A DNA stretch of 64,000 nucleotides from Reichenbachiella sp. 5M10 (lineage in GTDB: Bacteria; Bacteroidota; Bacteroidia; Cytophagales; Cyclobacteriaceae): assembly GCF_002742335.1 (NCBI RefSeq), contig NZ_MDGR01000007.1, positions 62,001 through 126,000 on the forward strand, given 5' to 3'. A program made the position numbers and the translations under genes. Below, one piece after another: positions 1 through 64,000 of the stretch. The notes beneath the pieces were generated by a model. That model had not been told where the DNA came from, searched no databases, and saw only the letters and a list, made by a program, of their open reading frames with translations. Position 1 is the first letter of the stretch. Each line of letters begins with the position of its first letter.

Positions 1-1
1 G

Positions 2-592
2 GGGGTATTGAAGTTTGAATGGAATGAAGAAACGAAGTATGCATCTATGATCGTACTATCTATGGTTCCTGTAGGACTTGTGGGCGTATTGTTCGAAGAT
101 CAAGTGGAGGCATTGTTTGGAGGGAAAATTCTATTGGTAGGCTGTATGCTGTTAGTGACAGCTGCTTTGCTTGCCTTTACCTATTTCAATAAAAAGCACG
201 AAGGTTCGGTAACCTTCAAAAGTGCCATCATCATTGGTTTGGCACAAGCTGTGGCGATCCTGCCAGGGATCTCTCGCTCAGGATCGACGATATCGACAGC
301 CCTGCTCTTGGGAGTGAATAAGGAGAAGGCAGCTCGTTTTTCTTTTTTGATGGTATTGCCTCCAATCATTGGTGCGATGCTGCTCAAGACCAAAGATCTG
401 GTCGAAGCACCGGAGTTGGTTACTAACCTGCCGGTTCTTAGTTTGGTAGTAGGCTTTGTAGCCGCTTTTGTTTCTGGCTTGTTGGCTTGTCGGTGGATGT
501 TAGCTATAGTTAAGCGTGGGAAGTTGATCTATTTTGCAATCTATTGTGGAATAGTAGGGTCATTGGCAGTCATTGGAAGTTTGTTGTTTTGA
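2..592 (+). CDS. uppP: Undecaprenyl-diphosphatase UppP/BacA (5' end cut by window)
   Basis: Integral inner-membrane enzyme that dephosphorylates undecaprenyl diphosphate and so recycles the lipid carrier for peptidoglycan and other envelope polymers. The frame is open to the left edge. About 197 residues are present against roughly 265 for the family, so the N-terminal part with the first conserved motif lies outside the window. The diagnostic second motif GISRSGSTISTALLLG is intact, followed by hydrophobic helices typical of the family. A TTG at position 8 could be read as a start but is almost certainly internal. The stop overlaps the TTG start of truB, so the two are translationally linked. 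Identification is strong; only completeness is unknown. Confidence 0.95.
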   Translation, partial: GVLKFEWNEETKYASMIVLSMVPVGLVGVLFEDQVEALFGGKILLVGCMLLVTAALLAFTYFNKKHEGSVTFKSAIIIGLAQAVAILPGISRSGSTISTALLLGVNKEKAARFSFLMVLPPIIGAMLLKTKDLVEAPELVTNLPVLSLVVGFVAAFVSGLLACRWMLAIVKRGKLIYFAIYCGIVGSLAVIGSLLF

Positions 593-1278
593 ACGAAATA
601 AAGGTATCATCGCTAGATTTTGAAAAGGGAGAGGTCTTCTTGTTGGACAAACCCTACGAATGGACTTCATTTGATGTGGTCAAGAAGGTCCGAAACAAAC
701 TAAAAATTAAGAAGGTTGGTCATGCGGGGACGTTGGACCCTTTGGCGACTGGGTTGCTGATCGTATGCGCTGGCAAAGCCACTAAAAAAATCAATGAGTT
801 TCAGGATTTGGGGAAGGAGTATACCGGGACCTTGGTGTTGGGTAAGACAACCCCATCTGTAGATTTAGAGACGGAATTTGATTCTGAAGGTGACTATTCG
901 AAGATCACGGCAGAGCAAATTGAGGCAGAGGCCAAGAAACTGACTGGACCAATCATGCAAGTACCCCCCATATATAGTGCGATCAAGGTGGATGGCCAGC
1001 GAGCATACAAGATTGCACGTAGAAAGGAAGAAGCAAAATTAGATCCTAGACCTGTAGTGGTATCGAAGTTTGTAATGGATATATCCAACATGCCAGAGGT
1101 CACATTCGAGATTCATTGCTCCAAGGGGACCTACATCAGAAGTCTAGTGAGAGACCTTGGTGAGGCACTAGGTTGTGGTGCATACATGTCTTCGTTGCGT
1201 CGTACAGCTATCGGCCAGTACAAAATTGAGGACGCTTATAATTTAGAAGAATTTATCGATAGTTTACAAAGGGATTAG
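589..1278 (+). CDS. truB: tRNA pseudouridine(55) synthase TruB
   Basis: Converts U55 in the T-loop of tRNAs to pseudouridine. The motif HAGTLDPLATG holds the catalytic Asp at about residue 50, preceded by the family pattern LDKPYEWTSFDVV near the N-terminus and followed by the KGTYIRSLVRDLG segment. I place the start at TTG 589, giving 229 residues, because the frame upstream of it lies inside uppP and encodes nothing family-like. The TTG shares bases with the uppP stop (TTGA), a common arrangement for translational coupling. The C-terminal PUA-like extension of the E. coli enzyme is absent, as is common in Bacteroidota. Second gene of the uppP-truB-ribF-gldC run. Confidence 0.95.
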   Translation: MNEIKVSSLDFEKGEVFLLDKPYEWTSFDVVKKVRNKLKIKKVGHAGTLDPLATGLLIVCAGKATKKINEFQDLGKEYTGTLVLGKTTPSVDLETEFDSEGDYSKITAEQIEAEAKKLTGPIMQVPPIYSAIKVDGQRAYKIARRKEEAKLDPRPVVVSKFVMDISNMPEVTFEIHCSKGTYIRSLVRDLGEALGCGAYMSSLRRTAIGQYKIEDAYNLEEFIDSLQRD

Positions 1279-1283
1279 CTTTG
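1276..1283 (+). promoter_or_regulatory. Possible -7 box for ribF
   Basis: TAGCTTTG matches the Bacteroidota -7 consensus TAnnTTTG exactly. It overlaps the truB stop codon and lies about 30 bp before the ribF ATG. No clear TTTG is present at the matching -33 position, so this may be chance or a weak internal promoter that boosts ribF-gldC. Confidence 0.25.
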
Positions 1284-1311
1284 TGTCTTTGTTTTTGAAC
1301 CCCTATTTTCG

Positions 1312-2253
1312 ATGATCATACTTGACGGAATCGATCAGCTCTATGCTATACCTCATGCCATTGTGACCAGTGGTACCTTTGACGGGGTACATGTTGGGCA
1401 TCAAAAAATCCTAAAGAAGATCGTGAGATTGGCCAAAGAACAAGGGGGTAAAAGTGCTGTATTGACTTTTTGGCCTCATCCACGTTTTGTGCTTTTTCCA
1501 GACGATACCTCTCTCAAACTGCTTACAACTTTCGAGGAGAAAGCTGCAATTTTGGAAAAGGTGGGGATTGATTATTTGATAAGAATTGAATTTACAAAGG
1601 CATTTTCTCAGTTGAGTTCGGAGCGTTTTATCCAGGACGTATTGGTAGATAAAATTGGGACTAAAAAACTGGTGATAGGGTATGATCACAAGTTTGGGAA
1701 AAACAGAGAAGGTAGTTTCGAGTACCTCAAAGAAAACTGTAAACGCTTTCATTTTGAGGTGGAGGAAATTCCTCGGCAGGATATAGAGGATGTGGGAGTG
1801 AGTTCTACGAAAATACGCAAGGCATTGTTGGAAGGGGATGTTCATCTGGCACAAGAATTTATGGGTAGACCATATAGCTTGACAGGTACTGTTGTTGCAG
1901 GCAAGAGGATTGGGACCGAATTGGGTTTCCCAACAGCCAATCTCAGACTACAGGCGGCTTACAAAGTCGTGCCCAAAGATGGCGTGTATGCTGCTACAGT
2001 ATCCGTACGTGGAGAAGAAAAGGGAGCCATGCTCAATATTGGCTTTCGGCCAACCGTGGAAGGAGTGAGTCGAGTGATTGAAGCACACCTGTTTGATTTC
2101 AAAGAAGATATATATGGAGAAGAAATGACCGTGTCATTCATCAAGCGATTGAGAGATGAACAGCGGTTTGATTCGTTAGAAGCACTCAAAATACAGTTGC
2201 TTGAAGATCAAAAGAACAGTTTATCAGCATTAAAAATAGAAGTAAAAAAATGA
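1312..2253 (+). CDS. ribF: Bifunctional riboflavin kinase / FMN adenylyltransferase RibF
   Basis: Makes FMN and then FAD from riboflavin in the cytoplasm. The N-terminal half is the nucleotidyltransferase domain, with GTFDGVHVGHQKIL at about residues 22-35 (the HxGH-type nucleotide-binding motif) and the SSTKIRKALLEGDV segment near 164. The C-terminal half, from about residue 185, is the riboflavin kinase barrel with GKRIGTELGFPTANL, whose PTAN motif binds phosphate and metal. The length of 313 residues is normal for the family. The stop overlaps the gldC start (ATGA at 2250), so translation is probably coupled. Confidence 0.95.
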   Translation: MIILDGIDQLYAIPHAIVTSGTFDGVHVGHQKILKKIVRLAKEQGGKSAVLTFWPHPRFVLFPDDTSLKLLTTFEEKAAILEKVGIDYLIRIEFTKAFSQLSSERFIQDVLVDKIGTKKLVIGYDHKFGKNREGSFEYLKENCKRFHFEVEEIPRQDIEDVGVSSTKIRKALLEGDVHLAQEFMGRPYSLTGTVVAGKRIGTELGFPTANLRLQAAYKVVPKDGVYAATVSVRGEEKGAMLNIGFRPTVEGVSRVIEAHLFDFKEDIYGEEMTVSFIKRLRDEQRFDSLEALKIQLLEDQKNSLSALKIEVKK

Positions 2254-2576
2254 GAAAATCGAAGATAAGTGTAGATGTAACTCTGGATGAAAATAATGTG
2301 CCAGAAAAGATAGAATGGTCAGCGGAGGACAATTTGCAAGGAGCACTCCAAGCTGCAAAGGCTGTATCACTTTCCTTTTGGGATGATGAGAAAAAGGACA
2401 CGTTGAATCTCGATCTATGGACCAAGGATATGAACACAGACGCCATGAAAATGTTTTATGTCAATATGCTCGGAAGTGCTTCCAATACGCTGCTCAATTC
2501 GACAGGTGATGAGTTCATGTCGAGCGAAATTGCCAACCTCTGTGAGAAACTCGTGGAGTATCTCAATCAAAAATAG
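2250..2576 (+). CDS. gldC: Gliding motility protein GldC
   Basis: Small (108 residue) soluble protein of the GldC family. It was named for its requirement in Flavobacterium gliding and works together with GldB; its biochemical role is unclear. The sequence shows the conserved pattern VPEKIEWSAED near residue 18, LWTKDMNTDAMKMFYVNMLG near residue 52, and no signal peptide. It overlaps the ribF stop by four bases. The linkage with ribF and truB is what I see here; gldB is not in the window. Presence of gldC fits a gliding Bacteroidota host. Confidence 0.9.
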   Translation: MRKSKISVDVTLDENNVPEKIEWSAEDNLQGALQAAKAVSLSFWDDEKKDTLNLDLWTKDMNTDAMKMFYVNMLGSASNTLLNSTGDEFMSSEIANLCEKLVEYLNQK

Positions 2577-2660
2577 TATGCAGGCCTACTTTATTCGTGT
2601 TTTTCTTTTAAATTAAGGAAGAGAGAAAGAATAGTACAGCAATTTTTACTATTATTAGAG

Positions 2661-2696
2661 ACTGATTATACCATTCAATTACTATTTATAATCAGT
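2661..2696 (+). repeat. Inverted repeat upstream of TonB receptor gene
   Basis: ACTGATTATA (2661-2670) and its perfect complement TATAATCAGT (2687-2696) flank a 16-bp spacer, ending 23 bp before the receptor ATG. It could be a regulator site or a stem-loop in the mRNA leader. The rest of the 143-bp gap after gldC is AT-rich with no gene. Confidence 0.5.
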
Positions 2697-2719
2697 ATTG
2701 AACACTTAATACACATGAT

Positions 2720-5539
2720 ATGATAAGACTATTTACAAAGCAATTTTTGCTTGTAGTAGCGTGTGCAGTATTTATTAGTTTAGATTCATTAGCCCAAACT
2801 AATATTTCTGGAAGCGTGAAAGACAGCGAATCCAACGAACCCTTGCTCGGTGTGAGCATCGTGGTAAAGGATAAGGTGGTAGGAACCATCTCAGGGACTG
2901 ATGGCAATTTTAATTTAGCCGTCAAGTCGGACCCGCCACTGGTTTTGGTGTTTTCGATGGTGGGGTATACTTCCGTCGAAGTGGAAATCACAGAAGCTAG
3001 CGTAGAGGGATTGGAAGTGACTCTAGCGGAGACAGCCATCATGGGGCAAGAAGTAGTGATCTCAGCATCTAGAGTAGAGGAGTCCGTGATGCAATCTCCC
3101 GTTTCGATAGAGAAAATGGACGTACTGGATATCAAAGAGACTGCTTCCACGAGTTTCTATGATGCGTTGATCAATTTTAAAGGGGTCGACATGAGTGCGC
3201 AGAGTATCACTTTCAAATCGATCAACACACGAGGATTTGGAGCGAATGGAAACAACCGTTTTGTACAACTAATCGATGGGATCGACAATGTTGCGCCGGG
3301 CCTCAATTTTGCAGTAGGAAATATCGTTGGGATCAATGATCTCGACTTGGAGAGTGCAGAGATGATACCAGGAGCTGCATCGGCACTCTATGGACCCAAT
3401 GCCCTCAACGGAGTATTGCTCATGACGAGCAAAAGTCCCTTTGATTACCAAGGCTTGAGTGCATATACCAAGTTGGGTGTAAACCACGTGGATGGAGAGG
3501 ATGATGACCCTTCCCTTTATCAGGACTATGGTTTGAGGTATGCCAAGGCCATCAATAATAGATGGGCATTCAAAGTCACTGCGTCATATTTGAGAGCCAA
3601 TGATTTTAGAGGGGTTGATTACCGTGACCAAAGTAGCAATACGAACGGAGAAGGTGCTGGCTATGCAGTAGAGACACCGGGTCGAACCAGAGAAAACAAT
3701 AGAACATACGATGGTGTCAACACCTATGGTGATTTTGGTTTCAACTTGGGGCTTATTCCGAGGTTAGATCCCGCCTATGGAGCCGTAGCGGGGCAGTTGC
3801 CAACGGGACCCGATGGCGCTTTTTCCCCGACAGGGTATACCGAGTCATCATTTACAGACAATACGACCGAGAGTTTCAAAATAGGGGGAGCGCTGCACTA
3901 TCGAATTACTGATGACTTGGAAATATTTGGGCAAGTCAATTATGGGTCTGGTAGTACGGTGTACACAGCCAATGATCGTTTTGTGTTGGATAATTTTTCG
4001 ATTTGGACGGCTAAGTTGGAATTGAGAAGTCCTAATTTCTATATCAGAGCCTATACGACACAAGAAGACTCAGGGGACACTTATGCGGCTAACACCGTAG
4101 CATCACTCATCAATCAGAACAAGTATGTTCCAGACTACACTTTGGGTTTTTTGGGTGCACGGGGTCAGGGAGCTACAATCGATCAAGCACATGATGCAGC
4201 TCGACAGTATGCGGACAATTTGCAGCAAGCCTATGCTCCAGGTACTGAACAGTGGCAGGTGGGGATGGATTCGTTGAGAAAAATTTCAATTTTCGATGGG
4301 GGAGCAAAATTCAAAGATGCATCCAGTATGAATCACTTTGAGGCCAGTTACAATTTTTCACATTTGATCGATTTTGCTGAGATCGTGGCAGGTGCAAATT
4401 ACAGAATGTATAACCTCAATTCGGGAGGGACATTGTTTGCCCTAGATGACGATGGCAATGAAATGTCGTACGGTGAGTACGGTGCTTACCTACAGGTTTC
4501 AAAGGCATTTTTTAATGATAGGCTAAAAGTGCAGGCTTCTGGTAGATATGATAAGAATGAGAATTTTGACGGGCAATTTTCTCCGAGGGTTTCTTTGGTA
4601 GGAACGGTTGCTCAAAATCATAATTTCAGAGGATCATTTCAGCGTGGGTTTAGAATCCCAACGACCCAGGATCAGTTCATCGATTTGGATGTACAGACAA
4701 GACGATTGATCGGAAGCAATCAAATGTTGATAGACAGATATCGTTTCCGTACCAATACAGTGTACTCTACGGAGAGTTTGGCCGCAGCACGTGCCAGTGG
4801 AAGCATTGATTCGCTGAAAGTTGCGACACAGGTTTTTGATGATTTCACCACGGAGAAAATCAGCACGTTTGAGTTAGGTTATAGAGGCTTGTTTTTGAAT
4901 GACAAGTTGATGATTGATGCTTATTACTATCACAGTAGCTATGATGATTTCATTGCTGAGATCACTTTTGTGCAGGCTGTACCCAATGGTTTGAGAAACG
5001 ATCCTGCTCCTTTTGATCCAGATTCTGATGCAGGCAAAGCAGCGATTATGCAAGGTACGGTGGCTACCCAGGAGTATGGGTTTGACGTGAATGCCGAAGG
5101 AACGATCAAGTCACAAGGCTGGGGGCTTCAGGCTGATTACTTCTTGGGCAAGGGGTACAAACTGTCAGGAAATGTTGCGTACAACAAGTTGTTAGATGAC
5201 AAAGCATTGAAAGACCAAGGCTTTCGAGCAGCATACAATACGCCTGAGTATACCTACAACATTGGTTTGAGCAACCGAAACGTTATAGACAATGTCGGCT
5301 TCAACGTCAAGTGGAGATGGCAAGAAGCCTTTTTGTGGGATTCTTCTTTTGGGACAGCGGTGATTCCTGCTTTTGGTACTTTGGATGCGCAAGTGAGCTA
5401 CAAAATATCAAGCCTCAAGTCTGTCGTGAAATTGGGAGGGAGTAATGTCCTAAACAAGAGGTACACTACGGGTATTGGAAACCCAAGAATGGGTGGCATA
5501 TACTATGTGTCTATTACATTTGACCAATTCTTGAACTAA
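2720..5539 (+). CDS. TonB-dependent outer-membrane receptor with carboxypeptidase-like regulatory domain
   Basis: Outer-membrane beta-barrel that imports a ligand using TonB/ExbBD energy. The 939 residues comprise a signal peptide ending near residue 26 (SLAQ), a carboxypeptidase-D-like domain (about 27-115, with SGSVKDSESNEPLLGVSIVV), a plug around 120-240 (with RGFGANGNNRFVQLIDGID) and a C-terminal barrel. It lacks the SusC hallmark and no SusD partner follows, so it is a classic TonB receptor rather than a SusC. The next gene, 12 bp downstream, is an SGNH/GDSL lipoprotein; the pair probably forms one operon. The substrate is unknown; a lipid or ester ligand is suggested only by that partner. 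Confidence 0.9.
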   Translation: MIRLFTKQFLLVVACAVFISLDSLAQTNISGSVKDSESNEPLLGVSIVVKDKVVGTISGTDGNFNLAVKSDPPLVLVFSMVGYTSVEVEITEASVEGLEVTLAETAIMGQEVVISASRVEESVMQSPVSIEKMDVLDIKETASTSFYDALINFKGVDMSAQSITFKSINTRGFGANGNNRFVQLIDGIDNVAPGLNFAVGNIVGINDLDLESAEMIPGAASALYGPNALNGVLLMTSKSPFDYQGLSAYTKLGVNHVDGEDDDPSLYQDYGLRYAKAINNRWAFKVTASYLRANDFRGVDYRDQSSNTNGEGAGYAVETPGRTRENNRTYDGVNTYGDFGFNLGLIPRLDPAYGAVAGQLPTGPDGAFSPTGYTESSFTDNTTESFKIGGALHYRITDDLEIFGQVNYGSGSTVYTANDRFVLDNFSIWTAKLELRSPNFYIRAYTTQEDSGDTYAANTVASLINQNKYVPDYTLGFLGARGQGATIDQAHDAARQYADNLQQAYAPGTEQWQVGMDSLRKISIFDGGAKFKDASSMNHFEASYNFSHLIDFAEIVAGANYRMYNLNSGGTLFALDDDGNEMSYGEYGAYLQVSKAFFNDRLKVQASGRYDKNENFDGQFSPRVSLVGTVAQNHNFRGSFQRGFRIPTTQDQFIDLDVQTRRLIGSNQMLIDRYRFRTNTVYSTESLAAARASGSIDSLKVATQVFDDFTTEKISTFELGYRGLFLNDKLMIDAYYYHSSYDDFIAEITFVQAVPNGLRNDPAPFDPDSDAGKAAIMQGTVATQEYGFDVNAEGTIKSQGWGLQADYFLGKGYKLSGNVAYNKLLDDKALKDQGFRAAYNTPEYTYNIGLSNRNVIDNVGFNVKWRWQEAFLWDSSFGTAVIPAFGTLDAQVSYKISSLKSVVKLGGSNVLNKRYTTGIGNPRMGGIYYVSITFDQFLN

Positions 5540-5551
5540 AATTAGAAGAAG

Positions 5552-7084
5552 ATGAAAAGTACAAAATTATATATAGCTCTTTTGGCATTTTCTTTCATTG
5601 CTTTTGGTTGTGATGAGGAGGATAAATTGATTGATGAGCGCTTGGAAAATAATCCCGATATTCCGGATGTTACAGAAACGGGAACTCCAGGAGTGTTGGA
5701 TTTTTCGACGTATGTGTCGATTGGAGCGTCTATAACGGGAGGGACGATGGATGCGGCTTTGTATACACATAGCCAAAACAACTCGTTTGCTGCTATGTTG
5801 GGCGAGAGGTTTCAGGTAGATGGAGTAGGTGGTGGGGAGTTTAACCTACCGAGCATCGAGTCAGCCAACGGGTACTCAAGTGTAGGAACTGATGGGACGA
5901 TCTATGGCAAGTATGTCTTGGACCTGGACCTGAACAATGATGGAGCATTGGGAGATGCAGGTCTTGTCTTGACAGAGGGAGAGGTTCCTACTGCGTATAC
6001 AGGGGACAAATCTACACTCAACAACTTTGGTGTACCTGGGATTCAGACGGCTCAGATTTTAACTCCTTTGACTGGAGGGCCTGCCACTGGAAATCCTGCT
6101 TATAACCCACTGTATGCACGCTTTGCATCAGACCCGGGGTCTTCTACGATTTTGGGAGATGCGATCGCACGTCAGCCGACGTTCTTTACACTATGGGCTG
6201 GAGGCAATGACGTACTCGGGTACGCTGCAAGTGGAGGTACGAATGAGGCGATTCTCACGGATCCTGCCGATGTGGATTCGTATATCAACACGATTGTTGA
6301 CAATTTGATGGCTGCTACTACTGCCAATGGAGTGATTGTCAATGTGCCTAATGTGTTGGCTTTGCCACACTTTCAGGCAGTCCCATACAACGCCATCCCA
6401 ATGACGGATCAGGCTACTGTAGACGCTACCAATGCGGCTTATGCTCAATACAATGCTGGGGTTCAAGCCGCTTTGGCCAATCATATCATCGATGAGGATG
6501 AGGCAGAGTTGCGTACGATTTCATTTGCGTTAGGAGCGAATGCCATTGTGATTGAGGATCCGACGCTCACGGATGTAGAGACTATGTCTGGTGGAGCGAT
6601 CCCTATTCCTAAATACAGACAATTGCAAGACGGGGAATTGGTACTCTTGGCGGCTAGTACGATTCTTGGTACGCTGGCAGATCCTAATGATCCAACCTCT
6701 GTCATTGGAGTAGGTGTGCCACTAGCAGATGAATACTCCTTGCGCACCGATGAATTGGCAAAAATTGGTACAAACCTCACAGCCATCAATACGACTATTG
6801 CGGCAGTTGCGGCTACTCAAAACCGCATCGTTTTGTTTGACGCTTATTCATTGCTCTTGGGTATAGCGGTGAATGGCGGTTATTCGTCTGCAGAAACGGG
6901 AGGGTTTGTGCTTGCACCTGATTTTACTCCAAATGGTATTTTTTCGAATGATGGTATACACCCCAATCCAAGAGGGCATGCGATCATGACCAATTCTATT
7001 TTGGATGTGCTGGAAGCTGAGTTTCAAGTGGATATTCCCAAACTCAATGTGATGGACTTCAATGCTTCACCGTTTCAGCAGTAA
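5552..7084 (+). CDS. Long SGNH/GDSL-family lipoprotein hydrolase
   Basis: Probable outer-membrane-anchored esterase or lipase. An N-terminal lipoprotein signal (FSFIAFGCDEE, lipidated Cys near residue 20) is followed by GDSL block I as YVSIGASITGG with candidate nucleophile Ser60, block III GGND with Asn219, and block V NDGIHPNPRGH with Asp467 and His470. All catalytic positions of the SGNH triad and oxyanion hole are therefore present. At 510 residues it is much longer than typical 200-350 residue members; the extra length lies between blocks III and V. It is co-oriented with the TonB receptor 12 bp upstream, which suggests hydrolysis of an ester-linked substrate whose product is imported. 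A strong terminator follows. Confidence 0.85.
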   Translation: MKSTKLYIALLAFSFIAFGCDEEDKLIDERLENNPDIPDVTETGTPGVLDFSTYVSIGASITGGTMDAALYTHSQNNSFAAMLGERFQVDGVGGGEFNLPSIESANGYSSVGTDGTIYGKYVLDLDLNNDGALGDAGLVLTEGEVPTAYTGDKSTLNNFGVPGIQTAQILTPLTGGPATGNPAYNPLYARFASDPGSSTILGDAIARQPTFFTLWAGGNDVLGYAASGGTNEAILTDPADVDSYINTIVDNLMAATTANGVIVNVPNVLALPHFQAVPYNAIPMTDQATVDATNAAYAQYNAGVQAALANHIIDEDEAELRTISFALGANAIVIEDPTLTDVETMSGGAIPIPKYRQLQDGELVLLAASTILGTLADPNDPTSVIGVGVPLADEYSLRTDELAKIGTNLTAINTTIAAVAATQNRIVLFDAYSLLLGIAVNGGYSSAETGGFVLAPDFTPNGIFSNDGIHPNPRGHAIMTNSILDVLEAEFQVDIPKLNVMDFNASPFQQ

Positions 7085-7105
7085 GACGAGGGATAAGCTA
7101 TAGTG

Positions 7106-7143
7106 AAAACCCCGATGTAGTTTACCTACATCGGGGTTTTTTC
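7106..7143 (+). terminator. Strong intrinsic terminator after the GDSL gene
   Basis: A 15-bp perfect stem (7106-7120 with 7126-7140), GC-rich in the middle (ACCCCGATGTAG), with a 5-nt loop and a following T run. The A-rich 5' flank makes it usable on both strands. It separates the receptor/GDSL pair from glpX. Confidence 0.9.
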
Positions 7144-7172
7144 TTTTCACAAGGATGTATAGTTTTGACTGT

Positions 7173-8117
7173 ATGGAAGATTTGATCGGACTAAAGGAAA
7201 TTTTAAGAACGGTGGCAGCCAAGGCGGCCTTTGCTACGATAGACCACATTGGTACTGGAGAGAAAGAAGAGGGGGATCAAGCGGCTGTCGATGCTATGCG
7301 CCAGGCTTTTGACGGGCTCGACTTGGATGCAGTGGTGCGCGTAGGGGAGGGGGAAAAGGATGAGGCCCCGATGCTATATGTCGGAGAGAAATTGGGAAAT
7401 GGCAAAGGGTTGATGGTAGATATCGCTGTGGACCCAGTAGAAGGTACTCGTTTGATGGCCGAAGGTAAACCCAATGCAATCACTGTAATCGCTGCGACCA
7501 AGAGGGGTCGTTTTTGGGATTCGGGGAGTGCTTATTATATGGATAAGTTGGTCGTAGGGGCTCAAGCCAAAGGAGCCATTGATATCAAGAAATCCGCGAA
7601 AGAGAATCTAGAGGCTATCGCAGCAAAGCTAGAAAAGCCTATTGGTGAGGTAGGCGTGTATGTCTTGGATAAACCCCGGCATCACGAATTGATTGAAGAT
7701 ATCAAATCCTGTGGCGCCAAGGTATATTTGCATGAGGAAGGAGATGTGATAGGGTCGATTTTGGCACTATTGCCAGGCACACAGATAGATGTGCTGATGG
7801 GGATAGGAGGTGCCCCCGAAGCGGTGATCACTGCCGCTGCGGTAAAGGCCATGGGAGGAGAAATGCAAGGAAGGCTTGCTCCTCAGAAACCGGAGGAAGA
7901 AATCGCCCTGCGAAATGAAGGGGTAGACCTTGCGCGTGTCCTGCGACTAGATGATTTGGTCTTGAGTGACTGGGCAGTGTTTGCAGCGGCGGGTGTAACC
8001 TCAGGCCCAGTGTTGGCGGGGTTGGCTCGTGAAGGAGAGGTGATGCAGACCGAATGTATGACCATAGGTCCGGCGCTCGGGCAAGTAGAGAAAATAACAG
8101 TGGTATCGACTATTTGA
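7173..8117 (+). CDS. glpX: Class II fructose-1,6-bisphosphatase GlpX
   Basis: Hydrolyses fructose 1,6-bisphosphate to fructose 6-phosphate, the committed step of gluconeogenesis; cytoplasmic and metal-dependent. The sequence shows VGEGEKDEAPMLYVGE and VDPVEGT, the metal-binding motifs of the GlpX family, and GIGGAPEAVITAAAVKAMGGEMQ further on. About 314 residues is a normal length. I prefer ATG 7173 (MEDLIGLKEIL); ATG 7155 would add six residues and is also possible, as neither has a clear ribosome binding site. The last 8 bp overlap the 3' end of the convergent AI-2E-family gene. Confidence 0.93.
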   Translation: MEDLIGLKEILRTVAAKAAFATIDHIGTGEKEEGDQAAVDAMRQAFDGLDLDAVVRVGEGEKDEAPMLYVGEKLGNGKGLMVDIAVDPVEGTRLMAEGKPNAITVIAATKRGRFWDSGSAYYMDKLVVGAQAKGAIDIKKSAKENLEAIAAKLEKPIGEVGVYVLDKPRHHELIEDIKSCGAKVYLHEEGDVIGSILALLPGTQIDVLMGIGGAPEAVITAAAVKAMGGEMQGRLAPQKPEEEIALRNEGVDLARVLRLDDLVLSDWAVFAAAGVTSGPVLAGLAREGEVMQTECMTIGPALGQVEKITVVSTI

Positions 8118-9195
8118 TGGGCTTTCTTTTGGGGGCTTCGGATAGTTCTCCTTTTTCCGACAAGGCGACGGCAATGAAACGTAAACTAGGAATCTCTTCG
8201 AATACGATAATCATCATCACGGTGATCGGTACACTTAGGATCATTCCGGTGATGCCCCATATTCCGCCCCAAATCGTCAATGAAAGAACGACCACTAATG
8301 AACTCATGTTGAGAGAGGTACCCATCATTTTGGGCTCGACGACATTGCCGATGATGACTTGGACGGCTCCTACAGAAAGCATGATGTAGACAAAGGGGGC
8401 GAGCTCAGCCATCTGCAACACAGCAAATACTGCTGGAAATACGGTCGCAATGAGTGATCCAACTGTTGGGATGAAGTTGAGTACGAAGATGACCAGCGCC
8501 CAAAAAAGTGCCGCTTCTACTCCAAAAATAAGAAGTGCTGCATAGCTCAAAGCAGCAGTCATGAAACTGACTAGGGTTTTCAGTCGGAGATATCTTCCTA
8601 TGTTTTGATCCATTTTGTAAAACAGGTCTTGTTTTTTTTCTTGTTCTTCTTCGTTGGGGTAAAAGGCCTTGAGTTTGTATGGGAAGATGGTTTCTTCGAT
8701 AAGGAGAAAGATAACATAAATCAAGATCAGGAAGACGTCTCCAAAGAGAGTCGTCGTGGTGTTGAGCATGGAGGCTGCAAATGCATCCACATCAAAATTG
8801 GATGTGTATTGGTTGATTTTGCTGGCGACATCCATCCCAAATACCTCGTTGAGTTGGAGTAAGATGACTTGGAAATTGGACTGGTATTGATCTAGATTTT
8901 GGTATAGGGTGGACGAATTGTAGTATACCAGTTGGCCAATAGCCGTGATGACCAGAGTAATGATGATGAAGGCTATGACACTTTGAAGCCATATAGGGAC
9001 GTTTTTTCTGACCCAAGGGATCCATTGTAGGTTTTCTCTAAGTTCGTGGATGATGAACCAAATGATCAAGGCTATGACGAAGGGGACGACATACTCCTCG
9101 GTATAGACCAAGATCGTAACGGCGGCAATTAGGGAAACTAAAATGTAGGTGAATCGAGCTATGTTTTGGTTTGGGTTTTCTAGAGGGGCGTTCAT
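8110..9195 (-). CDS. AI-2E family (PerM/UPF0118) transporter
   Basis: Polytopic inner-membrane protein of 361 residues, with paired hydrophobic helices at the N-terminus, a soluble segment around residues 90-150, and a hydrophobic C-terminal half. That half contains FVLNFIPTVGSLIATVFPAV and GNVVEPKMMGTSLNMSSLVVVLSLTIWGGIWG, the conserved segments of this family. Members have been linked to autoinducer-2 export or Na+/H+ exchange, but most are uncharacterised, so substrate is open. It converges on glpX with an 8-bp overlap of coding ends. The start at 9195 follows a leader of about 40 AT-rich bases. Confidence 0.85.
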   Translation of the reverse strand: MNAPLENPNQNIARFTYILVSLIAAVTILVYTEEYVVPFVIALIIWFIIHELRENLQWIPWVRKNVPIWLQSVIAFIIITLVITAIGQLVYYNSSTLYQNLDQYQSNFQVILLQLNEVFGMDVASKINQYTSNFDVDAFAASMLNTTTTLFGDVFLILIYVIFLLIEETIFPYKLKAFYPNEEEQEKKQDLFYKMDQNIGRYLRLKTLVSFMTAALSYAALLIFGVEAALFWALVIFVLNFIPTVGSLIATVFPAVFAVLQMAELAPFVYIMLSVGAVQVIIGNVVEPKMMGTSLNMSSLVVVLSLTIWGGIWGITGMILSVPITVMMIIVFEEIPSLRFIAVALSEKGELSEAPKRKPIK

Positions 9196-9256
9196 CTATA
9201 CACGATCAGTAACTACAGAAAGTAAATTTATTTTTTGGAAGGTTGTACAAACTCTT

Positions 9257-9270
9257 GAATTGCACAATTC
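9257..9270. repeat. Short inverted repeat in the divergent region before nadA
   Basis: GAATTG-CA-CAATTC, two 6-bp perfect arms with a 2-bp spacer, in the 234-bp gap between the AI-2E gene and nadA. It could be an operator for either direction. Nothing else gene-like is seen in this gap. Confidence 0.3.
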
Positions 9271-9353
9271 GGATTGAAGATAAGCATAGTGCGTCCATAT
9301 GACCAAATTTTGTGCTTTACTAAAATATAAAATGCACATACTTAAATGCTTTT

Positions 9354-9384
9354 TTTGTCTTGAATAGTCCATCAGTTACTTTTG
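9354..9384 (+). promoter_or_regulatory. Promoter of nadAB
   Basis: TTTG (9354-9357), 19 bp, then TACTTTTG (9377-9384), matching the Bacteroidota sigma-ABfr consensus TTTG-N19/20-TAnnTTTG at all fixed positions. Predicted transcription start is about 9389-9391, giving a leader of about 40 nt to the nadA ATG at 9430. Confidence 0.7.
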
Positions 9385-9429
9385 CGCTTGCGTAGTATAG
9401 AGCATGTGGCTTTATCAACAGACAGAATT

Positions 9430-10389
9430 ATGGAGCATGTGATGGATACCCCCAAGACGAGAAGAGAATATATGGATGAGATTCTTCGCCTGAAGAAGGA
9501 GAAGAACGCTGTGTTGCTTGCGCATTATTATCAGGAGGCAGATATTCAAGATTTGGCGGATTATGTTGGGGACAGTTTAGGTTTGTCTCGTAAGGCAGCT
9601 GAGACAGATGCAGACATCATTGTATTTGCGGGAGTGCATTTCATGGCAGAGACTGCCAAAATCATCAACCCAGACAAGAAGGTGATCTTACCAGATGTCA
9701 ATGCCGGGTGCTCGTTGGCGGATTCGGCTCAGCCGGGCCCGTTCAAGGAGTTTGTCGACGCACATCCAGATCATATCGTGGTGACTTATATCAATTGTAC
9801 GGCTGAGATCAAGGCAATGAGTGATATCATATGTACCTCTTCCAACGCGGTAGATATTATCAATTCTCTTCCAAAGGACCAAAAGATTATCTGTGCGCCT
9901 GACCGCAATTTAGGAGAATATTTGATCCACCAGACAGGACGAGATTTGTTGTTGTGGGATGGAGCTTGTATGGTGCATGAGGCTTTTGCCATGGACAAGA
10001 TATTGGATTTGCACAAGGAGCACCCCAAGGCAAAATTTATTGCACATCCTGAGTCTACACAAAACATATTGAGGATTTCGGCATTTGTAGGGTCTACCGA
10101 AAAGCTCCTTTCGTTTGTTCAAGAGGATGATTCAGAAGAATTTATCATTGCGACAGAGGCGGGGATTTTGCATGAAATGCAAAAAAGAGTGCCGCATAAG
10201 AAATTGATCCCGGCACCAGCCAAGGATGACAATACCTGTGCTTGTAGTGAATGTCATTACATGAAAATGAATACTTTGGAGAAACTGTATGCTTGTCTCA
10301 AGAATGAATCTCCAGAAATAGACGTGCCCGAAGACATCAGAAAGAAAGCGCTTGTCCCACTAGAGCGTATGCTTGAATTGTCTAAATAA
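9430..10389 (+). CDS. nadA: Quinolinate synthase NadA
   Basis: 4Fe-4S enzyme that condenses iminoaspartate with dihydroxyacetone phosphate to quinolinate in de novo NAD synthesis. The three cluster cysteines expected for the family are visible: Cys94 in NAGCSLAD, Cys180 in [10 protein letters not shown] and Cys275 in [12 protein letters not shown]. Other family motifs are LAHYYQ near residue 37 and PDRNLG. I use ATG 9430 (319 residues); ATG 9442 is also possible, and the upstream TTG at 9382 overlaps the predicted -7 box and is unlikely. nadB begins five bases after the stop, so the pair forms an operon making quinolinate from aspartate. Confidence 0.96.
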
Positions 10390-10394
10390 ATTTC

Positions 10395-11951
10395 ATGCAA
10401 CAATACGATTATTTGGTAATAGGGTCCGGGATCGCTGGATTGACGTACGCCCTAAAAGTGGCCACAGAATGCCCTGATAAAAAATTGGCGATTGCGACCA
10501 AATCCTATGAAGACGAGTCCAATACTCGTTATGCCCAAGGAGGAATGGCGGTTGTGCTCGACAAGGTGCAGGACTCCTATCAGCAGCATATCGAGGATAC
10601 CTTGCGAGCGGGAGACGGATTGTGTGACGAGGAGGTGGTAGAGTTTGTCGTCAAGGAAGCTCCTGCACGTCTCAAGGAATTGATCGCTTGGGGAACGAAA
10701 TTTGATGAGGTCAAGCAGGGAAAATATGACTTGGGCAAAGAAGGAGGGCATACAGCCAATCGAATCGTGCATCACAAGGATATCACTGGGTTTGAAATCC
10801 AACGGGCCCTGTTGGAGCGTATCCATGAATGTCCCAATATCGATGTGCTGACGCATCACTTTGCAGTAGACTTGATTACTGAGCATCACTTGGATGTGGA
10901 AGTGACCAATAAGTCGAGAAATTGTTTTGGGGCATACGTACTCAACGAGGAGACGAGGCAGATAGAAACGTATCTGGCCAAGATCACCATGCTAGCAAGC
11001 GGGGGAATCGGCCATGTATACCGAAATACAACCAACCCAAAGATCGCTACGGGAGACGGGATAGCGATGGCTTATCGCGCCAAAGCGCAGGTCAAACACA
11101 TGGAGTTTGTACAGTTTCATCCCACGGCATTGTATGAGCTCGATCGTGAAGGACAGACTTTCTTGATCTCTGAAGCTGTGCGGGGGTTTGGTGCGGTACT
11201 GAGGGACAAGCAAGGGGATTCCTTCATGGAGAAATACGACGAGCGCGGTGCTTTGGCGTCTCGAGATATAGTGTCTCGAGCGATCGATACCGAACTGAAG
11301 CGTAGTGGAGATGAGTACGTCTATTTGGATTGTACACATCTGAATATGGAGGAGTTTGAAAAGCACTTTCCTACCATCACCAACAAATGTAAGGCGGTAG
11401 GGATTGATCCGGCCAAGGACTTGATACCTGTAGTGCCTGCAGCGCATTATTTGTGTGGAGGGGTAGAAGTAGATCACTATGGCCAGTCTTGTGTGGGCAA
11501 TCTGTTTGTGTGTGGTGAGGCATCTTGTACCGGATTACATGGTGCCAATCGTTTGGCGTCCAATTCTCTCCTTGAGGCGATCGTATATGCACATAGGAGT
11601 TTTGTCAAATCGATGGAAGTTTTTGATACAATTGGAGACTTGCCTATTCCACCTGAGTGGAGTGAAAAAGGGACCACACACCCCAAAGAGCTGATTTTGA
11701 TTACGCACAACCGAAAGGAAGTACAGTCTATCATGTCCAATTATGTCGGGATTATTCGTTCGTCGGAGCGTCTCAATCGTGCCCATAAACGCCTGCGATT
11801 GATTCACGAGGAGACCGAAGAACTCTACCGTAAGACGAAGGTGTCCCCTCAATTGTCGGAGTTGAGAAGCTTGGTTACGATAGCGTATTTGATCATCGAG
11901 CAATCTCTCAAAAGAGATGAAAACCGTGGGGGGTTTTATCGTACAGATTAA
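10395..11951 (+). CDS. nadB: L-aspartate oxidase NadB
   Basis: FAD enzyme that oxidises L-aspartate to iminoaspartate, the substrate of NadA. The Rossmann FAD motif VIGSGIAGLTYAL begins at about residue 6. TRYAQGGMAVV (near 44), the GGIGHVYRNTTNP segment and the HPTALY/FLISEAVRGFGAVL region are those of the succinate dehydrogenase/L-aspartate oxidase flavoprotein family. The 518 residues match NadB rather than the larger succinate dehydrogenase subunit, and the nadA neighbour settles it. No terminator is obvious in the 107 bp that follow. Confidence 0.96.
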   Translation: MQQYDYLVIGSGIAGLTYALKVATECPDKKLAIATKSYEDESNTRYAQGGMAVVLDKVQDSYQQHIEDTLRAGDGLCDEEVVEFVVKEAPARLKELIAWGTKFDEVKQGKYDLGKEGGHTANRIVHHKDITGFEIQRALLERIHECPNIDVLTHHFAVDLITEHHLDVEVTNKSRNCFGAYVLNEETRQIETYLAKITMLASGGIGHVYRNTTNPKIATGDGIAMAYRAKAQVKHMEFVQFHPTALYELDREGQTFLISEAVRGFGAVLRDKQGDSFMEKYDERGALASRDIVSRAIDTELKRSGDEYVYLDCTHLNMEEFEKHFPTITNKCKAVGIDPAKDLIPVVPAAHYLCGGVEVDHYGQSCVGNLFVCGEASCTGLHGANRLASNSLLEAIVYAHRSFVKSMEVFDTIGDLPIPPEWSEKGTTHPKELILITHNRKEVQSIMSNYVGIIRSSERLNRAHKRLRLIHEETEELYRKTKVSPQLSELRSLVTIAYLIIEQSLKRDENRGGFYRTD

Positions 11952-12058
11952 TGTTTTCTAGGAAAAATAGCTTCAGGATCCAATTTATGATGGATTACCT
12001 TGCAGGATAGCCGAAAGTGAAGTTAACTTAATCATTAATTCACCTAAACTACCTAAGC

Positions 12059-12430
12059 ATGAGTGTAGAAGTTATTTCCTACAAGGATATAAGTATCGTA
12101 TATACGGACCTATCCAACAAGACGATAGAGGAGGGGACTCAGACGTTGCAACAAGCCGTTGAAGTAGTCAGTCAATTCCCTTTGGGCTCAGTGTACTCTC
12201 TGCTCAATGTGGAGGGTATCCGCTTCAATAGTCAGTACCTAGACGAAATCAAGAAAGTGGGAAAGCTGAATGCCCCGTATGTAAAAGGTACTGCGGCAGT
12301 AGGGCTGACTTCTATGACCAAATTGATTGGTCGTGCGATTATCAAGTTTACTGGACGAAAGGCTGAGCTATGCGAAACCATCGATGATGCCAAAGAATGG
12401 CTTTATCAAGTCAGCCAAGGAGTAAAGTGA
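12059..12430 (+). CDS. Small STAS/SpoIIAA-like protein
   Basis: A 123-residue soluble protein without signal peptide. The alternation of strands and helices, and the phrases ISIVYTDLSN, VYSLLNVEGIRFNSQ and KGTAAVGLTSMTKLIGRAI, resemble the SpoIIAA-like/STAS fold found in small standalone Bacteroidota proteins. The assignment rests on overall pattern, not on a diagnostic motif. It ends six bases before the convergent HTTM gene. A second protein of similar size and probable fold is encoded at 15677. Function unknown; anti-anti-sigma or lipid-binding roles are possible for the fold. Confidence 0.55.
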   Translation: MSVEVISYKDISIVYTDLSNKTIEEGTQTLQQAVEVVSQFPLGSVYSLLNVEGIRFNSQYLDEIKKVGKLNAPYVKGTAAVGLTSMTKLIGRAIIKFTGRKAELCETIDDAKEWLYQVSQGVK

Positions 12431-12436
12431 AGCTAT

Positions 12437-14365
12437 CTAAGGGAAGTCAAAATGTACAGTGTTGAGAAGGCTACCATGGTTGGGGTTGTCTTTGTCTCCA
12501 ATGAAATCCCATTCCCATTGCTCTACTTTCATTCCTATTATTTTCTCTTCTTCTGAGACGCGTTCGTTCCAGCGGTCGGTACACGATCGAAGGAATTTTT
12601 CGCAGCGGACTTTCTTTTTGTCGTCAAAAGCCATTTTGATTACGCGGCGGTAGCGGCCATCGGACATCGCTCCGATACTCTTTTCTATCGGGGCACGCTG
12701 TTGCTCTCCCGAAGCAAACTCAGCATAGACCAGTTCATACTGCACGACGTTGTCTCGGACTCTAGAAAACATCTGCATAGCGGTCAAGGGGTAGACTTCT
12801 AGCTTGAACGCCCAGCTTACGCCAAGGATTGTGAGTATCACTAGGCATAGTTTGGGAGTGGTCGCCCATGATGTCGTTGGTTGTAAAGCCTGCGTGTTGG
12901 GGATGTTGTGGTATTTTTGGGATAGGTATTGGACCAGTGATGCGTGTATGGACGGGAACTTAGAGCCCAAATACAATATGGGGACAAAAACCCAAAGAGC
13001 GGGTAGTACATGCGCGATGGAGAGTACAGCCGAGATACCGGTATGTTTCTGTCCACGATAATCTGATTTTGGAAGGCTGTCTGAGGTGCGTAGCGTTTTG
13101 ACAAAAGATACTCGGTCAAAAATATCCATACTGGTCAATACTAGAACTGTTCTTCGCCAAAAGTCGCTGGAAGCGTCATACCCAAACTGCAAGCGGTCGT
13201 ACTTGGCATTGAGACGTGTACTGATGGCTTGTCGAAATTTGGTAAAATCCCAAAACACCAGTTGAAGCAGTATCAAGTCATAGAATAGGATATTTTGCAA
13301 AAACAATATCCCCACATGCATCAAGAACATGGTAGCGGGTAAAATAATCCGCGCTCGTTTGGAGAATAAAACCGATCCGTATAGGATCTCTCCTAGGATC
13401 GCAGATAGCGCCATGACCTCTATGATGTAGTCTGGTGCGTTGACAAAGAAAAGTGCCCATTCGAAATCAAACTCCATCGGACGCAAAGTACTATAAAACA
13501 TGATGTGTTTGAAATTGACAGCATCCCACCAGAGAAGACCGCCGTTTCGAACCTTGCTAAGTCCAGCTCCTACATATGGAATCGCAATGACCATCCAGAT
13601 GGCATAACGTGACCATGCATACCGCGTACTGGCCGTGGTATCTGAGGCTGATCCACTTCTCCAGATTTTAATAAAATTGTCAACAGACCATCCGTCAGCT
13701 GCAGGTGATAGCGAGAGGACAATCAAGGTGAAAAGCGGAATCAGTCCTGTGTGGTAAAACCAAGAATATTGGCGAAACAATCCTGCAAAAATGAGATACC
13801 CGAGGGCTGCAAACGGTAATACTTTTTTGGTGTGCAATCCTATCATTCCTAGAAACAAAAGAACCGCTGTTGTCATTTGAAAGAGTAGCAACAAAACGGG
13901 GTTTTCGAGAAAAGCACCGAAACCAGGGATCAACATAAACAGGTTCATGATCCCAATGGGTTTGCTCATCTCTCTAGGAATATATGCTGTGCTCGGCAGA
14001 TCTTCCCATAGGACATTGAGGAGGAGTATGAGACAAATCAACATTCGGATCGCACCTAGTGCTTGCGGAGTAGTTTTGCCCAAGACTTTTGCTTCGAACG
14101 AGTCGGATCGTAGGTAAAAGCCAAGGCCAACAATCAGCGCAAAGGCGAGCGAACTGGCCATAGCAATGTCGAACCATTGGTCATGTACGTACGCAAGTGT
14201 AGCCACGGGATATTTGGCCAATAGGTCTGCGACAAATGCGGGCGTTGCTTCTAGATACAGGTAGTCTATGAGTATGGGGGCCAATACAAATACAAAGAGA
14301 AACCAGCTCAACAGGAATGTGAGCTGCCGGAGAGGTAGTTTGCTTGAAGGAATGCGAAACGTCAT
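12437..14365 (-). CDS. HTTM-domain membrane protein (vitamin K-dependent carboxylase-like)
   Basis: A 642-residue polytopic inner-membrane protein with about ten or more hydrophobic segments between residues 15 and 500. Features typical of the HTTM (horizontally transferred transmembrane) family are RMLICLILLLNVLW near 110, QYSWFYHTGLIPLFTLIVLSLSPAADGWSVD near 205-235, and GGLLWWDAVNFKHIM, the family's post-helix segment. The final roughly 140 residues are soluble and rich in charge. The family includes the gamma-carboxylase but bacterial members are mostly uncharacterised, so no reaction is assigned. A TAnnTTTG box lies just upstream (14398-14405). Confidence 0.7.
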   Translation of the reverse strand: MTFRIPSSKLPLRQLTFLLSWFLFVFVLAPILIDYLYLEATPAFVADLLAKYPVATLAYVHDQWFDIAMASSLAFALIVGLGFYLRSDSFEAKVLGKTTPQALGAIRMLICLILLLNVLWEDLPSTAYIPREMSKPIGIMNLFMLIPGFGAFLENPVLLLLFQMTTAVLLFLGMIGLHTKKVLPFAALGYLIFAGLFRQYSWFYHTGLIPLFTLIVLSLSPAADGWSVDNFIKIWRSGSASDTTASTRYAWSRYAIWMVIAIPYVGAGLSKVRNGGLLWWDAVNFKHIMFYSTLRPMEFDFEWALFFVNAPDYIIEVMALSAILGEILYGSVLFSKRARIILPATMFLMHVGILFLQNILFYDLILLQLVFWDFTKFRQAISTRLNAKYDRLQFGYDASSDFWRRTVLVLTSMDIFDRVSFVKTLRTSDSLPKSDYRGQKHTGISAVLSIAHVLPALWVFVPILYLGSKFPSIHASLVQYLSQKYHNIPNTQALQPTTSWATTPKLCLVILTILGVSWAFKLEVYPLTAMQMFSRVRDNVVQYELVYAEFASGEQQRAPIEKSIGAMSDGRYRRVIKMAFDDKKKVRCEKFLRSCTDRWNERVSEEEKIIGMKVEQWEWDFIGDKDNPNHGSLLNTVHFDFP

Positions 14366-14397
14366 TGCGGTCGGGAATTATAGTTGGATCGTGGAGG

Positions 14398-14405
14398 CAA
14401 AAGTA
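14398..14405 (-). promoter_or_regulatory. -7 box upstream of the HTTM gene
   Basis: Read on the minus strand this is TACTTTTG, a full match to TAnnTTTG, placed about 33 bp before the HTTM ATG. No TTTG is found at the -33 spacing, so confidence is limited. Confidence 0.35.
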
Positions 14406-14477
14406 AATATTGTAAGCCGTAGTATATCCATAAGTGATTGAAATGATTATGTTCAAGATACGTTACGTATACTTTAT

Positions 14478-15497
14478 TCATTTGGTCGAGAATAAATTGA
14501 CATTTAATTCTCGACTGATCGCGGTGATGGCTTTGACCGCTCTGACACTATTGCCAGATACATCGAGACGAGGAGAGAATGCCGCGATGCTGAATTGCCC
14601 GGGTACGATGGCGATGACTCCTCCACCTACACCACTTTTGCCAGGTAGGCCGACGTGGTAGAGCCAGAGGCCAGATTCTTCGTAAAGGCCAGCGGTAGTC
14701 ATGATTGCCAAAACATAGGGGATAAGCTCGGGGGAGATTATTTCTTGGTGGGTGATAGGGTTGGTGCCGCCATTGGCCAAGGTAGCACTCATGATAGAGA
14801 GGTCATAGACGTTGACACTGAGGGCACATTGTCGGGTGTAGAGGTCTACTGTTTCTTTGGGGTCACTGTAGATTCGCCCGTACGATTCGAGCAATTGGGC
14901 GATGGCTTGATTGTGCTGATTGTTGGCTGCTTCTGATTCATATACTTCTTGATCGATATTTAGTTTTCTTGCGGCGAACTGGTCAAAGACAGCAGTGATT
15001 TTGTCCCATTTGTCCTCCATGCTCTTGCCAGAGATGAGGCTAGTGGTGGCTAGGGCTCCCGCATTGACGCAGCTGTTTGAGGGGCGGTCTGGCATGTCCT
15101 CGATAGCTGTGACAGAATTGAAAGGGCGGCCAGTGGCACTCACGCCGATCGTGTCAGCGATGGCTTGGTACCCTAGTTCCTGCATGGCCATCGAGAGGGT
15201 GAAGACCTTGCTGATCGACTGAATGGAGAATAGAGCCTCGACGTCTCCAATGCTGTAGGTTTGACCCTCTACCGTACAGATGGATATCCCAAAGAGCTCT
15301 GAAGGGACTCGGGATAGTTCGGGGATGTAGTCTGCATTGGCGCCTTCTTGGAGGTCTTTGTATTCCATATAGGCAGACCGTATGGCATGGGTGAATTGCT
15401 GTTTGGAAGGATGAACCTGCGAATAGGTAGGGGTGATGAGTATACAAAGTAGGCAAGCACAAAGACATTTGCTCAGAAGGTCACGTGTAGGGTACAT
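14478..15497 (-). CDS. glsA: Exported glutaminase
   Basis: Hydrolyses L-glutamine to glutamate and ammonia; serine-type enzyme of the beta-lactamase-like glutaminase family. Family motifs are continuous: ADYIPELSRV, SIQSISKVFTLSMAM (S-x-x-K nucleophile motif), SCVNAGALATTSLI, YTRQCALSVN and GLPGKSGVGGGVIAIVPGQ. It carries an N-terminal extension with a hydrophobic core and a cleavage-like site (LCILITPTYSQ), so the enzyme is probably periplasmic. Most characterised bacterial homologues are cytoplasmic, which makes this unusual. The 3' end contains a 9-bp inverted repeat (14485-14493 with 14507-14515) that could fold in the mRNA. Confidence 0.92.
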   Translation of the reverse strand: MYPTRDLLSKCLCACLLCILITPTYSQVHPSKQQFTHAIRSAYMEYKDLQEGANADYIPELSRVPSELFGISICTVEGQTYSIGDVEALFSIQSISKVFTLSMAMQELGYQAIADTIGVSATGRPFNSVTAIEDMPDRPSNSCVNAGALATTSLISGKSMEDKWDKITAVFDQFAARKLNIDQEVYESEAANNQHNQAIAQLLESYGRIYSDPKETVDLYTRQCALSVNVYDLSIMSATLANGGTNPITHQEIISPELIPYVLAIMTTAGLYEESGLWLYHVGLPGKSGVGGGVIAIVPGQFSIAAFSPRLDVSGNSVRAVKAITAISRELNVNLFSTK

Positions 15498-15620
15498 AGG
15501 TGGATAGCTTAGTATGGTGGATAGAAGTTAAGAGGATTCTTTGATAGTTGCCATGAAAATTTGTGAAAATAGAAAAATGGGGAGGGGTTCTTTTAATTGT
15601 TGTGTTTTTGTGTATCCCGT

Positions 15621-15653
15621 TTTGAAATGATTCGTACGGAATGGATATATTTA
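15621..15653 (+). promoter_or_regulatory. Putative promoter of the small STAS-like gene
   Basis: TTTG (15621-15624), 21 bp, TATATTTA (15646-15653): the -33 and -7 elements of the Bacteroidota promoter with one mismatch in the -7 box. Predicted start of transcription is about 17-20 bp before the ATG at 15677. Confidence 0.5.
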
Positions 15654-15676
15654 AGTAGATCAAAACTCACCGCACA

Positions 15677-16030
15677 ATGTACGAAATAGCCGCAGATGTA
15701 GACCGCAACATCCTTCTCTTGAGACTGGAGGGTTTTCTGACGGATGATGAGATAGCTGCAGGGGTGACGCTTGTAATGTCAGAGGTCAAGAAATTGAAGA
15801 GTGGGTTTGTCGTAATCAATGACATCTCAAAGTTGAAACCTGCCTCGCCACAAGGGACTGAGGACATCAAAAAGGCGCAGAAGTATGTGATTGATCTAGG
15901 TGCCTCCAAGATCATACGGGTGACAGAAAATCCAATATCCAAAATGCAGTTTAACCGAACGGGAGTAGCCGCTGGATACGAAGCAATGGAGGTCGAGACC
16001 TTGGAGGCGGCATATGCATTGATAGGATAG
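15677..16030 (+). CDS. Small STAS/SpoIIAA-like protein
   Basis: A 117-residue cytoplasmic protein (MYEIAADVDRNILLLRLEGFL) with a beta-alpha pattern. The central phrase SGFVVINDISKLKPAS and the AYALIG end are common in short SpoIIAA-like proteins of Bacteroidota. No catalytic motif is evident. It is transcribed alone, or with the acyltransferase gene that starts 101 bp later. Similar in size and likely fold to the product of 12059-12430 but only weakly alike in sequence. Function not known. Confidence 0.55.
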   Translation: MYEIAADVDRNILLLRLEGFLTDDEIAAGVTLVMSEVKKLKSGFVVINDISKLKPASPQGTEDIKKAQKYVIDLGASKIIRVTENPISKMQFNRTGVAAGYEAMEVETLEAAYALIG

Positions 16031-16131
16031 TTGCCATTGAGCGGAGAAATTGTGCGGTTTGGCGATTACATTTTTATGAGATCGTTGAAGGTTTGATCTT
16101 GTACTATAGACAACAAATACGCTTCCTAAAG

Positions 16132-17241
16132 ATGACAAAAAGCACTAGATATTTAGCCCTTGATGTGTTCAGAGGAGCTACGGTATGTTTGATGATCGTG
16201 GTGAATAGTCCAGGTGAATGGGGAGTACAGTACGGTCCTTTGCAGCATGCAGCGTGGCATGGGTTTACCTTGACCGATTTGGTTTTTCCATCTTTTCTTT
16301 TTGCCGTAGGCAATGCCATGGCCTTTGTCATGGAGCGATTTGCTGAGCAAAGTGACCGTGTTTTTTGGAAGAAAATAATCAAGAGAACTTTCTTGATTTT
16401 TATGATTGGTTTTTTGTTGTCTTGGTTTCCTTTCTTCGATTTTCAGACGGGTGAGTTTAGGTCATTGGCCACTACGCGGATTCCTGGGGTATTGCAGCGG
16501 ATTGCGTTTTGCTATGCTATTGCATCGATACTTGGACACTACTGTACGCGAGTGCAGCTGGCTGTGACGAGCGTGGGTTTGTTGTTGGGGTATTGGGTTG
16601 TGGTATATTCCCTGGGCACAGGAGATCCATACAGCTTGACGGGTTTTGTTGGCAATACCATCGACCGTTACCTTTTGGGTGACTCGCACCTTTACACAGG
16701 CGAAGGCCGTCCTTTCGATCCTGAGGGTGTTCTCAGCACGATACCTGCGGTAGTCAATGTGATTTTGGGGTATTTTACGGGGATCTATATTCGAGCCCGA
16801 GGCAATACTTATGAGGCCATCGCCAAATTAATGATCGCAGGAGCTGTCTTGGTTCTGTCAGGATTTTGGTGGGATTTGTTTTTCCCTTTCAATAAGAAAA
16901 TATGGTCAAGCTCTTTCGTGCTTTTGACCGCTGGGCTTGATATGATGGTTTTGGCTGTATTGGTCTTTGTGATTGAGATCAAAAATTTTCGAAGGTGGAC
17001 TTATTTTTTTGAAGTGTTTGGCCGCAATCCCTTGATCATCTATGCTTTGTCTGGAGTGTTGATCACTGTGTTTTATTTGGTGAAGATCGACGGGCAGAGT
17101 GTGTTGGGGTTTGTGTACGGTTTTTTTCTCCATTTTATGAGCCCAGCGCATGCTTCCTTTGTGTTTGCAGTGGTTTTCATGTTGGTCAATTGGAGCGTGG
17201 GGTATCTGATGGACCGGAAGAAAATCTATATCAAGGTGTAG
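16132..17241 (+). CDS. NagX/HGSNAT-like membrane acyltransferase (DUF5009 type)
   Basis: Polytopic inner-membrane protein related to heparan-alpha-glucosaminide N-acetyltransferase and bacterial NagX. The N-terminal signature RYLALDVFRGATVCLMIVVN is followed by HAAWHGFTLTDLVFPSFLFAVGNAM (conserved histidines) and about ten hydrophobic helices; the length of 369 residues is normal. I start at ATG 16132 because the 13 upstream residues of the open frame are poor in family features. NagX genes often sit in GlcNAc/chitin loci, but here the chitin genes are 30 kb away and the neighbour is the starch locus. The likely substrate is an amino sugar; this is inference. Confidence 0.8.
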   Translation: MTKSTRYLALDVFRGATVCLMIVVNSPGEWGVQYGPLQHAAWHGFTLTDLVFPSFLFAVGNAMAFVMERFAEQSDRVFWKKIIKRTFLIFMIGFLLSWFPFFDFQTGEFRSLATTRIPGVLQRIAFCYAIASILGHYCTRVQLAVTSVGLLLGYWVVVYSLGTGDPYSLTGFVGNTIDRYLLGDSHLYTGEGRPFDPEGVLSTIPAVVNVILGYFTGIYIRARGNTYEAIAKLMIAGAVLVLSGFWWDLFFPFNKKIWSSSFVLLTAGLDMMVLAVLVFVIEIKNFRRWTYFFEVFGRNPLIIYALSGVLITVFYLVKIDGQSVLGFVYGFFLHFMSPAHASFVFAVVFMLVNWSVGYLMDRKKIYIKV

Positions 17242-17417
17242 GGCAGAGATGATCTTTTACTAGGGGCTGAATGATCACGAAGGTCTTTGGGTTTTTTGCT
17301 GTTGGAATTGTAGTGGGTGCCGTGATGAGCCCTGATGTCTAGTCCTTCTATTCATGATTGGAGCTGTTATTTTATTACGTATTATTTTATGTATAAATTG
17401 GCGGCACAATTGAGAAT

Positions 17418-19025
17418 ATGAAAGGGTATATTTTGATTCTATTTCTGGCGCTGACTTGCTGGGAGAGTAGATCTGCTTATGCAAAAGACTTGCTAGAGCA
17501 ACTCAACTCTTCGTTGGAGCAAAAGGACGTCTACACTGCGGAGCGTTTGAGTAAAATAGACAAGCTGCGCAAGAGGCTATATGCCAATCAAGGAGCCTCC
17601 TTGGAAGCCAAGTTTGAATTGACCAATCGGCTCTATCATGAATACAAGAGTTTTGTGTTTGATTCGGCTTTTCAGTATGGCAATGATCTTATTCGTCTCA
17701 GCTACGAGATGGACAATGGCGCATTGGTGGGGTATTCTAAAACCAATTTGGGATTTACACTCATGTCGGCAGGGATGTTTAAGGAGGCTTTTGACACATT
17801 GAGCACGGTGGTGGTCAAGGACCTCATGGACTCGACCAAGCTGGACTATTATGCGCTGATGGCACGAGCCTTGTATGATATATGTGATTACAGTCAAGAC
17901 GGATATTATTCGCCAATATATGTCCAAAGAGCAGATACCTATGTGGATTTTGTGATGCGAACGGCTGATCCCACCTCCTACCACTATCTCTATCTCAATG
18001 GCCTGCGGGATTTACGTATTGAGCGTACAGATGATGCGATTCGCTATTTGGATCGTTTGCTGCACTTGCAACCCGATTTGGAAGGTCAGCAGTTTGCCAT
18101 CACGGCTTCTACGCTGAGTTATTTGCATCTCAAGCTCGGGGATACAACCCAAGCCATCAATCTCTTGGCGTCTGCTTGTATTTCGGATATTGAAAATTCG
18201 ATCAAGGAAACTTCTGCATTGACAAGTCTCGCTCAGCTGATGTATGAAACGGGGCATGTGGAGGAAGCCTACCGCTACATCAACGAGTCTATGGAGGACG
18301 CGAAGTATTATGGAGCAATCCAGCGAATGAGCCAAGTGGGCAAAGTCCTGCCTGTGATCTCTGCCGCCAAACTCAACGACGTAGAAGGTCAACGAAAAAA
18401 GTTGCTGATATATGCGATAGGACTGACGGTGTTGGCATTACTGACTTTGTCCTTTACGGTGATTACCATCCGCCAAAAGAAGCACTTATCCAAGAAGGAT
18501 CGAATCATCAAGGACAACAACAATCAATTGAGAGATGCCAATACACAGCTTTGGGAAATCAACAAAATTAAGGACGAGTACTTAGGTTTCTATTTTGATC
18601 TCAACTCGAAGTATCTCGACAAGATGACGAAGATCAAGAAATCTATCGAAAGCAAACTGGTGGAGAATCGCTATGAGGACATCAGGTACATTTTGAAGAA
18701 GACTGACCTCAAGAAGGAGAAAGCGGATTTGTTTACCCATTTTGACGAGTCTTTTGTCAAGATATTTCCTGATTTTATTGTCCGGTTCAATGAGCTCTTC
18801 GAGGAGAAAGACCAGTATGCCCCTGCCAAAGGGGAGATCCTCAATATGGAGCTGCGTTTATTTGCTTTGATCAGGATAGGTATCCGAGACAGCGAGCGTT
18901 TGGCTAGTATCTTAGGCTACTCTGTCAATACCATCTATGCCTATAAGAACCGAATCAAAAACCAATCGGTCATCCCCAACAGCGAGTTTGAAGATCGAAT
19001 TATGGAGATTCAATCCAAAAGCTAA
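17418..19025 (+). CDS. Membrane TPR-HTH regulator (DUF6377 type) of the starch locus
   Basis: One-component transmembrane regulator of 535 residues. Signal peptide (to about residue 22, SAYA), periplasmic TPR-like helical repeats to about 325, one transmembrane helix (LLIYAIGLTVLALLTLSFTVITI, about 330-352), a charged coiled coil, and a C-terminal helix-turn-helix with LRLFALIRIGIRDSERLASI and GYSVNTIYAYKNRI. The layout matches DUF6377 proteins, which commonly sit beside SusC/D loci. It is co-oriented with the GH97-SusC-SusD-SusE-GH13 genes, 290 bp upstream of them, and is the likely activator of that locus. The intervening 19026-19315 stretch is AT-rich; I see no gene and no convincing promoter there. 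Confidence 0.8.
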   Translation: MKGYILILFLALTCWESRSAYAKDLLEQLNSSLEQKDVYTAERLSKIDKLRKRLYANQGASLEAKFELTNRLYHEYKSFVFDSAFQYGNDLIRLSYEMDNGALVGYSKTNLGFTLMSAGMFKEAFDTLSTVVVKDLMDSTKLDYYALMARALYDICDYSQDGYYSPIYVQRADTYVDFVMRTADPTSYHYLYLNGLRDLRIERTDDAIRYLDRLLHLQPDLEGQQFAITASTLSYLHLKLGDTTQAINLLASACISDIENSIKETSALTSLAQLMYETGHVEEAYRYINESMEDAKYYGAIQRMSQVGKVLPVISAAKLNDVEGQRKKLLIYAIGLTVLALLTLSFTVITIRQKKHLSKKDRIIKDNNNQLRDANTQLWEINKIKDEYLGFYFDLNSKYLDKMTKIKKSIESKLVENRYEDIRYILKKTDLKKEKADLFTHFDESFVKIFPDFIVRFNELFEEKDQYAPAKGEILNMELRLFALIRIGIRDSERLASILGYSVNTIYAYKNRIKNQSVIPNSEFEDRIMEIQSKS

Positions 19026-19315
19026 ACGAGCAGATCCATTCTTTTGGGGCAGACTCCCTTGTTCGAAGAGCGGTATACGGGAAGAGGTACTCGATTTCAA
19101 GTCTGTATTTCCTCACTTTAAGTGCAAAATGCTGCTATATAGAGTCTATATTCTAAAAAAATTAAAACCTTTTTAATCAGTCAGTTATCCGAAATATAGG
19201 TTGATATTTTCTATATCCAGAATGTGTTTTTTGTGAATGCTTTTGTTTTCAGAGTTTTTTGTTCTCGTCAAAAGTGAGTTTGACAGACAGGCTTTGAGAA
19301 GTGGACTATTTACAA

Positions 19316-21313
19316 ATGATTATGCACAGATTTCGACTATTACTACTCGTCCTTTTAGTGGCAGTATTTTTATATTCTTGTAACGACCCGTACAAGATCA
19401 GCTCTCCCAATGGGCGCCTCACAGTAAGTGTCAAGTTGGAAAATGGAGAGGCATACTACAGTGTATCCAAAGACAACCAAACTTTGATTGCTGATTCGCG
19501 CTTGGGGTTTGTACTCAAGGATCAGCAGGACCTCAAGGGTGATTTCGAAGTGACCGATATACAGATCGACGAATACCGCAATACGTGGCAACAGCCATGG
19601 GGAGAAGTGAAGAACATCGTCGAAAACTACAACCGAATCGTAGTGTCTCTCGAAGAGAAGAGGGCGGATGCACGTCAAATCAACGTGGTGTTCAAAGTAT
19701 TTGACGATGGGGTTGGGTTTCGGTATGAGTTTCCAGAGCAGGATCACCTCAAGGAGTTTGTGATTATGGAGGAGCTCACGGAGTTCAACTTGGTCGAAGA
19801 TATGGATGCGTGGTGGATTCCTGCATATGGGGAGGCCCAAGATAGCGAGTACCTATTTGCACAGAATAAAGTATCAGAATTGGATCAGCCGGTACATACA
19901 CCGTTGACCATGGAGCAAGGAGATAGTTTGTTTGTGAGCATCCACGAGGCAGCACTCGTCGATTATTCGGCGATGACTTTGACTCCTAGCGAGCAGGGGC
20001 TCAAAAGTGCACTTGTGCCACTATCCACAGGAGAGCTTGTCGTCACCAAAGCTCCTACGCAGACGCCATGGCGTAGCATTCAAATCACAGAGTCGGCAGG
20101 GGAGCTCATGACTTCTTACTTGATTCTAAACCTCAACGAACCCAACAAGATAGAGAATCTCTCGTGGCTCAGTACGGGCAAATATCTAGGCATTTGGTGG
20201 GCAATGCACGTCAAGACGCAGACTTGGGTACAGGGAGAGCAGCATGGAGCGACGACCGAGAACGTCAAGGAAATGATAGATTTCGCAGCGAGACATGCCA
20301 TCAGTGGAGTACTTGTCGAGGGTTGGAATGTTGGCTGGGGTGGCAATTGGGCCGAAGGGTCGTTTCGTTTTGCAGAGCCATATGATGACTTTGATATCGA
20401 TGCACTGAGTGCCTATGCGGCAAAAAATCGGGTTGAACTCATCGGGCATAACGAGACTGGTGCCAACGTGATCAACTATGAGGCACAACTGGAGGACGCC
20501 TTGGCGTTTTGTCAGCACTATGGAATCTCGGCACTCAAGACCGGCTATGTAGGGGACAAGTTGAATGGAAAGGAATACCACCAAAGCCAGTACGGTGTGG
20601 ATCATTTCAATCGGGTGACAGAATTGGCCGCCAAGTACCAGGTGATGCTAGATATCCATGAGCCCGTCAAGGCCACTGGTTTGAGAAGAACCTACCCTCA
20701 CTTGATGACGCGTGAGGGTGCCCGTGGCACAGAGTACGAGGCATGGAGTGAAGGGAACCCTCCAGAGCATACGGTGATATTACCGTTTACGAGAGGACTA
20801 GGAGGGCCACTTGATTATACACCTGGGATTTTTGATCTCAACATCAAAACTCGTCCAGACAACAGGGTGCATACGACACTCGCCAAACAGCTCGCACTCT
20901 ACGTGACAATCTATAGTCCCTGGCAGATGGCTGCCGATCTGATTGATCACTACGAAGGACACCCTGCTTTTCAGTTTATTCAAGATGTGCCTACTGATTG
21001 GGAGGACACGAAAGTGCTCAATGCCAAGATTGGAGACTATCTAACCGTTGTACGTAAAGATAGAGCGAGTGATGACTGGTACTTGGGTAGCATTACCGAC
21101 GAAAACAAAAGAACATTCAAGGTGGACTTGGATTTCCTCATCCCAGGAAAAAAGTACAAAGCAGAAGTGTATGCTGACGGTCTTTCTGCTGATGTGGAGA
21201 CCAACCCAACCGAGATTAGAATAGAAGAAAACATCGTGTCTTCAGACGATACGCTTGTACTTGCCTTGGCGCCAGGTGGAGGACAAGCCATTCGTTTCGA
21301 ACTGATGGATTGA
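19316..21313 (+). CDS. GH97 alpha-glucosidase (SusB-like), lipoprotein
   Basis: Releases glucose from malto-oligosaccharides, expected in the periplasm. The lipoprotein signal is LLLVLLVAVFLYSCN. The three family carboxylates are visible as Glu380 (HNETG), Glu449 (DIHEP) and Glu473 (GTEYE). Their spacing of 69 and 24 residues is the same as that of Glu439, Glu508 and Glu532 in the Bacteroides SusB enzyme, which marks the inverting, alpha-glucosidase branch rather than the retaining alpha-galactosidase branch. The start may be ATG 19316 or 19322; GTG 19301 is less likely. First enzyme gene of the starch operon, 118 bp before SusC. Confidence 0.92.
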   Translation: MIMHRFRLLLLVLLVAVFLYSCNDPYKISSPNGRLTVSVKLENGEAYYSVSKDNQTLIADSRLGFVLKDQQDLKGDFEVTDIQIDEYRNTWQQPWGEVKNIVENYNRIVVSLEEKRADARQINVVFKVFDDGVGFRYEFPEQDHLKEFVIMEELTEFNLVEDMDAWWIPAYGEAQDSEYLFAQNKVSELDQPVHTPLTMEQGDSLFVSIHEAALVDYSAMTLTPSEQGLKSALVPLSTGELVVTKAPTQTPWRSIQITESAGELMTSYLILNLNEPNKIENLSWLSTGKYLGIWWAMHVKTQTWVQGEQHGATTENVKEMIDFAARHAISGVLVEGWNVGWGGNWAEGSFRFAEPYDDFDIDALSAYAAKNRVELIGHNETGANVINYEAQLEDALAFCQHYGISALKTGYVGDKLNGKEYHQSQYGVDHFNRVTELAAKYQVMLDIHEPVKATGLRRTYPHLMTREGARGTEYEAWSEGNPPEHTVILPFTRGLGGPLDYTPGIFDLNIKTRPDNRVHTTLAKQLALYVTIYSPWQMAADLIDHYEGHPAFQFIQDVPTDWEDTKVLNAKIGDYLTVVRKDRASDDWYLGSITDENKRTFKVDLDFLIPGKKYKAEVYADGLSADVETNPTEIRIEENIVSSDDTLVLALAPGGGQAIRFELMD

Positions 21314-21431
21314 TGCGAAGTGCTGCTCGGTGTGGCTGAAAGAACGCATCGAGTAGAGGAAGGTCAGACAAGCACTAATGTGTCGTACTGATTTAAAATT
21401 GAAAAACGAACAACTAATTGATTATGTGATT

Positions 21432-24416
21432 ATGCAAAGAAAAATTTACTTAATATATAGTCTCTTGTCGATGCTGTGGATGGCTGTAGGTCTACCACAA
21501 GCGGTCGCAAGAAGCTGGCAAGAGGCATCTGCAGATGTGTCTGGTAGAGTCGTCGATGTAGATACAGGGGAGCCCTTGCTTGGAGCTACCGTCATGCTCA
21601 AAGGCAGTACCAGCGGTACGGTGACCGACTATGAGGGCAATTTCAAAATCAACGTGACAGAAGAAGGTGCTGTCTTAGTCGTGTCCTATATCGGCTATGT
21701 CAAGCAAGAAGTACCTGTGGGAGGTCGATCGACTATCGAAGTATCACTTGTTTTGGATATGGAAGCTCTGGATGAAGTCGTCGTGATTGGGTACGGAAGT
21801 GTCAAAAAGTCTGATGCCACAGGTGCGCTGGCAGTGATTGACTCCAAGGAGTTCAATCAAGGAGCAATCAATACTCCGCAGGAACTCATCGCTGGCAAAA
21901 CAGCCGGTGTGACCGTGACATCCAACAGTGGGGCACCTGGCAATACGTCTACGATTCGTATCAGAGGAGGCTCCTCCCTATCGGCGAGCAATGACCCGCT
22001 GATCATCATAGATGACGTACCGATGGACAATACTGGTGTTGGTGGTTCGGCAAACATCTTGTCCTCGATCAATCCCAACGATATCGCGAGTTTCAACGTG
22101 CTCAAGGACGCCTCAGCAACAGCCATCTATGGGTCTAGAGCTGCCAATGGCGTCATCATCATCACTACCAAACGAGGAGAGAAGGGATTCAAGGTGGCGT
22201 ACAACTTCACTGGGTCACTCTACACCGCACCCAACAAGTTGGAAGTGTACTCGGGAGACGAATACCGTGAATTGATCAATGATTTATACGGAGGAGAGCC
22301 CAACATCACGGGTTTGCTTGGGACTGCCAACACGGATTGGCAAGATGAGATTTTCGACAATGCCTTTGGGCAAGACCACAGCGTAAGTGTATCGGGAGCA
22401 GGGGATCATTTGAAGTACCGCGTTTCTGTGGGGTACAACAATACCGACGGAATCCTAGAGACGTACAATTTCGAGCGTACCACGGTGGCAGTAGGGTTGG
22501 ACCCTACCTTTTTTGATGGCAAATTGAAAATGCAGCTCAATGTCAAGGGCATGCTCAACAACAACAATTTTGCAGATCAAGGGGCTATCGCCAATGCCAT
22601 CGCATATGATCCGACTCAGCCCGTCTATGATGGAAATACTCGGTGGAGAGGCTATACGACTTGGACCACTGGAGGGATCAATGGTACGTCGATCAATCTT
22701 GCTCCGGCCAACCCTGTGGCACAATTGGCATTGACCGACAACACATCGGAAGTCAAGAGAAGCCTGGGTAACTTCAAAATCAATTATGAGCTGCTCGAGG
22801 GACTCCGAGCCAATCTCAACTTAGGCTATGACTATACCAAGTCCGAAGGACACAACAATGTCAAGGATAGTACACAATGGGTATACACACCTACTGTCGC
22901 GGGTGGACGCATCAACCCCTACGAGGATGAACGTCGCAACGAAGTGCTTGATTTTTATTTGAACTACGACAAAGGCATAGAGTCTATCGACAGCAAGTTT
23001 GACTTGATGGGGGGCTATTCTTGGTCACACTTCAAGCGTGAGGACCACTCCTCGACTAGCGATGAGGCCAAGCAGGCATTCTCGCAAGAGAGACAATTTG
23101 CCTCGGAGTATTACTTGGTGTCCTTTTTTGGCCGAGTCAACTACAGCTTGAAAAGCAAGTACCACTTGACTTTGACTTTGAGAAATGACAATTCGTCTAG
23201 AATCTCTCCCGACGAACGTGCGGGATGGTTTCCAGCAGCAGCATTCTCTTGGAATATCATCGATGAATCCTTCTTGAAAAGCAGCAAGCTTGTGTCTGAT
23301 TTGAAACTGAGACTCGGCTATGGAGAGACAGGGCAGCAGGACATCAATACTGGCAATGACTACCCATACCTTGCGACGTACACGATCAGTGACGATGCAT
23401 CTCGGTACGCCTTTGGGTCCAACTACTACAATACTCTCCGTCCGGATGGCTATGACAAGAATATCAAGTGGGAAACCACCACAACGTATAATATTGGAGT
23501 TGATTTTGGTTTGATCGGCAATCGGGTCTCAGGTAGTGTCGATGTATTCTTGAAACGAAGCGATGACCTGCTTAGTACAGTAGATGTGCCTGTAGGGACC
23601 AACTTCTCCTCTCGTATCTTGACCAATGTAGGTAGCATGGAAAACAAAGGGATAGAAGTGAACCTCAACTGGGTAGCGATAGACAGCAAGGATTGGAATT
23701 GGAAATTGAACTACAACGTCTACTACAATCACAACGAGTTGACGAAATTGAACCTCAACGACGATCCAGACTACTTCATCGAAGTGGGGGCAATCGGAGG
23801 ATCAACAGATGGATATATTCAGGCACAGAACTTAGGACATGCGATCAATTCGTTTAGAACTTATGAGCAGGTATATGACCAGACCGGTCACCCGATCGAA
23901 GACTCGTTCGTGGATCAAAACAACGACGGGATCATCAATAGCAGTGACTTGGTGATCAACCATAGCCCTGCACCTCAGGTATCAATGGGTTTCAACTCAT
24001 GGTTGAAATACAAGCAGTTTGACCTGTCGATCAATGCGAGGGCACAGCTCGACAACTATGTCTACAATGGTGTCGCAGCAAGCAGCAACTACAACACGCT
24101 CTACAACTCGATGGAGTACCTGCGCAACATGTCTACACAAGCAGACAAGACGAAGTACATGAATGCGACCAATAGTCGCTTTTCGGACTACTATGTAGAG
24201 GATGCGAGTTTCTTCAAGATTGACAACATCAACTTGTCCTATAGTCTGCCGGATGCATTCAGTGGTCTGGCCAATTTGAGATTCTCGGCAGGGGTGCAAA
24301 ATGTGCTGGTAGTGACCAAGTACAACGGGTTAGATCCTGAGATCAGCGGTGGATTGGACAACAATTTTTACCCAAGAACCCGAGTGTTTGTACTAGGCGT
24401 AAGAGCAGAATTCTAA
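21432..24416 (+). CDS. SusC-like TonB-dependent transporter (starch locus)
   Basis: Outer-membrane glycan importer of about 994 residues. Signal peptide, carboxypeptidase-like domain (DVSGRVVDVDTGEPLLGATV), the SusC hallmark DEVVVIGYGSVKKSDATGAL at the plug entrance, plug motif SGAPGNTSTIRIRGGSSLS, then a beta-barrel ending in an aromatic-rich strand and a final Phe. I start at ATG 21432 because the 18 upstream residues of the open frame lack signal-peptide character. Followed 18 bp later by SusD. Neighbours (GH97, GH13, SusE) point to malto-oligosaccharides as cargo. Confidence 0.92.
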   Translation: MQRKIYLIYSLLSMLWMAVGLPQAVARSWQEASADVSGRVVDVDTGEPLLGATVMLKGSTSGTVTDYEGNFKINVTEEGAVLVVSYIGYVKQEVPVGGRSTIEVSLVLDMEALDEVVVIGYGSVKKSDATGALAVIDSKEFNQGAINTPQELIAGKTAGVTVTSNSGAPGNTSTIRIRGGSSLSASNDPLIIIDDVPMDNTGVGGSANILSSINPNDIASFNVLKDASATAIYGSRAANGVIIITTKRGEKGFKVAYNFTGSLYTAPNKLEVYSGDEYRELINDLYGGEPNITGLLGTANTDWQDEIFDNAFGQDHSVSVSGAGDHLKYRVSVGYNNTDGILETYNFERTTVAVGLDPTFFDGKLKMQLNVKGMLNNNNFADQGAIANAIAYDPTQPVYDGNTRWRGYTTWTTGGINGTSINLAPANPVAQLALTDNTSEVKRSLGNFKINYELLEGLRANLNLGYDYTKSEGHNNVKDSTQWVYTPTVAGGRINPYEDERRNEVLDFYLNYDKGIESIDSKFDLMGGYSWSHFKREDHSSTSDEAKQAFSQERQFASEYYLVSFFGRVNYSLKSKYHLTLTLRNDNSSRISPDERAGWFPAAAFSWNIIDESFLKSSKLVSDLKLRLGYGETGQQDINTGNDYPYLATYTISDDASRYAFGSNYYNTLRPDGYDKNIKWETTTTYNIGVDFGLIGNRVSGSVDVFLKRSDDLLSTVDVPVGTNFSSRILTNVGSMENKGIEVNLNWVAIDSKDWNWKLNYNVYYNHNELTKLNLNDDPDYFIEVGAIGGSTDGYIQAQNLGHAINSFRTYEQVYDQTGHPIEDSFVDQNNDGIINSSDLVINHSPAPQVSMGFNSWLKYKQFDLSINARAQLDNYVYNGVAASSNYNTLYNSMEYLRNMSTQADKTKYMNATNSRFSDYYVEDASFFKIDNINLSYSLPDAFSGLANLRFSAGVQNVLVVTKYNGLDPEISGGLDNNFYPRTRVFVLGVRAEF

Positions 24417-24434
24417 AATTAAAAGATAAATTTT

Positions 24435-26030
24435 ATGAAGACTTTAATTTCAAAATTATCACTTGTCATCCTCTTTGGACTGAGTGCGAGTGCGTGTATG
24501 TCCGATTTGGATACTGTCCCACTCAACGAGCAGACCATCAATTCGGCGACTATATTTGATACCCCAGAGGGGTACAAGCAGTTTCTCGCCAAGCTGTATG
24601 GGAGCATGACGCTGACGGGTCAGCGGGGAGAATTTGGCTTGCCAGAAATCAGTGCCGGAGACGAAGGGACTACATCTTTTATGCGGGTATATTGGAGTGC
24701 ACAGGAGATGTCCACCGATGAGGCGATTACCGCTTGGAACGACCCAGGGTTGATCAACTTTCATTATCAAAACTGGTCTGACAACAACCTGTATATCAAG
24801 TTGCTTTATCAGCGCATATTCATCAATATCTCGTATTGCAACGAATACCTTCGAGAAGTAGACAAACGCATCGACGGACTGTCTGGTGATCTACTCGCTG
24901 ACGTGAAGGGATATCGTGCGGAGGCAGTGACTCTGCGAGCGTTGTATTACTACTATGCGATGGATCTGTGGGGTAATGTGCCTTTCATCACGGATCAAGA
25001 CGATGTAGGGGCGTTCATGCCGGATCAGGTCAGTAGAGAGTTTTTGTTCGAATTCATCGAAACAGAGCTTTTGGATGTGATCCCAGATTTGATGGACCCT
25101 GGGACCAACGAATACGCAAGAATAGACAAGGCCATGGCCTATACGCTCTTGGCGAAAATGTACCTCAATGCAGAGGTGTACATCGGAGAAGACCGGTATA
25201 CGGATTGTTTGACCTATGCCAATCTCGTGATCAACTCAGGTCAGTATACGTTGGTGGATGACTACTCGAACCTCTTCAAAGCAGACAATCACAGGCAGCG
25301 TGACGAGATTATATTTCCGATTGCTGAGGACGGTGACAACACGAGAAATTATGGAGGCTTGACGTTCATCATTCATGGAGCAGTCGGAGGGTCTATGGAT
25401 GCAGACAATGACTATGGTATCGCCGCAGGTGGGTGGTCTGGTCACCGCATGACGTCTTCGTTTGTAGAGGAATCTTTTGCAGATGTGACGGGGGAGACGG
25501 ATAGCCGTGCGATCTTTCATACCGACGGCCAAGAGCTCGAGATCAACAATCCGGTGCTGTTCAACCAAGGCTACCTATGCGGTAAATTCAAGAACCTGAC
25601 ATCTTATGGTGACAAGGGTAAGAATACCAACTTCGTGGATACGGATTTTCCATTGTTCAGATTGGCGGATGTGTACTTGATATACGCGGAGGCAGTTCTG
25701 CGTGGAGGTACAGGAGGAGATCTAGCGACTGCATTGGCGTATATCAACGATATCAGAGAGAGAGCTTATGGTGATTCATCAGGTGACATCACGAGTGCAG
25801 ATTTGGACTTGGATTTCATCTTGGACGAAAGAGGTCGCGAATTGTACTGGGAAGGACATAGACGTACCGATTTGATCCGTTTTGGTCAGTTCAGTGGAGG
25901 CACCAAGACTTGGGATTGGAAAGGAGGAGTCAAAGAAGGTGTCGCCACTTCGGATCACTATGATTTGTTTCCAATACCAGCTTTTGACCTAGGGCTCAAT
26001 ACCAACCTCGAACAGAATCCAGAATACTAA
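24435..26030 (+). CDS. SusD/RagB-family glycan-binding lipoprotein (starch locus)
   Basis: Surface lipoprotein that caps the SusC pore and binds the oligosaccharide. The signal ends at FGLSASACMSD (lipidated Cys near 21). The mature part shows the family's helical TPR-like framework, with YRAEAVTLRALYYYYAMDLWGNVPFITD near residues 157-184 and the C-terminal LDFILDERGRELYWEGHRRTDLIRFG, a near-invariant SusD segment. 531 residues is normal. Sits between SusC and SusE in one operon. Confidence 0.93.
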   Translation: MKTLISKLSLVILFGLSASACMSDLDTVPLNEQTINSATIFDTPEGYKQFLAKLYGSMTLTGQRGEFGLPEISAGDEGTTSFMRVYWSAQEMSTDEAITAWNDPGLINFHYQNWSDNNLYIKLLYQRIFINISYCNEYLREVDKRIDGLSGDLLADVKGYRAEAVTLRALYYYYAMDLWGNVPFITDQDDVGAFMPDQVSREFLFEFIETELLDVIPDLMDPGTNEYARIDKAMAYTLLAKMYLNAEVYIGEDRYTDCLTYANLVINSGQYTLVDDYSNLFKADNHRQRDEIIFPIAEDGDNTRNYGGLTFIIHGAVGGSMDADNDYGIAAGGWSGHRMTSSFVEESFADVTGETDSRAIFHTDGQELEINNPVLFNQGYLCGKFKNLTSYGDKGKNTNFVDTDFPLFRLADVYLIYAEAVLRGGTGGDLATALAYINDIRERAYGDSSGDITSADLDLDFILDERGRELYWEGHRRTDLIRFGQFSGGTKTWDWKGGVKEGVATSDHYDLFPIPAFDLGLNTNLEQNPEY

Positions 26031-26054
26031 AGAACCTTTAAACAAAGAACGATT

Positions 26055-27446
26055 ATGAAACCATATATAATAATATTACTATTCCTCAGCGGTCTTATGT
26101 TTGCCGCATGTGAAGAAGAGGACAAGGCAGTCATAGGAGACGAAGTGATCCCTCCACAGATGACGTCACCGAGTGATGGAGCATCGATTGTGGTGTCCGA
26201 AACCAATATGGCTGATGAGTTGATCATCACCTGGGAAGAGGCAGACTATGGCGTGGATTTAGCGGTGACCTATACTGTGGAGATGGACATCAAGGACAAT
26301 GTCTTTTATGCGCCAGCTATCGTAGCGAGTACACAAGAGAATACTGCGACGGTGACGATAGAGGCAATCAATACCATGATTATTTCGGATTTGCATCAGC
26401 AGGCCAACGAGAGATCTGATGTGGAGTTTAGAGTCGTGGCGACTACCGAAGGTTTAGATGATTTGACCTCTCCGGTGGTGGCAGGTACGGTGACGACTTT
26501 TCAGTCAGCGGGAGACCCTGCGGTGGTGACCACTCCAGCAGTTGGAGCCGAATCGACGATCACGGTGGCCAATTTGATGGACAAGTTCTCTGTGGAATGG
26601 AGTCCAGCTGATCTAGGTACTTCGGATGTCGTATATACAGTCGAGTTGGTAGTCGGCGATGCATCTGTCGTACTGGGCAAAACAGGAGAGACCAAACTTG
26701 CAGTCAACAACGAGTCGTTGAACTACTACCTCGTGGGCAACCTGGAGCAAGCAGGTGGGGCAGCTGTCACTGCAAGCCTTCAGGTCACTGCGAGTTCTTC
26801 GACTACAGACCTGAAGTCAGAGTTGAGTAGTGTAGTGGTCAACACTCTGGATGCTACTGTACCAGGTAGACTCTATGTGCCTGGGGGCTATCAAAACTGG
26901 GTTCCAGATGTTGCGCCTACACTGAATCAGTCTGGGGATATTTTTGACGGTTTTGTGTATATGAATATCGAGACAGGCTTCAAATTCACAAGTGCCCCAG
27001 ATTGGGATCACACCAACTTCGGATTTGATTCGGAGGGGGTGCTGACCAAAGATGGAGATGCCGCTGGATTGACCTATGGTCCTGGGTTCTTTAGATACCA
27101 AGTCGATACGGTCAATTTGACTTACGTGGCGTCTCTGGTGGAGTCATTTGGTCTAATCGGTACTGCGACTCCTGGGGCATGGGACTCATCTACGCCCATG
27201 ACTTACGACGAAGCGACGGATACTTGGAGAGCGACGGCTGATTTGGTGGTAGGTGCGCTGAAGTTCAGAGCCAACGATGCCTGGGATATCAACTATGGGG
27301 TGGCGGATATCACGTCTCTCAGAGGTCAGTTGTATTTCGATGGAGGGTCGTATGATGTCAAAGAAGACGGCAACTATACAGTGATTCTAAGTTTCGATAC
27401 GCAGAAGACACCGTATCAGTTCAACTACGAGATCATCAAGAACTAA
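26055..27446 (+). CDS. SusE/SusF-like starch-binding lipoprotein
   Basis: Surface-exposed, non-catalytic glycan-binding lipoprotein. Lipobox LSGLMFAACEE is followed by an N-terminal SusE domain (about residues 30-135, with PSDGASIVVSETNMADELIITWEEADYG), a second Ig-like domain, and two CBM-like modules at the C-terminus. These begin near 271 (GRLYVPGGYQNWVPDVAP) and near 360 (GLIGTATPGAWDSSTPM), with aromatic residues typical of starch-contact sites. SusE and SusF differ in module number; with two CBM-like modules this resembles SusE more. No catalytic motif. Confidence 0.85.
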   Translation: MKPYIIILLFLSGLMFAACEEEDKAVIGDEVIPPQMTSPSDGASIVVSETNMADELIITWEEADYGVDLAVTYTVEMDIKDNVFYAPAIVASTQENTATVTIEAINTMIISDLHQQANERSDVEFRVVATTEGLDDLTSPVVAGTVTTFQSAGDPAVVTTPAVGAESTITVANLMDKFSVEWSPADLGTSDVVYTVELVVGDASVVLGKTGETKLAVNNESLNYYLVGNLEQAGGAAVTASLQVTASSSTTDLKSELSSVVVNTLDATVPGRLYVPGGYQNWVPDVAPTLNQSGDIFDGFVYMNIETGFKFTSAPDWDHTNFGFDSEGVLTKDGDAAGLTYGPGFFRYQVDTVNLTYVASLVESFGLIGTATPGAWDSSTPMTYDEATDTWRATADLVVGALKFRANDAWDINYGVADITSLRGQLYFDGGSYDVKEDGNYTVILSFDTQKTPYQFNYEIIKN

Positions 27447-27454
27447 ATTGATTT

Positions 27455-27526
27455 TGTGAGAGGAACGATGGCTCCTCTCACATGCAAAAAAATAAAGCAT
27501 GGTAGGATTGAAACCCGGCCATGCTT
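27455..27526 (+). promoter_or_regulatory. Two hairpins between SusE and GH13 genes
   Basis: Hairpin 1: TGTGAGAGGA (27455-27464) pairs perfectly with TCCTCTCACA (27473-27482), 8-nt loop. Hairpin 2: AAGCATGG (27495-27502) pairs with CCATGCTT (27519-27526). Neither is followed by a T run, so they are not ordinary terminators in this direction. An AGGAAG sequence lies just before the GH13 start. They may stabilise or process the operon mRNA and so set SusG-like enzyme levels apart from SusCDE. Confidence 0.55.
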
Positions 27527-27539
27527 CAAAACAGGAAGA

Positions 27540-28913
27540 ATGAAAAAAATGGATAGGAAAATGATGTGGATGCTGGGGTTGTGGATGCTATGTGTGGCTT
27601 GCGAGGACAAAGACTTGACTCCTCCAGATCCTGAGAAGGGACCAGAAGAGAGCGTAGAGGTGGAGCCATTTGACAATATCCCCTCCTTGTCGGAGATGGT
27701 GGTATATGAGGTTAATCTTCGGGCGTTTAGCGCCAGTGGAAATCTCGATGGAGTGAGACAGAGATTGGATCATATCCAAAGTTTAGGGGTCAATGTACTT
27801 TGGCTTATGCCGATCTACCCGATTGGGATAGAAAATGGGGTCAACTCTCCTTATGCCATTAGTGATTACAAAGAGGTCAATCCAGAATTTGGGACTCTCA
27901 ATGACCTGATTAAGTTGGTCAATGAAGCGCACCGCAGGGACATGGCAGTGATCATGGACTGGGTGGGCAACCATACTGCATGGGACCACCTATGGATGGA
28001 ACACAAGGATTGGTATAGTCAAGATGCGGAGGGCAACATCATAGCTCCGCCAGGTACTGGGTGGACAGATGTCGCCGAGCTCAACTTCGCAAACCAAGAT
28101 ATGCGTGATGAGATGATCTCAGACATGACCTACTGGATCCATCATGCAGGCATAGATGGATACCGATGTGATGCAGTTGATTTTGTGCCAGAGGACTTTT
28201 GGAGCGAAGCGATCGTGGCAGTAGATGCTTCGACGACCAAATCATTGATTTGGTTGGCTGAGGGAGGGATCGTAGAGAATTTTCAAGCAGGGTTTGCTTT
28301 CAACTATGGTTGGGACTTTTACGGAAAAATCAAAGGAATCTATTCTGAAGATCAATCTGCTTCGGGCATTTTCGTGACCAATGAGCAGGAGTTCAACGTC
28401 GTGCCAGATGGCAAGACCAAATTGCGATACATCACAAATCATGACCTCTATGCATGGGATGAGACGCCTACAGAGGTGTACGGTGAGCAAGGTAGTGTCG
28501 GGGCATTTGTATCGACGGCTTTCATGGCTGGTGTACCGTTGATCTATTCGGGCCAGGAGGTCGCCAACTCAGAGTTGATTTCATTCTTTGGAAAAAACCC
28601 GATCAATTGGTCACAGAATCCTGAGATTTTGAGCCAATATCAGTCTGTGATGGCTGCACGTGCATCGGTGGTGGATATACTCACCGGGGACCTGGCGATT
28701 TATGGACAAAAGGATGTCATTGTGTTCAAGCACACGAAAGGAACGGAAGAGGTATTGGTAGTGGTCAATACACGGGACAAGGAGGTGGTTTTGCCCGTCC
28801 CAGCAGAGTTGCAAGGCACTACTTGGACCAATCTGCTGACTGAGAGTAGTCGAGATATTGGATCAGAGCTTGTATTGAGTACAAAGGAGTATCTGATTCT
28901 AAAGACACGATAA
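27540..28913 (+). CDS. GH13 alpha-amylase lipoprotein (SusG-like)
   Basis: Surface endo-acting alpha-amylase. Short lipoprotein signal LGLWMLCVACEDKD, then a TIM barrel with the GH13 regions: DWVGNH (region I, Asp140), nucleophile Asp211 in YRCDAVDF, acid/base Glu241 in LAEGG, and Asp302 in ITNHD. All three catalytic carboxylates are present, so it should be active. About 457 residues is shorter than Bacteroides SusG, which has an inserted CBM58; no such insertion is seen. I start at ATG 27540 (27549 possible), since the longer open frame from a GTG at 27456 runs through two hairpins. Last gene of the starch operon; a strong terminator follows. Confidence 0.92.
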   Translation: MKKMDRKMMWMLGLWMLCVACEDKDLTPPDPEKGPEESVEVEPFDNIPSLSEMVVYEVNLRAFSASGNLDGVRQRLDHIQSLGVNVLWLMPIYPIGIENGVNSPYAISDYKEVNPEFGTLNDLIKLVNEAHRRDMAVIMDWVGNHTAWDHLWMEHKDWYSQDAEGNIIAPPGTGWTDVAELNFANQDMRDEMISDMTYWIHHAGIDGYRCDAVDFVPEDFWSEAIVAVDASTTKSLIWLAEGGIVENFQAGFAFNYGWDFYGKIKGIYSEDQSASGIFVTNEQEFNVVPDGKTKLRYITNHDLYAWDETPTEVYGEQGSVGAFVSTAFMAGVPLIYSGQEVANSELISFFGKNPINWSQNPEILSQYQSVMAARASVVDILTGDLAIYGQKDVIVFKHTKGTEEVLVVVNTRDKEVVLPVPAELQGTTWTNLLTESSRDIGSELVLSTKEYLILKTR

Positions 28914-28946
28914 TTAAGTTTTTCGGTTATCGTACTATACTAAGTT

Positions 28947-28980
28947 AAAAGCCCCAACGAGATACGTTGGGGCTTTTGTT
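28947..28980. terminator. Terminator between starch operon and orphan binding protein
   Basis: AAAAGCCCCAACG (28947-28959) pairs perfectly with CGTTGGGGCTTTT (28965-28977) across a 5-nt loop. Flanking A and T runs make it a two-way terminator serving the convergent GH13 and binding-protein genes. Confidence 0.9.
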
Positions 28981-29034
28981 CATAATCTAGGCTTTACTTT
29001 TCGTCAATTTGTTGACTTCAAGATTGAGGAGAAC

Positions 29035-29991
29035 TTATTTCAAGAGATTCTTGTAGTCGTTGATGTTGTCTATGTCGAGTACGATTGGATCAAAGAGGTA
29101 TCCGTGAAACTCTGAGCCTCCCATTTCGATGGTTTGAAGTTTGAGGTCTTCGCCTTTGAGCTTGGAGAGAGTGAGTTCTGCTGCTTTTTTTGCAAGAGAT
29201 TGGATGGGTTTATAGATACTCATGTTTTGGACACCAGACTCCATCTTTACTACGACACTTGCATCTGGATCTTGTCCAGTAGTATAGATTGTTTTGAGCA
29301 ATTCGTCACTGCCGAGGTATTCTACGATTGCATTGTTGAACCAATCTACAGCAGAGATCACTCCTTTGATCTCAGTGAAATCTGGGTTGATTTCGTAGAG
29401 TCTCATGAGTGCGTCTACTTCACTCCAATTGTCCAACACTATGTCTTCTACAATGTTGATTTTGCCAGCATCGATGTAGGGCTGTAGTACTTCCAGTTGT
29501 CCTTTTCTAAACTGTATGGCATTGACATCTGCTACTGGACCGTTGATGAGGATGATGTTGCCTTCTGGCACATTGTTGATCAGTGCTCGGGCTTGTTTTT
29601 TCCCTACTTCGAGGTTGTTGTAGGAGACGTACAGGCCGACACGATCGTCCAAGATCGGACGGTCGTAGGCGATCACCAATACGTTGTTTTTGCTTGCCAG
29701 ATCAAGGATTGACTTGCTGTGCGCACCATCTACTGGGACGATGACGAGTGCGTCGACCCCTGAGTCGATGAGCTCTTGAGCTTGTTCGAGTTGCTTGTCA
29801 TAGCTGGAGTGTGCAACCTTGATAAATGTTTCTACACCCAACCGCGTAAAGTGCTTTTGCAAATAGCCTGCATCGATTTCCCAACGGGCGCTGGCAAACT
29901 GGTCAAACAAAAGCCCCACTTTGTAGTCCTGTGCTTGGGTGCAATTGACGGTGAGCATGACCATCAAATAGATAATAGTAAGTTTTCTCAT
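29035..29991 (-). CDS. Orphan XylF-like periplasmic sugar-binding protein
   Basis: A 318-residue periplasmic binding protein of the ribose/xylose type (Peripla_BP_4). Signal peptide ending near NCTQAQ; ligand-domain phrases VIAYDRPILDDRVGLYVSYNN, GKKQARALINNVPEGN and TTGQDPDASVVVKMESG align well with XylF. No ATPase or permease gene is nearby, which is unusual because such proteins normally feed an ABC importer. In this phylum they can instead present sugar to a sensor. It converges on the starch operon and has its own promoter region of about 240 bp (29992-30229), where I see no gene. Ligand unproven; a pentose or hexose is likely. Confidence 0.82.
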   Translation of the reverse strand: MRKLTIIYLMVMLTVNCTQAQDYKVGLLFDQFASARWEIDAGYLQKHFTRLGVETFIKVAHSSYDKQLEQAQELIDSGVDALVIVPVDGAHSKSILDLASKNNVLVIAYDRPILDDRVGLYVSYNNLEVGKKQARALINNVPEGNIILINGPVADVNAIQFRKGQLEVLQPYIDAGKINIVEDIVLDNWSEVDALMRLYEINPDFTEIKGVISAVDWFNNAIVEYLGSDELLKTIYTTGQDPDASVVVKMESGVQNMSIYKPIQSLAKKAAELTLSKLKGEDLKLQTIEMGGSEFHGYLFDPIVLDIDNINDYKNLLK

Positions 29992-30160
29992 GCTTAAAGA
30001 ATTAAAATGTAATTAGTCTGTCTCGTTTAGTAACCGGGGTGGTTTACGGGGGATGGATGATAAATGTAAGAATAAAATTTGTTTTCTAACAGCGTAAAAC
30101 CTGAATAGTTGTCATGACATTGGAAATTAGTGGAGTAAAGTTGAAAAATGAGTAAAAAGT

Positions 30161-30186
30161 AAAGCCTTCTCAGAGGAGAAGGCTTT
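30161..30186 (-). terminator. Terminator of the phytase operon
   Basis: AAAGCCTTCTC (30161-30171) pairs perfectly with GAGAAGGCTTT (30176-30186), loop of 4 nt. On the minus strand it follows the phytase stop by about 44 bp and is followed by a T-rich stretch (ACTTTTTACTC). Confidence 0.75.
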
Positions 30187-30229
30187 GGTCGGTCCGTAGA
30201 CCTGATTTAGAATGAAAAAGTATTTTCTA

Positions 30230-31294
30230 CTATTCTGTAGCCAGTATGGCGGTCTCTAGATCTCTCCAGTCGTAAATTTGGAAGGTCTTGTTGTCTGACA
30301 TAGCTACGAAGAACCCCTTTGGGAAGTCTGCGTTGAAAGCGAGTGCTGAGACTTCTGATCCGTCACTTTCGTGTGTCGAGACTGCCAGGCTCTTTATCCA
30401 GTTGTGTGCGTGGGGATCATCTGCGGTTCCTTCTCTCGGGTATACCCGAAAGACATCTGCCTGTTGATCCGAGATGAGAATATACCCTGTGCTGTCTGAA
30501 CTCTGGTAGATTGATATTCCTTCACGATCTTCGGTGAAGCCATCGGTACCGAATACGGCCAATTCTTCATTGCCCATGGCGGGATCGACGTAGTATTTGC
30601 GAATGCCGTAGAGTTCGTCCGAATAGTAGACATAGCCAAGCTGGTGGTCTACAGCGATGGCTTCTATTTCGCCTGCTCCTCCGCTGAATTTACCAAATTT
30701 GCGGGCTAGCTTGCCTTTGACACTACCGTTTTCGGCATAGAGTACATACTGGTAGAGGTAACCGTCAGTGGGAGAGTTCTCTCCTTTTCGGCTGACGATG
30801 GCAAATAGCGAATCATCGGCGGCACGCTTGTAGAGAGCTACTCCCATCACATCACGGCTCTCACTGTCCTCAAACACAGGGATCCCTCCGTCATCGATGG
30901 CTTGCATGTCAGGGACACTATAGATACGGATGCTCTGGGTGCCCCGCTCACTGAATACTGCGAGATCCACACGCCTGGTTGAGTCCAGTGCAAATCCATA
31001 GGCAATGTCCACGTTGTTGGGACGATCAATTCCTGTGATGCGACGCGTACTGTCTTCTTTGCCTTGCAGGTCGAATACATATACTCCTCCCTCTTTGTTT
31101 TCGCGCTTGTCAGTCCCAAGGATTAGGGATTGAGCAGGATCGGTCGGGTGTACCCAGATCGCAGGATCGTCACTGTCAAACTGGACCGGTTCGGTCACGT
31201 ACTTGGGCTTGATAGCGCTACTGGTTTCGGTGTTTTGAGTAGGGACACAGCTGGTTGCCAGTCCTATGATGATATATAAAGCGTATTTGTGCAT
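30230..31294 (-). CDS. Beta-propeller phytase (3-phytase), lipoprotein
   Basis: Calcium-dependent phosphatase that strips phosphate from phytate. Lipobox IGLATSCVPTQ places it on an envelope membrane, probably the outer membrane. The mature sequence has the beta-propeller phytase pattern: DSDDPAIWVHPTDPAQSLILGTDK near residues 40-63, GIDRPNNVDIAYGF, AGEIEAIAVDHQLGYVYYSDE and FTEDREGISIY, whose acidic residues bind calcium and phosphate in known members. 354 residues is a normal length. It follows the acidic lipoprotein by three bases and the TonB receptor before it, forming a likely phytate/phosphate acquisition operon. Confidence 0.9.
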   Translation of the reverse strand: MHKYALYIIIGLATSCVPTQNTETSSAIKPKYVTEPVQFDSDDPAIWVHPTDPAQSLILGTDKRENKEGGVYVFDLQGKEDSTRRITGIDRPNNVDIAYGFALDSTRRVDLAVFSERGTQSIRIYSVPDMQAIDDGGIPVFEDSESRDVMGVALYKRAADDSLFAIVSRKGENSPTDGYLYQYVLYAENGSVKGKLARKFGKFSGGAGEIEAIAVDHQLGYVYYSDELYGIRKYYVDPAMGNEELAVFGTDGFTEDREGISIYQSSDSTGYILISDQQADVFRVYPREGTADDPHAHNWIKSLAVSTHESDGSEVSALAFNADFPKGFFVAMSDNKTFQIYDWRDLETAILATE

Positions 31295-31297
31295 GTG

Positions 31298-32287
31298 TTA
31301 GTCTTTGATAAGTGTGAATGAAGTGGATCCTGTGAAGAGTTCATCTCCTTCTTCGAATTGATCTTCGTCGATGATGCTTTTGATTGTCAATACCACATCA
31401 TCTGCTGTGCCAAGGAGATACTCTGATTCGAGGATGAAGTCTACCTCTTCTTCCTCGTCGTTGAAGTGCGACCCTTCGAGTTCCAACTCTCCATCTTCTG
31501 CGTCATAGTCTGCTTCGATTTCGACGATGAGGTTTTCAGTATCGGTTTCGATTTCTCCGTCTTTGCATTCGGTGACTTCTTCCTCTTCGATGAGTTCGAT
31601 CTCAATTTTCATTTCCTCAAAGGCAAATTCAAACTTGATTTCACCAGTGATGTCGGCAAAGTTGAGTTCGGCAAGGTCAGAGGAGATCGTGCCAAATGCC
31701 TCCTGAAATGCTTCAAATTCCACTTCGTCGGTGATTTCGAGGAGCCATTCACCCGCGAGATCATTGTCTAGAATTTCGTATTCGAAGGTGTTGGCGTCAC
31801 TAAATACGACATTGGCGCTGGTTTGTACACTGGTGATTTCGAGCTCAAATGATCCATCTGTCGCTTCGATTTCGGCCTCATTCATTAATACTACGATTTC
31901 AAACTCCGCTGGTACTGTGCCCAAATCTGGGTCGACAGGAATGGTGATCGTCGAGGCTGTGAATTCGATTTCACGCTCATAGGCACAGTCATCTTCCTCA
32001 TACTCGTAGACGATTTCGTCGATTTCTGCCATGGCAAAATCTCCCTCACCGGACAGTGTGTAGTGAAGAGTGATCGCCTCGGCAGGTAGATCGCCGAGAT
32101 AGTCCGCGAATGAAATTTCTACTTTGTAATCTTCTGCATCGGGTAGGTCTGCACCTTCTTCGTCGATTTGTAGACGAAGTGGAAAGTCCTCGTCGTGTAT
32201 GCTAACCTCAGGTTCGTTGAGTGCACAGGCACCCAACAATGCTGTGGCTGCTATCCATGCTATATTTTTAATCTTCATGATTGTCAT
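31298..32287 (-). CDS. Extremely acidic lipoprotein of unknown function
   Basis: I do not recognise the family. It is a 329-residue lipoprotein (AATALLGACALNEPE). By hand count it holds about 97 Asp/Glu against about 10 Lys/Arg, with acidic clusters such as EYEEDDC, IEEEEVTEC and NDEEEEVDF and an alternating beta-strand pattern. It lies between the TonB receptor (12 bp upstream) and the phytase (3 bp downstream), so all three are surely co-transcribed. Known facts: beta-propeller phytases need calcium, and phytate usually occurs as a metal salt. I infer a surface cation- or metal-phytate-handling role; this is unproven. The two Cys pairs beyond the lipid Cys could form a disulphide. Confidence 0.8.
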   Translation of the reverse strand: MTIMKIKNIAWIAATALLGACALNEPEVSIHDEDFPLRLQIDEEGADLPDAEDYKVEISFADYLGDLPAEAITLHYTLSGEGDFAMAEIDEIVYEYEEDDCAYEREIEFTASTITIPVDPDLGTVPAEFEIVVLMNEAEIEATDGSFELEITSVQTSANVVFSDANTFEYEILDNDLAGEWLLEITDEVEFEAFQEAFGTISSDLAELNFADITGEIKFEFAFEEMKIEIELIEEEEVTECKDGEIETDTENLIVEIEADYDAEDGELELEGSHFNDEEEEVDFILESEYLLGTADDVVLTIKSIIDEDQFEEGDELFTGSTSFTLIKD

Positions 32288-32299
32288 TCTTTTGTTGAT

Positions 32300-35038
32300 T
32301 TAGAAAATGAATTTTACTCCCGCTCTGGACCACCAAGAGTAGAATTCTCTCTGGACGAGTTCGTTATCGTTTTGTCCCATGTATGCTTGGAAAGGTGCAT
32401 TGGTGATATTGAGACACTCGGCAAATAGATTGAAATGCTTGTTGATTTGGTAGCTGGCGGTAGCGTCTACCTGTAGACGGCCTTTGATTGAACGGTCGTC
32501 ATCGCTGTCCTCCCCAAGTTCGTCGATGTACTCTCCGGCATAGTTGCCCGATAGTCTCGCACTGAAGCCTTTGTAGTTGTATGACAAGCTCAGGTTACCA
32601 ACATGTGTGGCTTGTCCTGGCAAATTGACCGACTCGGTCTCGTCGACTCCCGATCTGTCGACCAAGACAGCATCTGAGATAGTGAATGTATAATTAGCAT
32701 AAATCCCCAATCCTGACAAAGCACCTGGCAGGAAGGTCAAGTTCTGCTGGTAGGAGATCTCAATCCCACCGATATCAGCCGTCTGTCCGTTGACATCTTG
32801 GGTGAGGTCTACATCCGTCCCAAAATCAATCCCCTCATACGTGTCTGTCTCATAGACTCGTTTGTAGATGAAGTTGTCGAGTCTCTTGTAGAAGACTCCA
32901 GCCGAGATCACACCGACTGTCCCAAAATAGTGATCCACCATCAAGTCTAGGTTGATCGCTGATACTGGTTTCAAGTTTGGGTTGCCGATCGTGCCTTCAC
33001 GATCCCCTAGATTGATCTCTTGTGCAGGTACAATAGATTCGAAGTTGGGACGAGCATAGGAGGTAGTAGCAGCCAATCTCAGGTTGGTGAGGTTGCTGAG
33101 CGAATACCTGAAATTGATTTGAGGGAGGAAGTAGGTGTACTCTGTGGATCCTTCTTCGTCGAGGATTTCGTCTAGATCACCTTCGTCATCAAACAAGACC
33201 GTGTGGTATTGGTAGTCTACGTTGGTTTTTTCGAAGCGTAGACCTCCTACGATCTGTAGTTTGTTGAGGGTCAGATCAGTCATGAGGTAGGCCGCTATGA
33301 CGTTTTCGGTTGCTTTGTAGCTTTCGACGTTTTCATCGACGAGTTTGTCTTCAGCTTCGAGCTCGAACCCGGCACGGTTGTCGTTGAAGAATCGGACTAC
33401 CTTGTCCATATCAGGTGCTGCAGCGAGTGTGTACTCTCCTCCTAGAAAGTTATCGTCGACAAGTCCTCCGTCAAATTTCTCCAAGGTGAAGTCTCCAGTT
33501 TGTCCTTCAAAAGAGACGTCACCTCCGGCCCATCCGTATTTGTTGTTGACCACCTGAAAGTCCTTTTCTTTGTTGCGGTATTTGCCACCAAACTTCAAAG
33601 AACCTGTGTTGTTTCCTAATGTGTAGGGTATGGCAAGATTGATTTTTCCAGTGAGGTTTCTGTCTTCTGCATAGGTGTTGCCTGCTTCTAATTCGTCAAA
33701 CTCATAGTTGCTGTTGTCCAAATAGTCGAAGTTATCATCGGTCGAGAAGCTTGGGAAATCTGAGTTTGAAAAGTCAGTGGTCAGTGCATCAGGCGTACCG
33801 ATAAAGTTGACTTCATAGTCAAACGGAGTGTTTTGAATGGCTTTGGCATACGACACTTCGTAGTTGATCGAGAATCCTGGCAGGGTATGCTTGCCGCCCA
33901 AGTTGACACTAGAGATGTCTTGGCGCTCAAACCTGTCTTTGGTGAGTCGCTCGATCTCGTTGTCTTCGAAGGGGGAATCGTCAGTGTTGGGCACCATGAC
34001 GTATCTGCGGCGCACTTCTCGGTCCGAAAACGTGTTGTATATCCCGCGTAGGTATATTTCACTGTTGTCATTGAGTCGGTAATCCACGGTACCGCTGATG
34101 GCGCTGCGAGTTCTACGGAGTGCATAGTCGCGGAGTTCGATATCGTCACCATCACGCTCCCAGTTGTCCGAGCCACGATCGGTAAAGAAGTGGCTACCGT
34201 TGATAAGTACGCCGAGTTTTTCTTCTGCTCCGAATCTTTTCCCGACTAGGAGAGATCCTTGGGCGTTGTACTTGCCCATGAGGTGATTGTATCCTCCGAC
34301 AGCTGTCCCTTGAATTTCGGCTTTGCTTGACTTGGCTTTTCTCGTGACGAGATTGACCGATCCACCGATGGCGTCACCATCCATGTCAGGAGTGAGGGTT
34401 TTGGACACCTCTATCGAGGAAAGTTGGTCTGCTGGAATGGCATCTAATGCAACAAACCGAACACCAGCCTCTGGTGAGGGGATTTGTTCGCCGTTGACAC
34501 TGATGTTGGTGAACTGTGGCGCTAGGCCTCTGACGATGACGTATCTGCCTTCACCTTGGTCACGCTGTAGTGTCACACCAGGCATACGCTGGATCGCTTC
34601 CGCGACGTTTGGATCTGGAAATCTACCGATCTGGTCTGCGGCGATGATGTTCTTGATGTTGCCAGCGTTTTTTTGTTGATTGAGTGCTTTTTGCTGGCCT
34701 TGTAATGCCCCATAGATGGTCACTTCGAGGAGCTCGGGTTGGAGCTCTGTAAGTTGGACTTCTATGCTGCTACTTTGTGCTGGGTCGATCTTGGTCACGA
34801 AATCTTTGTACCCGAGGTATTTGATCAATAGCGATTGTGTACCAGACTTGAGGCGGAGGGTGAATTCTCCATTGAGGTCTGTGATGGTTCCTTGTGAAGT
34901 ACTATCTATGAGTACCGTGGCTCCTGGGAGTGGCTCCCCACTGACTCCATCGGTGATGCTGCCTTTGACGACTATGTCTTGGCTATAGGCGCACCATGCG
35001 ATGAGGTTGAACATTAGAATTGTAAGTGTTTTTTTCAT
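32300..35038 (-). CDS. TonB-dependent receptor of the phytase locus
   Basis: Outer-membrane transporter of 912 residues. Signal peptide (to CAYS), carboxypeptidase-like domain (VVKGSITDGVSGEPLPGATV), plug with RMPGVTLQRDQGEGRYVIVRG and NISVNGEQIPSPE, and a barrel of the TonB receptor type; the C-terminal strand ends in GVKFIF. It is not a SusC: there is no SusD partner and the plug resembles the CirA/FecA group. Beta-propeller phytase genes are known often to neighbour TonB receptor genes, which suggests import of a phytate breakdown product, inositol phosphate or bound metal. The gap to the regulator (35039-35214) holds no clear promoter box. Confidence 0.88.
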   Translation of the reverse strand: MKKTLTILMFNLIAWCAYSQDIVVKGSITDGVSGEPLPGATVLIDSTSQGTITDLNGEFTLRLKSGTQSLLIKYLGYKDFVTKIDPAQSSSIEVQLTELQPELLEVTIYGALQGQQKALNQQKNAGNIKNIIAADQIGRFPDPNVAEAIQRMPGVTLQRDQGEGRYVIVRGLAPQFTNISVNGEQIPSPEAGVRFVALDAIPADQLSSIEVSKTLTPDMDGDAIGGSVNLVTRKAKSSKAEIQGTAVGGYNHLMGKYNAQGSLLVGKRFGAEEKLGVLINGSHFFTDRGSDNWERDGDDIELRDYALRRTRSAISGTVDYRLNDNSEIYLRGIYNTFSDREVRRRYVMVPNTDDSPFEDNEIERLTKDRFERQDISSVNLGGKHTLPGFSINYEVSYAKAIQNTPFDYEVNFIGTPDALTTDFSNSDFPSFSTDDNFDYLDNSNYEFDELEAGNTYAEDRNLTGKINLAIPYTLGNNTGSLKFGGKYRNKEKDFQVVNNKYGWAGGDVSFEGQTGDFTLEKFDGGLVDDNFLGGEYTLAAAPDMDKVVRFFNDNRAGFELEAEDKLVDENVESYKATENVIAAYLMTDLTLNKLQIVGGLRFEKTNVDYQYHTVLFDDEGDLDEILDEEGSTEYTYFLPQINFRYSLSNLTNLRLAATTSYARPNFESIVPAQEINLGDREGTIGNPNLKPVSAINLDLMVDHYFGTVGVISAGVFYKRLDNFIYKRVYETDTYEGIDFGTDVDLTQDVNGQTADIGGIEISYQQNLTFLPGALSGLGIYANYTFTISDAVLVDRSGVDETESVNLPGQATHVGNLSLSYNYKGFSARLSGNYAGEYIDELGEDSDDDRSIKGRLQVDATASYQINKHFNLFAECLNITNAPFQAYMGQNDNELVQREFYSWWSRAGVKFIF

Positions 35039-35214
35039 AGTTTCATTGTTGATGTCATCGAATTATTTGACGAGGCAAATAATGATTCCACATATGAATT
35101 GAGTGTTAATAGCCTAGTCAACAAAATAGCATCAGCTCAAAAAATCTAGGCATCAAAACGTAAACATGGTTTTGCAAGTAGCAGCATTTCAAGTGGTTAC
35201 ATGTTACTGTAGCG

Positions 35215-36888
35215 TTACCCGACACTGACGATGTAGTTGTATAAATTTTCACCTTTTTCCAATCCGAGCTTTTTTCTCAGTCTATACCGCGCGATTCGTA
35301 GACTGTCGCTTGAGATGTTGAGTATCGAAGCGATTTCATGGGAGTGTAGGTTGATATGAATCATGGCACATAGGCGCACTTCGGAGTTGGTCAAGGTGGG
35401 GTGCTTGGCACGGAGTTGATCAAAGAACTCCGTGTGTATTTGTTGAAAAATGTTTTCGAACTCTTCCCAATCCTCATCCATGTTGAAGTTGAGATCTATG
35501 GATTTGGTGAGTTTTCGGATTTTGAGATGGATGTCTTCTTTTTCGCTTTTTTTGATTTTTTTGAGATTGGTACGGAGTGATTCCAAAAACTCATTTTTTT
35601 GGATGAGATGCAGTGCTGACCGACTCAGTGCACTGTTTTTCATCTCCAGATCCATTTGTAGTTGTTCTTCTAGGAGCCGCTTGTTTTCGAGCTCGGTTCG
35701 GAGTTTTTCTTCATTGAGTTGAGCATTGATGAGTTCTGCTTTGCTCAGTTCATTTTCGGTTTGTAGTAGTTTCCGTTCTTTGCTGGTTTTTGCGACTTTT
35801 TGGTACGAACTGTATGCGATGAGTACCAGGAGGATTGCTACGGCCATGAAGCTTGCTATGGCGATGCGGCGGTTTTCTGCTTTTTCTTTTTCCAAAAGGA
35901 GGATGGTTTGTTGTTTTTGTTCGAGATCAAAAATGGACTGGGCATTGGCAATTTTGTGAGCGATCTCTTGGCCGAATATCATTTCGTTGAGACTGTAGCT
36001 TTGGTCTAGGTAGTGGTAGGCACTGTCGTAGTGTTCGGTTTCGAGGAGGATGAGAGACAAGTCTCTAGCGGCGGATTGTATTTGGTATGCGTTCTGTTGG
36101 AGGAGTGCTTGGTCATAGGCTTGGCGAGTGACGGAAAGGGCTCGCTCGTACATTCCTCTTTTGCGGTAGGTGTCTCCGATGTTGTTGAGGTTGACGATGG
36201 CGTCATCGGTATGGCCTAGTGCGTGGTTGTATTCGTAGGCGATGACGAAGTTTTTGTGCGCTTCATCGTAGACTTCTAGGTCTTCGTAGATACTCCCGAT
36301 GTTGTCATAGATGAGGGCCAATTCGGTCGAGTCGATATGCTGAGAAAAGTAGTTTAGCGCACGATGCTGGTAGAAGAGCGCCGAATCGTATTGTGCGGAT
36401 TTTTCGAATAGATGACCAATTTGCCCTTGTATCTGTGCTTCCCCACGGTGGTCATCGAGCGTGGTGAAGAGTCGGGATGCTTCACGTAAATGCACGAGTG
36501 CCTGATCGAAATTTTCAGAGCGCAGGTAGACTTGCCCTATCATGCTGGTGGCCTCAGCGAGGTGCTGTGTGTCTTTGAGCTTTTCATAGGCATGGAGGGC
36601 GTTGTGTAGATTGTTGAGTGCCAAGTCGAGGTTGCCGATTTTGTAAAAGATGGCTCCTAGCAGGTGACTGCTCCGTGCGATTCCAAAGTCATACCCCAGT
36701 TCGTCAGAGAGGATGAGGGCACGTCGTGCCAAAAACAGTGAACTGTCACGGCCGAGTTGTGGTCGTAGTTTGATCTGCTCCAACAAGCTATCTACGGCGG
36801 CATTGCTTTGTGGGTCTTGTGTATCAGGGGAGAAGGTACAGCCAAATACAGCAAACGAAAGAAAGAGGAGTAGAACGCGTGATGACAT
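35215..36888 (-). CDS. Membrane TPR-HTH regulator of the phytase locus
   Basis: Signal or lipoprotein-like N-terminus (LLLFLSFAVFGCTFSPD), periplasmic TPR repeats to about residue 330, one transmembrane helix (IAIASFMAVAILLVLIAYSSY), a long coiled coil, and a C-terminal LuxR-like helix-turn-helix (LTNSEVRLCAMIHINLHSHE, then IASILNISSDSLRIARYRLR). About 557 residues from ATG 36888; the longer frame to 36936 adds no recognisable feature. Architecture parallels the regulator at 17418-19025. It is co-oriented with and directly upstream of the TonB receptor-lipoprotein-phytase genes and probably controls them in response to an envelope signal. The 225-bp gap to yceI on the other side (36889-37113) is AT-rich without a gene. 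Confidence 0.8.
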   Translation of the reverse strand: MSSRVLLLFLSFAVFGCTFSPDTQDPQSNAAVDSLLEQIKLRPQLGRDSSLFLARRALILSDELGYDFGIARSSHLLGAIFYKIGNLDLALNNLHNALHAYEKLKDTQHLAEATSMIGQVYLRSENFDQALVHLREASRLFTTLDDHRGEAQIQGQIGHLFEKSAQYDSALFYQHRALNYFSQHIDSTELALIYDNIGSIYEDLEVYDEAHKNFVIAYEYNHALGHTDDAIVNLNNIGDTYRKRGMYERALSVTRQAYDQALLQQNAYQIQSAARDLSLILLETEHYDSAYHYLDQSYSLNEMIFGQEIAHKIANAQSIFDLEQKQQTILLLEKEKAENRRIAIASFMAVAILLVLIAYSSYQKVAKTSKERKLLQTENELSKAELINAQLNEEKLRTELENKRLLEEQLQMDLEMKNSALSRSALHLIQKNEFLESLRTNLKKIKKSEKEDIHLKIRKLTKSIDLNFNMDEDWEEFENIFQQIHTEFFDQLRAKHPTLTNSEVRLCAMIHINLHSHEIASILNISSDSLRIARYRLRKKLGLEKGENLYNYIVSVG

Positions 36889-37113
36889 AGACACTGGATC
36901 AAAAATGGGATGCGGCGAAAGCCAAAATACCCGCAAAAAGTCGACAAACTTATTGATCTACTGTGTACTCATGGACAAGCCAATGTTATGGATATGTTGT
37001 CAATGAACGAAGAGGATAGTTTTTGAAAAATCATTGGAAAACCGAAACTTATAATTGTAGAAACAGTATATGTTGCAACAAGTATTTAAATATTGACATA
37101 AAACGATATAAAC

Positions 37114-37650
37114 ATGGAATCATTGACAAAGACAGTTTGGGCGATAGACCCGACCCACAGTGAAGTACAATTCAAAGTAAAACACCTTGTCATCTCTACG
37201 GTGACAGGATCATTCAAGTCATTTTCGGGGACAGTAGAATCAGAAGGGGAAGATTTTGATGGAGCAACGGCGTCCTTTAGTTTGGAAACAGCGAGCGTGG
37301 AGACCAACGTATCGGATAGAGATGCTCATCTGAAGAGTGCAGATTTTTTTGATGCAGAGACTTACCCTAACCTCACGTTCGAAGGGGTGTTGAAAAAAAC
37401 GGGAGACGATACCTACTCTATGACAGGTCCGATGACGATCAAAGATGTGACGAAAGAAGTAACTGTTGAGGTCTCTTTGGGAGGGACCATGGTCGACGGA
37501 TACGGTCAGCACAAAGCTGGCTTTGCACTCAATGCGACAATCAATAGAAAGGATTTTGGGTTGACTTGGAGCATGGTGACCGAAGCGGGAGGTGTAGTCG
37601 TAGGAGACGAAGTGAAGTTACTGCTCAACGTCCAAGTGATCAAAGGATAA
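37114..37650 (+). CDS. YceI-family protein
   Basis: A 178-residue lipocalin-like protein of the YceI family, which binds isoprenoid-type lipids in known members. Starts WAIDPTHSEVQFKVKHLVISTVTGSF and continues with LKSADFFDAETYPNLTFEG and INRKDFGLTWS, the most conserved parts of the family. Unlike E. coli YceI it has no signal peptide, so it is probably cytoplasmic. It stands alone, convergent with the giant surface protein gene and separated from it by a two-way terminator. Physiological role unknown; often stress-linked. Confidence 0.92.
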   Translation: MESLTKTVWAIDPTHSEVQFKVKHLVISTVTGSFKSFSGTVESEGEDFDGATASFSLETASVETNVSDRDAHLKSADFFDAETYPNLTFEGVLKKTGDDTYSMTGPMTIKDVTKEVTVEVSLGGTMVDGYGQHKAGFALNATINRKDFGLTWSMVTEAGGVVVGDEVKLLLNVQVIKG

Positions 37651-37686
37651 GGTGGTTTGGGCTGATGTCCTAGATTTTAGAAACAA

Positions 37687-37718
37687 AAAAGGCAGACTCG
37701 GTAAAGAGCCTGCCTTTT
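37687..37718. terminator. Two-way terminator between yceI and the giant surface protein
   Basis: AAAAGGCAG pairs with CTGCCTTTT, and an inner CTC pairs with GAG across a one-base bulge on each side. A run and T run flank it, so it can end transcription from both convergent genes. Confidence 0.8.
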
Positions 37719-37739
37719 GCTTTGTTGTTGTGTTATTTA

Positions 37740-40700
37740 TTATTCTTTGATCAATCGACGGACTAGTCGGTCCTTCGAAGTGTGAACTTCTATGATGTAT
37801 ACTCCTTGAGGCAATTCACTAACATCGTATTGTGCCTGTGGCGTAGTGTAGTACTTCAATGCATGTCCACTCACGTCACGAATTGTCAACTGCTGAATGT
37901 CCTTTTCTGAGACACTAAATGTAGTTGTGACAGGGTTTGGATATAGGATAAGCGCAGCTGGCTCATCGTCTATGGACAAGGTTGTACAATCTATAATTAC
38001 CTCTTGCGTTTGATGCGTCACGTTACCCGATCCGTCAGTAAATGTCCAGGTCACAGTCGTAGAAGCCGTGATCGGGAAAGTCGCACCGTTCGTTGCGCTG
38101 ATTGTGCCTGAGCAATTGTCAGTCGCTGTAGGTACAGTTAAGTCAGCCGCAGTTATTGCGCACTCTCCATTGACAGTGGTCAGAGTGGTCGCGTCTGCTA
38201 CAGGAGCGGTGGTGTCAGAGATGACTACCTCTTGTGTTTGAGTCGCCATGTTACCCGATCCGTCAGTATATGTCCAGGTCACAGTCGTAGAAGCTGTGAT
38301 CGGGAAAGTCGCATCGGCTGTTCCACTGATGACACCTGAGCAGTTGTCAGTCGCTGTAGGTACAGTCAAGTCAGCCTCAGCAACTGAGCATTCTCCCGTG
38401 ACAGTCGTCAAAGTAGCCGCATCAGCAACCGGAGCAGTGGTGTCCTCGATAGTCACCGTTTGTGTTTGCGTAGCTGTGTTGCCACTTCCATCAGTAAATG
38501 TCCAAGTCACAGTCGTAGAAGCGGTGATTGGGAAAGTCACATCAGTGGTTGCGTTGATAGCACCTGAGCAATTGTCAGTCGCCGTAGGCACCGTCAAGTC
38601 AGCTGCAGTTATAGCGCACTGGCCATTGACCGCCGTGAGAGTGGTCACGTCTGCTACGGGTGCGGTGGTGTCAGAGATGACTACTTCCTGCGTCTGCGTA
38701 GCTGTGTTGCCACTTCCATCAGTAAATGTCCAAGTCACGGTCGTAGAAGCGGTGATCGGAAATGTCGCATCGCTGGCTCCATTGATAGTACCTGAGCAAT
38801 TGTCAGTAGCTGTAGGCACCGTCAAGTCAGCTGCAGCTATAGCGCACTGGCCATTGACTGCCGTGAGAGTGGTCACGTCTGCTACGGGTGCGGTGGTGTC
38901 AGAGATGACTACTTCCTGCGTTTGCGTAGCTGTGTTGCCACTTCCATCAGTAAATGACCAAGTCACAGTCGTAGAAGCCGTGATCGGGAATGTAGCATCG
39001 GTCGTCCCATTGATAGTACCCGAGCAATTGTCAGTAGCTGTAGGTATCGTCAGGTCAGCCTCTGCTACAGCACACTGCGCATTGACAGCAGTCAAAGTAG
39101 TCGCATCAGCTACTGGGGCTGTCACGTCTGCGAAAACGACCTCTTGCGTTTGCGTACTTGTATTGCCGTTGGCATCACTGTATACCCAAGTCACTATTGT
39201 TGTACTTGTAATCGGGAAGGTCGTTTCAGTAGTGGCAGTGATCACACCGGTACAGTTGTCTGTAGCAGTAGGAGCAATCAATGTTTCTACTTCACCACAC
39301 TCGATATTTACAACGGCAAGTGTCATTACATCAGCAACGGGAGACTCACTATCGGTGATTGTCACTTGTTGGGTTTGCGTCGAGCTGTTGCCTTCACTGT
39401 CCGTGAATGTCCATGTGATCTCAGTACTTGCATAGACAGGGAATGTGGTGTCTGAGACACCCGTGATGGTTTCATCGTTCTCGGCATCATAGGCAGTCGG
39501 CAGTACAGTCGGCATATCTACGCTACAAGCACCTACTAAGTCGTCCAACTCTTCGGCGACCGTAGGGGGGCAGTTTTGCTCATCGCCATCGAAGCTCCAT
39601 ACATAGCCAATGCCTAGTGTCGCTCTTGGGTTTCCGTCACAATAGTACAACCCCTCAACACCTAGACTGATATTCGACGGGATGAGTGTTTCTCCTGCCT
39701 CGGTATCCAGTGTCGACCAACCAGCTAGGGTGAGATCATAATTTTGGACGGAAAGTCCAGAATAATCAAGCATTTCTTCCATGTTTAGAACCGAGCTAAT
39801 GTCCCAATGGCCCAAACTTTGATCGAAGGAAGAAGCTCGGTAAAACATGCTTTCCATGTTTTCCACCTGACTCACATCCCAGTTGCTCAGATCTCCATTG
39901 AAAGAAGACGCGTAATAAAACATGTCGCTCATGTCAGTGACGTTGGACAAGTTAGGCGCATCTGTAGCGTTGTATACCATGTTTTCGGTGTACCTAAATG
40001 CAGACTCCATGGTTTCCCATTCGATATCCCCCCATTGTTCGATACTCATCAAGAATTCTCCTCCGGGTCCATTTGAGGCATTTAAGCCAGGAAATTGGCC
40101 GTAGATAGATACCGTGTAGATGCCTGCAGTGGCATAGCTATGTATAGGGAAGGAGTTTTTGGTGTAGAGAGTATTGTCTACTGTGCCATCGCCCCAATCT
40201 ACAATAAAGTTAAAAGGAGAATCTGTATTCGTATTGATTGGAATAAAAACAAAATTGCTAAACCCGAAATCATCGATGGTTTGCCAGGTCGTGACGAATG
40301 GTCGTCCGACAAATACATATTGCTCCTGCGTCGCGGTACTACCGTCCGTTGCGGTATAATTCCAGACGATAGTCTGTGGTTCGGTGATTGGGAATATGGT
40401 CTCTGTTGTTGCGGTGATAGCTTCTCCATCGCAAGTCGTAGCAGTCGGTGCGTCTATTGTCTCTATAGACTCTTTACTGATTACACTAGCCAAGTTGTTG
40501 GTGTTGGGTACTATTCCGTTTTCGGCTTCACCGTCCCCGTCAATAGTCCAAGAGTATGTATCTATGAGGATATTTCTGTCCGTATCGTCACAATAGCGCA
40601 GCCCTTCTGCTCCTAAATAGATATCAGTAGGCACACTTGTCTCTCCGTTGTCTGTATCCAGTGTAGACCAACCTGCCATGGTCTGCTGATAATTTTGTGC

Positions 40701-43283
40701 AGACAATCCTGTACCACTCAACATTTCTTCCATGTCCTCGATACTGCTGATGTCCCAATTCCCAAGGTTTTGATTGAAGGATGAGGCGCCATAGAACATA
40801 TCGTCCATGTATTCGATTTGACTCACATCCCAGTTGCTCAAATCAGCATTGAAAGAAGTTAAGCCATAAAACATACCCGAAAGGTCCGTGATATATGAAA
40901 GATCAGGTGTGTCAGTGGCATTGTAGACCATCTTCGTGGCTCCTTCAAACATGTAGCTCAGATCATCCCATTGGATATCTCCCCATTGATCTATGCTCAC
41001 CAATTTGTCAGGAGAGTAGCTGTCGTAGGCATAAAAATATGGAAACTGCCCATACACAGAAACCGTATAGGTCCCAGCAGTCGCGTAACTGTGCACCGCA
41101 TCGACATCTTCAGAGTATATTGTTTCGTCTACAGTGCCATCTCCCCAGTCTACCACGAAGTTAAAATCCTCGTCGTATCCAGGGATATATACTACATTGT
41201 TCTGCCCTTCCAAATTGTCAATTGTTTCCCATGTGGTGACAAAAGGCCTTCCTGCAAAAACATATTGCTCTTGGGTCGTGGTGTTGCCTCCAGTAGCGGT
41301 GTAAGTCCAAGTGATGGTCTGTGGAGAAGTGATTGGTAAGACTGCATCTGTGGTCGCAGTGATGATCTCTCCATCACAAGCAGTCGCCGTAGGCGCTACT
41401 AAGCTCTCAAGGCTGTTTTTGCCTATGACTGTAGATAAAAATTTGGCATCTGGCACGATACCTCCGTCGGCCTCTTGATCACCTGAAATATTCCAAGAGT
41501 AGTTGTTGTTTAGCGTAGAGCGGCTTGTGGCATCACAGTAGATCAGTCCATAGGGTGATGGATACTGATTCGTTGGAATCTTCGTTTCTCCTCCCTCAGT
41601 ATCCAATGTTGCCCAGCCAGCCAGTGTCTGGTCATAGTGAGGAGTAGAAAACCCAGAGTAGCTGAGCATGCTTGACATTTGCGTCACCGAACTGATATCC
41701 CAGTTGGCTAGGCTCTGATCAAATGAAGACGCTCTGTAAAACATGTACGACATGTTGGTCACGTGACTGACGTCCCATGCACTAAGATCACTGTTGAAAG
41801 AGTTGGCGTAGTAGAACATGTGACGCATCTCAGTCACATGACTCACATCCCATGCACTGAGATCTCCTGTAAAGCCCGTAGCATTGTTGAACATACCGTA
41901 CATGTCTGTTACCTGTGTGAGGTTAGGTACGTCTGTCGCATTACAAACCATGTTTGATAGGTTGGCAAATGCACTATTCATTGATTTCCACTCGATATCC
42001 CCCCATTGTTCGATTGTCATGAACTTGGATCTGTCAAATGCGGAACTTGATGAGATAGCTGGAAAATCACCATATACCGCAATGGTATAAGTTCCCTCTG
42101 AGGCATACTCGTGAATTGCCTGGTTAGCTTTCGTGTAGATGGTATTGTCTGTACTGCCATCGCCCCAGTCTACCTTATAGCTATAATTATAAATCAATCC
42201 GCTGTTGATTGGAATTCTAACGACATTTTGGACATCTATGAAATTGGCTGTTTCCCATGTGGTAACGAAGGGTCTACCTACCCAAATTTCTTGTTCTTGG
42301 GTTCTACTAGCTCCGCTTGTCGACGTATATGTCCATGTGATGGTCTGTGCTTCACTGATTGGAAATGTTGCATCTGTCGTAGCAGTGATTGCCTCTCCAT
42401 CACATGTCTCTGCGGTGGGAGGGGCTAAACTTGTGATAGGCTCTTGACTGATGATGTATTCTAAACTTGCATTGTGCAGTATAATCCCTTGTTCTACAGG
42501 CGCATCCCCGTTGAGGGTCCAACCATAAGTGCCTGCTAGCAAGGTCCTAGAAGAATTGTCACAGTAGCGGAGTCCTTGAGCACCAAATGTAACGCCTGTG
42601 GGTATACTGGTTTCATCTGTGTCTAGTGTGGACCACCCTGCTAGTGTCTGCTCGTAGTTGTCAACAGAGAGATTTGTGCCATAGAGCATTTGGCTCATGT
42701 TGGTCACATGACTAATGTCCCAAGCACCCAGATCCGCATCCAGTGATGAAGCTCCCTGAAACATCCCAGACATGTCCGTCACAGCAGACAAGTTCGGTGC
42801 GTCAGTGGCATTGATCTGCAAATTGGTAGTATTTGCGAATGCGTAGCTCATCGTCCGCCAAGGGATATCTCCCCATTGTTCGATACTGAGCAAGTTAGAA
42901 CTGCTACCATTGGGCATGAGTATGGCGTCAAAAAAACCACTGATTTGTACTTCGTAAATCCCTGGTTCGGCATAGGTATGATTGGCGTCATTTGCTACGT
43001 GTGTATCGACAGAGCCATCACCCCAGTCCACCGTGTAATCCAAATTGTATGTGTTGGAATTCCACGGAATTTTGATGGATTGATTAGAACTTGTCGTCTC
43101 CCAAGTCGTGATGAAAGGGCGATCCTGCGCCTGAGCCAATCCTGCAATAAGCATGAGCAGCATGGCGATTAGCACTGTCTTGGTTTTGAGAGATAGGATA
43201 AAGCGCCACCTTGAGACGGCAGATGACTCGGCAAGAACTGCACTGAGTCGGTGGAATAGGGAAGTAAAAAATTGTATAATCAT
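37740..43283 (-). CDS. Giant BspA-like (DUF285) repeat surface protein with T9SS sorting domain
   Basis: A 1847-residue secreted or surface protein. An unusually long N-terminal stretch precedes the signal core (KTKTVLIAMLLMLIAGLAQAQ). Four large modules follow, beginning near residues 53, 335, 678 and 992 (each RPF[IV]TTW). Each has a PKD-like VDWGDG[ST]VD strand, several DUF285 units (NMSxMFxxAxSFxxDLSxWDVSxV) and a CDGEAITATTD HYR-like end. From about 1236 come seven HYR-like repeats of about 76 residues (PTATDNCSG...TWTFTDGSGNTATQTQEV). The last 75 residues are a type A T9SS sorting domain (LILYPNPVTTTFSVSE to LVRRLIKE). Likely an adhesin. It follows the histidine kinase gene on the same strand by 131 bp. 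Confidence 0.88.
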   Translation of the reverse strand: MIIQFFTSLFHRLSAVLAESSAVSRWRFILSLKTKTVLIAMLLMLIAGLAQAQDRPFITTWETTSSNQSIKIPWNSNTYNLDYTVDWGDGSVDTHVANDANHTYAEPGIYEVQISGFFDAILMPNGSSSNLLSIEQWGDIPWRTMSYAFANTTNLQINATDAPNLSAVTDMSGMFQGASSLDADLGAWDISHVTNMSQMLYGTNLSVDNYEQTLAGWSTLDTDETSIPTGVTFGAQGLRYCDNSSRTLLAGTYGWTLNGDAPVEQGIILHNASLEYIISQEPITSLAPPTAETCDGEAITATTDATFPISEAQTITWTYTSTSGASRTQEQEIWVGRPFVTTWETANFIDVQNVVRIPINSGLIYNYSYKVDWGDGSTDNTIYTKANQAIHEYASEGTYTIAVYGDFPAISSSSAFDRSKFMTIEQWGDIEWKSMNSAFANLSNMVCNATDVPNLTQVTDMYGMFNNATGFTGDLSAWDVSHVTEMRHMFYYANSFNSDLSAWDVSHVTNMSYMFYRASSFDQSLANWDISSVTQMSSMLSYSGFSTPHYDQTLAGWATLDTEGGETKIPTNQYPSPYGLIYCDATSRSTLNNNYSWNISGDQEADGGIVPDAKFLSTVIGKNSLESLVAPTATACDGEIITATTDAVLPITSPQTITWTYTATGGNTTTQEQYVFAGRPFVTTWETIDNLEGQNNVVYIPGYDEDFNFVVDWGDGTVDETIYSEDVDAVHSYATAGTYTVSVYGQFPYFYAYDSYSPDKLVSIDQWGDIQWDDLSYMFEGATKMVYNATDTPDLSYITDLSGMFYGLTSFNADLSNWDVSQIEYMDDMFYGASSFNQNLGNWDISSIEDMEEMLSGTGLSAQNYQQTMAGWSTLDTDNGETSVPTDIYLGAEGLRYCDDTDRNILIDTYSWTIDGDGEAENGIVPNTNNLASVISKESIETIDAPTATTCDGEAITATTETIFPITEPQTIVWNYTATDGSTATQEQYVFVGRPFVTTWQTIDDFGFSNFVFIPINTNTDSPFNFIVDWGDGTVDNTLYTKNSFPIHSYATAGIYTVSIYGQFPGLNASNGPGGEFLMSIEQWGDIEWETMESAFRYTENMVYNATDAPNLSNVTDMSDMFYYASSFNGDLSNWDVSQVENMESMFYRASSFDQSLGHWDISSVLNMEEMLDYSGLSVQNYDLTLAGWSTLDTEAGETLIPSNISLGVEGLYYCDGNPRATLGIGYVWSFDGDEQNCPPTVAEELDDLVGACSVDMPTVLPTAYDAENDETITGVSDTTFPVYASTEITWTFTDSEGNSSTQTQQVTITDSESPVADVMTLAVVNIECGEVETLIAPTATDNCTGVITATTETTFPITSTTIVTWVYSDANGNTSTQTQEVVFADVTAPVADATTLTAVNAQCAVAEADLTIPTATDNCSGTINGTTDATFPITASTTVTWSFTDGSGNTATQTQEVVISDTTAPVADVTTLTAVNGQCAIAAADLTVPTATDNCSGTINGASDATFPITASTTVTWTFTDGSGNTATQTQEVVISDTTAPVADVTTLTAVNGQCAITAADLTVPTATDNCSGAINATTDVTFPITASTTVTWTFTDGSGNTATQTQTVTIEDTTAPVADAATLTTVTGECSVAEADLTVPTATDNCSGVISGTADATFPITASTTVTWTYTDGSGNMATQTQEVVISDTTAPVADATTLTTVNGECAITAADLTVPTATDNCSGTISATNGATFPITASTTVTWTFTDGSGNVTHQTQEVIIDCTTLSIDDEPAALILYPNPVTTTFSVSEKDIQQLTIRDVSGHALKYYTTPQAQYDVSELPQGVYIIEVHTSKDRLVRRLIKE
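37985..39115 (-). repeat. Five near-identical 228-bp tandem repeats
   Basis: Within the giant surface protein gene, repeats 3 to 7 of the HYR-like series are 76 codons (228 bp) each and highly similar at DNA level. For instance the TGCGGTGGTGTC block recurs at 38661 and 38889, exactly 228 bp apart. Two further, diverged copies lie upstream in the gene (to about 39575). Such repeats can gain or lose units by recombination. Confidence 0.85.
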
Positions 43284-43285
43284 CG

Positions 43286-43313
43286 ATTCACGGTTTTATT
43301 ATCAACCGTGAAT
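43286..43313 (-). promoter_or_regulatory. Hairpin abutting the start codon of the giant surface protein
   Basis: On the minus strand ATTCACGGTT, an 8-nt loop and AACCGTGAAT form a perfect 10-bp stem that ends two bases before the ATG at 43283. It covers the place where a ribosome binds, so it could limit translation or serve as a protein-binding site. Confidence 0.6.
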
Positions 43314-43349
43314 TTCTTCAATCCAAAACCCCTACTTTGATGACCTATA

Positions 43350-43396
43350 CATGAGTTGCTCAAATCCCTTCATGAGTAGTTCAAATTGCTACATGA
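43350..43396. promoter_or_regulatory. 21-bp-spaced direct repeats, candidate LytTR response-regulator site
   Basis: CATGAGTTGCTCAAAT (43350-43365) and CATGAGTAGTTCAAAT (43371-43386) share 14 of 16 bases. A third CATGA begins at 43392, again 21 bp on. LytTR regulators (AgrA, AlgR and others) are known to bind pairs of short direct repeats about 21-22 bp apart. The repeats lie 67-103 bp upstream of the giant surface protein start, next to genes for a LytTR system. Confidence 0.6.
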
Positions 43397-43414
43397 AACC
43401 GATGGCTGAGTTCC

Positions 43415-45469
43415 TTATTGTTCGTGCAAGATGCTTGTTTTCACCAGTTCTAAGGAGAAACTGACTGAGGAGCCTTCATGGACCGTCACGTTGAGTTGAC
43501 TGCCATGTATTTCTACAAATTTTCGACAGAGTATCAGTCCGAGTCCTGTGCCTTTTTCTCCGTCGGTACCAGTTGCGCTGGCGTTGAGACTTTCTTCCAT
43601 TATTCGATTTTTTGCCTCTTCGCTCATCCCGATTCCTGTATCTCGGACCTGGACAATCAACTGATCCGACTGTGACTCAATAGCAATTGTTACTTGCCCA
43701 TAGCGTGGAGTGAATTTGATGGCATTGCTCAGTAAATTGCGCAATACTGTGCCTATCATATTGATGTCCGCATGTACCCAGACGCCATCTTCTTCATAGG
43801 TCGAGTCGACGATCAATTCTATCTCTTTGGCGCGAGCACTGGGGGCAAATATTGTCACTGCATCATCTATCAGTAGCTGTAGATTGACTTCCTGTGGTTG
43901 GTAGGGCAAGGTCCCGAGTTGATTCAGTGTCCATTTGAGTAAGTTGTCTAGCAGGTGATTGACTTTGTCTGCAGATTTGTCTACTTGTTCTATCAGTTGG
44001 TTTACCTTTTGAGTGTCGCCCTTTTTCATTTGGTAGTGGAGCATGCGTCCAATCCCCTGAAAGGACGTCAGAGGCCCTCGGATATCGTGAGCGATCAGAG
44101 CAAAGAATTTGTCCTTCATTTTGTTACTTTCCATCAGCTCATTTTGAGAGGCGTTCAATTTTTTGTTGATATCCGTGATGAGTAGATTTCTTTTGTCCAG
44201 CGCCTTTTTGGTTTTCCGGGTTTGGACGAAACCATAGAGGAATCCTCCACAGGCGAGTAGGGCAGCTCCAGACAAGAGGCCTAGCAGCAGTTTGTACTTT
44301 CGCTCTTGTGCCAAATCCAAAGCGGTCAATTGATTTTGCTGCTGCAGTGTGAGGATTTCATTCTCTTTCTTTTCGGTTTCGTATTGTTCTTGCAGTGCCA
44401 GTTTGGTTTGATGGATCTCCACACCTGACAAACTATCCTTTAGGGTTTTAAATTTTTTGTATGCAGCAAGAGCCAAGTCATACTCTTCAAAGGATTCATA
44501 GGCTTCAGACTCAATTCTATAGACCATGACCATGGTGTGCCATGCATCGTATTTTTCACCGATTTCTTTGGCACGATCCAAGTGATGCATCGAGAGATTT
44601 CTGTTGTGCAGTTGGGCATAGGCCGAAGCAAGGTTGGCATGTGATTCGATCGAAATCAATTCATCGTTGCGCTGCTGTTCCATAGTCAAGCCTTTTTGTT
44701 GGTACTCTATGGCTTTTTCAAACAGCCCCTGCATGAGGTAGACAGAGGCCATGTTGCCATAGCTGTAGGCTTCCAAGTCTGTCCAGCCTCCTGATTTTGA
44801 CATCTCGATAGTCTTTTCATAATAATACAACGCACTATCCGCAATCGGTAGGCCTGAGTAGGAGTTGCCCAAGCCCAAATAGGACAACGCCTCTCCACGT
44901 TGATCTCCTGAGGCACGATGATATGCCAAGCTTTTTCTATGGTACTCGATAGATTTTTCTATGTCCCCCATTTCATATAGGGTAGAGGCCATATTGGCCA
45001 AGGTGCTGGCATACAAGCCTTGATGTATCTGAGGATCTATCAAGCGCAGCGATTGGTAAAACAAGACTATGGATTCATCAAACCGACCAAACTGGCTCAG
45101 GGCGAAGGCTTTTTGTTCCAGCCCTTCTGCTACGAGGATCTTGTCGTCGATCATCTCACTGAGTCGAATACCCTCATCGATCAGAACGATCGCTTCGGCA
45201 GCACTTTTGCTCGTGATGATGGGTGCAGCGACATCATAGTAGAAATCGATCAATGTCGCCTCTGATTGCTTGGTCTCATAGAGCCATTCAAAGTGAGTCG
45301 ACCAATCTGTCTTGTCCGATTCGGCATAGAGTACATTGATCAAGGAATCCAGCAGCAGTTGGTCGTCTATTTGATGTGCAGCGACCATTTGTCTGAGGAT
45401 AGGAGACTGGGCATAGAGGGAGCCAGAGAGGGTGAGGCAGAGGGCCAAGAGTGAAAGTCTGATTTGCAT
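43415..45469 (-). CDS. TPR sensor histidine kinase
   Basis: A 684-residue membrane kinase. Signal peptide (LSGSLYAQ), periplasmic TPR repeats from about 30 to 370, one transmembrane helix (LLLGLLSGAALLACGGFLYGF), a coiled coil, a HisKA-type H-box (FFALIAHDIRGPLTSFQGIG) with the phosphorylated His, and an ATPase domain with NLLSNAIKFTP (N box), VRDTGIGMSEE and GEKGTGLGLILCRKF (G boxes). The 3' end contains no receiver. The response regulator gene lies 53 bp upstream on the same strand and is the likely partner, although LytTR regulators more often pair with LytS-type kinases. The giant surface protein gene follows. Confidence 0.9.
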   Translation of the reverse strand: MQIRLSLLALCLTLSGSLYAQSPILRQMVAAHQIDDQLLLDSLINVLYAESDKTDWSTHFEWLYETKQSEATLIDFYYDVAAPIITSKSAAEAIVLIDEGIRLSEMIDDKILVAEGLEQKAFALSQFGRFDESIVLFYQSLRLIDPQIHQGLYASTLANMASTLYEMGDIEKSIEYHRKSLAYHRASGDQRGEALSYLGLGNSYSGLPIADSALYYYEKTIEMSKSGGWTDLEAYSYGNMASVYLMQGLFEKAIEYQQKGLTMEQQRNDELISIESHANLASAYAQLHNRNLSMHHLDRAKEIGEKYDAWHTMVMVYRIESEAYESFEEYDLALAAYKKFKTLKDSLSGVEIHQTKLALQEQYETEKKENEILTLQQQNQLTALDLAQERKYKLLLGLLSGAALLACGGFLYGFVQTRKTKKALDKRNLLITDINKKLNASQNELMESNKMKDKFFALIAHDIRGPLTSFQGIGRMLHYQMKKGDTQKVNQLIEQVDKSADKVNHLLDNLLKWTLNQLGTLPYQPQEVNLQLLIDDAVTIFAPSARAKEIELIVDSTYEEDGVWVHADINMIGTVLRNLLSNAIKFTPRYGQVTIAIESQSDQLIVQVRDTGIGMSEEAKNRIMEESLNASATGTDGEKGTGLGLILCRKFVEIHGSQLNVTVHEGSSVSFSLELVKTSILHEQ

Positions 45470-45522
45470 GAAGGGGTTCTATCTTAAAGTCATTGTCAAG
45501 GAAGTAGAGGGAGAGGGAAGTG

Positions 45523-46275
45523 TCAGTGGAGCATTTGTAGCCTTTGGTACAAAACTGTTTTGTAACTGCGGCCAAAAGGGATTTCTTGACCTCCTACCGT
45601 GATCATGAAATCCGCTTCTTCTATGCTGTCAATTCGGTCTATATTGACCACAAACGCGCGATGTATTCTCAAAAACAGTTTGGGGTCGAGTTGCTGCTCT
45701 AATGATTTGAGAGACATACGTAGGTGGTACTGATGTGCAGTGGTGATGACTTGACAGTATCGCTCATCCGCCAGTTCGATCCACAGGATGTCTTGGATCT
45801 GTACTTTTTCGAGTTTGCTACCTCTCTTGAGGAAAAAACTGTCTCGGATGATCACATCTGTGTTCCACTCGGCAGGCGAGTGAGTAGCAGGGCTGTCTTG
45901 TTGGCTAAACTTGCGAATAGCAAGTTCGATGGCTGCTTGCAGATTGCCACGTTCGACGGGTTTGATGAGGTAGGCATAGGGAGCTGTCTCCATGGCTTGA
46001 TTCATCGTTTCTTTGTCGTCAAACGATGTGACAAACAAGAACGGAGTAGGGTGAGTATGCTGTATTTTTTGGGCGATATGTATGCCGTTGTTTGCGTTTT
46101 TGAGCGCAATATCCAATACAACGACATCAGGCTTCAGCACTTTGATGTTTCGAAGCAGATCCATCTCATTGTCATGAATACCGATACAATCGTACCCCAT
46201 TTCATCGAGTAGCATTTCCATTTTGGTTGCGTGAGTCAAGTCATCCTCAGCAACGAGTACCTTCAATTTGGCCAT
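45523..46275 (-). CDS. LytTR-family response regulator
   Basis: Cytoplasmic two-component regulator of about 250 residues. Receiver domain at the N-terminus (MAKLKVLVAEDD acidic pocket, phospho-acceptor Asp in VVVLDIALK, conserved Lys in AYLIKPV) and a C-terminal LytTR DNA-binding domain (DILWIELADERYCQV, FLRIHRAFVVNIDRIDSIE, IPFGRSYKTVL). I start at ATG 46275 since the open frame to 46347 adds 24 residues before the receiver core. First gene of the run response regulator, kinase, giant surface protein. In the 275-bp gap upstream (46276-46550) I see no gene or clear promoter. Confidence 0.92.
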   Translation of the reverse strand: MAKLKVLVAEDDLTHATKMEMLLDEMGYDCIGIHDNEMDLLRNIKVLKPDVVVLDIALKNANNGIHIAQKIQHTHPTPFLFVTSFDDKETMNQAMETAPYAYLIKPVERGNLQAAIELAIRKFSQQDSPATHSPAEWNTDVIIRDSFFLKRGSKLEKVQIQDILWIELADERYCQVITTAHQYHLRMSLKSLEQQLDPKLFLRIHRAFVVNIDRIDSIEEADFMITVGGQEIPFGRSYKTVLYQRLQMLH

Positions 46276-46550
46276 AATTACTTCTGCAATAGCTTGTTGT
46301 GATTGGCTGTCAAGTACGGGGATACTATGGAAAGTAAATCTAGTCAAAAATCATTTCCTGTGTTTACTTTGAGCCGTACTATCAATATAAAAGTATGGAG
46401 AGCATGGTGGCAGTGTCGGGGATGGTCAAAGGTTCGACGTGCAGTAGCTGAAGTGATTTTTGGGTCGTGATTTCGGTTTTGGTGGTTGATAGCAACGGGT
46501 CACTGGGTGGGCGTATTGTCATGAAAAAAATGACGAATGCTGTTTGGTTG

Positions 46551-46982
46551 TTATTCGGTGATTTCCCATTCTTCTATCCCCCCTTTGATGGGCCGAAAGA
46601 GCGGGTGAGTGTTGAGCGGTTGGGTTTTCGACAACTTCTCAAATCGTGCTGGATCACGGGTTTTGAGCTTTTGGAGGAGGTGAGCGGTTTCGTACTGGAC
46701 CTGCCCATCAGTGACGGTCATGCTGCATGGTTGAAAATTCCAATCTATTTTCTCTCGGTTGAAATGGTAACCACGAGCAGTTGCTTCTTCATATACTGTG
46801 GATAGATAGCAGTTGATGGCTTCCAAGGGATTAGGCATACGTTTGAAGCGGTCGAGTTGGGGATGATTTTTGTAGCCCTTTGTTTTGCCGGCAAGGACAT
46901 GCTGAGCGAGTAGGGTTTCTCGCCATAGTGCGACGAGGCCTTTGGTGTCGAGGTGCATAGGGTGTAGGGACCAAATTCTCAT
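46551..46982 (-). CDS. Pyrimidine dimer DNA glycosylase / endonuclease V family
   Basis: A 143-residue protein of the family named after T4 endonuclease V, which nicks DNA at UV-induced pyrimidine dimers. The N-terminus MRIWSLHPMHLDTKGLVALWRETLLAQHVL and the segment GKTKGYKNHPQLDRFK are the conserved core. In many standalone bacterial members the function is inferred only. The start codon lies two bases after the stop of the LacI regulator gene, so the two are co-transcribed, which is an odd pairing of DNA repair with sugar regulation. Confidence 0.85.
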   Translation of the reverse strand: MRIWSLHPMHLDTKGLVALWRETLLAQHVLAGKTKGYKNHPQLDRFKRMPNPLEAINCYLSTVYEEATARGYHFNREKIDWNFQPCSMTVTDGQVQYETAHLLQKLKTRDPARFEKLSKTQPLNTHPLFRPIKGGIEEWEITE

Positions 46983-46984
46983 GT

Positions 46985-48043
46985 TTAGTGGATTCGGGAG
47001 TTGAGGTAGGAGGCGACGTTTTGTTTACTGATGATTTCCAAAGGAAAGAGTTCCTCACGGGGGAGTTCTTTGTGAAACAACAAATGATTGGTCAAGTGGC
47101 TGATTCCAACCTGGGTCATGCGTTTCGGGTTTTGGTTGATTAGGAAGTTGATGACACCTTGCTCTAGATATCTGAGATTGTCGGCGAGCAAGTCATAGCC
47201 TACGAGCTTGATGTCAGTGTGCCCGTGTTTTTCCATGAGCGCAGCGATCAGATTGGTCCCTTGTGAGGTGGAGACAAATACTCCTCCCAAGTCTGGTGCT
47301 TGGAGTATTTGTGAGACAATCTGATTCAGTTCGCTACTGTTGACATGATTGAGGTCATGGCTGGATATGTCGTATGCTGAACCAAGCTGGTCACGGAGAC
47401 CCATTTCTTTGGCCTTGAGGTGGACGGAGTTGTCCACACTTTCGTGAATGTGAAAGACGGCAATCCCTTTTTTGTCGGAGTGGCTTAGGCTGAGCAATTC
47501 TCCACCGACTTTCCCACTCTGATAGAGGTCCTGTCCGATGAAAGACAAAGGTTGAGCTTCTGGTATGTTGGTATTGAAGAGTACATAGGGAGTCTTTTGT
47601 GTCTTGAGCGTTGCAAAAAGATTCAGTGATTCGTGGTGAAAGATAGGCGCGACGATCACTCCATCGGGTTGGCTCGAGAGGACGTTTTGCGCGCAAACCG
47701 CGAAGGATTTGCTGTCGTAGAGGTCAAAGAAATGCGGGGTAATTTCCAATCCATATTGAGACCACTCATCCAGACTATGTGCGACACCCGATTCGGCCAA
47801 AGCCCAATATTCGTCTTGTTGTGGATTGGGGATGAGTAGCGCAAGGTGAACGGCTTTTTTAGAACCGAGCGTACGAGCCAGTAGGTTGGGTTTGTACCCC
47901 GTGGACTGGATGACATCCTCGACTTTTTTGCGTACTTCTTCGGCGACTTTGCCGCGTTTGTGTATCACTCTATCCACAGTCCCTACGGAGACACCAGCCA
48001 TCTCGGCGATGTCTTTTATTCGGATGTTCTTGTTTTCACTCAT
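46985..48043 (-). CDS. LacI-family transcriptional regulator of the chitin locus
   Basis: DNA-binding repressor or activator of about 352 residues. The N-terminal helix-turn-helix and hinge are clear (IRIKDIAEMAGVSVGTVDRV, then NLLARTLGSKKA), followed by a periplasmic-binding-protein-like sugar domain (LALLIPNPQQDEYWALAESG, VIVAPIFHHES). I start at ATG 48043; the alternative ATG 48067 lies inside a good -7 box. It is transcribed away from the SusC-SusD-GH18 genes across a 395-bp gap holding two LacI-type palindromes, so it most likely controls that locus. Its effector may be GlcNAc, chitobiose or a phosphorylated form. Confidence 0.92.
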   Translation of the reverse strand: MSENKNIRIKDIAEMAGVSVGTVDRVIHKRGKVAEEVRKKVEDVIQSTGYKPNLLARTLGSKKAVHLALLIPNPQQDEYWALAESGVAHSLDEWSQYGLEITPHFFDLYDSKSFAVCAQNVLSSQPDGVIVAPIFHHESLNLFATLKTQKTPYVLFNTNIPEAQPLSFIGQDLYQSGKVGGELLSLSHSDKKGIAVFHIHESVDNSVHLKAKEMGLRDQLGSAYDISSHDLNHVNSSELNQIVSQILQAPDLGGVFVSTSQGTNLIAALMEKHGHTDIKLVGYDLLADNLRYLEQGVINFLINQNPKRMTQVGISHLTNHLLFHKELPREELFPLEIISKQNVASYLNSRIH

Positions 48044-48064
48044 GAAGGTTGATTGTTTGAGTTT

Positions 48065-48072
48065 CAAAAATA
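48065..48072 (-). promoter_or_regulatory. -7 box of the lacI-type regulator gene
   Basis: Minus-strand TATTTTTG, a full match to TAnnTTTG, about 22 bp before ATG 48043. It overlaps the alternative ATG at 48067 and so argues for the shorter protein. The -33 position is T-rich but not TTTG. Confidence 0.5.
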
Positions 48073-48161
48073 ATCAAAGCACCACGAATTAAAATTTTTA
48101 GTCCAGCGGATAGCGATTGCCTGCTAAAAGTCAGCTTGACCACTGTGGTTTAAAATAAATA

Positions 48162-48197
48162 TTGTGTGCGCACACAAATTTAGTGTGTGCGCACACA
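48162..48197. promoter_or_regulatory. Twin LacI-type operators
   Basis: TTGTGTGCGCACACAA (48162-48177, perfect 16-bp palindrome) and TGTGTGCGCACACA (48184-48197, perfect 14-bp palindrome). Both have the central CG step typical of LacI-family operators and their centres are exactly 21 bp apart, two helical turns. They lie between the regulator gene and the predicted promoter of the chitin operon. Confidence 0.8.
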
Positions 48198-48214
48198 ATT
48201 AATTATGAAATTGT

Positions 48215-48246
48215 TTTGTTTTTGTTAACCCAATTTCTATCTTGAA
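48215..48246 (+). promoter_or_regulatory. Predicted promoter of the chitin operon
   Basis: TTTG (48215-48218), 20 bp, TATCTTGA (48239-48246): correct spacing for the Bacteroidota promoter with two mismatches in the -7 box. It would give a leader of about 185 nt before SusC. The twin operators end 17 bp upstream of the -33 element. Confidence 0.45.
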
Positions 48247-48333
48247 CTCATCAAGTTGCAAAATGCAAGGATATTAGCCTATCTATAGAGGGAGATTGCA
48301 AGAGGTGAGAGTGTCCATTTTTGGAGGAATAGG

Positions 48334-48411
48334 ATGCTAGAAAAAGAGCTATCGAGGGAGTGCCAGAGGAGTGTATGGAGCAGTATGGTTTTGATTAACG
48401 ACGATTACTAA
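48334..48411 (+). CDS. Possible 25-residue leader peptide
   Basis: A short frame in the leader of the chitin operon: GGAGG at 48323-48327, a 6-nt gap, ATG at 48334, 25 codons and TAA at 48409-48411, 27 bp before the SusC ATG. A good Shine-Dalgarno sequence is uncommon in this phylum, which draws attention to it. No similarity to a known leader peptide is evident and it may be chance. Confidence 0.25.
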   Translation: MLEKELSRECQRSVWSSMVLINDDY

Positions 48412-48438
48412 TTACTCACTTATACAAACTATTCTTTT

Positions 48439-51400
48439 ATGATTAAACATTACAAAACACGAGTAAGGGCTTTGCTTGGGGTGAAGTTCGGCTCTGGACA
48501 GGACGAGGAGCCTGGATTGATGCCTTCACGAGGGGTGTCAGTTAGGCGCGGATGGCACAAAGGTGTGCTCACGCTCTGGATAGTACTGATGGGGGTTGCC
48601 AGCCAAGTGCAGGCACAGGTAGCCATATCAGGAAAGGTACAGGATCAGGTAGATGGATCTCCACTACCTGGTGTCACGGTCTTGATGGAAGGAAAATCAG
48701 GAGGGACTGTGACCGATTTTGATGGAAACTTTAAGTTGGAAGCGGAAAAAGGAGATGTACTCATCTTTTCTTTCATTGGTTATTTGAGTCAGAGTGTCAC
48801 TGTAGGCAGTCAGACGGTGATCGATGTGAGTTTGGAGCAGGATTCCAAACAGCTCGACGAAGTAGTGGTGACTGCACTTGGTATAGAGAGAGAAACCAAG
48901 TCTTTGGGCTACTCTGTGAGTCAAGTCGATGGAGAAAATCTCTCAATGGCCAAGGAGGTCAATGTGGTCAATTCCCTTTCGGGAAAAGTCGCAGGTGTAG
49001 ATGTCAATCTTTCGACCGCCGGACCGACGGGATCATCGAGTGTGACGATTCGAGGAAAGGCTTCTTTGGGAGGATCAAATGAACCGTTGTATGTAATAGA
49101 CGGTGTACCTATGGACAATCGCTCGCAAAGTGAAGGGGCCGGACAATGGGGAGGATATGATTTGGGCGATGGTGTGTCTAGCTTGAACTCTGACGATATC
49201 GAGTCTGTATCCGTACTGAAGGGACCATCTGCAGCAGCACTGTATGGATCGAGAGCTTCCAATGGCGTCATCTTGATCACGACCAAACAGGGAAGAAAAA
49301 GAAACGGTATCGGCGTAGAGTTTACCAGCAACGCGACGTTCGAAAAAGTCAGTGCCAAGTTTGATGACTACCAGACTGTATACGGACAAGGTCGGGACGG
49401 GCAGATACCAGATGAGGACGATGCGCAAAACACGTCTCAGTCTGCTTGGGGGGCTAAAATGGACCCTAATTTGATGATTCCGATATACAACGGGCAGTTG
49501 AAACCATATGGGGTAGTAGAGGACAATATTTTGGATTTTTTTAGGACGGGTTCTACCTTTACCAATACAGTCGCACTGACGGGAGGCAATGAAATCGCTA
49601 ACATGCGTGTGTCGGTTTCGGACATGAGAAACAACGACATTATCCCTGGATCTGAGATGTCTCGAAACACGTTTTTGATCAACGGGTCGCTCAAATTGGC
49701 GGATCGTCTGACCATAACGAGTAAGGTCAACTATATACGCGAATCAGCGACTAATCGCCCAGCATTGTCCGACAACCCAAACAACGTAGGACTATCCCTC
49801 ATCGGTCTAGCACCTAGCTTTGATCAAAAATGGCTGTCAGAAGATTACAAAGATGATGAGGGCAGGTATGTCGACTGGAATGGCGGCAATATCTACCGGA
49901 TCAACCCATACTGGTCGACACGCGAGATATCAAATGAGTCTTCGAGAGATCGTATCATTGGATACTTGCAAGTGGATTACAAATTGACCGATTGGTTGAA
50001 TTTGAATTTGCGTGGAGGTACTGATTTTTATCAGTCTAGATTCACCAATTTCTCACCTGTTAGCACGCCTACATTGGAAACAGGTAGTTTGACTGAGCAG
50101 AGTAGGTTTAATCGCGAGGACAACTACCAAGCGATGCTCGAAGTGCACAAGGATTTCAACGGTGGATTTTCTCTGTCATCTTATGTCGGGGGCAATATCA
50201 TGACGTACAACGTAGAATCCTTCACTCAATCGGGTACTGGAATCATCCTTGAGGATGTTCAGACTATTCAGAATTTCCTGCAGGTCAACAACGGCTATTC
50301 GAATATCCGAAAGCAAATCAACTCACTCTTTGGAGCGGTACAGTTAGGGTACAAGGGTACCTATTTTTTGGATGCGACGCTTCGAAACGACTGGTCCTCT
50401 GCCTTGGATCCTGATTACAATTCATACCTCTACCCATCCGTCTCGGGGAGTTTTGTGTTTTCTAATTTGCTAGAGGGGAGCAAGTTCCTGTCTTTTGGCA
50501 AGTTGAGAGCTTCGTACGCGGAGGTCGGTGGAGATACAGAACCGTATCGTTTGAGTCAAAACTATGGAGTAAAAGACTTTTCGTTGCTAGGCAAACCACT
50601 CGGAGAGCTGTCAGGAGTAGAATTGGCTAAGGTGGATTTGAAGCCGACACGGACCTATTCGTACGAAGTAGGGGCAGACATTCGTTTTTTTCAAGATAGA
50701 TTGAGGTTGGACGCAGCGTACTACTATCAGTTGACAAGGGATCAGATTTTGACACTCAACATCCCCGCAACGAGTGGGTACGACATAGCAGTCATCAATG
50801 CGGGAGAGATTCTCAACCAAGGAGTCGAAATCCAAATGGCTGCCACACCGATTCAGGTAGGCGATTTCCAGTGGAATGTGACGGTGAACTTTGCGAAGAA
50901 TGTCAATTCTATCCCTGTGCTACACCCTGAGTCAGACACGTATTTGCTATCCAATGCAAGGTGGGCCAATGCGGCGATCGTGGCGACCGAAGGAGGCAAG
51001 TATGGAGACATCGTAGGCAAGAAATGGTTAAGAGATCCTGACGGAAATATCGTACACAATGCCGCAGGACTACCGGTACTCGATGATGAGGCAGGACAGC
51101 AGGTTTTGGGCAACGGTCAGTACGAATTCACTACGGGTATTATCAATGATTTCTCCTACAAAGGATTCACTCTACGTGCTTTGATAGATTACAAGTCCGG
51201 GGCTGATGTGTACTCGATGAGTAGTGGTTTGGCATATGCCAATGGTACGTCTAAACATACGCTCGAAGGGAGAGACGAATGGTATGATTCGGAAGAGGCT
51301 CGGCTCGCTGCTGGAGTGACAGATATCGCAGCTTGGACGCCTACGGGAGGATATGTCGGCGAGGGTGTCAAAAACACAGGAACTACTGACAACCCTGTAT

Positions 51401-51723
51401 ATGAGACCAATGATATTCCTACCAACCCCCAAAATTACTGGGGGAGTTTGTATACTCAATCACCGGAGTTGTTCATCTATGACGCATCCTATGTCAAGTT
51501 GAGAGAATTGGTGATTCGCTATGATTTTCCTAAAAAGTGGTTGGGCAATGTCTTGACGGCAGGATCGATCTCTTTCGTAGGTCGAAACCTCTGGCTGATC
51601 TACAGCAATGTGCCCAATGTAGACCCTGAATCAGGCTATAACAACAGCAACGGCCAAGGGTTTGAATATGGGTCGATTCCTTCCAGACGAAGCTATGGTG
51701 TCAACCTAAGCTTGAAGTTTTAA
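48439..51723 (+). CDS. SusC-like TonB-dependent transporter (chitin locus)
   Basis: Outer-membrane oligosaccharide importer of 1094 residues. A long N-terminal stretch precedes the signal core (TLWIVLMGVASQVQAQ). Then a carboxypeptidase-like domain (AISGKVQDQVDGSPLPGVTV), the SusC junction QLDEVVVTALGIERETKSLG, plug motif SSVTIRGKASLGGSNEPLYV and a beta-barrel ending in SRRSYGVNLSLKF. ATG 48520 is an alternative start that would shorten the n-region. It is followed 19 bp later by its SusD. The downstream GH18 and GH20 enzymes suggest chito-oligosaccharides as cargo. Confidence 0.92.
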   Translation: MIKHYKTRVRALLGVKFGSGQDEEPGLMPSRGVSVRRGWHKGVLTLWIVLMGVASQVQAQVAISGKVQDQVDGSPLPGVTVLMEGKSGGTVTDFDGNFKLEAEKGDVLIFSFIGYLSQSVTVGSQTVIDVSLEQDSKQLDEVVVTALGIERETKSLGYSVSQVDGENLSMAKEVNVVNSLSGKVAGVDVNLSTAGPTGSSSVTIRGKASLGGSNEPLYVIDGVPMDNRSQSEGAGQWGGYDLGDGVSSLNSDDIESVSVLKGPSAAALYGSRASNGVILITTKQGRKRNGIGVEFTSNATFEKVSAKFDDYQTVYGQGRDGQIPDEDDAQNTSQSAWGAKMDPNLMIPIYNGQLKPYGVVEDNILDFFRTGSTFTNTVALTGGNEIANMRVSVSDMRNNDIIPGSEMSRNTFLINGSLKLADRLTITSKVNYIRESATNRPALSDNPNNVGLSLIGLAPSFDQKWLSEDYKDDEGRYVDWNGGNIYRINPYWSTREISNESSRDRIIGYLQVDYKLTDWLNLNLRGGTDFYQSRFTNFSPVSTPTLETGSLTEQSRFNREDNYQAMLEVHKDFNGGFSLSSYVGGNIMTYNVESFTQSGTGIILEDVQTIQNFLQVNNGYSNIRKQINSLFGAVQLGYKGTYFLDATLRNDWSSALDPDYNSYLYPSVSGSFVFSNLLEGSKFLSFGKLRASYAEVGGDTEPYRLSQNYGVKDFSLLGKPLGELSGVELAKVDLKPTRTYSYEVGADIRFFQDRLRLDAAYYYQLTRDQILTLNIPATSGYDIAVINAGEILNQGVEIQMAATPIQVGDFQWNVTVNFAKNVNSIPVLHPESDTYLLSNARWANAAIVATEGGKYGDIVGKKWLRDPDGNIVHNAAGLPVLDDEAGQQVLGNGQYEFTTGIINDFSYKGFTLRALIDYKSGADVYSMSSGLAYANGTSKHTLEGRDEWYDSEEARLAAGVTDIAAWTPTGGYVGEGVKNTGTTDNPVYETNDIPTNPQNYWGSLYTQSPELFIYDASYVKLRELVIRYDFPKKWLGNVLTAGSISFVGRNLWLIYSNVPNVDPESGYNNSNGQGFEYGSIPSRRSYGVNLSLKF

Positions 51724-51742
51724 TCACTAAATAAGAAACCAG

Positions 51743-53341
51743 ATGAAGACTTTCATAAAGAACAACATATATATCATCGCGCTGATTATGACGGTAGGTT
51801 TTGCTGCCTGTGATGATTTTGAGGAGATGAATCAGAATCCTACCACGTCGACGGACATGGACCCTAACCTCATGCTGCCGACGATACAGATGCAGCTATC
51901 TGGGGAGCGCTACGAGACATGGAGAAACAGTTTCATCTATGCCTCAGATTGGATGCAACTATGGACAGGCGAGTACGCGACGGTGGAGATTGGCGGAAAA
52001 GGTCAAAAGAACGATACCTACATGAGTGCTCTTTGGGATAGAGAGTATTCGCGCGAAGTACGAAACATCACGGACATGGTGGAGCGAACCAAAGACAGTC
52101 CAGAACAAGTCAATATCAACGCGGTCTCACGGATCATGAGGGTGTTGATCTTTCATCGATTGACAGATTTGTATGGAGATTTACCCTATTTCACAGCGGG
52201 TAAAGGATATTTCGAGGGGGTGCTTAAGCCGACTTACGATACCCAAGAGGATATTTACAATGATTTTTTTGCGGAGTTGGAGTTGGCTACTACCGCTTTG
52301 GACCCTAGTGCAGATCAGGTGACCCAAGACTTTTACTTTGAGGGCAACATTGCACAATGGAAAAAGTTTGGGAATTCGCTGCGATTAAAATTAGCCATGA
52401 GACTGGTCAAAGTGAATGCCGCCAAAGCACAGAGCGAGGCTGAGGCTGCCATCGCTGGAGGAGTCATGGAAAGCAATGCCGACATGGCGATCATGTATCA
52501 CAACAATGCACCATTCAACGGCGGAGGTATGGGGGGCAATGGTACTTCGTACACCTTCATGTCTGCATCGCCTGATGTGAGTAGTTTCAGAATCTGTACG
52601 ACACTCGCTGAGCAGCTGGAGTCTACAGGTGACCCTCGCATTACTCTCATGGCTGGTAGCTACCTGGACAACAAAGACCGTACGGATGTGAGCCAAGAGG
52701 TATACGACGAGATTGGTAGCTATACAGACTTATCAGTATTGCCGAGCAATTTTATCTGGCAAGCGGCGGGCGGTACGATAGAGGTAGATATAGATGGGGC
52801 ACCCACTGAGGTGACAGGCCCGTTGCAATTGCTACAGCCTGCAAAAGCACTGACAGCTATCGATGCGCCTTTCATCATGATGAGTTATGCTGAGGTCAAA
52901 CTGTTGATGGCGGAGGCGGCCTTTAGAGGGTGGTCTGCTGGTGGTGATGCTGCGACGCATTATGCGGAAGCACTCGCAGCAGGGGTGATGCAGTACGATG
53001 CGTATGGTATCGAACTGCCGGATCAAGGCACGATCGATGCATTCGTAGCGGCCAATCCTTTGGGCGCAGGTACAGAGCTCGAGGATATCAATACGCAGCT
53101 TTGGGTCAACTTTGCTTTCAACCCCATGGAGGCGTATAGCAACTGGAGGAGATCAGGCTTCCCTGCACTCGCGTATCCAAACGTCGACCCAGGGATCAAC
53201 CAGACCAACGGGACGATTCCTCGCAGGATGCAGTATCCGATCAACGAGTACTTGCTCAATGAAGCCAATTTGCTAGAAGCGGTAGATCGCCTCGATGGTG
53301 GAGACGATTGGACCTCACGTGTATGGTGGGATGTCCAGTAG
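51743..53341 (+). CDS. SusD-like lipoprotein (chitin locus)
   Basis: Surface lipoprotein partner of SusC. Signal ending in MTVGFAACDDFEEMNQNP, typical of the SusD-like group that begins with an F-x-x-M-N-x-N-P motif (SusD-like_2 type). Residues around 130-150 (SRIMRVLIFHRLTDLYGDLPY) form the conserved helix pair. Near the C-terminus, WVNFAFNPMEAYSNWRRSGFP is also typical. 532 residues. Located between SusC and the GH18-like lipoprotein in one operon. Confidence 0.9.
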   Translation: MKTFIKNNIYIIALIMTVGFAACDDFEEMNQNPTTSTDMDPNLMLPTIQMQLSGERYETWRNSFIYASDWMQLWTGEYATVEIGGKGQKNDTYMSALWDREYSREVRNITDMVERTKDSPEQVNINAVSRIMRVLIFHRLTDLYGDLPYFTAGKGYFEGVLKPTYDTQEDIYNDFFAELELATTALDPSADQVTQDFYFEGNIAQWKKFGNSLRLKLAMRLVKVNAAKAQSEAEAAIAGGVMESNADMAIMYHNNAPFNGGGMGGNGTSYTFMSASPDVSSFRICTTLAEQLESTGDPRITLMAGSYLDNKDRTDVSQEVYDEIGSYTDLSVLPSNFIWQAAGGTIEVDIDGAPTEVTGPLQLLQPAKALTAIDAPFIMMSYAEVKLLMAEAAFRGWSAGGDAATHYAEALAAGVMQYDAYGIELPDQGTIDAFVAANPLGAGTELEDINTQLWVNFAFNPMEAYSNWRRSGFPALAYPNVDPGINQTNGTIPRRMQYPINEYLLNEANLLEAVDRLDGGDDWTSRVWWDVQ

Positions 53342-53375
53342 TCCGGTGCTTATGTCAACTAAAAAATTGAACCAA

Positions 53376-54734
53376 ATGAAAAATTATAGATTTATAAAGG
53401 AAGCATTTCTACTGATGGTCATCGTCTCGATGTTCGTCAGTTGTGCGGAGGAAGTAGAGAACCCGAGCTTTGATTCGGACGAATTGCCGAGGATATTTGG
53501 CTGGGAGCAGCTCTACGGTACCAATATCGAAGACTCACTAAAGATCGCCGTGCAGGTATCTCCGAGCGATGGGGTGACCTACAGCTGGACACTCGATGGA
53601 GTAGAGGTTTCTACTGAGCCTACTTTTGAGTATCTCTTTGATGATCCCAAAACCTACGAAGTGCATCTAGCTATCGAGCGAAATGGTGTGCCCAATACCC
53701 GGACAGCTACTGTCGAAGTGAACCAGCCTTTTGTCCCGAAGGACTATGCCAAAATGATGGTTGGCTTCCTCACGAGTGCTGGGTCGATTTCGGATGTTGA
53801 TTTCAGTAGCTTGACGCACTTGGTGATCTCATCTGCCGTGGTGGATGAAGTGGCATTTCCTGAGACCATCGTGGATACGACATTCGCAGATGCGATGAAT
53901 ATCCCACAGATCGTGCAGTCTGCGCACAATGCAGGTGTGTATGTCATGCTGGACGTGACGGATGATATGGCAGCCATCACTGGTGGAGGTCTGTATGGAG
54001 ATGTGACCTTCTTTGACGCGGTAGCAGACGCAGACAAGCGTGCTAAGGTCTTGGAAACGATCATGAAGTTTGCGGTGGACAATCAGCTGGATGGAGTTAA
54101 TTTCTATCTTAACGATACTTGGGGAGGGCCAGGTAGTTTGGATGCTGCTGCGATTGGTGCATTCTATGCAGCGGTACCGGATTATTTGCCCGAAGGGCCA
54201 GGGCCTGACGGAGAGTTCTTTTATTCCGTGTCTGTACCGGGCGGTTGGACGACTAGTTTGTTGAGTCCATTGGCGGCAGTAGAGCGCATCGATTGGGTGA
54301 ATATACAACCTTATCGATATGAAGATTTGTCTCCGACATCACACTCGCCAGGTTGGGCTTTTACCAGTCTAGCGGATACTTGGATAGGTTTGGGGGTTCC
54401 CGCAGAGAAGATTGTAGGCGGGTTTCCAGCTTTCGGACTGAAGTACGACATGCCTACAGACGGCACGGTCGTCGGCTGGGGCAACTTGTGGATGTTTGCC
54501 ACTTACCATACTTACAAAGAGATTTTATCGATGGATGCGGAAGCGTATAGTAAAAACATGCTCAGCGTAGACGATGGTTTATTCTACGATGGACACCCAG
54601 CGGTGACCGAAAAGGCCAACGCAGTACTCTCTCAAGGGTATGGAGGGATGATGATGTGGAGCATCGAGAGCGACACCAAAGACCCTGAAACCTCCTTGTT
54701 GAAAGCAGCATATTCAGCATTAGGTAATAATTAG
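53376..54734 (+). CDS. Catalytically dead GH18-like surface glycan-binding lipoprotein
   Basis: Lipoprotein (VIVSMFVSCAEE) of about 452 residues: a PKD/Ig-like domain (to about 125, VQVSPSDGVTYSWTLDGVEV) followed by a GH18-type barrel (AKMMVGFLTSAGSISDVDFSSLTHLVISSAVVDE). At the catalytic strand DxxDxDxE is replaced: Asp239 is kept but Asn242, Tyr244 and Asn246 stand where Asp, Asp and the acid Glu belong (LDGVNFYLND). It is therefore very unlikely to hydrolyse chitin and probably binds it. I start at ATG 53376 because the longer frame overlaps SusD. It precedes an active GH18 and follows SusD, the usual place for a surface glycan-binding protein. Confidence 0.85.
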   Translation: MKNYRFIKEAFLLMVIVSMFVSCAEEVENPSFDSDELPRIFGWEQLYGTNIEDSLKIAVQVSPSDGVTYSWTLDGVEVSTEPTFEYLFDDPKTYEVHLAIERNGVPNTRTATVEVNQPFVPKDYAKMMVGFLTSAGSISDVDFSSLTHLVISSAVVDEVAFPETIVDTTFADAMNIPQIVQSAHNAGVYVMLDVTDDMAAITGGGLYGDVTFFDAVADADKRAKVLETIMKFAVDNQLDGVNFYLNDTWGGPGSLDAAAIGAFYAAVPDYLPEGPGPDGEFFYSVSVPGGWTTSLLSPLAAVERIDWVNIQPYRYEDLSPTSHSPGWAFTSLADTWIGLGVPAEKIVGGFPAFGLKYDMPTDGTVVGWGNLWMFATYHTYKEILSMDAEAYSKNMLSVDDGLFYDGHPAVTEKANAVLSQGYGGMMMWSIESDTKDPETSLLKAAYSALGNN

Positions 54735-54750
54735 CGTTAAGTTTAAAAGT

Positions 54751-54790
54751 AACTGGCCTCCGATGGAGAAACGGGGGCTAGTTTTTCTTA
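54751..54790 (+). terminator. Attenuator-like terminator before the chitinase gene
   Basis: AACTGGCCTCCG (54751-54762) pairs with CGGGGGCTAGTT (54772-54783), fully if two G-U pairs are allowed, followed by a T run. It ends only a few bases before the chitinase ATG at 54795, so it could reduce read-through into chitinase, GH20 and kinase genes. Confidence 0.55.
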
Positions 54791-54794
54791 TTGG

Positions 54795-56009
54795 ATGAAA
54801 AAAGCAATCCTATTTTTTAGCTTGACAGTGTTTTGTATCACTGCGAGCATAGCCCAGTCTTCACCTTCGCGTGTGGTTGGGTATATACCTACTTGGGTCA
54901 ATTTTAGTGCCCTACTTCATGAGACAGATTTTTCGTCGTATTCGCACATCATGTTGGCATTCGCCAATCCGGATATAGATGGGAATGTCAGTATCGGAGC
55001 ATCGGAGGCAGATGTGAAGCGTCTCATCCGCAAGGCACACCAATCAGGGTGCCTAGTCCTCATGTCTATTGGTGGAGGATCTACTACCATCAATGATGCT
55101 TGGCACGAAAACATGAAATCTAGCAATCGCCCACGGGTCATCGGCAATTTGATTGCCTTTATGCAAGCGCATGGTTTTGATGGAATCGATGTGGATTTGG
55201 AGGGTGATTTGGTACTCAGCAGTGCCTACCCTGCATTCGTTCGGGAGTTAGACGAGCATTTGCCTGAGACCAAACTGTACACTGCCGCCATGGCAACTTG
55301 GAGCGCAACCAATTTGCAGTCCGAAACCCTAGATCGCTACGATTTCATCGGGGTGATGTCTTATGATCAGACTGGTCCATGGACACCCAATACACCGGGG
55401 CAGCACTCGAGCTATGACAATGCCGTATATGACATTGGTTATTGGAAGAATACAAAAAAGCTATCTGCGGACAAAGTAGTACTTGGTCTGCCGTTTTATG
55501 GCTACAACTTTGAAAGTGCCACGCAAATCAGATCGATGGTCTACCGAGATATTGTTGCGCAGTACGAGGGGGCGGAGGCTCTCGATCAAGTGGACAACAT
55601 CTACTACAACGGTCAGCCAACCATCCGAGCCAAATCAGAACTGGCACTGGAACAAGCAGGCGGAGTGATGATTTGGGAAATCACCCAGGATGTGTCCTAT
55701 AGCGATGAACGTTCACTTCTTCGGACGATACATGAGGTGATAGAGCCGGTTCATCAGGAGATATTGTCGACGGGTTTAGGCGTAGAGGCAGATAGTATTT
55801 ACCCCAACCCAACGCATGATTACTTGATATTGCCAGAGCTAGGACGAGACGATACCGTCACAATCGTTACTTTACAAGGAACACAGGTGTGGAGCGGAAT
55901 GGCAGATGCCGAGCGTCAAATTGATGTACGTTCACTCTCGTCAGGGATATACTTGGTAAGGATAGAGAATAACCAAAGAGTCAAAAGTCTCCGCTTTATC
56001 AAAGAGTAG
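54795..56009 (+). CDS. GH18 chitinase with T9SS sorting domain
   Basis: Secreted endo-acting chitinase of 404 residues. Signal peptide (to SIAQ), GH18 barrel with the SxGG strand (LVLMSIGGGS) and the intact catalytic motif DGIDVDLE, giving Asp129, Asp132, Asp134 and the proton donor Glu136, plus MSYDQTGPW for substrate positioning. The C-terminal roughly 75 residues (SIYPNPTHDYLILPE to KSLRFIKE) are a type A T9SS sorting domain, so the enzyme is exported across the outer membrane. Its closest neighbour upstream is the dead GH18 paralogue in the same operon. Confidence 0.93.
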   Translation: MKKAILFFSLTVFCITASIAQSSPSRVVGYIPTWVNFSALLHETDFSSYSHIMLAFANPDIDGNVSIGASEADVKRLIRKAHQSGCLVLMSIGGGSTTINDAWHENMKSSNRPRVIGNLIAFMQAHGFDGIDVDLEGDLVLSSAYPAFVRELDEHLPETKLYTAAMATWSATNLQSETLDRYDFIGVMSYDQTGPWTPNTPGQHSSYDNAVYDIGYWKNTKKLSADKVVLGLPFYGYNFESATQIRSMVYRDIVAQYEGAEALDQVDNIYYNGQPTIRAKSELALEQAGGVMIWEITQDVSYSDERSLLRTIHEVIEPVHQEILSTGLGVEADSIYPNPTHDYLILPELGRDDTVTIVTLQGTQVWSGMADAERQIDVRSLSSGIYLVRIENNQRVKSLRFIKE

Positions 56010-56062
56010 CTTATCTGTCTTGATGAATTTTGAAAACAATGAGAATATTAACTGATCATAGC

Positions 56063-57952
56063 ATGAGAAAGATATGGAATGGAATACTGAGCGTTGTGTT
56101 GGGAGGCCTACTGGCCTGTAGCCCGAAACCTCAGGGAGAATACAAGGGAACTGTTCAGATTATCCCTGAGCCTGTATCCCTACAACAGTCAACTGGTCAA
56201 CTGGTTCTCACAGAGGACCTGAAGTTGTTTGCTCAGGCAGATAACGAAGAGGCGAATCGCGTGGCGCAGCATTTAGCGGAGGATTTGAGGCAAGTTACAG
56301 GCTGGGCTGTCCCAGTAGCCCCGATCACAAGTGACCAATCGGTGGGGGATAACCAGATCGTATTTACGTCTGAGGGAGTAGCCAATGATCAACCCGAGGA
56401 GGCTTATACACTCAGTGTCACCACAGATGCTGTGGTTGTACGTGCTGTATCTGGCGCAGGCTTGTTTTACGGGATGCAAACGCTGAAGCAGTTGTTGCCT
56501 GTAGAAATCTATGGCAAAGCGAAGGCTACTGAGGTGGAGTGGAGTCTGCCGCTGGTGCAGGTTGAGGATTATCCACGATTTAGTTGGAGAGGATTGCATC
56601 TGGATGTGGGACGCAACATGAGCTCCGTGGAGTTCATCAAGGAATACATCGACAACATGGCCATGCACAAACTCAATACCTTTCATTGGCACTTGACAGA
56701 TGATCAAGGATGGCGGATCGAAATCAAAAAATATCCGAAACTGACAGAGATTGGAGGGTTTCGCAAGGAGAGCTTGACCATCACAAGTCGTCATCAGCCC
56801 AAAGTCTATGACGGCAAACGATACGGAGGGTTCTATACACAAGAGCAAATCAAAGAGATCGTGGCGTATGCTGCAGACCGGTATATCACGGTGATCCCTG
56901 AGATAGAGTTGCCAGGGCATGCTACTGCGGCGATCGCTGCGTATCCAGAGTTGGGTACATCAGGTGAGCGCCCAGAGGTGGAAGTGAACTGGGGCATATT
57001 CCCTGATATCTTCAATGTAGAGGACGCCACTTTTTCCTTCCTCGAAGATGTATTGGCAGAAGTCATCGAACTGTTTCCGAGCCAATATATTCATATAGGT
57101 GGAGACGAAGCGATGAAGGTTCAGTGGGAGGAGTCGCCACGGATACAAGCCAAGATGAAGGAATTGGGACTAAAAGACGAACATGAATTGCAGAGTTATT
57201 TCATTACGCGCATAGAGAAGTTTGTCAATTCCAAAGGGCGTCAGATCATCGGTTGGGACGAAATCCTCGAAGGAGGACTTGCACCCAATGCGGCGGTGAT
57301 GTCTTGGCGTGGAGAGTCTGGTGGTATCGCTGCAGCGAGGAGTCAACACAGCGTAGTGATGGCACCTTATCAGTTTCTGTACCTCGATTATTATCAAGGA
57401 GATCCACGATTCGAACCGACTGTGGTGGGACGTGAGCTGACCATGGCTGATGTATATGCCTACGATCCGCTACCTGACTCACTCACGGAGGAGGAGCAAG
57501 GCTACATCCTCGGTGCACAGGCCAATGTCTGGACGGAGTACATGCCTACCGAAGATCAAATCGAGTACATGGTCTACCCTAGGATCAGTGCACTCTCCGA
57601 ACTGGTGTGGTCACCAGTCAGTACCAAGGATTGGGAGCGTTTCAAAGAGAAATTGCCAAGACAGACAGTGCGCTATGCTGCGCTCGATATCAACTATGCC
57701 AAGAGTCTATTTCATGTGACCTATACCGTGTCCGCGGATTCTACCGATGGTTACCAAGTCGAGTTGGACAACCAGATGGACTGGCTAGGGATGTATTACA
57801 CCACGGACGGTAGTGAACCTACACTAGAGTCTTCACGCTATGAGTCACCGCTCATGGTGGCAGAAGGTACGAGGCTCAAGGCGATATTATATGCTACGGA
57901 TGAAACCCTATATGGCAAGGTTACAGAGATCGTCGTAGGAGCAGAACAATAA
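56063..57952 (+). CDS. GH20 beta-N-acetylhexosaminidase, lipoprotein
   Basis: Releases terminal GlcNAc from chito-oligosaccharides. Lipobox LGGLLACSPK, an N-terminal GH20b domain (about 30-155), and the catalytic barrel. The barrel has FSWRGLHLDVGRNM, HLTDDQGWRIEIKKYP, IPEIELPGHA and the catalytic Asp348-Glu349 pair in IHIGGDEAMKVQW. A C-terminal chitobiase-like segment (GMYYTTDGSEPT) ends the protein. About 629 residues from ATG 56063; ATG 56030 and 56039 add a stretch that is not signal-like. Likely periplasmic or outer-membrane-bound, acting after SusC import. Confidence 0.93.
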   Translation: MRKIWNGILSVVLGGLLACSPKPQGEYKGTVQIIPEPVSLQQSTGQLVLTEDLKLFAQADNEEANRVAQHLAEDLRQVTGWAVPVAPITSDQSVGDNQIVFTSEGVANDQPEEAYTLSVTTDAVVVRAVSGAGLFYGMQTLKQLLPVEIYGKAKATEVEWSLPLVQVEDYPRFSWRGLHLDVGRNMSSVEFIKEYIDNMAMHKLNTFHWHLTDDQGWRIEIKKYPKLTEIGGFRKESLTITSRHQPKVYDGKRYGGFYTQEQIKEIVAYAADRYITVIPEIELPGHATAAIAAYPELGTSGERPEVEVNWGIFPDIFNVEDATFSFLEDVLAEVIELFPSQYIHIGGDEAMKVQWEESPRIQAKMKELGLKDEHELQSYFITRIEKFVNSKGRQIIGWDEILEGGLAPNAAVMSWRGESGGIAAARSQHSVVMAPYQFLYLDYYQGDPRFEPTVVGRELTMADVYAYDPLPDSLTEEEQGYILGAQANVWTEYMPTEDQIEYMVYPRISALSELVWSPVSTKDWERFKEKLPRQTVRYAALDINYAKSLFHVTYTVSADSTDGYQVELDNQMDWLGMYYTTDGSEPTLESSRYESPLMVAEGTRLKAILYATDETLYGKVTEIVVGAEQ

Positions 57953-57977
57953 GGTCAACGAATTATTTGTACAGAGA

Positions 57978-58871
57978 ATGAACAACAGTCAATACATAGT
58001 AGGAGTGGATGTAGGCGGATCTACCATCAACCTAGGGGTGATTCGCAACGGGGAGATCGTGAAGAAAATCAGCGTACCGACTCCAGCTCAAGAAAGTAAG
58101 GATGTGGTGGTCGATGCGATTATAGCAGGGATCGAACAGGTGAGTATGGGTTTTGACATACTCGGTATCGGGATAGGTGTCCCGGGACTAGTTGATGAGA
58201 AACGTGGCATTGTTTATCAAGTGACCAACATACCGTCATGGGATGAGGTGCATCTCGTGGATAGCATCAGCGAGCATTTCGGGTTAGAGGTCTGCCTCAC
58301 CAATGACGCCAACTGCTATGTACTAGGAGAGAAGTTTCATGGCAAAGGAAAGCCCTATGACAGTGTCGTGGGGATTACGCTCGGTACGGGACTGGGAGTG
58401 GGACTGGTCATCAACGGTAGTTTGCACGCTGGCCTCATGTCCTGTGCGGGAGAGTTGGCGGTGCTTCCATACCTGGCGCACAACTATGAGCATTACTGTA
58501 GCGGACAGTTTTTCCAGAAAGAGCATGGGGAAGAGGGGAAAGTACTCTTTGCTCAGGCGGCGGCTGGTGACGAGCGTGCTTTGCGTATCATGGCAGAACT
58601 GGGGACGCATATAGGGCAGTTGGTCAAGTTGACCTTACACATACTGTCCCCAGAGGCTATTTTTTTTGGCGGTTCGATCAAGGACTGTTTCCCTTATTTT
58701 GAAGCTTCGATGCGAGAGGTGCTCAAGACCTTCCCTTATCAACGGGTATTGGATTTGTTGGTGATTGACTACTCAGGAGAGGCGGACATGGCTCTGCTAG
58801 GGGCCAGTGCCATCTTCGAAATGCGTAATCAGGAAATAGTAGAGTCAGGATTGTTAGAATCAAGACCCTAG
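57978..58871 (+). CDS. ROK-family sugar kinase (probable GlcNAc or glucokinase)
   Basis: Cytoplasmic sugar kinase of 297 residues. The ATP-binding motif VGVDVGGSTINLGVI is at the N-terminus, with GIGIGVPGLVDEKRGIVY, the catalytic LTNDANCYVLGE (Asp) and TLGTGLGVGLVINGSLHAG. The zinc-binding Cys cluster usual in ROK proteins (CxCGxxGCxE) is missing; only YEHYCSGQFF is seen at that place. Its position after GH20 in the chitin operon suggests GlcNAc as substrate, but glucose or mannose cannot be excluded. Operon ends with a terminator. Confidence 0.88.
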   Translation: MNNSQYIVGVDVGGSTINLGVIRNGEIVKKISVPTPAQESKDVVVDAIIAGIEQVSMGFDILGIGIGVPGLVDEKRGIVYQVTNIPSWDEVHLVDSISEHFGLEVCLTNDANCYVLGEKFHGKGKPYDSVVGITLGTGLGVGLVINGSLHAGLMSCAGELAVLPYLAHNYEHYCSGQFFQKEHGEEGKVLFAQAAAGDERALRIMAELGTHIGQLVKLTLHILSPEAIFFGGSIKDCFPYFEASMREVLKTFPYQRVLDLLVIDYSGEADMALLGASAIFEMRNQEIVESGLLESRP

Positions 58872-58926
58872 ACCAAGTGTCTCTAAAGGATCTCAAACTT
58901 TGGACAAGTTAATCTTAGAATATTTT

Positions 58927-58966
58927 CAAAGCCACTATAGTATTTTAACTATAGTGGCTTTGTGTT
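58927..58966 (+). terminator. Terminator of the chitin operon
   Basis: CAAAGCCACTATAGT (58927-58941) pairs perfectly over 15 bp with the arm at 58948-58962, loop of 6 nt, followed by TGTTT. The gap 58872-59181 otherwise holds a palindrome and the tetR promoter region, no gene. Confidence 0.85.
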
Positions 58967-59072
58967 TCTGACCAATATTAGGTTCAGTCGGTATTTCTGG
59001 AGATACAAATCAACAACGGGTTTCGATCAATGAATCGTTGGATAACGAAGTGATCTACTATTTTCCCCTCCA

Positions 59073-59087
59073 TAGGAGATTCTCCTA
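59073..59087. repeat. Perfect 15-bp palindrome upstream of tetR-type gene
   Basis: TAGGAGA-T-TCTCCTA, 7-bp arms around one central base, about 95 bp before the TetR ATG. Could be a protein-binding site; no further support. Confidence 0.3.
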
Positions 59088-59153
59088 AATTTCATTTTTC
59101 TTCTTCAAATTGTATCAAGGGTGTAACCTTTTTGACAAAAGGAAAGTAAAACC

Positions 59154-59177
59154 GAATGAACATTCAATCTATATTTG
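59154..59177 (+). promoter_or_regulatory. TetR operator overlapping its own promoter
   Basis: GAATGAACATTC (59154-59165, inverted repeat GAATG-AA-CATTC) is followed by TATATTTG (59170-59177), an exact TAnnTTTG -7 box. The start codon at 59182 lies at about the predicted transcription start, so the mRNA may be leaderless. The operator placement suggests autorepression. No TTTG is seen at -33. Confidence 0.6.
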
Positions 59178-59181
59178 CGGT

Positions 59182-59736
59182 ATGGTAGAGAAGAAGCAAG
59201 CGATATTCGATAGTGCCCTAGAATTGATCAACGAATGTGGGTTTCATGGGACGTCTATGAGTCAACTGGCTAAGCATGCAGGTGTGGCGGCAGGGACGAT
59301 ATATCATTATTTTGAGAGCAAAGAAGCAATGATTTGTGCTTTGCATACGGATATCGTGGACAAGCTGTTGGAGAGCTTAACGACAAGTGACGACAAAAAC
59401 CTTTCTTTCAAAGAGCGTTTTGGGAAAAGGTGGAAATGTATCTACCAGTTCCATATAGATCGTCCTCATGTCCTACGGTTTTACGAGCAGTTTGTCAATT
59501 CGCCATTCTATTTCAACTATCCCAAAAGGAAAGAGATTCAATTGTATTTTTCGGCATTTTTTCAAGAAGGAATCAGCCAAGGAATAATCATCGATAAAAA
59601 CCCAGAATTGATTTCAGGGTTGTTTTTCGGGAGTGTGATTTCCGCCTTGAAAATGAAGTTTTACCGAAAGGTGGATATCGATGGGTCAGATTTGAATGAC
59701 ATCATTGACATGCAATGGAAGGGCATGATCATTTAA
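59182..59736 (+). CDS. TetR-family transcriptional regulator
   Basis: About 184 residues. N-terminal helix-turn-helix of the TetR type: AIFDSALELINECGFHGTSM, SQLAKHAGVAAGTIYHYFESKEAM. The C-terminal ligand domain is variable, as usual. I start at ATG 59182 since the open frame to 59110 reads through the operator and -7 box. It precedes the TolC-adaptor-RND genes by 103 bp on the same strand and is the likely repressor of them. Inducer unknown. Confidence 0.92.
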   Translation: MVEKKQAIFDSALELINECGFHGTSMSQLAKHAGVAAGTIYHYFESKEAMICALHTDIVDKLLESLTTSDDKNLSFKERFGKRWKCIYQFHIDRPHVLRFYEQFVNSPFYFNYPKRKEIQLYFSAFFQEGISQGIIIDKNPELISGLFFGSVISALKMKFYRKVDIDGSDLNDIIDMQWKGMII

Positions 59737-59839
59737 ATGACTAAACTATTTTACTAGGAATGAATTGTGTCTGGGAGATAATCAGGCATAGGAAAACTAT
59801 TGTCAAAACATAATTAACAACAAAGAGAGTAGAAATCAT

Positions 59840-61144
59840 ATGAAACAAAAACTCAGTTTCTTAATCATACTATGCCTGGTCACGACGCTTCACGTGTCGG
59901 CGCAGCAGAGTTATTCACTCGAGGAGTGTATTACTTTTGCGCTGGAGCACCGACCAGACATGGAGCAAACGATGATCGATGAGCAGATCGGTCACCATGA
60001 GATCAACGCCAGTTTGTCGGCTTGGTTGCCACAGATCACGGGGAGCTACAGCTTGGTCAACAACACCCAGTTGCAGAGTACTGTGTTTGCTGGCAATGTC
60101 GTGCAGATCGGTCAGAAGTACAATTCCAACTTGTCTCTGCGCGCTGACCAGACGCTCTATAGCAACGAGGTGCTCTTGGCGAGCAAAGCTGCGAATCATA
60201 GCCGTCGACAGCTCGAACAAAACATCGTATCGAGCAAGATCAGTACGGTTGTGGATGTGAGCAAGGCGTTTTACGACATCTTGTTGACACGCGAGCAGCT
60301 CAATATCCTGCAGGGCAACATCGTGCGTCAGCAGAAGCAGTACAACGATTCGCGTGCACAGTACGACAATGGTATGGTGGACAAGACCGATTACCAGCGG
60401 GCAAGCATCACTTTGGCCAATTCGAGAAGTGCCAAGAAGAGAACCGAAGAGTCGCTGAAAGCAAAATTTGCTTATCTGAGACAGTTGATGGGCTTGCCGA
60501 TGGAGGAGCAGTTCAATCTGGAGTACGACACAAAGCAGATCTTGGAGAGTGATATTCTGTTGGATACCACGCAGAATCTAGCGATCGAGAGTCGCATCGA
60601 GTACCGACAGTTACAGACGGACATGGAGTTGCTCAAGCTCAACACGTCATACTATAAGATGGGCTTGATCCCGACGATTTCGGCGTATGCCAATTATAGC
60701 CCGCAGTACTTTCACGATGATTTCACGAGTCTGTACAACAACAACTACACCACGTCGAGCATAGGGTTGACGGCTAGCATTCCGATTTTCACGGGCAACA
60801 AGCGAAACCAGCAAATCAAGATCGCCAAGCTCCAAGAAGAGCGACTCGACGTGACACTGGAAGATGCCAAGCGTGTGATCAGCACCGAGTATCAGACGGC
60901 ACTCGCAGGATACAAGAGCGACTACTACGACATGGAAACACTCCGTAGCAATGCCGATCTCGCAGCGGATGTCTACAAAACCATCAAACTACAATACGAC
61001 GAAGGCATCAAAACCTACTTGGAGGTAATCGTAGCGGAGACCGAATTGCAGACAGCCCAACTCAACTATCTCAATGCGGTATTTCAGTTGCTATCTAGCA
61101 AACTGGACTTCCAAAAATCCATCGGAACCATCGAAATCAATTGA
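59840..61144 (+). CDS. TolC-family outer-membrane efflux protein
   Basis: Outer-membrane channel of an RND efflux pump, 434 residues. Signal peptide ending HVSAQQ, then the two OEP repeats with long helical coiled coils (AFYDILLTREQLNILQGNIV in the first, YKTIKLQYDEGIKTYLEVIV in the second) and short barrel strands such as TISAYANYSPQY. The stop overlaps the open frame of the adaptor, so the genes are tightly linked. Order TolC-adaptor-RND is common in Bacteroidota. Confidence 0.93.
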   Translation: MKQKLSFLIILCLVTTLHVSAQQSYSLEECITFALEHRPDMEQTMIDEQIGHHEINASLSAWLPQITGSYSLVNNTQLQSTVFAGNVVQIGQKYNSNLSLRADQTLYSNEVLLASKAANHSRRQLEQNIVSSKISTVVDVSKAFYDILLTREQLNILQGNIVRQQKQYNDSRAQYDNGMVDKTDYQRASITLANSRSAKKRTEESLKAKFAYLRQLMGLPMEEQFNLEYDTKQILESDILLDTTQNLAIESRIEYRQLQTDMELLKLNTSYYKMGLIPTISAYANYSPQYFHDDFTSLYNNNYTTSSIGLTASIPIFTGNKRNQQIKIAKLQEERLDVTLEDAKRVISTEYQTALAGYKSDYYDMETLRSNADLAADVYKTIKLQYDEGIKTYLEVIVAETELQTAQLNYLNAVFQLLSSKLDFQKSIGTIEIN

Positions 61145-61167
61145 CAACAATGATCTTTCAAAAAACC

Positions 61168-62280
61168 ATGAACATACATCGAAATTTATATCTCAACGCC
61201 ATCCTGATAGTCCTAGCCGCAGTAGCCGTGACCGCATGTACGGGGGGGAATGGTGCGCCTCGAATGGCAGGAGCAGCGACTGTGACGGCCATGGACGTAT
61301 TGTCCAAAGAAGTGGAAAGTTTGGATAGCTATCCAGCTACTGTCGTACCGGTCAACGAAGTGGAACTTCGTCCTCAACTGTCTGGATACATTACCGAAAT
61401 CTTCGTCAAAGATGGCGAAACAGTCAAAAAGGGGCAGAAACTCTATGAAATAGACCGAACCAAATATATCGCGTCCTATCATCAAGCCAAAGCAAATGTG
61501 TCTACGGCAGAAGCCAATTTGGCAAAAATAGAGCAGGACGTGAAGCGCTACGAAGCACTGCGCGAGCAGGACGCCATCGCTGCGCAAAAAGTAGATTACG
61601 CCAAAGCAGACCTCCAAACAGCCAAAGCGCAAGTCGATGCGGCCAAAGCGCAATTGTCTTCTTCGACCAATGACTTGCAGTACTCTACGATCAAAGCACC
61701 ATTCGCTGGGACCATCGGGATACATCAAGTTCGCGTCGGTGCGCAAGTATCGCCCGGTCAGCCATTGCTCAATACGCTCTCGTCTGACGATCCTGTGGCG
61801 GTAGATTTCGTGATCAACGAAAAGGAAATTCCACGATTCAACAGGCTGAAACGTGAGGAGCAGCCTGATTCGTTGTTTACCATGGCGTTGAGTGACGGCA
61901 GCAAGTACCCCTATTCGGGAAAGGTGATAGCCATCGATCGTGCAGTAGGCCGTCAGACGGGTACACTGACGATCCGTTTGAGTTTTCCTAATCCAGAGAA
62001 GGACCTGATCCCAGGGATGACTGTGGATGTCAAGGTGCTCAATCAAGACCATGGAAAGCAAATTGCGATCCCTTACAAAGCAGTTGTCGAGCAGATGGGC
62101 GAGTACTTCGTCTATGTCGTCCAAGACGGCAAAGCACATCAAGTCCGTATCCAACTCGGTAGCATTGTCGGTGGAGATATCGTCGTACGTGACGGGCTCA
62201 AGGGAGGCGAAAAACTCATCGTCAATGGCATCCAGAAACTACGCGAAGGATCAGCAGTAGAGGTCGCGAGCAACAATTAA
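61168..62280 (+). CDS. RND efflux periplasmic adaptor (HlyD/AcrA type), lipoprotein
   Basis: Membrane-fusion protein joining pump and channel. Lipoprotein signal (ILIVLAAVAVTACTGG); lipoyl half-motifs VELRPQLSGYITEIFVKDGE and STIKAPFAGTIGIHQVRVG flank an alpha-hairpin with SYHQAKANVSTAEANLAKIE; then beta-barrel and membrane-proximal domains. About 370 residues from ATG 61168; ATG 61150 is possible, and TTG 61141 overlaps the tolC stop. Followed 30 bp later by the RND pump. Confidence 0.92.
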   Translation: MNIHRNLYLNAILIVLAAVAVTACTGGNGAPRMAGAATVTAMDVLSKEVESLDSYPATVVPVNEVELRPQLSGYITEIFVKDGETVKKGQKLYEIDRTKYIASYHQAKANVSTAEANLAKIEQDVKRYEALREQDAIAAQKVDYAKADLQTAKAQVDAAKAQLSSSTNDLQYSTIKAPFAGTIGIHQVRVGAQVSPGQPLLNTLSSDDPVAVDFVINEKEIPRFNRLKREEQPDSLFTMALSDGSKYPYSGKVIAIDRAVGRQTGTLTIRLSFPNPEKDLIPGMTVDVKVLNQDHGKQIAIPYKAVVEQMGEYFVYVVQDGKAHQVRIQLGSIVGGDIVVRDGLKGGEKLIVNGIQKLREGSAVEVASNN

Positions 62281-62310
62281 TCAATTCGGTTCAAAACATA
62301 ACATAGAAGA

Positions 62311-64000
62311 ATGATATCTGATGTATTTATAAAACGCCCGGTCACCTCGATCGTCATCTCGCTCTTGCTGCTGCTGACGGGGACCTTGGCGATCATGAAC
62401 CTGCCTGTGACCCAGTATCCGGAGATTACGCCCCCAGTGGTGTCGATTTCGGGTAATTATACAGGGGCAGATGCCCAGACCGTAGAGCAGACGGTCGCGA
62501 CTCCTGTGGAGACACAGGTCAACGGTACCCCGGGTATGGCCTACGTGTCATCCAACAGTACGAGTACGGGACAGATGCAAATGAACGTCACCTTTGAGGT
62601 GGGGACCGATGTGGATATTGCCACATTGGATGTGCAAAACAGAGTGAGCATCGCCGAACCGACACTCCCAGAGGCGGTCAAGCGTCTCGGTATCGTCGTA
62701 CGCAAGCGTAATCCGAGCATCATGATGGTGGTAGGGATCTACTCTCCAAACGGGACACACGACGTAGGCTACCTCGACAACTATACCAACATCTTCGTGC
62801 GAGACGCTTTGTTGCGTGTGCCAGGTGTGGGGGATATTACTTCTCTAGGGCAGGATTTCTCGATGAGACTTTGGCTCAAGCCAGACAAGATGGCTCAGTA
62901 TGGGATCCGTACACAAGAAGTCAGTGCAGCGATACAGGAGCAAAATCTCCAAGTCGCGGCGGGGAAAGTAGGCGCTATGCCGCAGGTAGATGATCAGGCT
63001 TTCGAGTATCCGATCACTGTCAACGGCCGACTGTCGTCAAAAGAAGAATTTGAAGATATCATCGTTCGTACCAACCCTGAAGATGGCTCTTTGGTCTATC
63101 TCAAAGATATCGCGCGCATCGAGTTTGGTCGATTCGACTATGGCCGTGCGTCTGTGGTCAATGGAGACCCTACGGCGCTGCTTTTGATCTATCAAGCGCC
63201 GGGTAGCAATGCCCTCACGACGGCCGATGGGGTCAACGAAGCATTGGAAGAGTTGAAGAAAGCATTTCCTAATGATGTGGATTATGTGGTCTCTTTTGAG
63301 TCGGTCTCTGTGGTAGAGGTGTCGATCGAGGAAGTGTTGCATACGCTGTTTGAAGCCTTGCTGCTCGTGACGATCGTGGTGTTCCTGTTCTTGCAGAGCT
63401 GGAGAGCGACTTTGGTACCGATTTTGGCAATTCCGGTTTCGATTGTGGGTACGTTCATCTTTTTTATTCCCTTGGGCTTCACCATCAATACACTGACGCT
63501 GTTTGGTTTCGTCCTTGCGATTGGTATCGTAGTGGATGACGCGATTGTGGTGGTAGAGGCAGTACAGCACTACATCGATCACTTCAAGCTTTCGCCCAAA
63601 GAAGCCACACGCCGAGCAATGAAAGACATCACAGCGCCAGTTATTGCGATTGCTTTGATCTTGGCGGCTGTATTTATTCCCGTGGGGTTCATCCCAGGTA
63701 TCGTAGGACGATTGTACCAGCAGTTTGCGATTACGATTGCGATTTCGGTATTGATTTCGGCTTTTGTCGCTCTGACACTGACACCAGCGCTTTGTTCGCT
63801 GATGCTGCGTCCGATGAATTTGTCCAAGAAATCTACGGGTATCAATGGGCTGTTCTTCAAGTTCAATACTTGGTTTGAGCGGACTACTGAGTCTTATGGC
63901 AATGGTGTCCGGAAGGCCATCAAAGCCACGCCGATGGTATTGATCGCGCTAGTATGTATCTATGTAGGCACGGTGGGGATGTTCAACATCAAACCGACTG
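62311..64000 (+). CDS. RND multidrug efflux pump, AcrB/HAE1 type (3' end cut by window)
   Basis: Inner-membrane proton-driven pump. The first 563 residues are present of an expected roughly 1040. They start MISDVFIKRPVTSIVISLLL (first transmembrane helix), continue with the porter-domain phrases MNLPVTQYPEITPPVVSI and QVNGTPGMAYVSSNS, and reach the transmembrane block. There the proton-relay pair Asp409-Asp410 is intact in IGIVVDDAIVVVEAVQ. The frame is open to the right edge. The TetR, TolC and adaptor neighbours make this a complete tripartite system whose substrates are not predictable from sequence. Confidence 0.95.
   Translation, partial: MISDVFIKRPVTSIVISLLLLLTGTLAIMNLPVTQYPEITPPVVSISGNYTGADAQTVEQTVATPVETQVNGTPGMAYVSSNSTSTGQMQMNVTFEVGTDVDIATLDVQNRVSIAEPTLPEAVKRLGIVVRKRNPSIMMVVGIYSPNGTHDVGYLDNYTNIFVRDALLRVPGVGDITSLGQDFSMRLWLKPDKMAQYGIRTQEVSAAIQEQNLQVAAGKVGAMPQVDDQAFEYPITVNGRLSSKEEFEDIIVRTNPEDGSLVYLKDIARIEFGRFDYGRASVVNGDPTALLLIYQAPGSNALTTADGVNEALEELKKAFPNDVDYVVSFESVSVVEVSIEEVLHTLFEALLLVTIVVFLFLQSWRATLVPILAIPVSIVGTFIFFIPLGFTINTLTLFGFVLAIGIVVDDAIVVVEAVQHYIDHFKLSPKEATRRAMKDITAPVIAIALILAAVFIPVGFIPGIVGRLYQQFAITIAISVLISAFVALTLTPALCSLMLRPMNLSKKSTGINGLFFKFNTWFERTTESYGNGVRKAIKATPMVLIALVCIYVGTVGMFNIKPT

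Follow-up and report, generated by a model that had tools for sequence, protein, structure and literature searches.

Transcriptional regulators with a LytTR DNA-binding domain classically recognize pairs of sites about 12 bp apart, as described in PMC6193735, PMC4064291 and PMC4227749, and most LytTR regulators are characterized in PMC11347149 as binding upstream of the -35 element and activating transcription. Triple sites are also described there: RcoM1 is assigned three 8-bp repeats, TTCNNGCA, with a spacing of 12-13 bp, and CoxC, which acts as a repressor from a triple LytTR operator lying across the -35 element, needs all three of its repeats (PMC11347149). In the LytTR regulatory system (LRS), as outlined in PMC6193735, the regulator is paired with an inhibitory membrane protein and there is no kinase.

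We analyzed a 64,000-bp stretch of DNA from Reichenbachiella sp. 5M10 (the window), taken from a genome of 4.64 Mb with 18 LytTR matches. On its minus strand, the gene of a LytTR response regulator is followed by that of a histidine kinase with TPR repeats, a gap of 131 bp and the gene of a secreted protein of 1847 residues (Table 1). The gap carries three direct copies of an 8-bp word, [CT]TCATG[AT]A, separated by 13-bp spacers. Judged from sequence comparison, this array (43348-43397) is probably the operator of the neighboring LytTR regulator, through which the secreted-protein gene would be controlled.

The array resembles the RcoM1 and CoxC operators in having three 8-bp direct repeats with spacers of similar length (12-13 bp there, 13 bp here). 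The likeness extends partly to the word itself, since the RcoM1 word TTCNNGCA is matched in full by TTCACGCA in the Roseivirga group treated below (L117, L122, L123, L129 and L131) and in 6-7 of 8 letters in the window. The proteins differ, however: RcoM and CoxC are described as one-component CO sensors of Proteobacteria, whereas the window regulator consists of a receiver and a LytTR domain only, with no gas-sensing domain fused to the latter, and has an adjacent kinase; targets and phylum also differ. Regulators of the AgrA, ComE, VirR and PlnC types share the receiver-LytTR architecture and have repeats separated by about 12 bp immediately ahead of the promoter that they control, but their sites comprise two units and the window array three. 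The YpdAB and BtsSR systems are like the window pair in combining an adjacent regulator and kinase with what appear to be very few direct targets. Their targets are transporters, and their kinases are membrane proteins of the LytS kind. Unlike in the LRS, the gene adjoining the regulator at the window locus encodes a histidine kinase. The locus has a receiver-LytTR regulator, an adjacent kinase and direct repeats in steps of about 21 bp near the proposed target, as expected of a LytTR two-component system with a direct-repeat operator. Among the matches listed from the open-licence literature, we recognized no LytTR operator mapped in the phylum of the window and no paper describing this triple array.

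Regulator, kinase, effector and repeat array

Table 1. Positions of the genes and repeat elements at the locus, in window coordinates
Feature	Coordinates	Strand	Basis or remark
LytTR response regulator (receiver + LytTR)	45523-46275	-	Pfam Response_reg 4.2e-17, LytTR 2.7e-21
Histidine kinase with TPR repeats	43415-45469	-	Pfam TPR_12, HisKA, HATPase_c
Three half-sites at 21-bp steps, proposed operator	43348-43397	-	Repeat search, cross-genome comparison, shuffles
Half-site 1, TTCATGTA	43390-43397	-	Gap sequence
Half-site 2, CTCATGAA	43369-43376	-	Gap sequence
Half-site 3, CTCATGTA	43348-43355	-	Gap sequence
Inverted repeat, 10-bp arms, 8-bp loop	43286-43313		2 bases before annotated effector start
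1847-aa secreted protein, proposed target gene	37740-43283	-	DUF285, HYR_4C, PKD, type IX sorting tail (Pfam)

The start codon of the regulator was picked from an alignment with 10 relatives, and its phospho-acceptor D55 is invariant in that alignment; the 60 solved-structure matches listed, from a total of 133, are mostly to receiver domains. Read by eye, the kinase has a signal-like N-terminus and one hydrophobic stretch ahead of HisKA, which would place its TPR part probably in the periplasm. The 1847-residue protein ends in a Por_Secre_tail (5.2e-09) and the window genome has an SprA translocon match above the cut-off, which classes the protein as type IX-secreted; its DUF285, HYR and PKD domains suggest a putative adhesin. 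The first 66 coding bases of its gene (43218-43283) are identical to those of the congener G002 at 61/66 positions, and the following 534 bases at 419/534 (ungapped). The real start of the effector may lie further in, or the DNA may carry an additional signal there. Elsewhere in the window, positions 48439-54734 hold a TonB-receptor/SusC-like ORF (SusC-like by eye), a SusD-like protein and a PKD-bearing glycoside hydrolase of family 18, likely a locus for chitin or glycan use.

The initial annotation had reported two 16-bp direct repeats, 14/16 identical and starting 21 bp apart, with a third CATGA a further 21 bp on, in a 131-bp gap near a LytTR response regulator. All of this was confirmed: the repeats lie at 43350-43365 and 43371-43386, the third CATGA starts at 43392, the gap length follows from the ORF ends (last kinase base 43415 on the minus strand, effector start codon 43283), and Pfam recognizes the LytTR domain. 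Its reading of the repeats as a LytTR-type site is supported by the genome comparison below, but the array has three units, to which the third copy belongs; similarly, the 21-bp steps that it regarded as typical of LytTR sites hold, but in size, spacing and word the array is closer to the RcoM/CoxC triplet than to the classical pair. In substance, the proposed connection between regulator and repeats is supported. The activation that it proposed would be the more likely sign of control, and the name adhesin is suggested by the domains.

The 14/16 match between the 16-mers was reached in 0/2000 dinucleotide shuffles of the gap at lag 21 and in 0/2000 at any lag from 16 to 59. Ten-base windows gave weaker results, with 17/500 shuffles reaching the pair at lag 21 and 117/200 at some lag between 11 and 44, and a permissive search across the window (TTCAYGNA pair, at most two mismatches) returned four matches, three of them inside the array, a result equalled by 27/100 shuffles. 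It is therefore the long match, together with conservation, that makes the array significant. Compared by eye with the general LytTR consensus, from which the window half-site seems to deviate in part, plus-strand TACATGAGT agrees at 7/9 positions and the other two copies at 6/9. The last half-site starts 72 bp ahead of the annotated effector start in Reichenbachiella. The gap gave no match to an intrinsic terminator and one to a sigma-70-like site (0.6 expected), and no promoter common to the loci was recognizable among the 15 gaps scanned.

Conservation of the array across genomes

The nearest relative in the set, G001, has a regulator 77% identical to that of the window, and G002 one that is 66% identical. 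Both congeners have a gap of 131 bp and the same gene order, and in both the array is kept; loss of the repeats from a kept kinase-adhesin order, which the initial annotation had named as evidence against its proposal, was thus not seen. Compared with G002, 23/24 half-site bases are kept versus 18/26 spacer bases (Fisher p 0.024), and compared with G001 the counts are 23/24 and 26/26. The regulator was not found at E <=1e-48 in the five other congeners. DUF285 proteins matching the start region of the effector occur in 7/8 congeners, including ones without the regulator. A BLAST search with the gap across 8 congeners recovered the three orthologous loci, the remaining matches having E values of 0.05 or worse.

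A survey of the family covered 295 genomes, 24 of which have the regulator at E <=1e-48. Seven genomes proved to carry the orthologous pair of LytTR regulator and kinase, and the array directly after the kinase is clear in six. In G195, G094, G202 and G183, regulator and kinase are ordered as in the window, with copies of the window word at 21-bp steps after the kinase; the lag-21 match was reached by 0/500 shuffles in G094, 3/500 in G195, 25/500 in G202 and 135/500 in G183, whose array is therefore rated weak. These four genomes share only word and step with the window array, and the spacers differ. By locus, L113, L114 and L115 have the array after the orthologous pair, and L116 has a weak one. 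Behind it stands a Laminin_G_3 protein with SprB repeats in L114-L116, and in L113 a 209-aa ORF with no Pfam match followed by an 808-aa ricin-type lectin protein, so that the secreted proteins after the pair in the seven genomes are of three unrelated kinds (DUF285/HYR, Laminin_G/SprB and ricin-type lectin). In a tree of 66, the seven regulators group together as a single clade (support 100/99). The pair is patchily distributed, being present in 3/8 genomes of the window's genus, 3/6 of that of G094 and 1/19 of that of G195, and no new clade members appeared at the thresholds used among 6 genomes of the G094 genus, 19 of the G195 genus and 390 of the order. Retention of the array after the orthologous pair, ahead of unrelated proteins, ties the repeats to the regulator.

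A second regulator clade was found in the Roseivirga group (the genus of Roseivirga sp. E12, which also holds G195), where TTCACGCA-like units precede giant secreted-protein genes. The gene order there is kinase(s), regulator, a gene of about 290 aa and the giant gene, with an extra 375-aa gene in L130; the sole giant scanned has MBG_2 and Calx-beta domains. Pairs of YTCAYG at lag 21 were counted in 15 target gaps, then 16 with L130 added, and in control gaps, which were the other intergenic gaps of the same loci and rose from 47 to 51 for the same reason. In L113, L115 and L118 the gap was ended at a start codon downstream of the first one given by the ORF tool, and L126, L125 (contig end), L133, L135, L254 and L251 were left out of the targets. 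Exact pairs were present in 8/16 target gaps versus 0/51 controls, pairs with one mismatch in 12/16 versus 2/51, and pairs with two mismatches in 14/16 versus 7/51, counts to be read with YTCAYG having been chosen after the gaps had been seen and with related gaps not being independent. At one mismatch, the lag profile showed 12/16 at 21, 11/16 at 42 and at most 3/16 at every other lag from 10 to 60. L118 and L123 have a lag-21 pair at two mismatches only, and L119 and L124 have none even then. Six of the seven control gaps positive at two mismatches flank the regulator gene and so may hold further sites. Loose pairs in such regulator-flanking gaps lie in L118 (4949-5021), L131 (5786-6027), L117 (5763-5851), L122 (5703-5812), L124 (4800-4915) and L129 (2682-2780), and are possibly additional or autoregulatory sites of the Roseivirga group.

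L126 has a lag-21 TTCACG pair before a 357-aa ORF, with no giant gene directly after it; L251 has a TTTATG/CTTATG pair at the same lag before a 1491-aa ORF, with opposite-strand ORFs in between; and L259 has a lag-21 YTYAYG pair ahead of a 523-aa ORF. From these pairs, the array type may extend past the two clades. In L133, L135 and L254, a giant gene stands near a related regulator and no lag-21 pair was found. Three Reichenbachiella genomes (L223, L235, L236) carry a second recurrent module of kinase, LytTR regulator and a protein of about 570 aa, which in L223 combines an alpha/beta-hydrolase with an AraC-type HTH; a giant DUF285-matching ORF comes next in L223 and L235, and DUF285-matching ORFs lie farther along in L236. 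In G003 (L234, 2335-2737), a 1971-aa ORF comes after another LytTR regulator, and the gap has a direct repeat at 20-bp steps (ATTGCAAC.GAGTAC-like), not 21.

Over 12 whole genomes, TCATGWA-N14-TCATGWA gave 25 matches versus 8 for the reversed control. Ten of these (both strands counted) fell in the gap that comes behind the orthologous pair and covered 6/7 clade genomes, with G183 missed, and the window genome had matches only in the kinase-effector gap; among the other 15, 14 overlap ORFs of at least 80 aa and one (L194) lies outside. The looser CTCATG-N15-CTCATG matched five times in the window genome, once in the gap and four times elsewhere, with one match for the control. Its match in G004 (L097) was set aside as lying at the start of a thymidylate-synthase-like ORF (named by eye), together with that in G005, which has the identical sequence. 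Gaps after other LytTR regulators of the window genome with giant genes nearby (L218, L223, L233) contained no pair even at two mismatches, nor did the 280 bp ahead of the window regulator. By these searches, which weaker sites would escape, the 1847-aa gene is probably the only direct target in the window genome.

Inverted repeat and leader hairpins

Between the array and the effector start lies a perfect inverted repeat (arms 43286-43295 and 43304-43313), which falls within the coordinates of the initial annotation and is absent from its text. It is kept at 28/28 bases in G001 and 27/28 in G002, where the stretch from the array to the inverted repeat is kept at 21/34. The arms read TTCACG, which resembles the word used by the operators of the sister clade, and the distance to the last half-site is 43 bp; the element could for that reason be a second operator; it could also be a translation lock, or something ordinary. 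The window effector leader folds with a z of -3.5, and start-codon hairpins are strong in G000, G001, L115 and L116, those of L115 and L116 pairing the start codon with z values of about -5. The G002 hairpin scored -3.65 on a short stretch and -1.23 on a longer one, the folding comparison gave no leader hairpin in L114, and three non-target genes among 23 starts had stronger scores than the targets compared with them. Hairpins at the start codon were therefore not taken as common to the targets.

Readings of the array and the proposed switch

The same site and binder could serve repression, with the third half-site covering the -33 element and polymerase blocked as in CoxC until the signal relieves it. 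This has the precedent of CoxC itself and the geometry of G002, where, counted from the first base of the third half-site, a -7-like TAGTTTTG begins 22 bp on and would put the -33 element over that half-site. However, the -7 match (TAnnTTTG) occurs only in G002, the other 14 gaps being without it save for a looser one far downstream in L116, and PMC11347149 describes most LytTR regulators as activators with sites upstream of -35; we consider repression somewhat unlikely. From the position of the array, control is markedly more likely to be upward than downward.

That the array serves some other DNA-binding protein and stands beside the LytTR system by chance is quite improbable. Units on one face of the helix would suit several kinds of protein, and TTCATGAA is its own reverse complement, but the array tracks the orthologous regulator-kinase pair across genera, ahead of unrelated genes, and its size and spacing are those of the known LytTR triplets (PMC11347149). 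In the Roseivirga group, moreover, it is mostly regulator-flanking gaps that match loosely among the controls. A functionless array, arisen by chance or as a decayed tandem duplication, would account for two 21-bp units that are 76% alike in the window genome and for the ease with which shuffles yield ten-base matches at some lag. This origin is scarcely credible given the 16-mer match that the shuffles never reached, half-sites kept while spacers change, and other genomes sharing word and step with different spacers.

With the array as operator of the adjacent regulator, the TPR kinase, its sensor part probably periplasmic, would read a cue and, as expected from its family, phosphorylate the regulator. 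Up to three LytTR domains would then fill half-sites two helical turns apart on one face of the helix, and the occupied array upstream of the effector gene would control its transcription.

The array is associated with the regulator-kinase pair, not with any particular downstream protein family, and on the genomic evidence pair and array thus behave like a cassette. Across the seven genomes, its effector slot is occupied by secreted proteins of at least three unrelated kinds. A bolder version is unlikely to hold in full: a portable cassette of TPR kinase, LytTR regulator and triple operator, whose giant adhesive or carbohydrate-binding effectors were swapped in evolution, with leader hairpins adjoining the start codon, or pairing with it, as a second, translational lock. 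In that version, a periplasmic TPR domain might sense how far the current effector has been exported, or what ligand it has bound. The TTCAYGNA triple array at 21-bp steps is short and concrete, and lets targets of the regulator clade be predicted. What stands out most is that effectors change while regulator and operator are retained together, and such an arrangement would be a natural example of a portable switch for surface proteins that are costly and leave the cell by type IX secretion.
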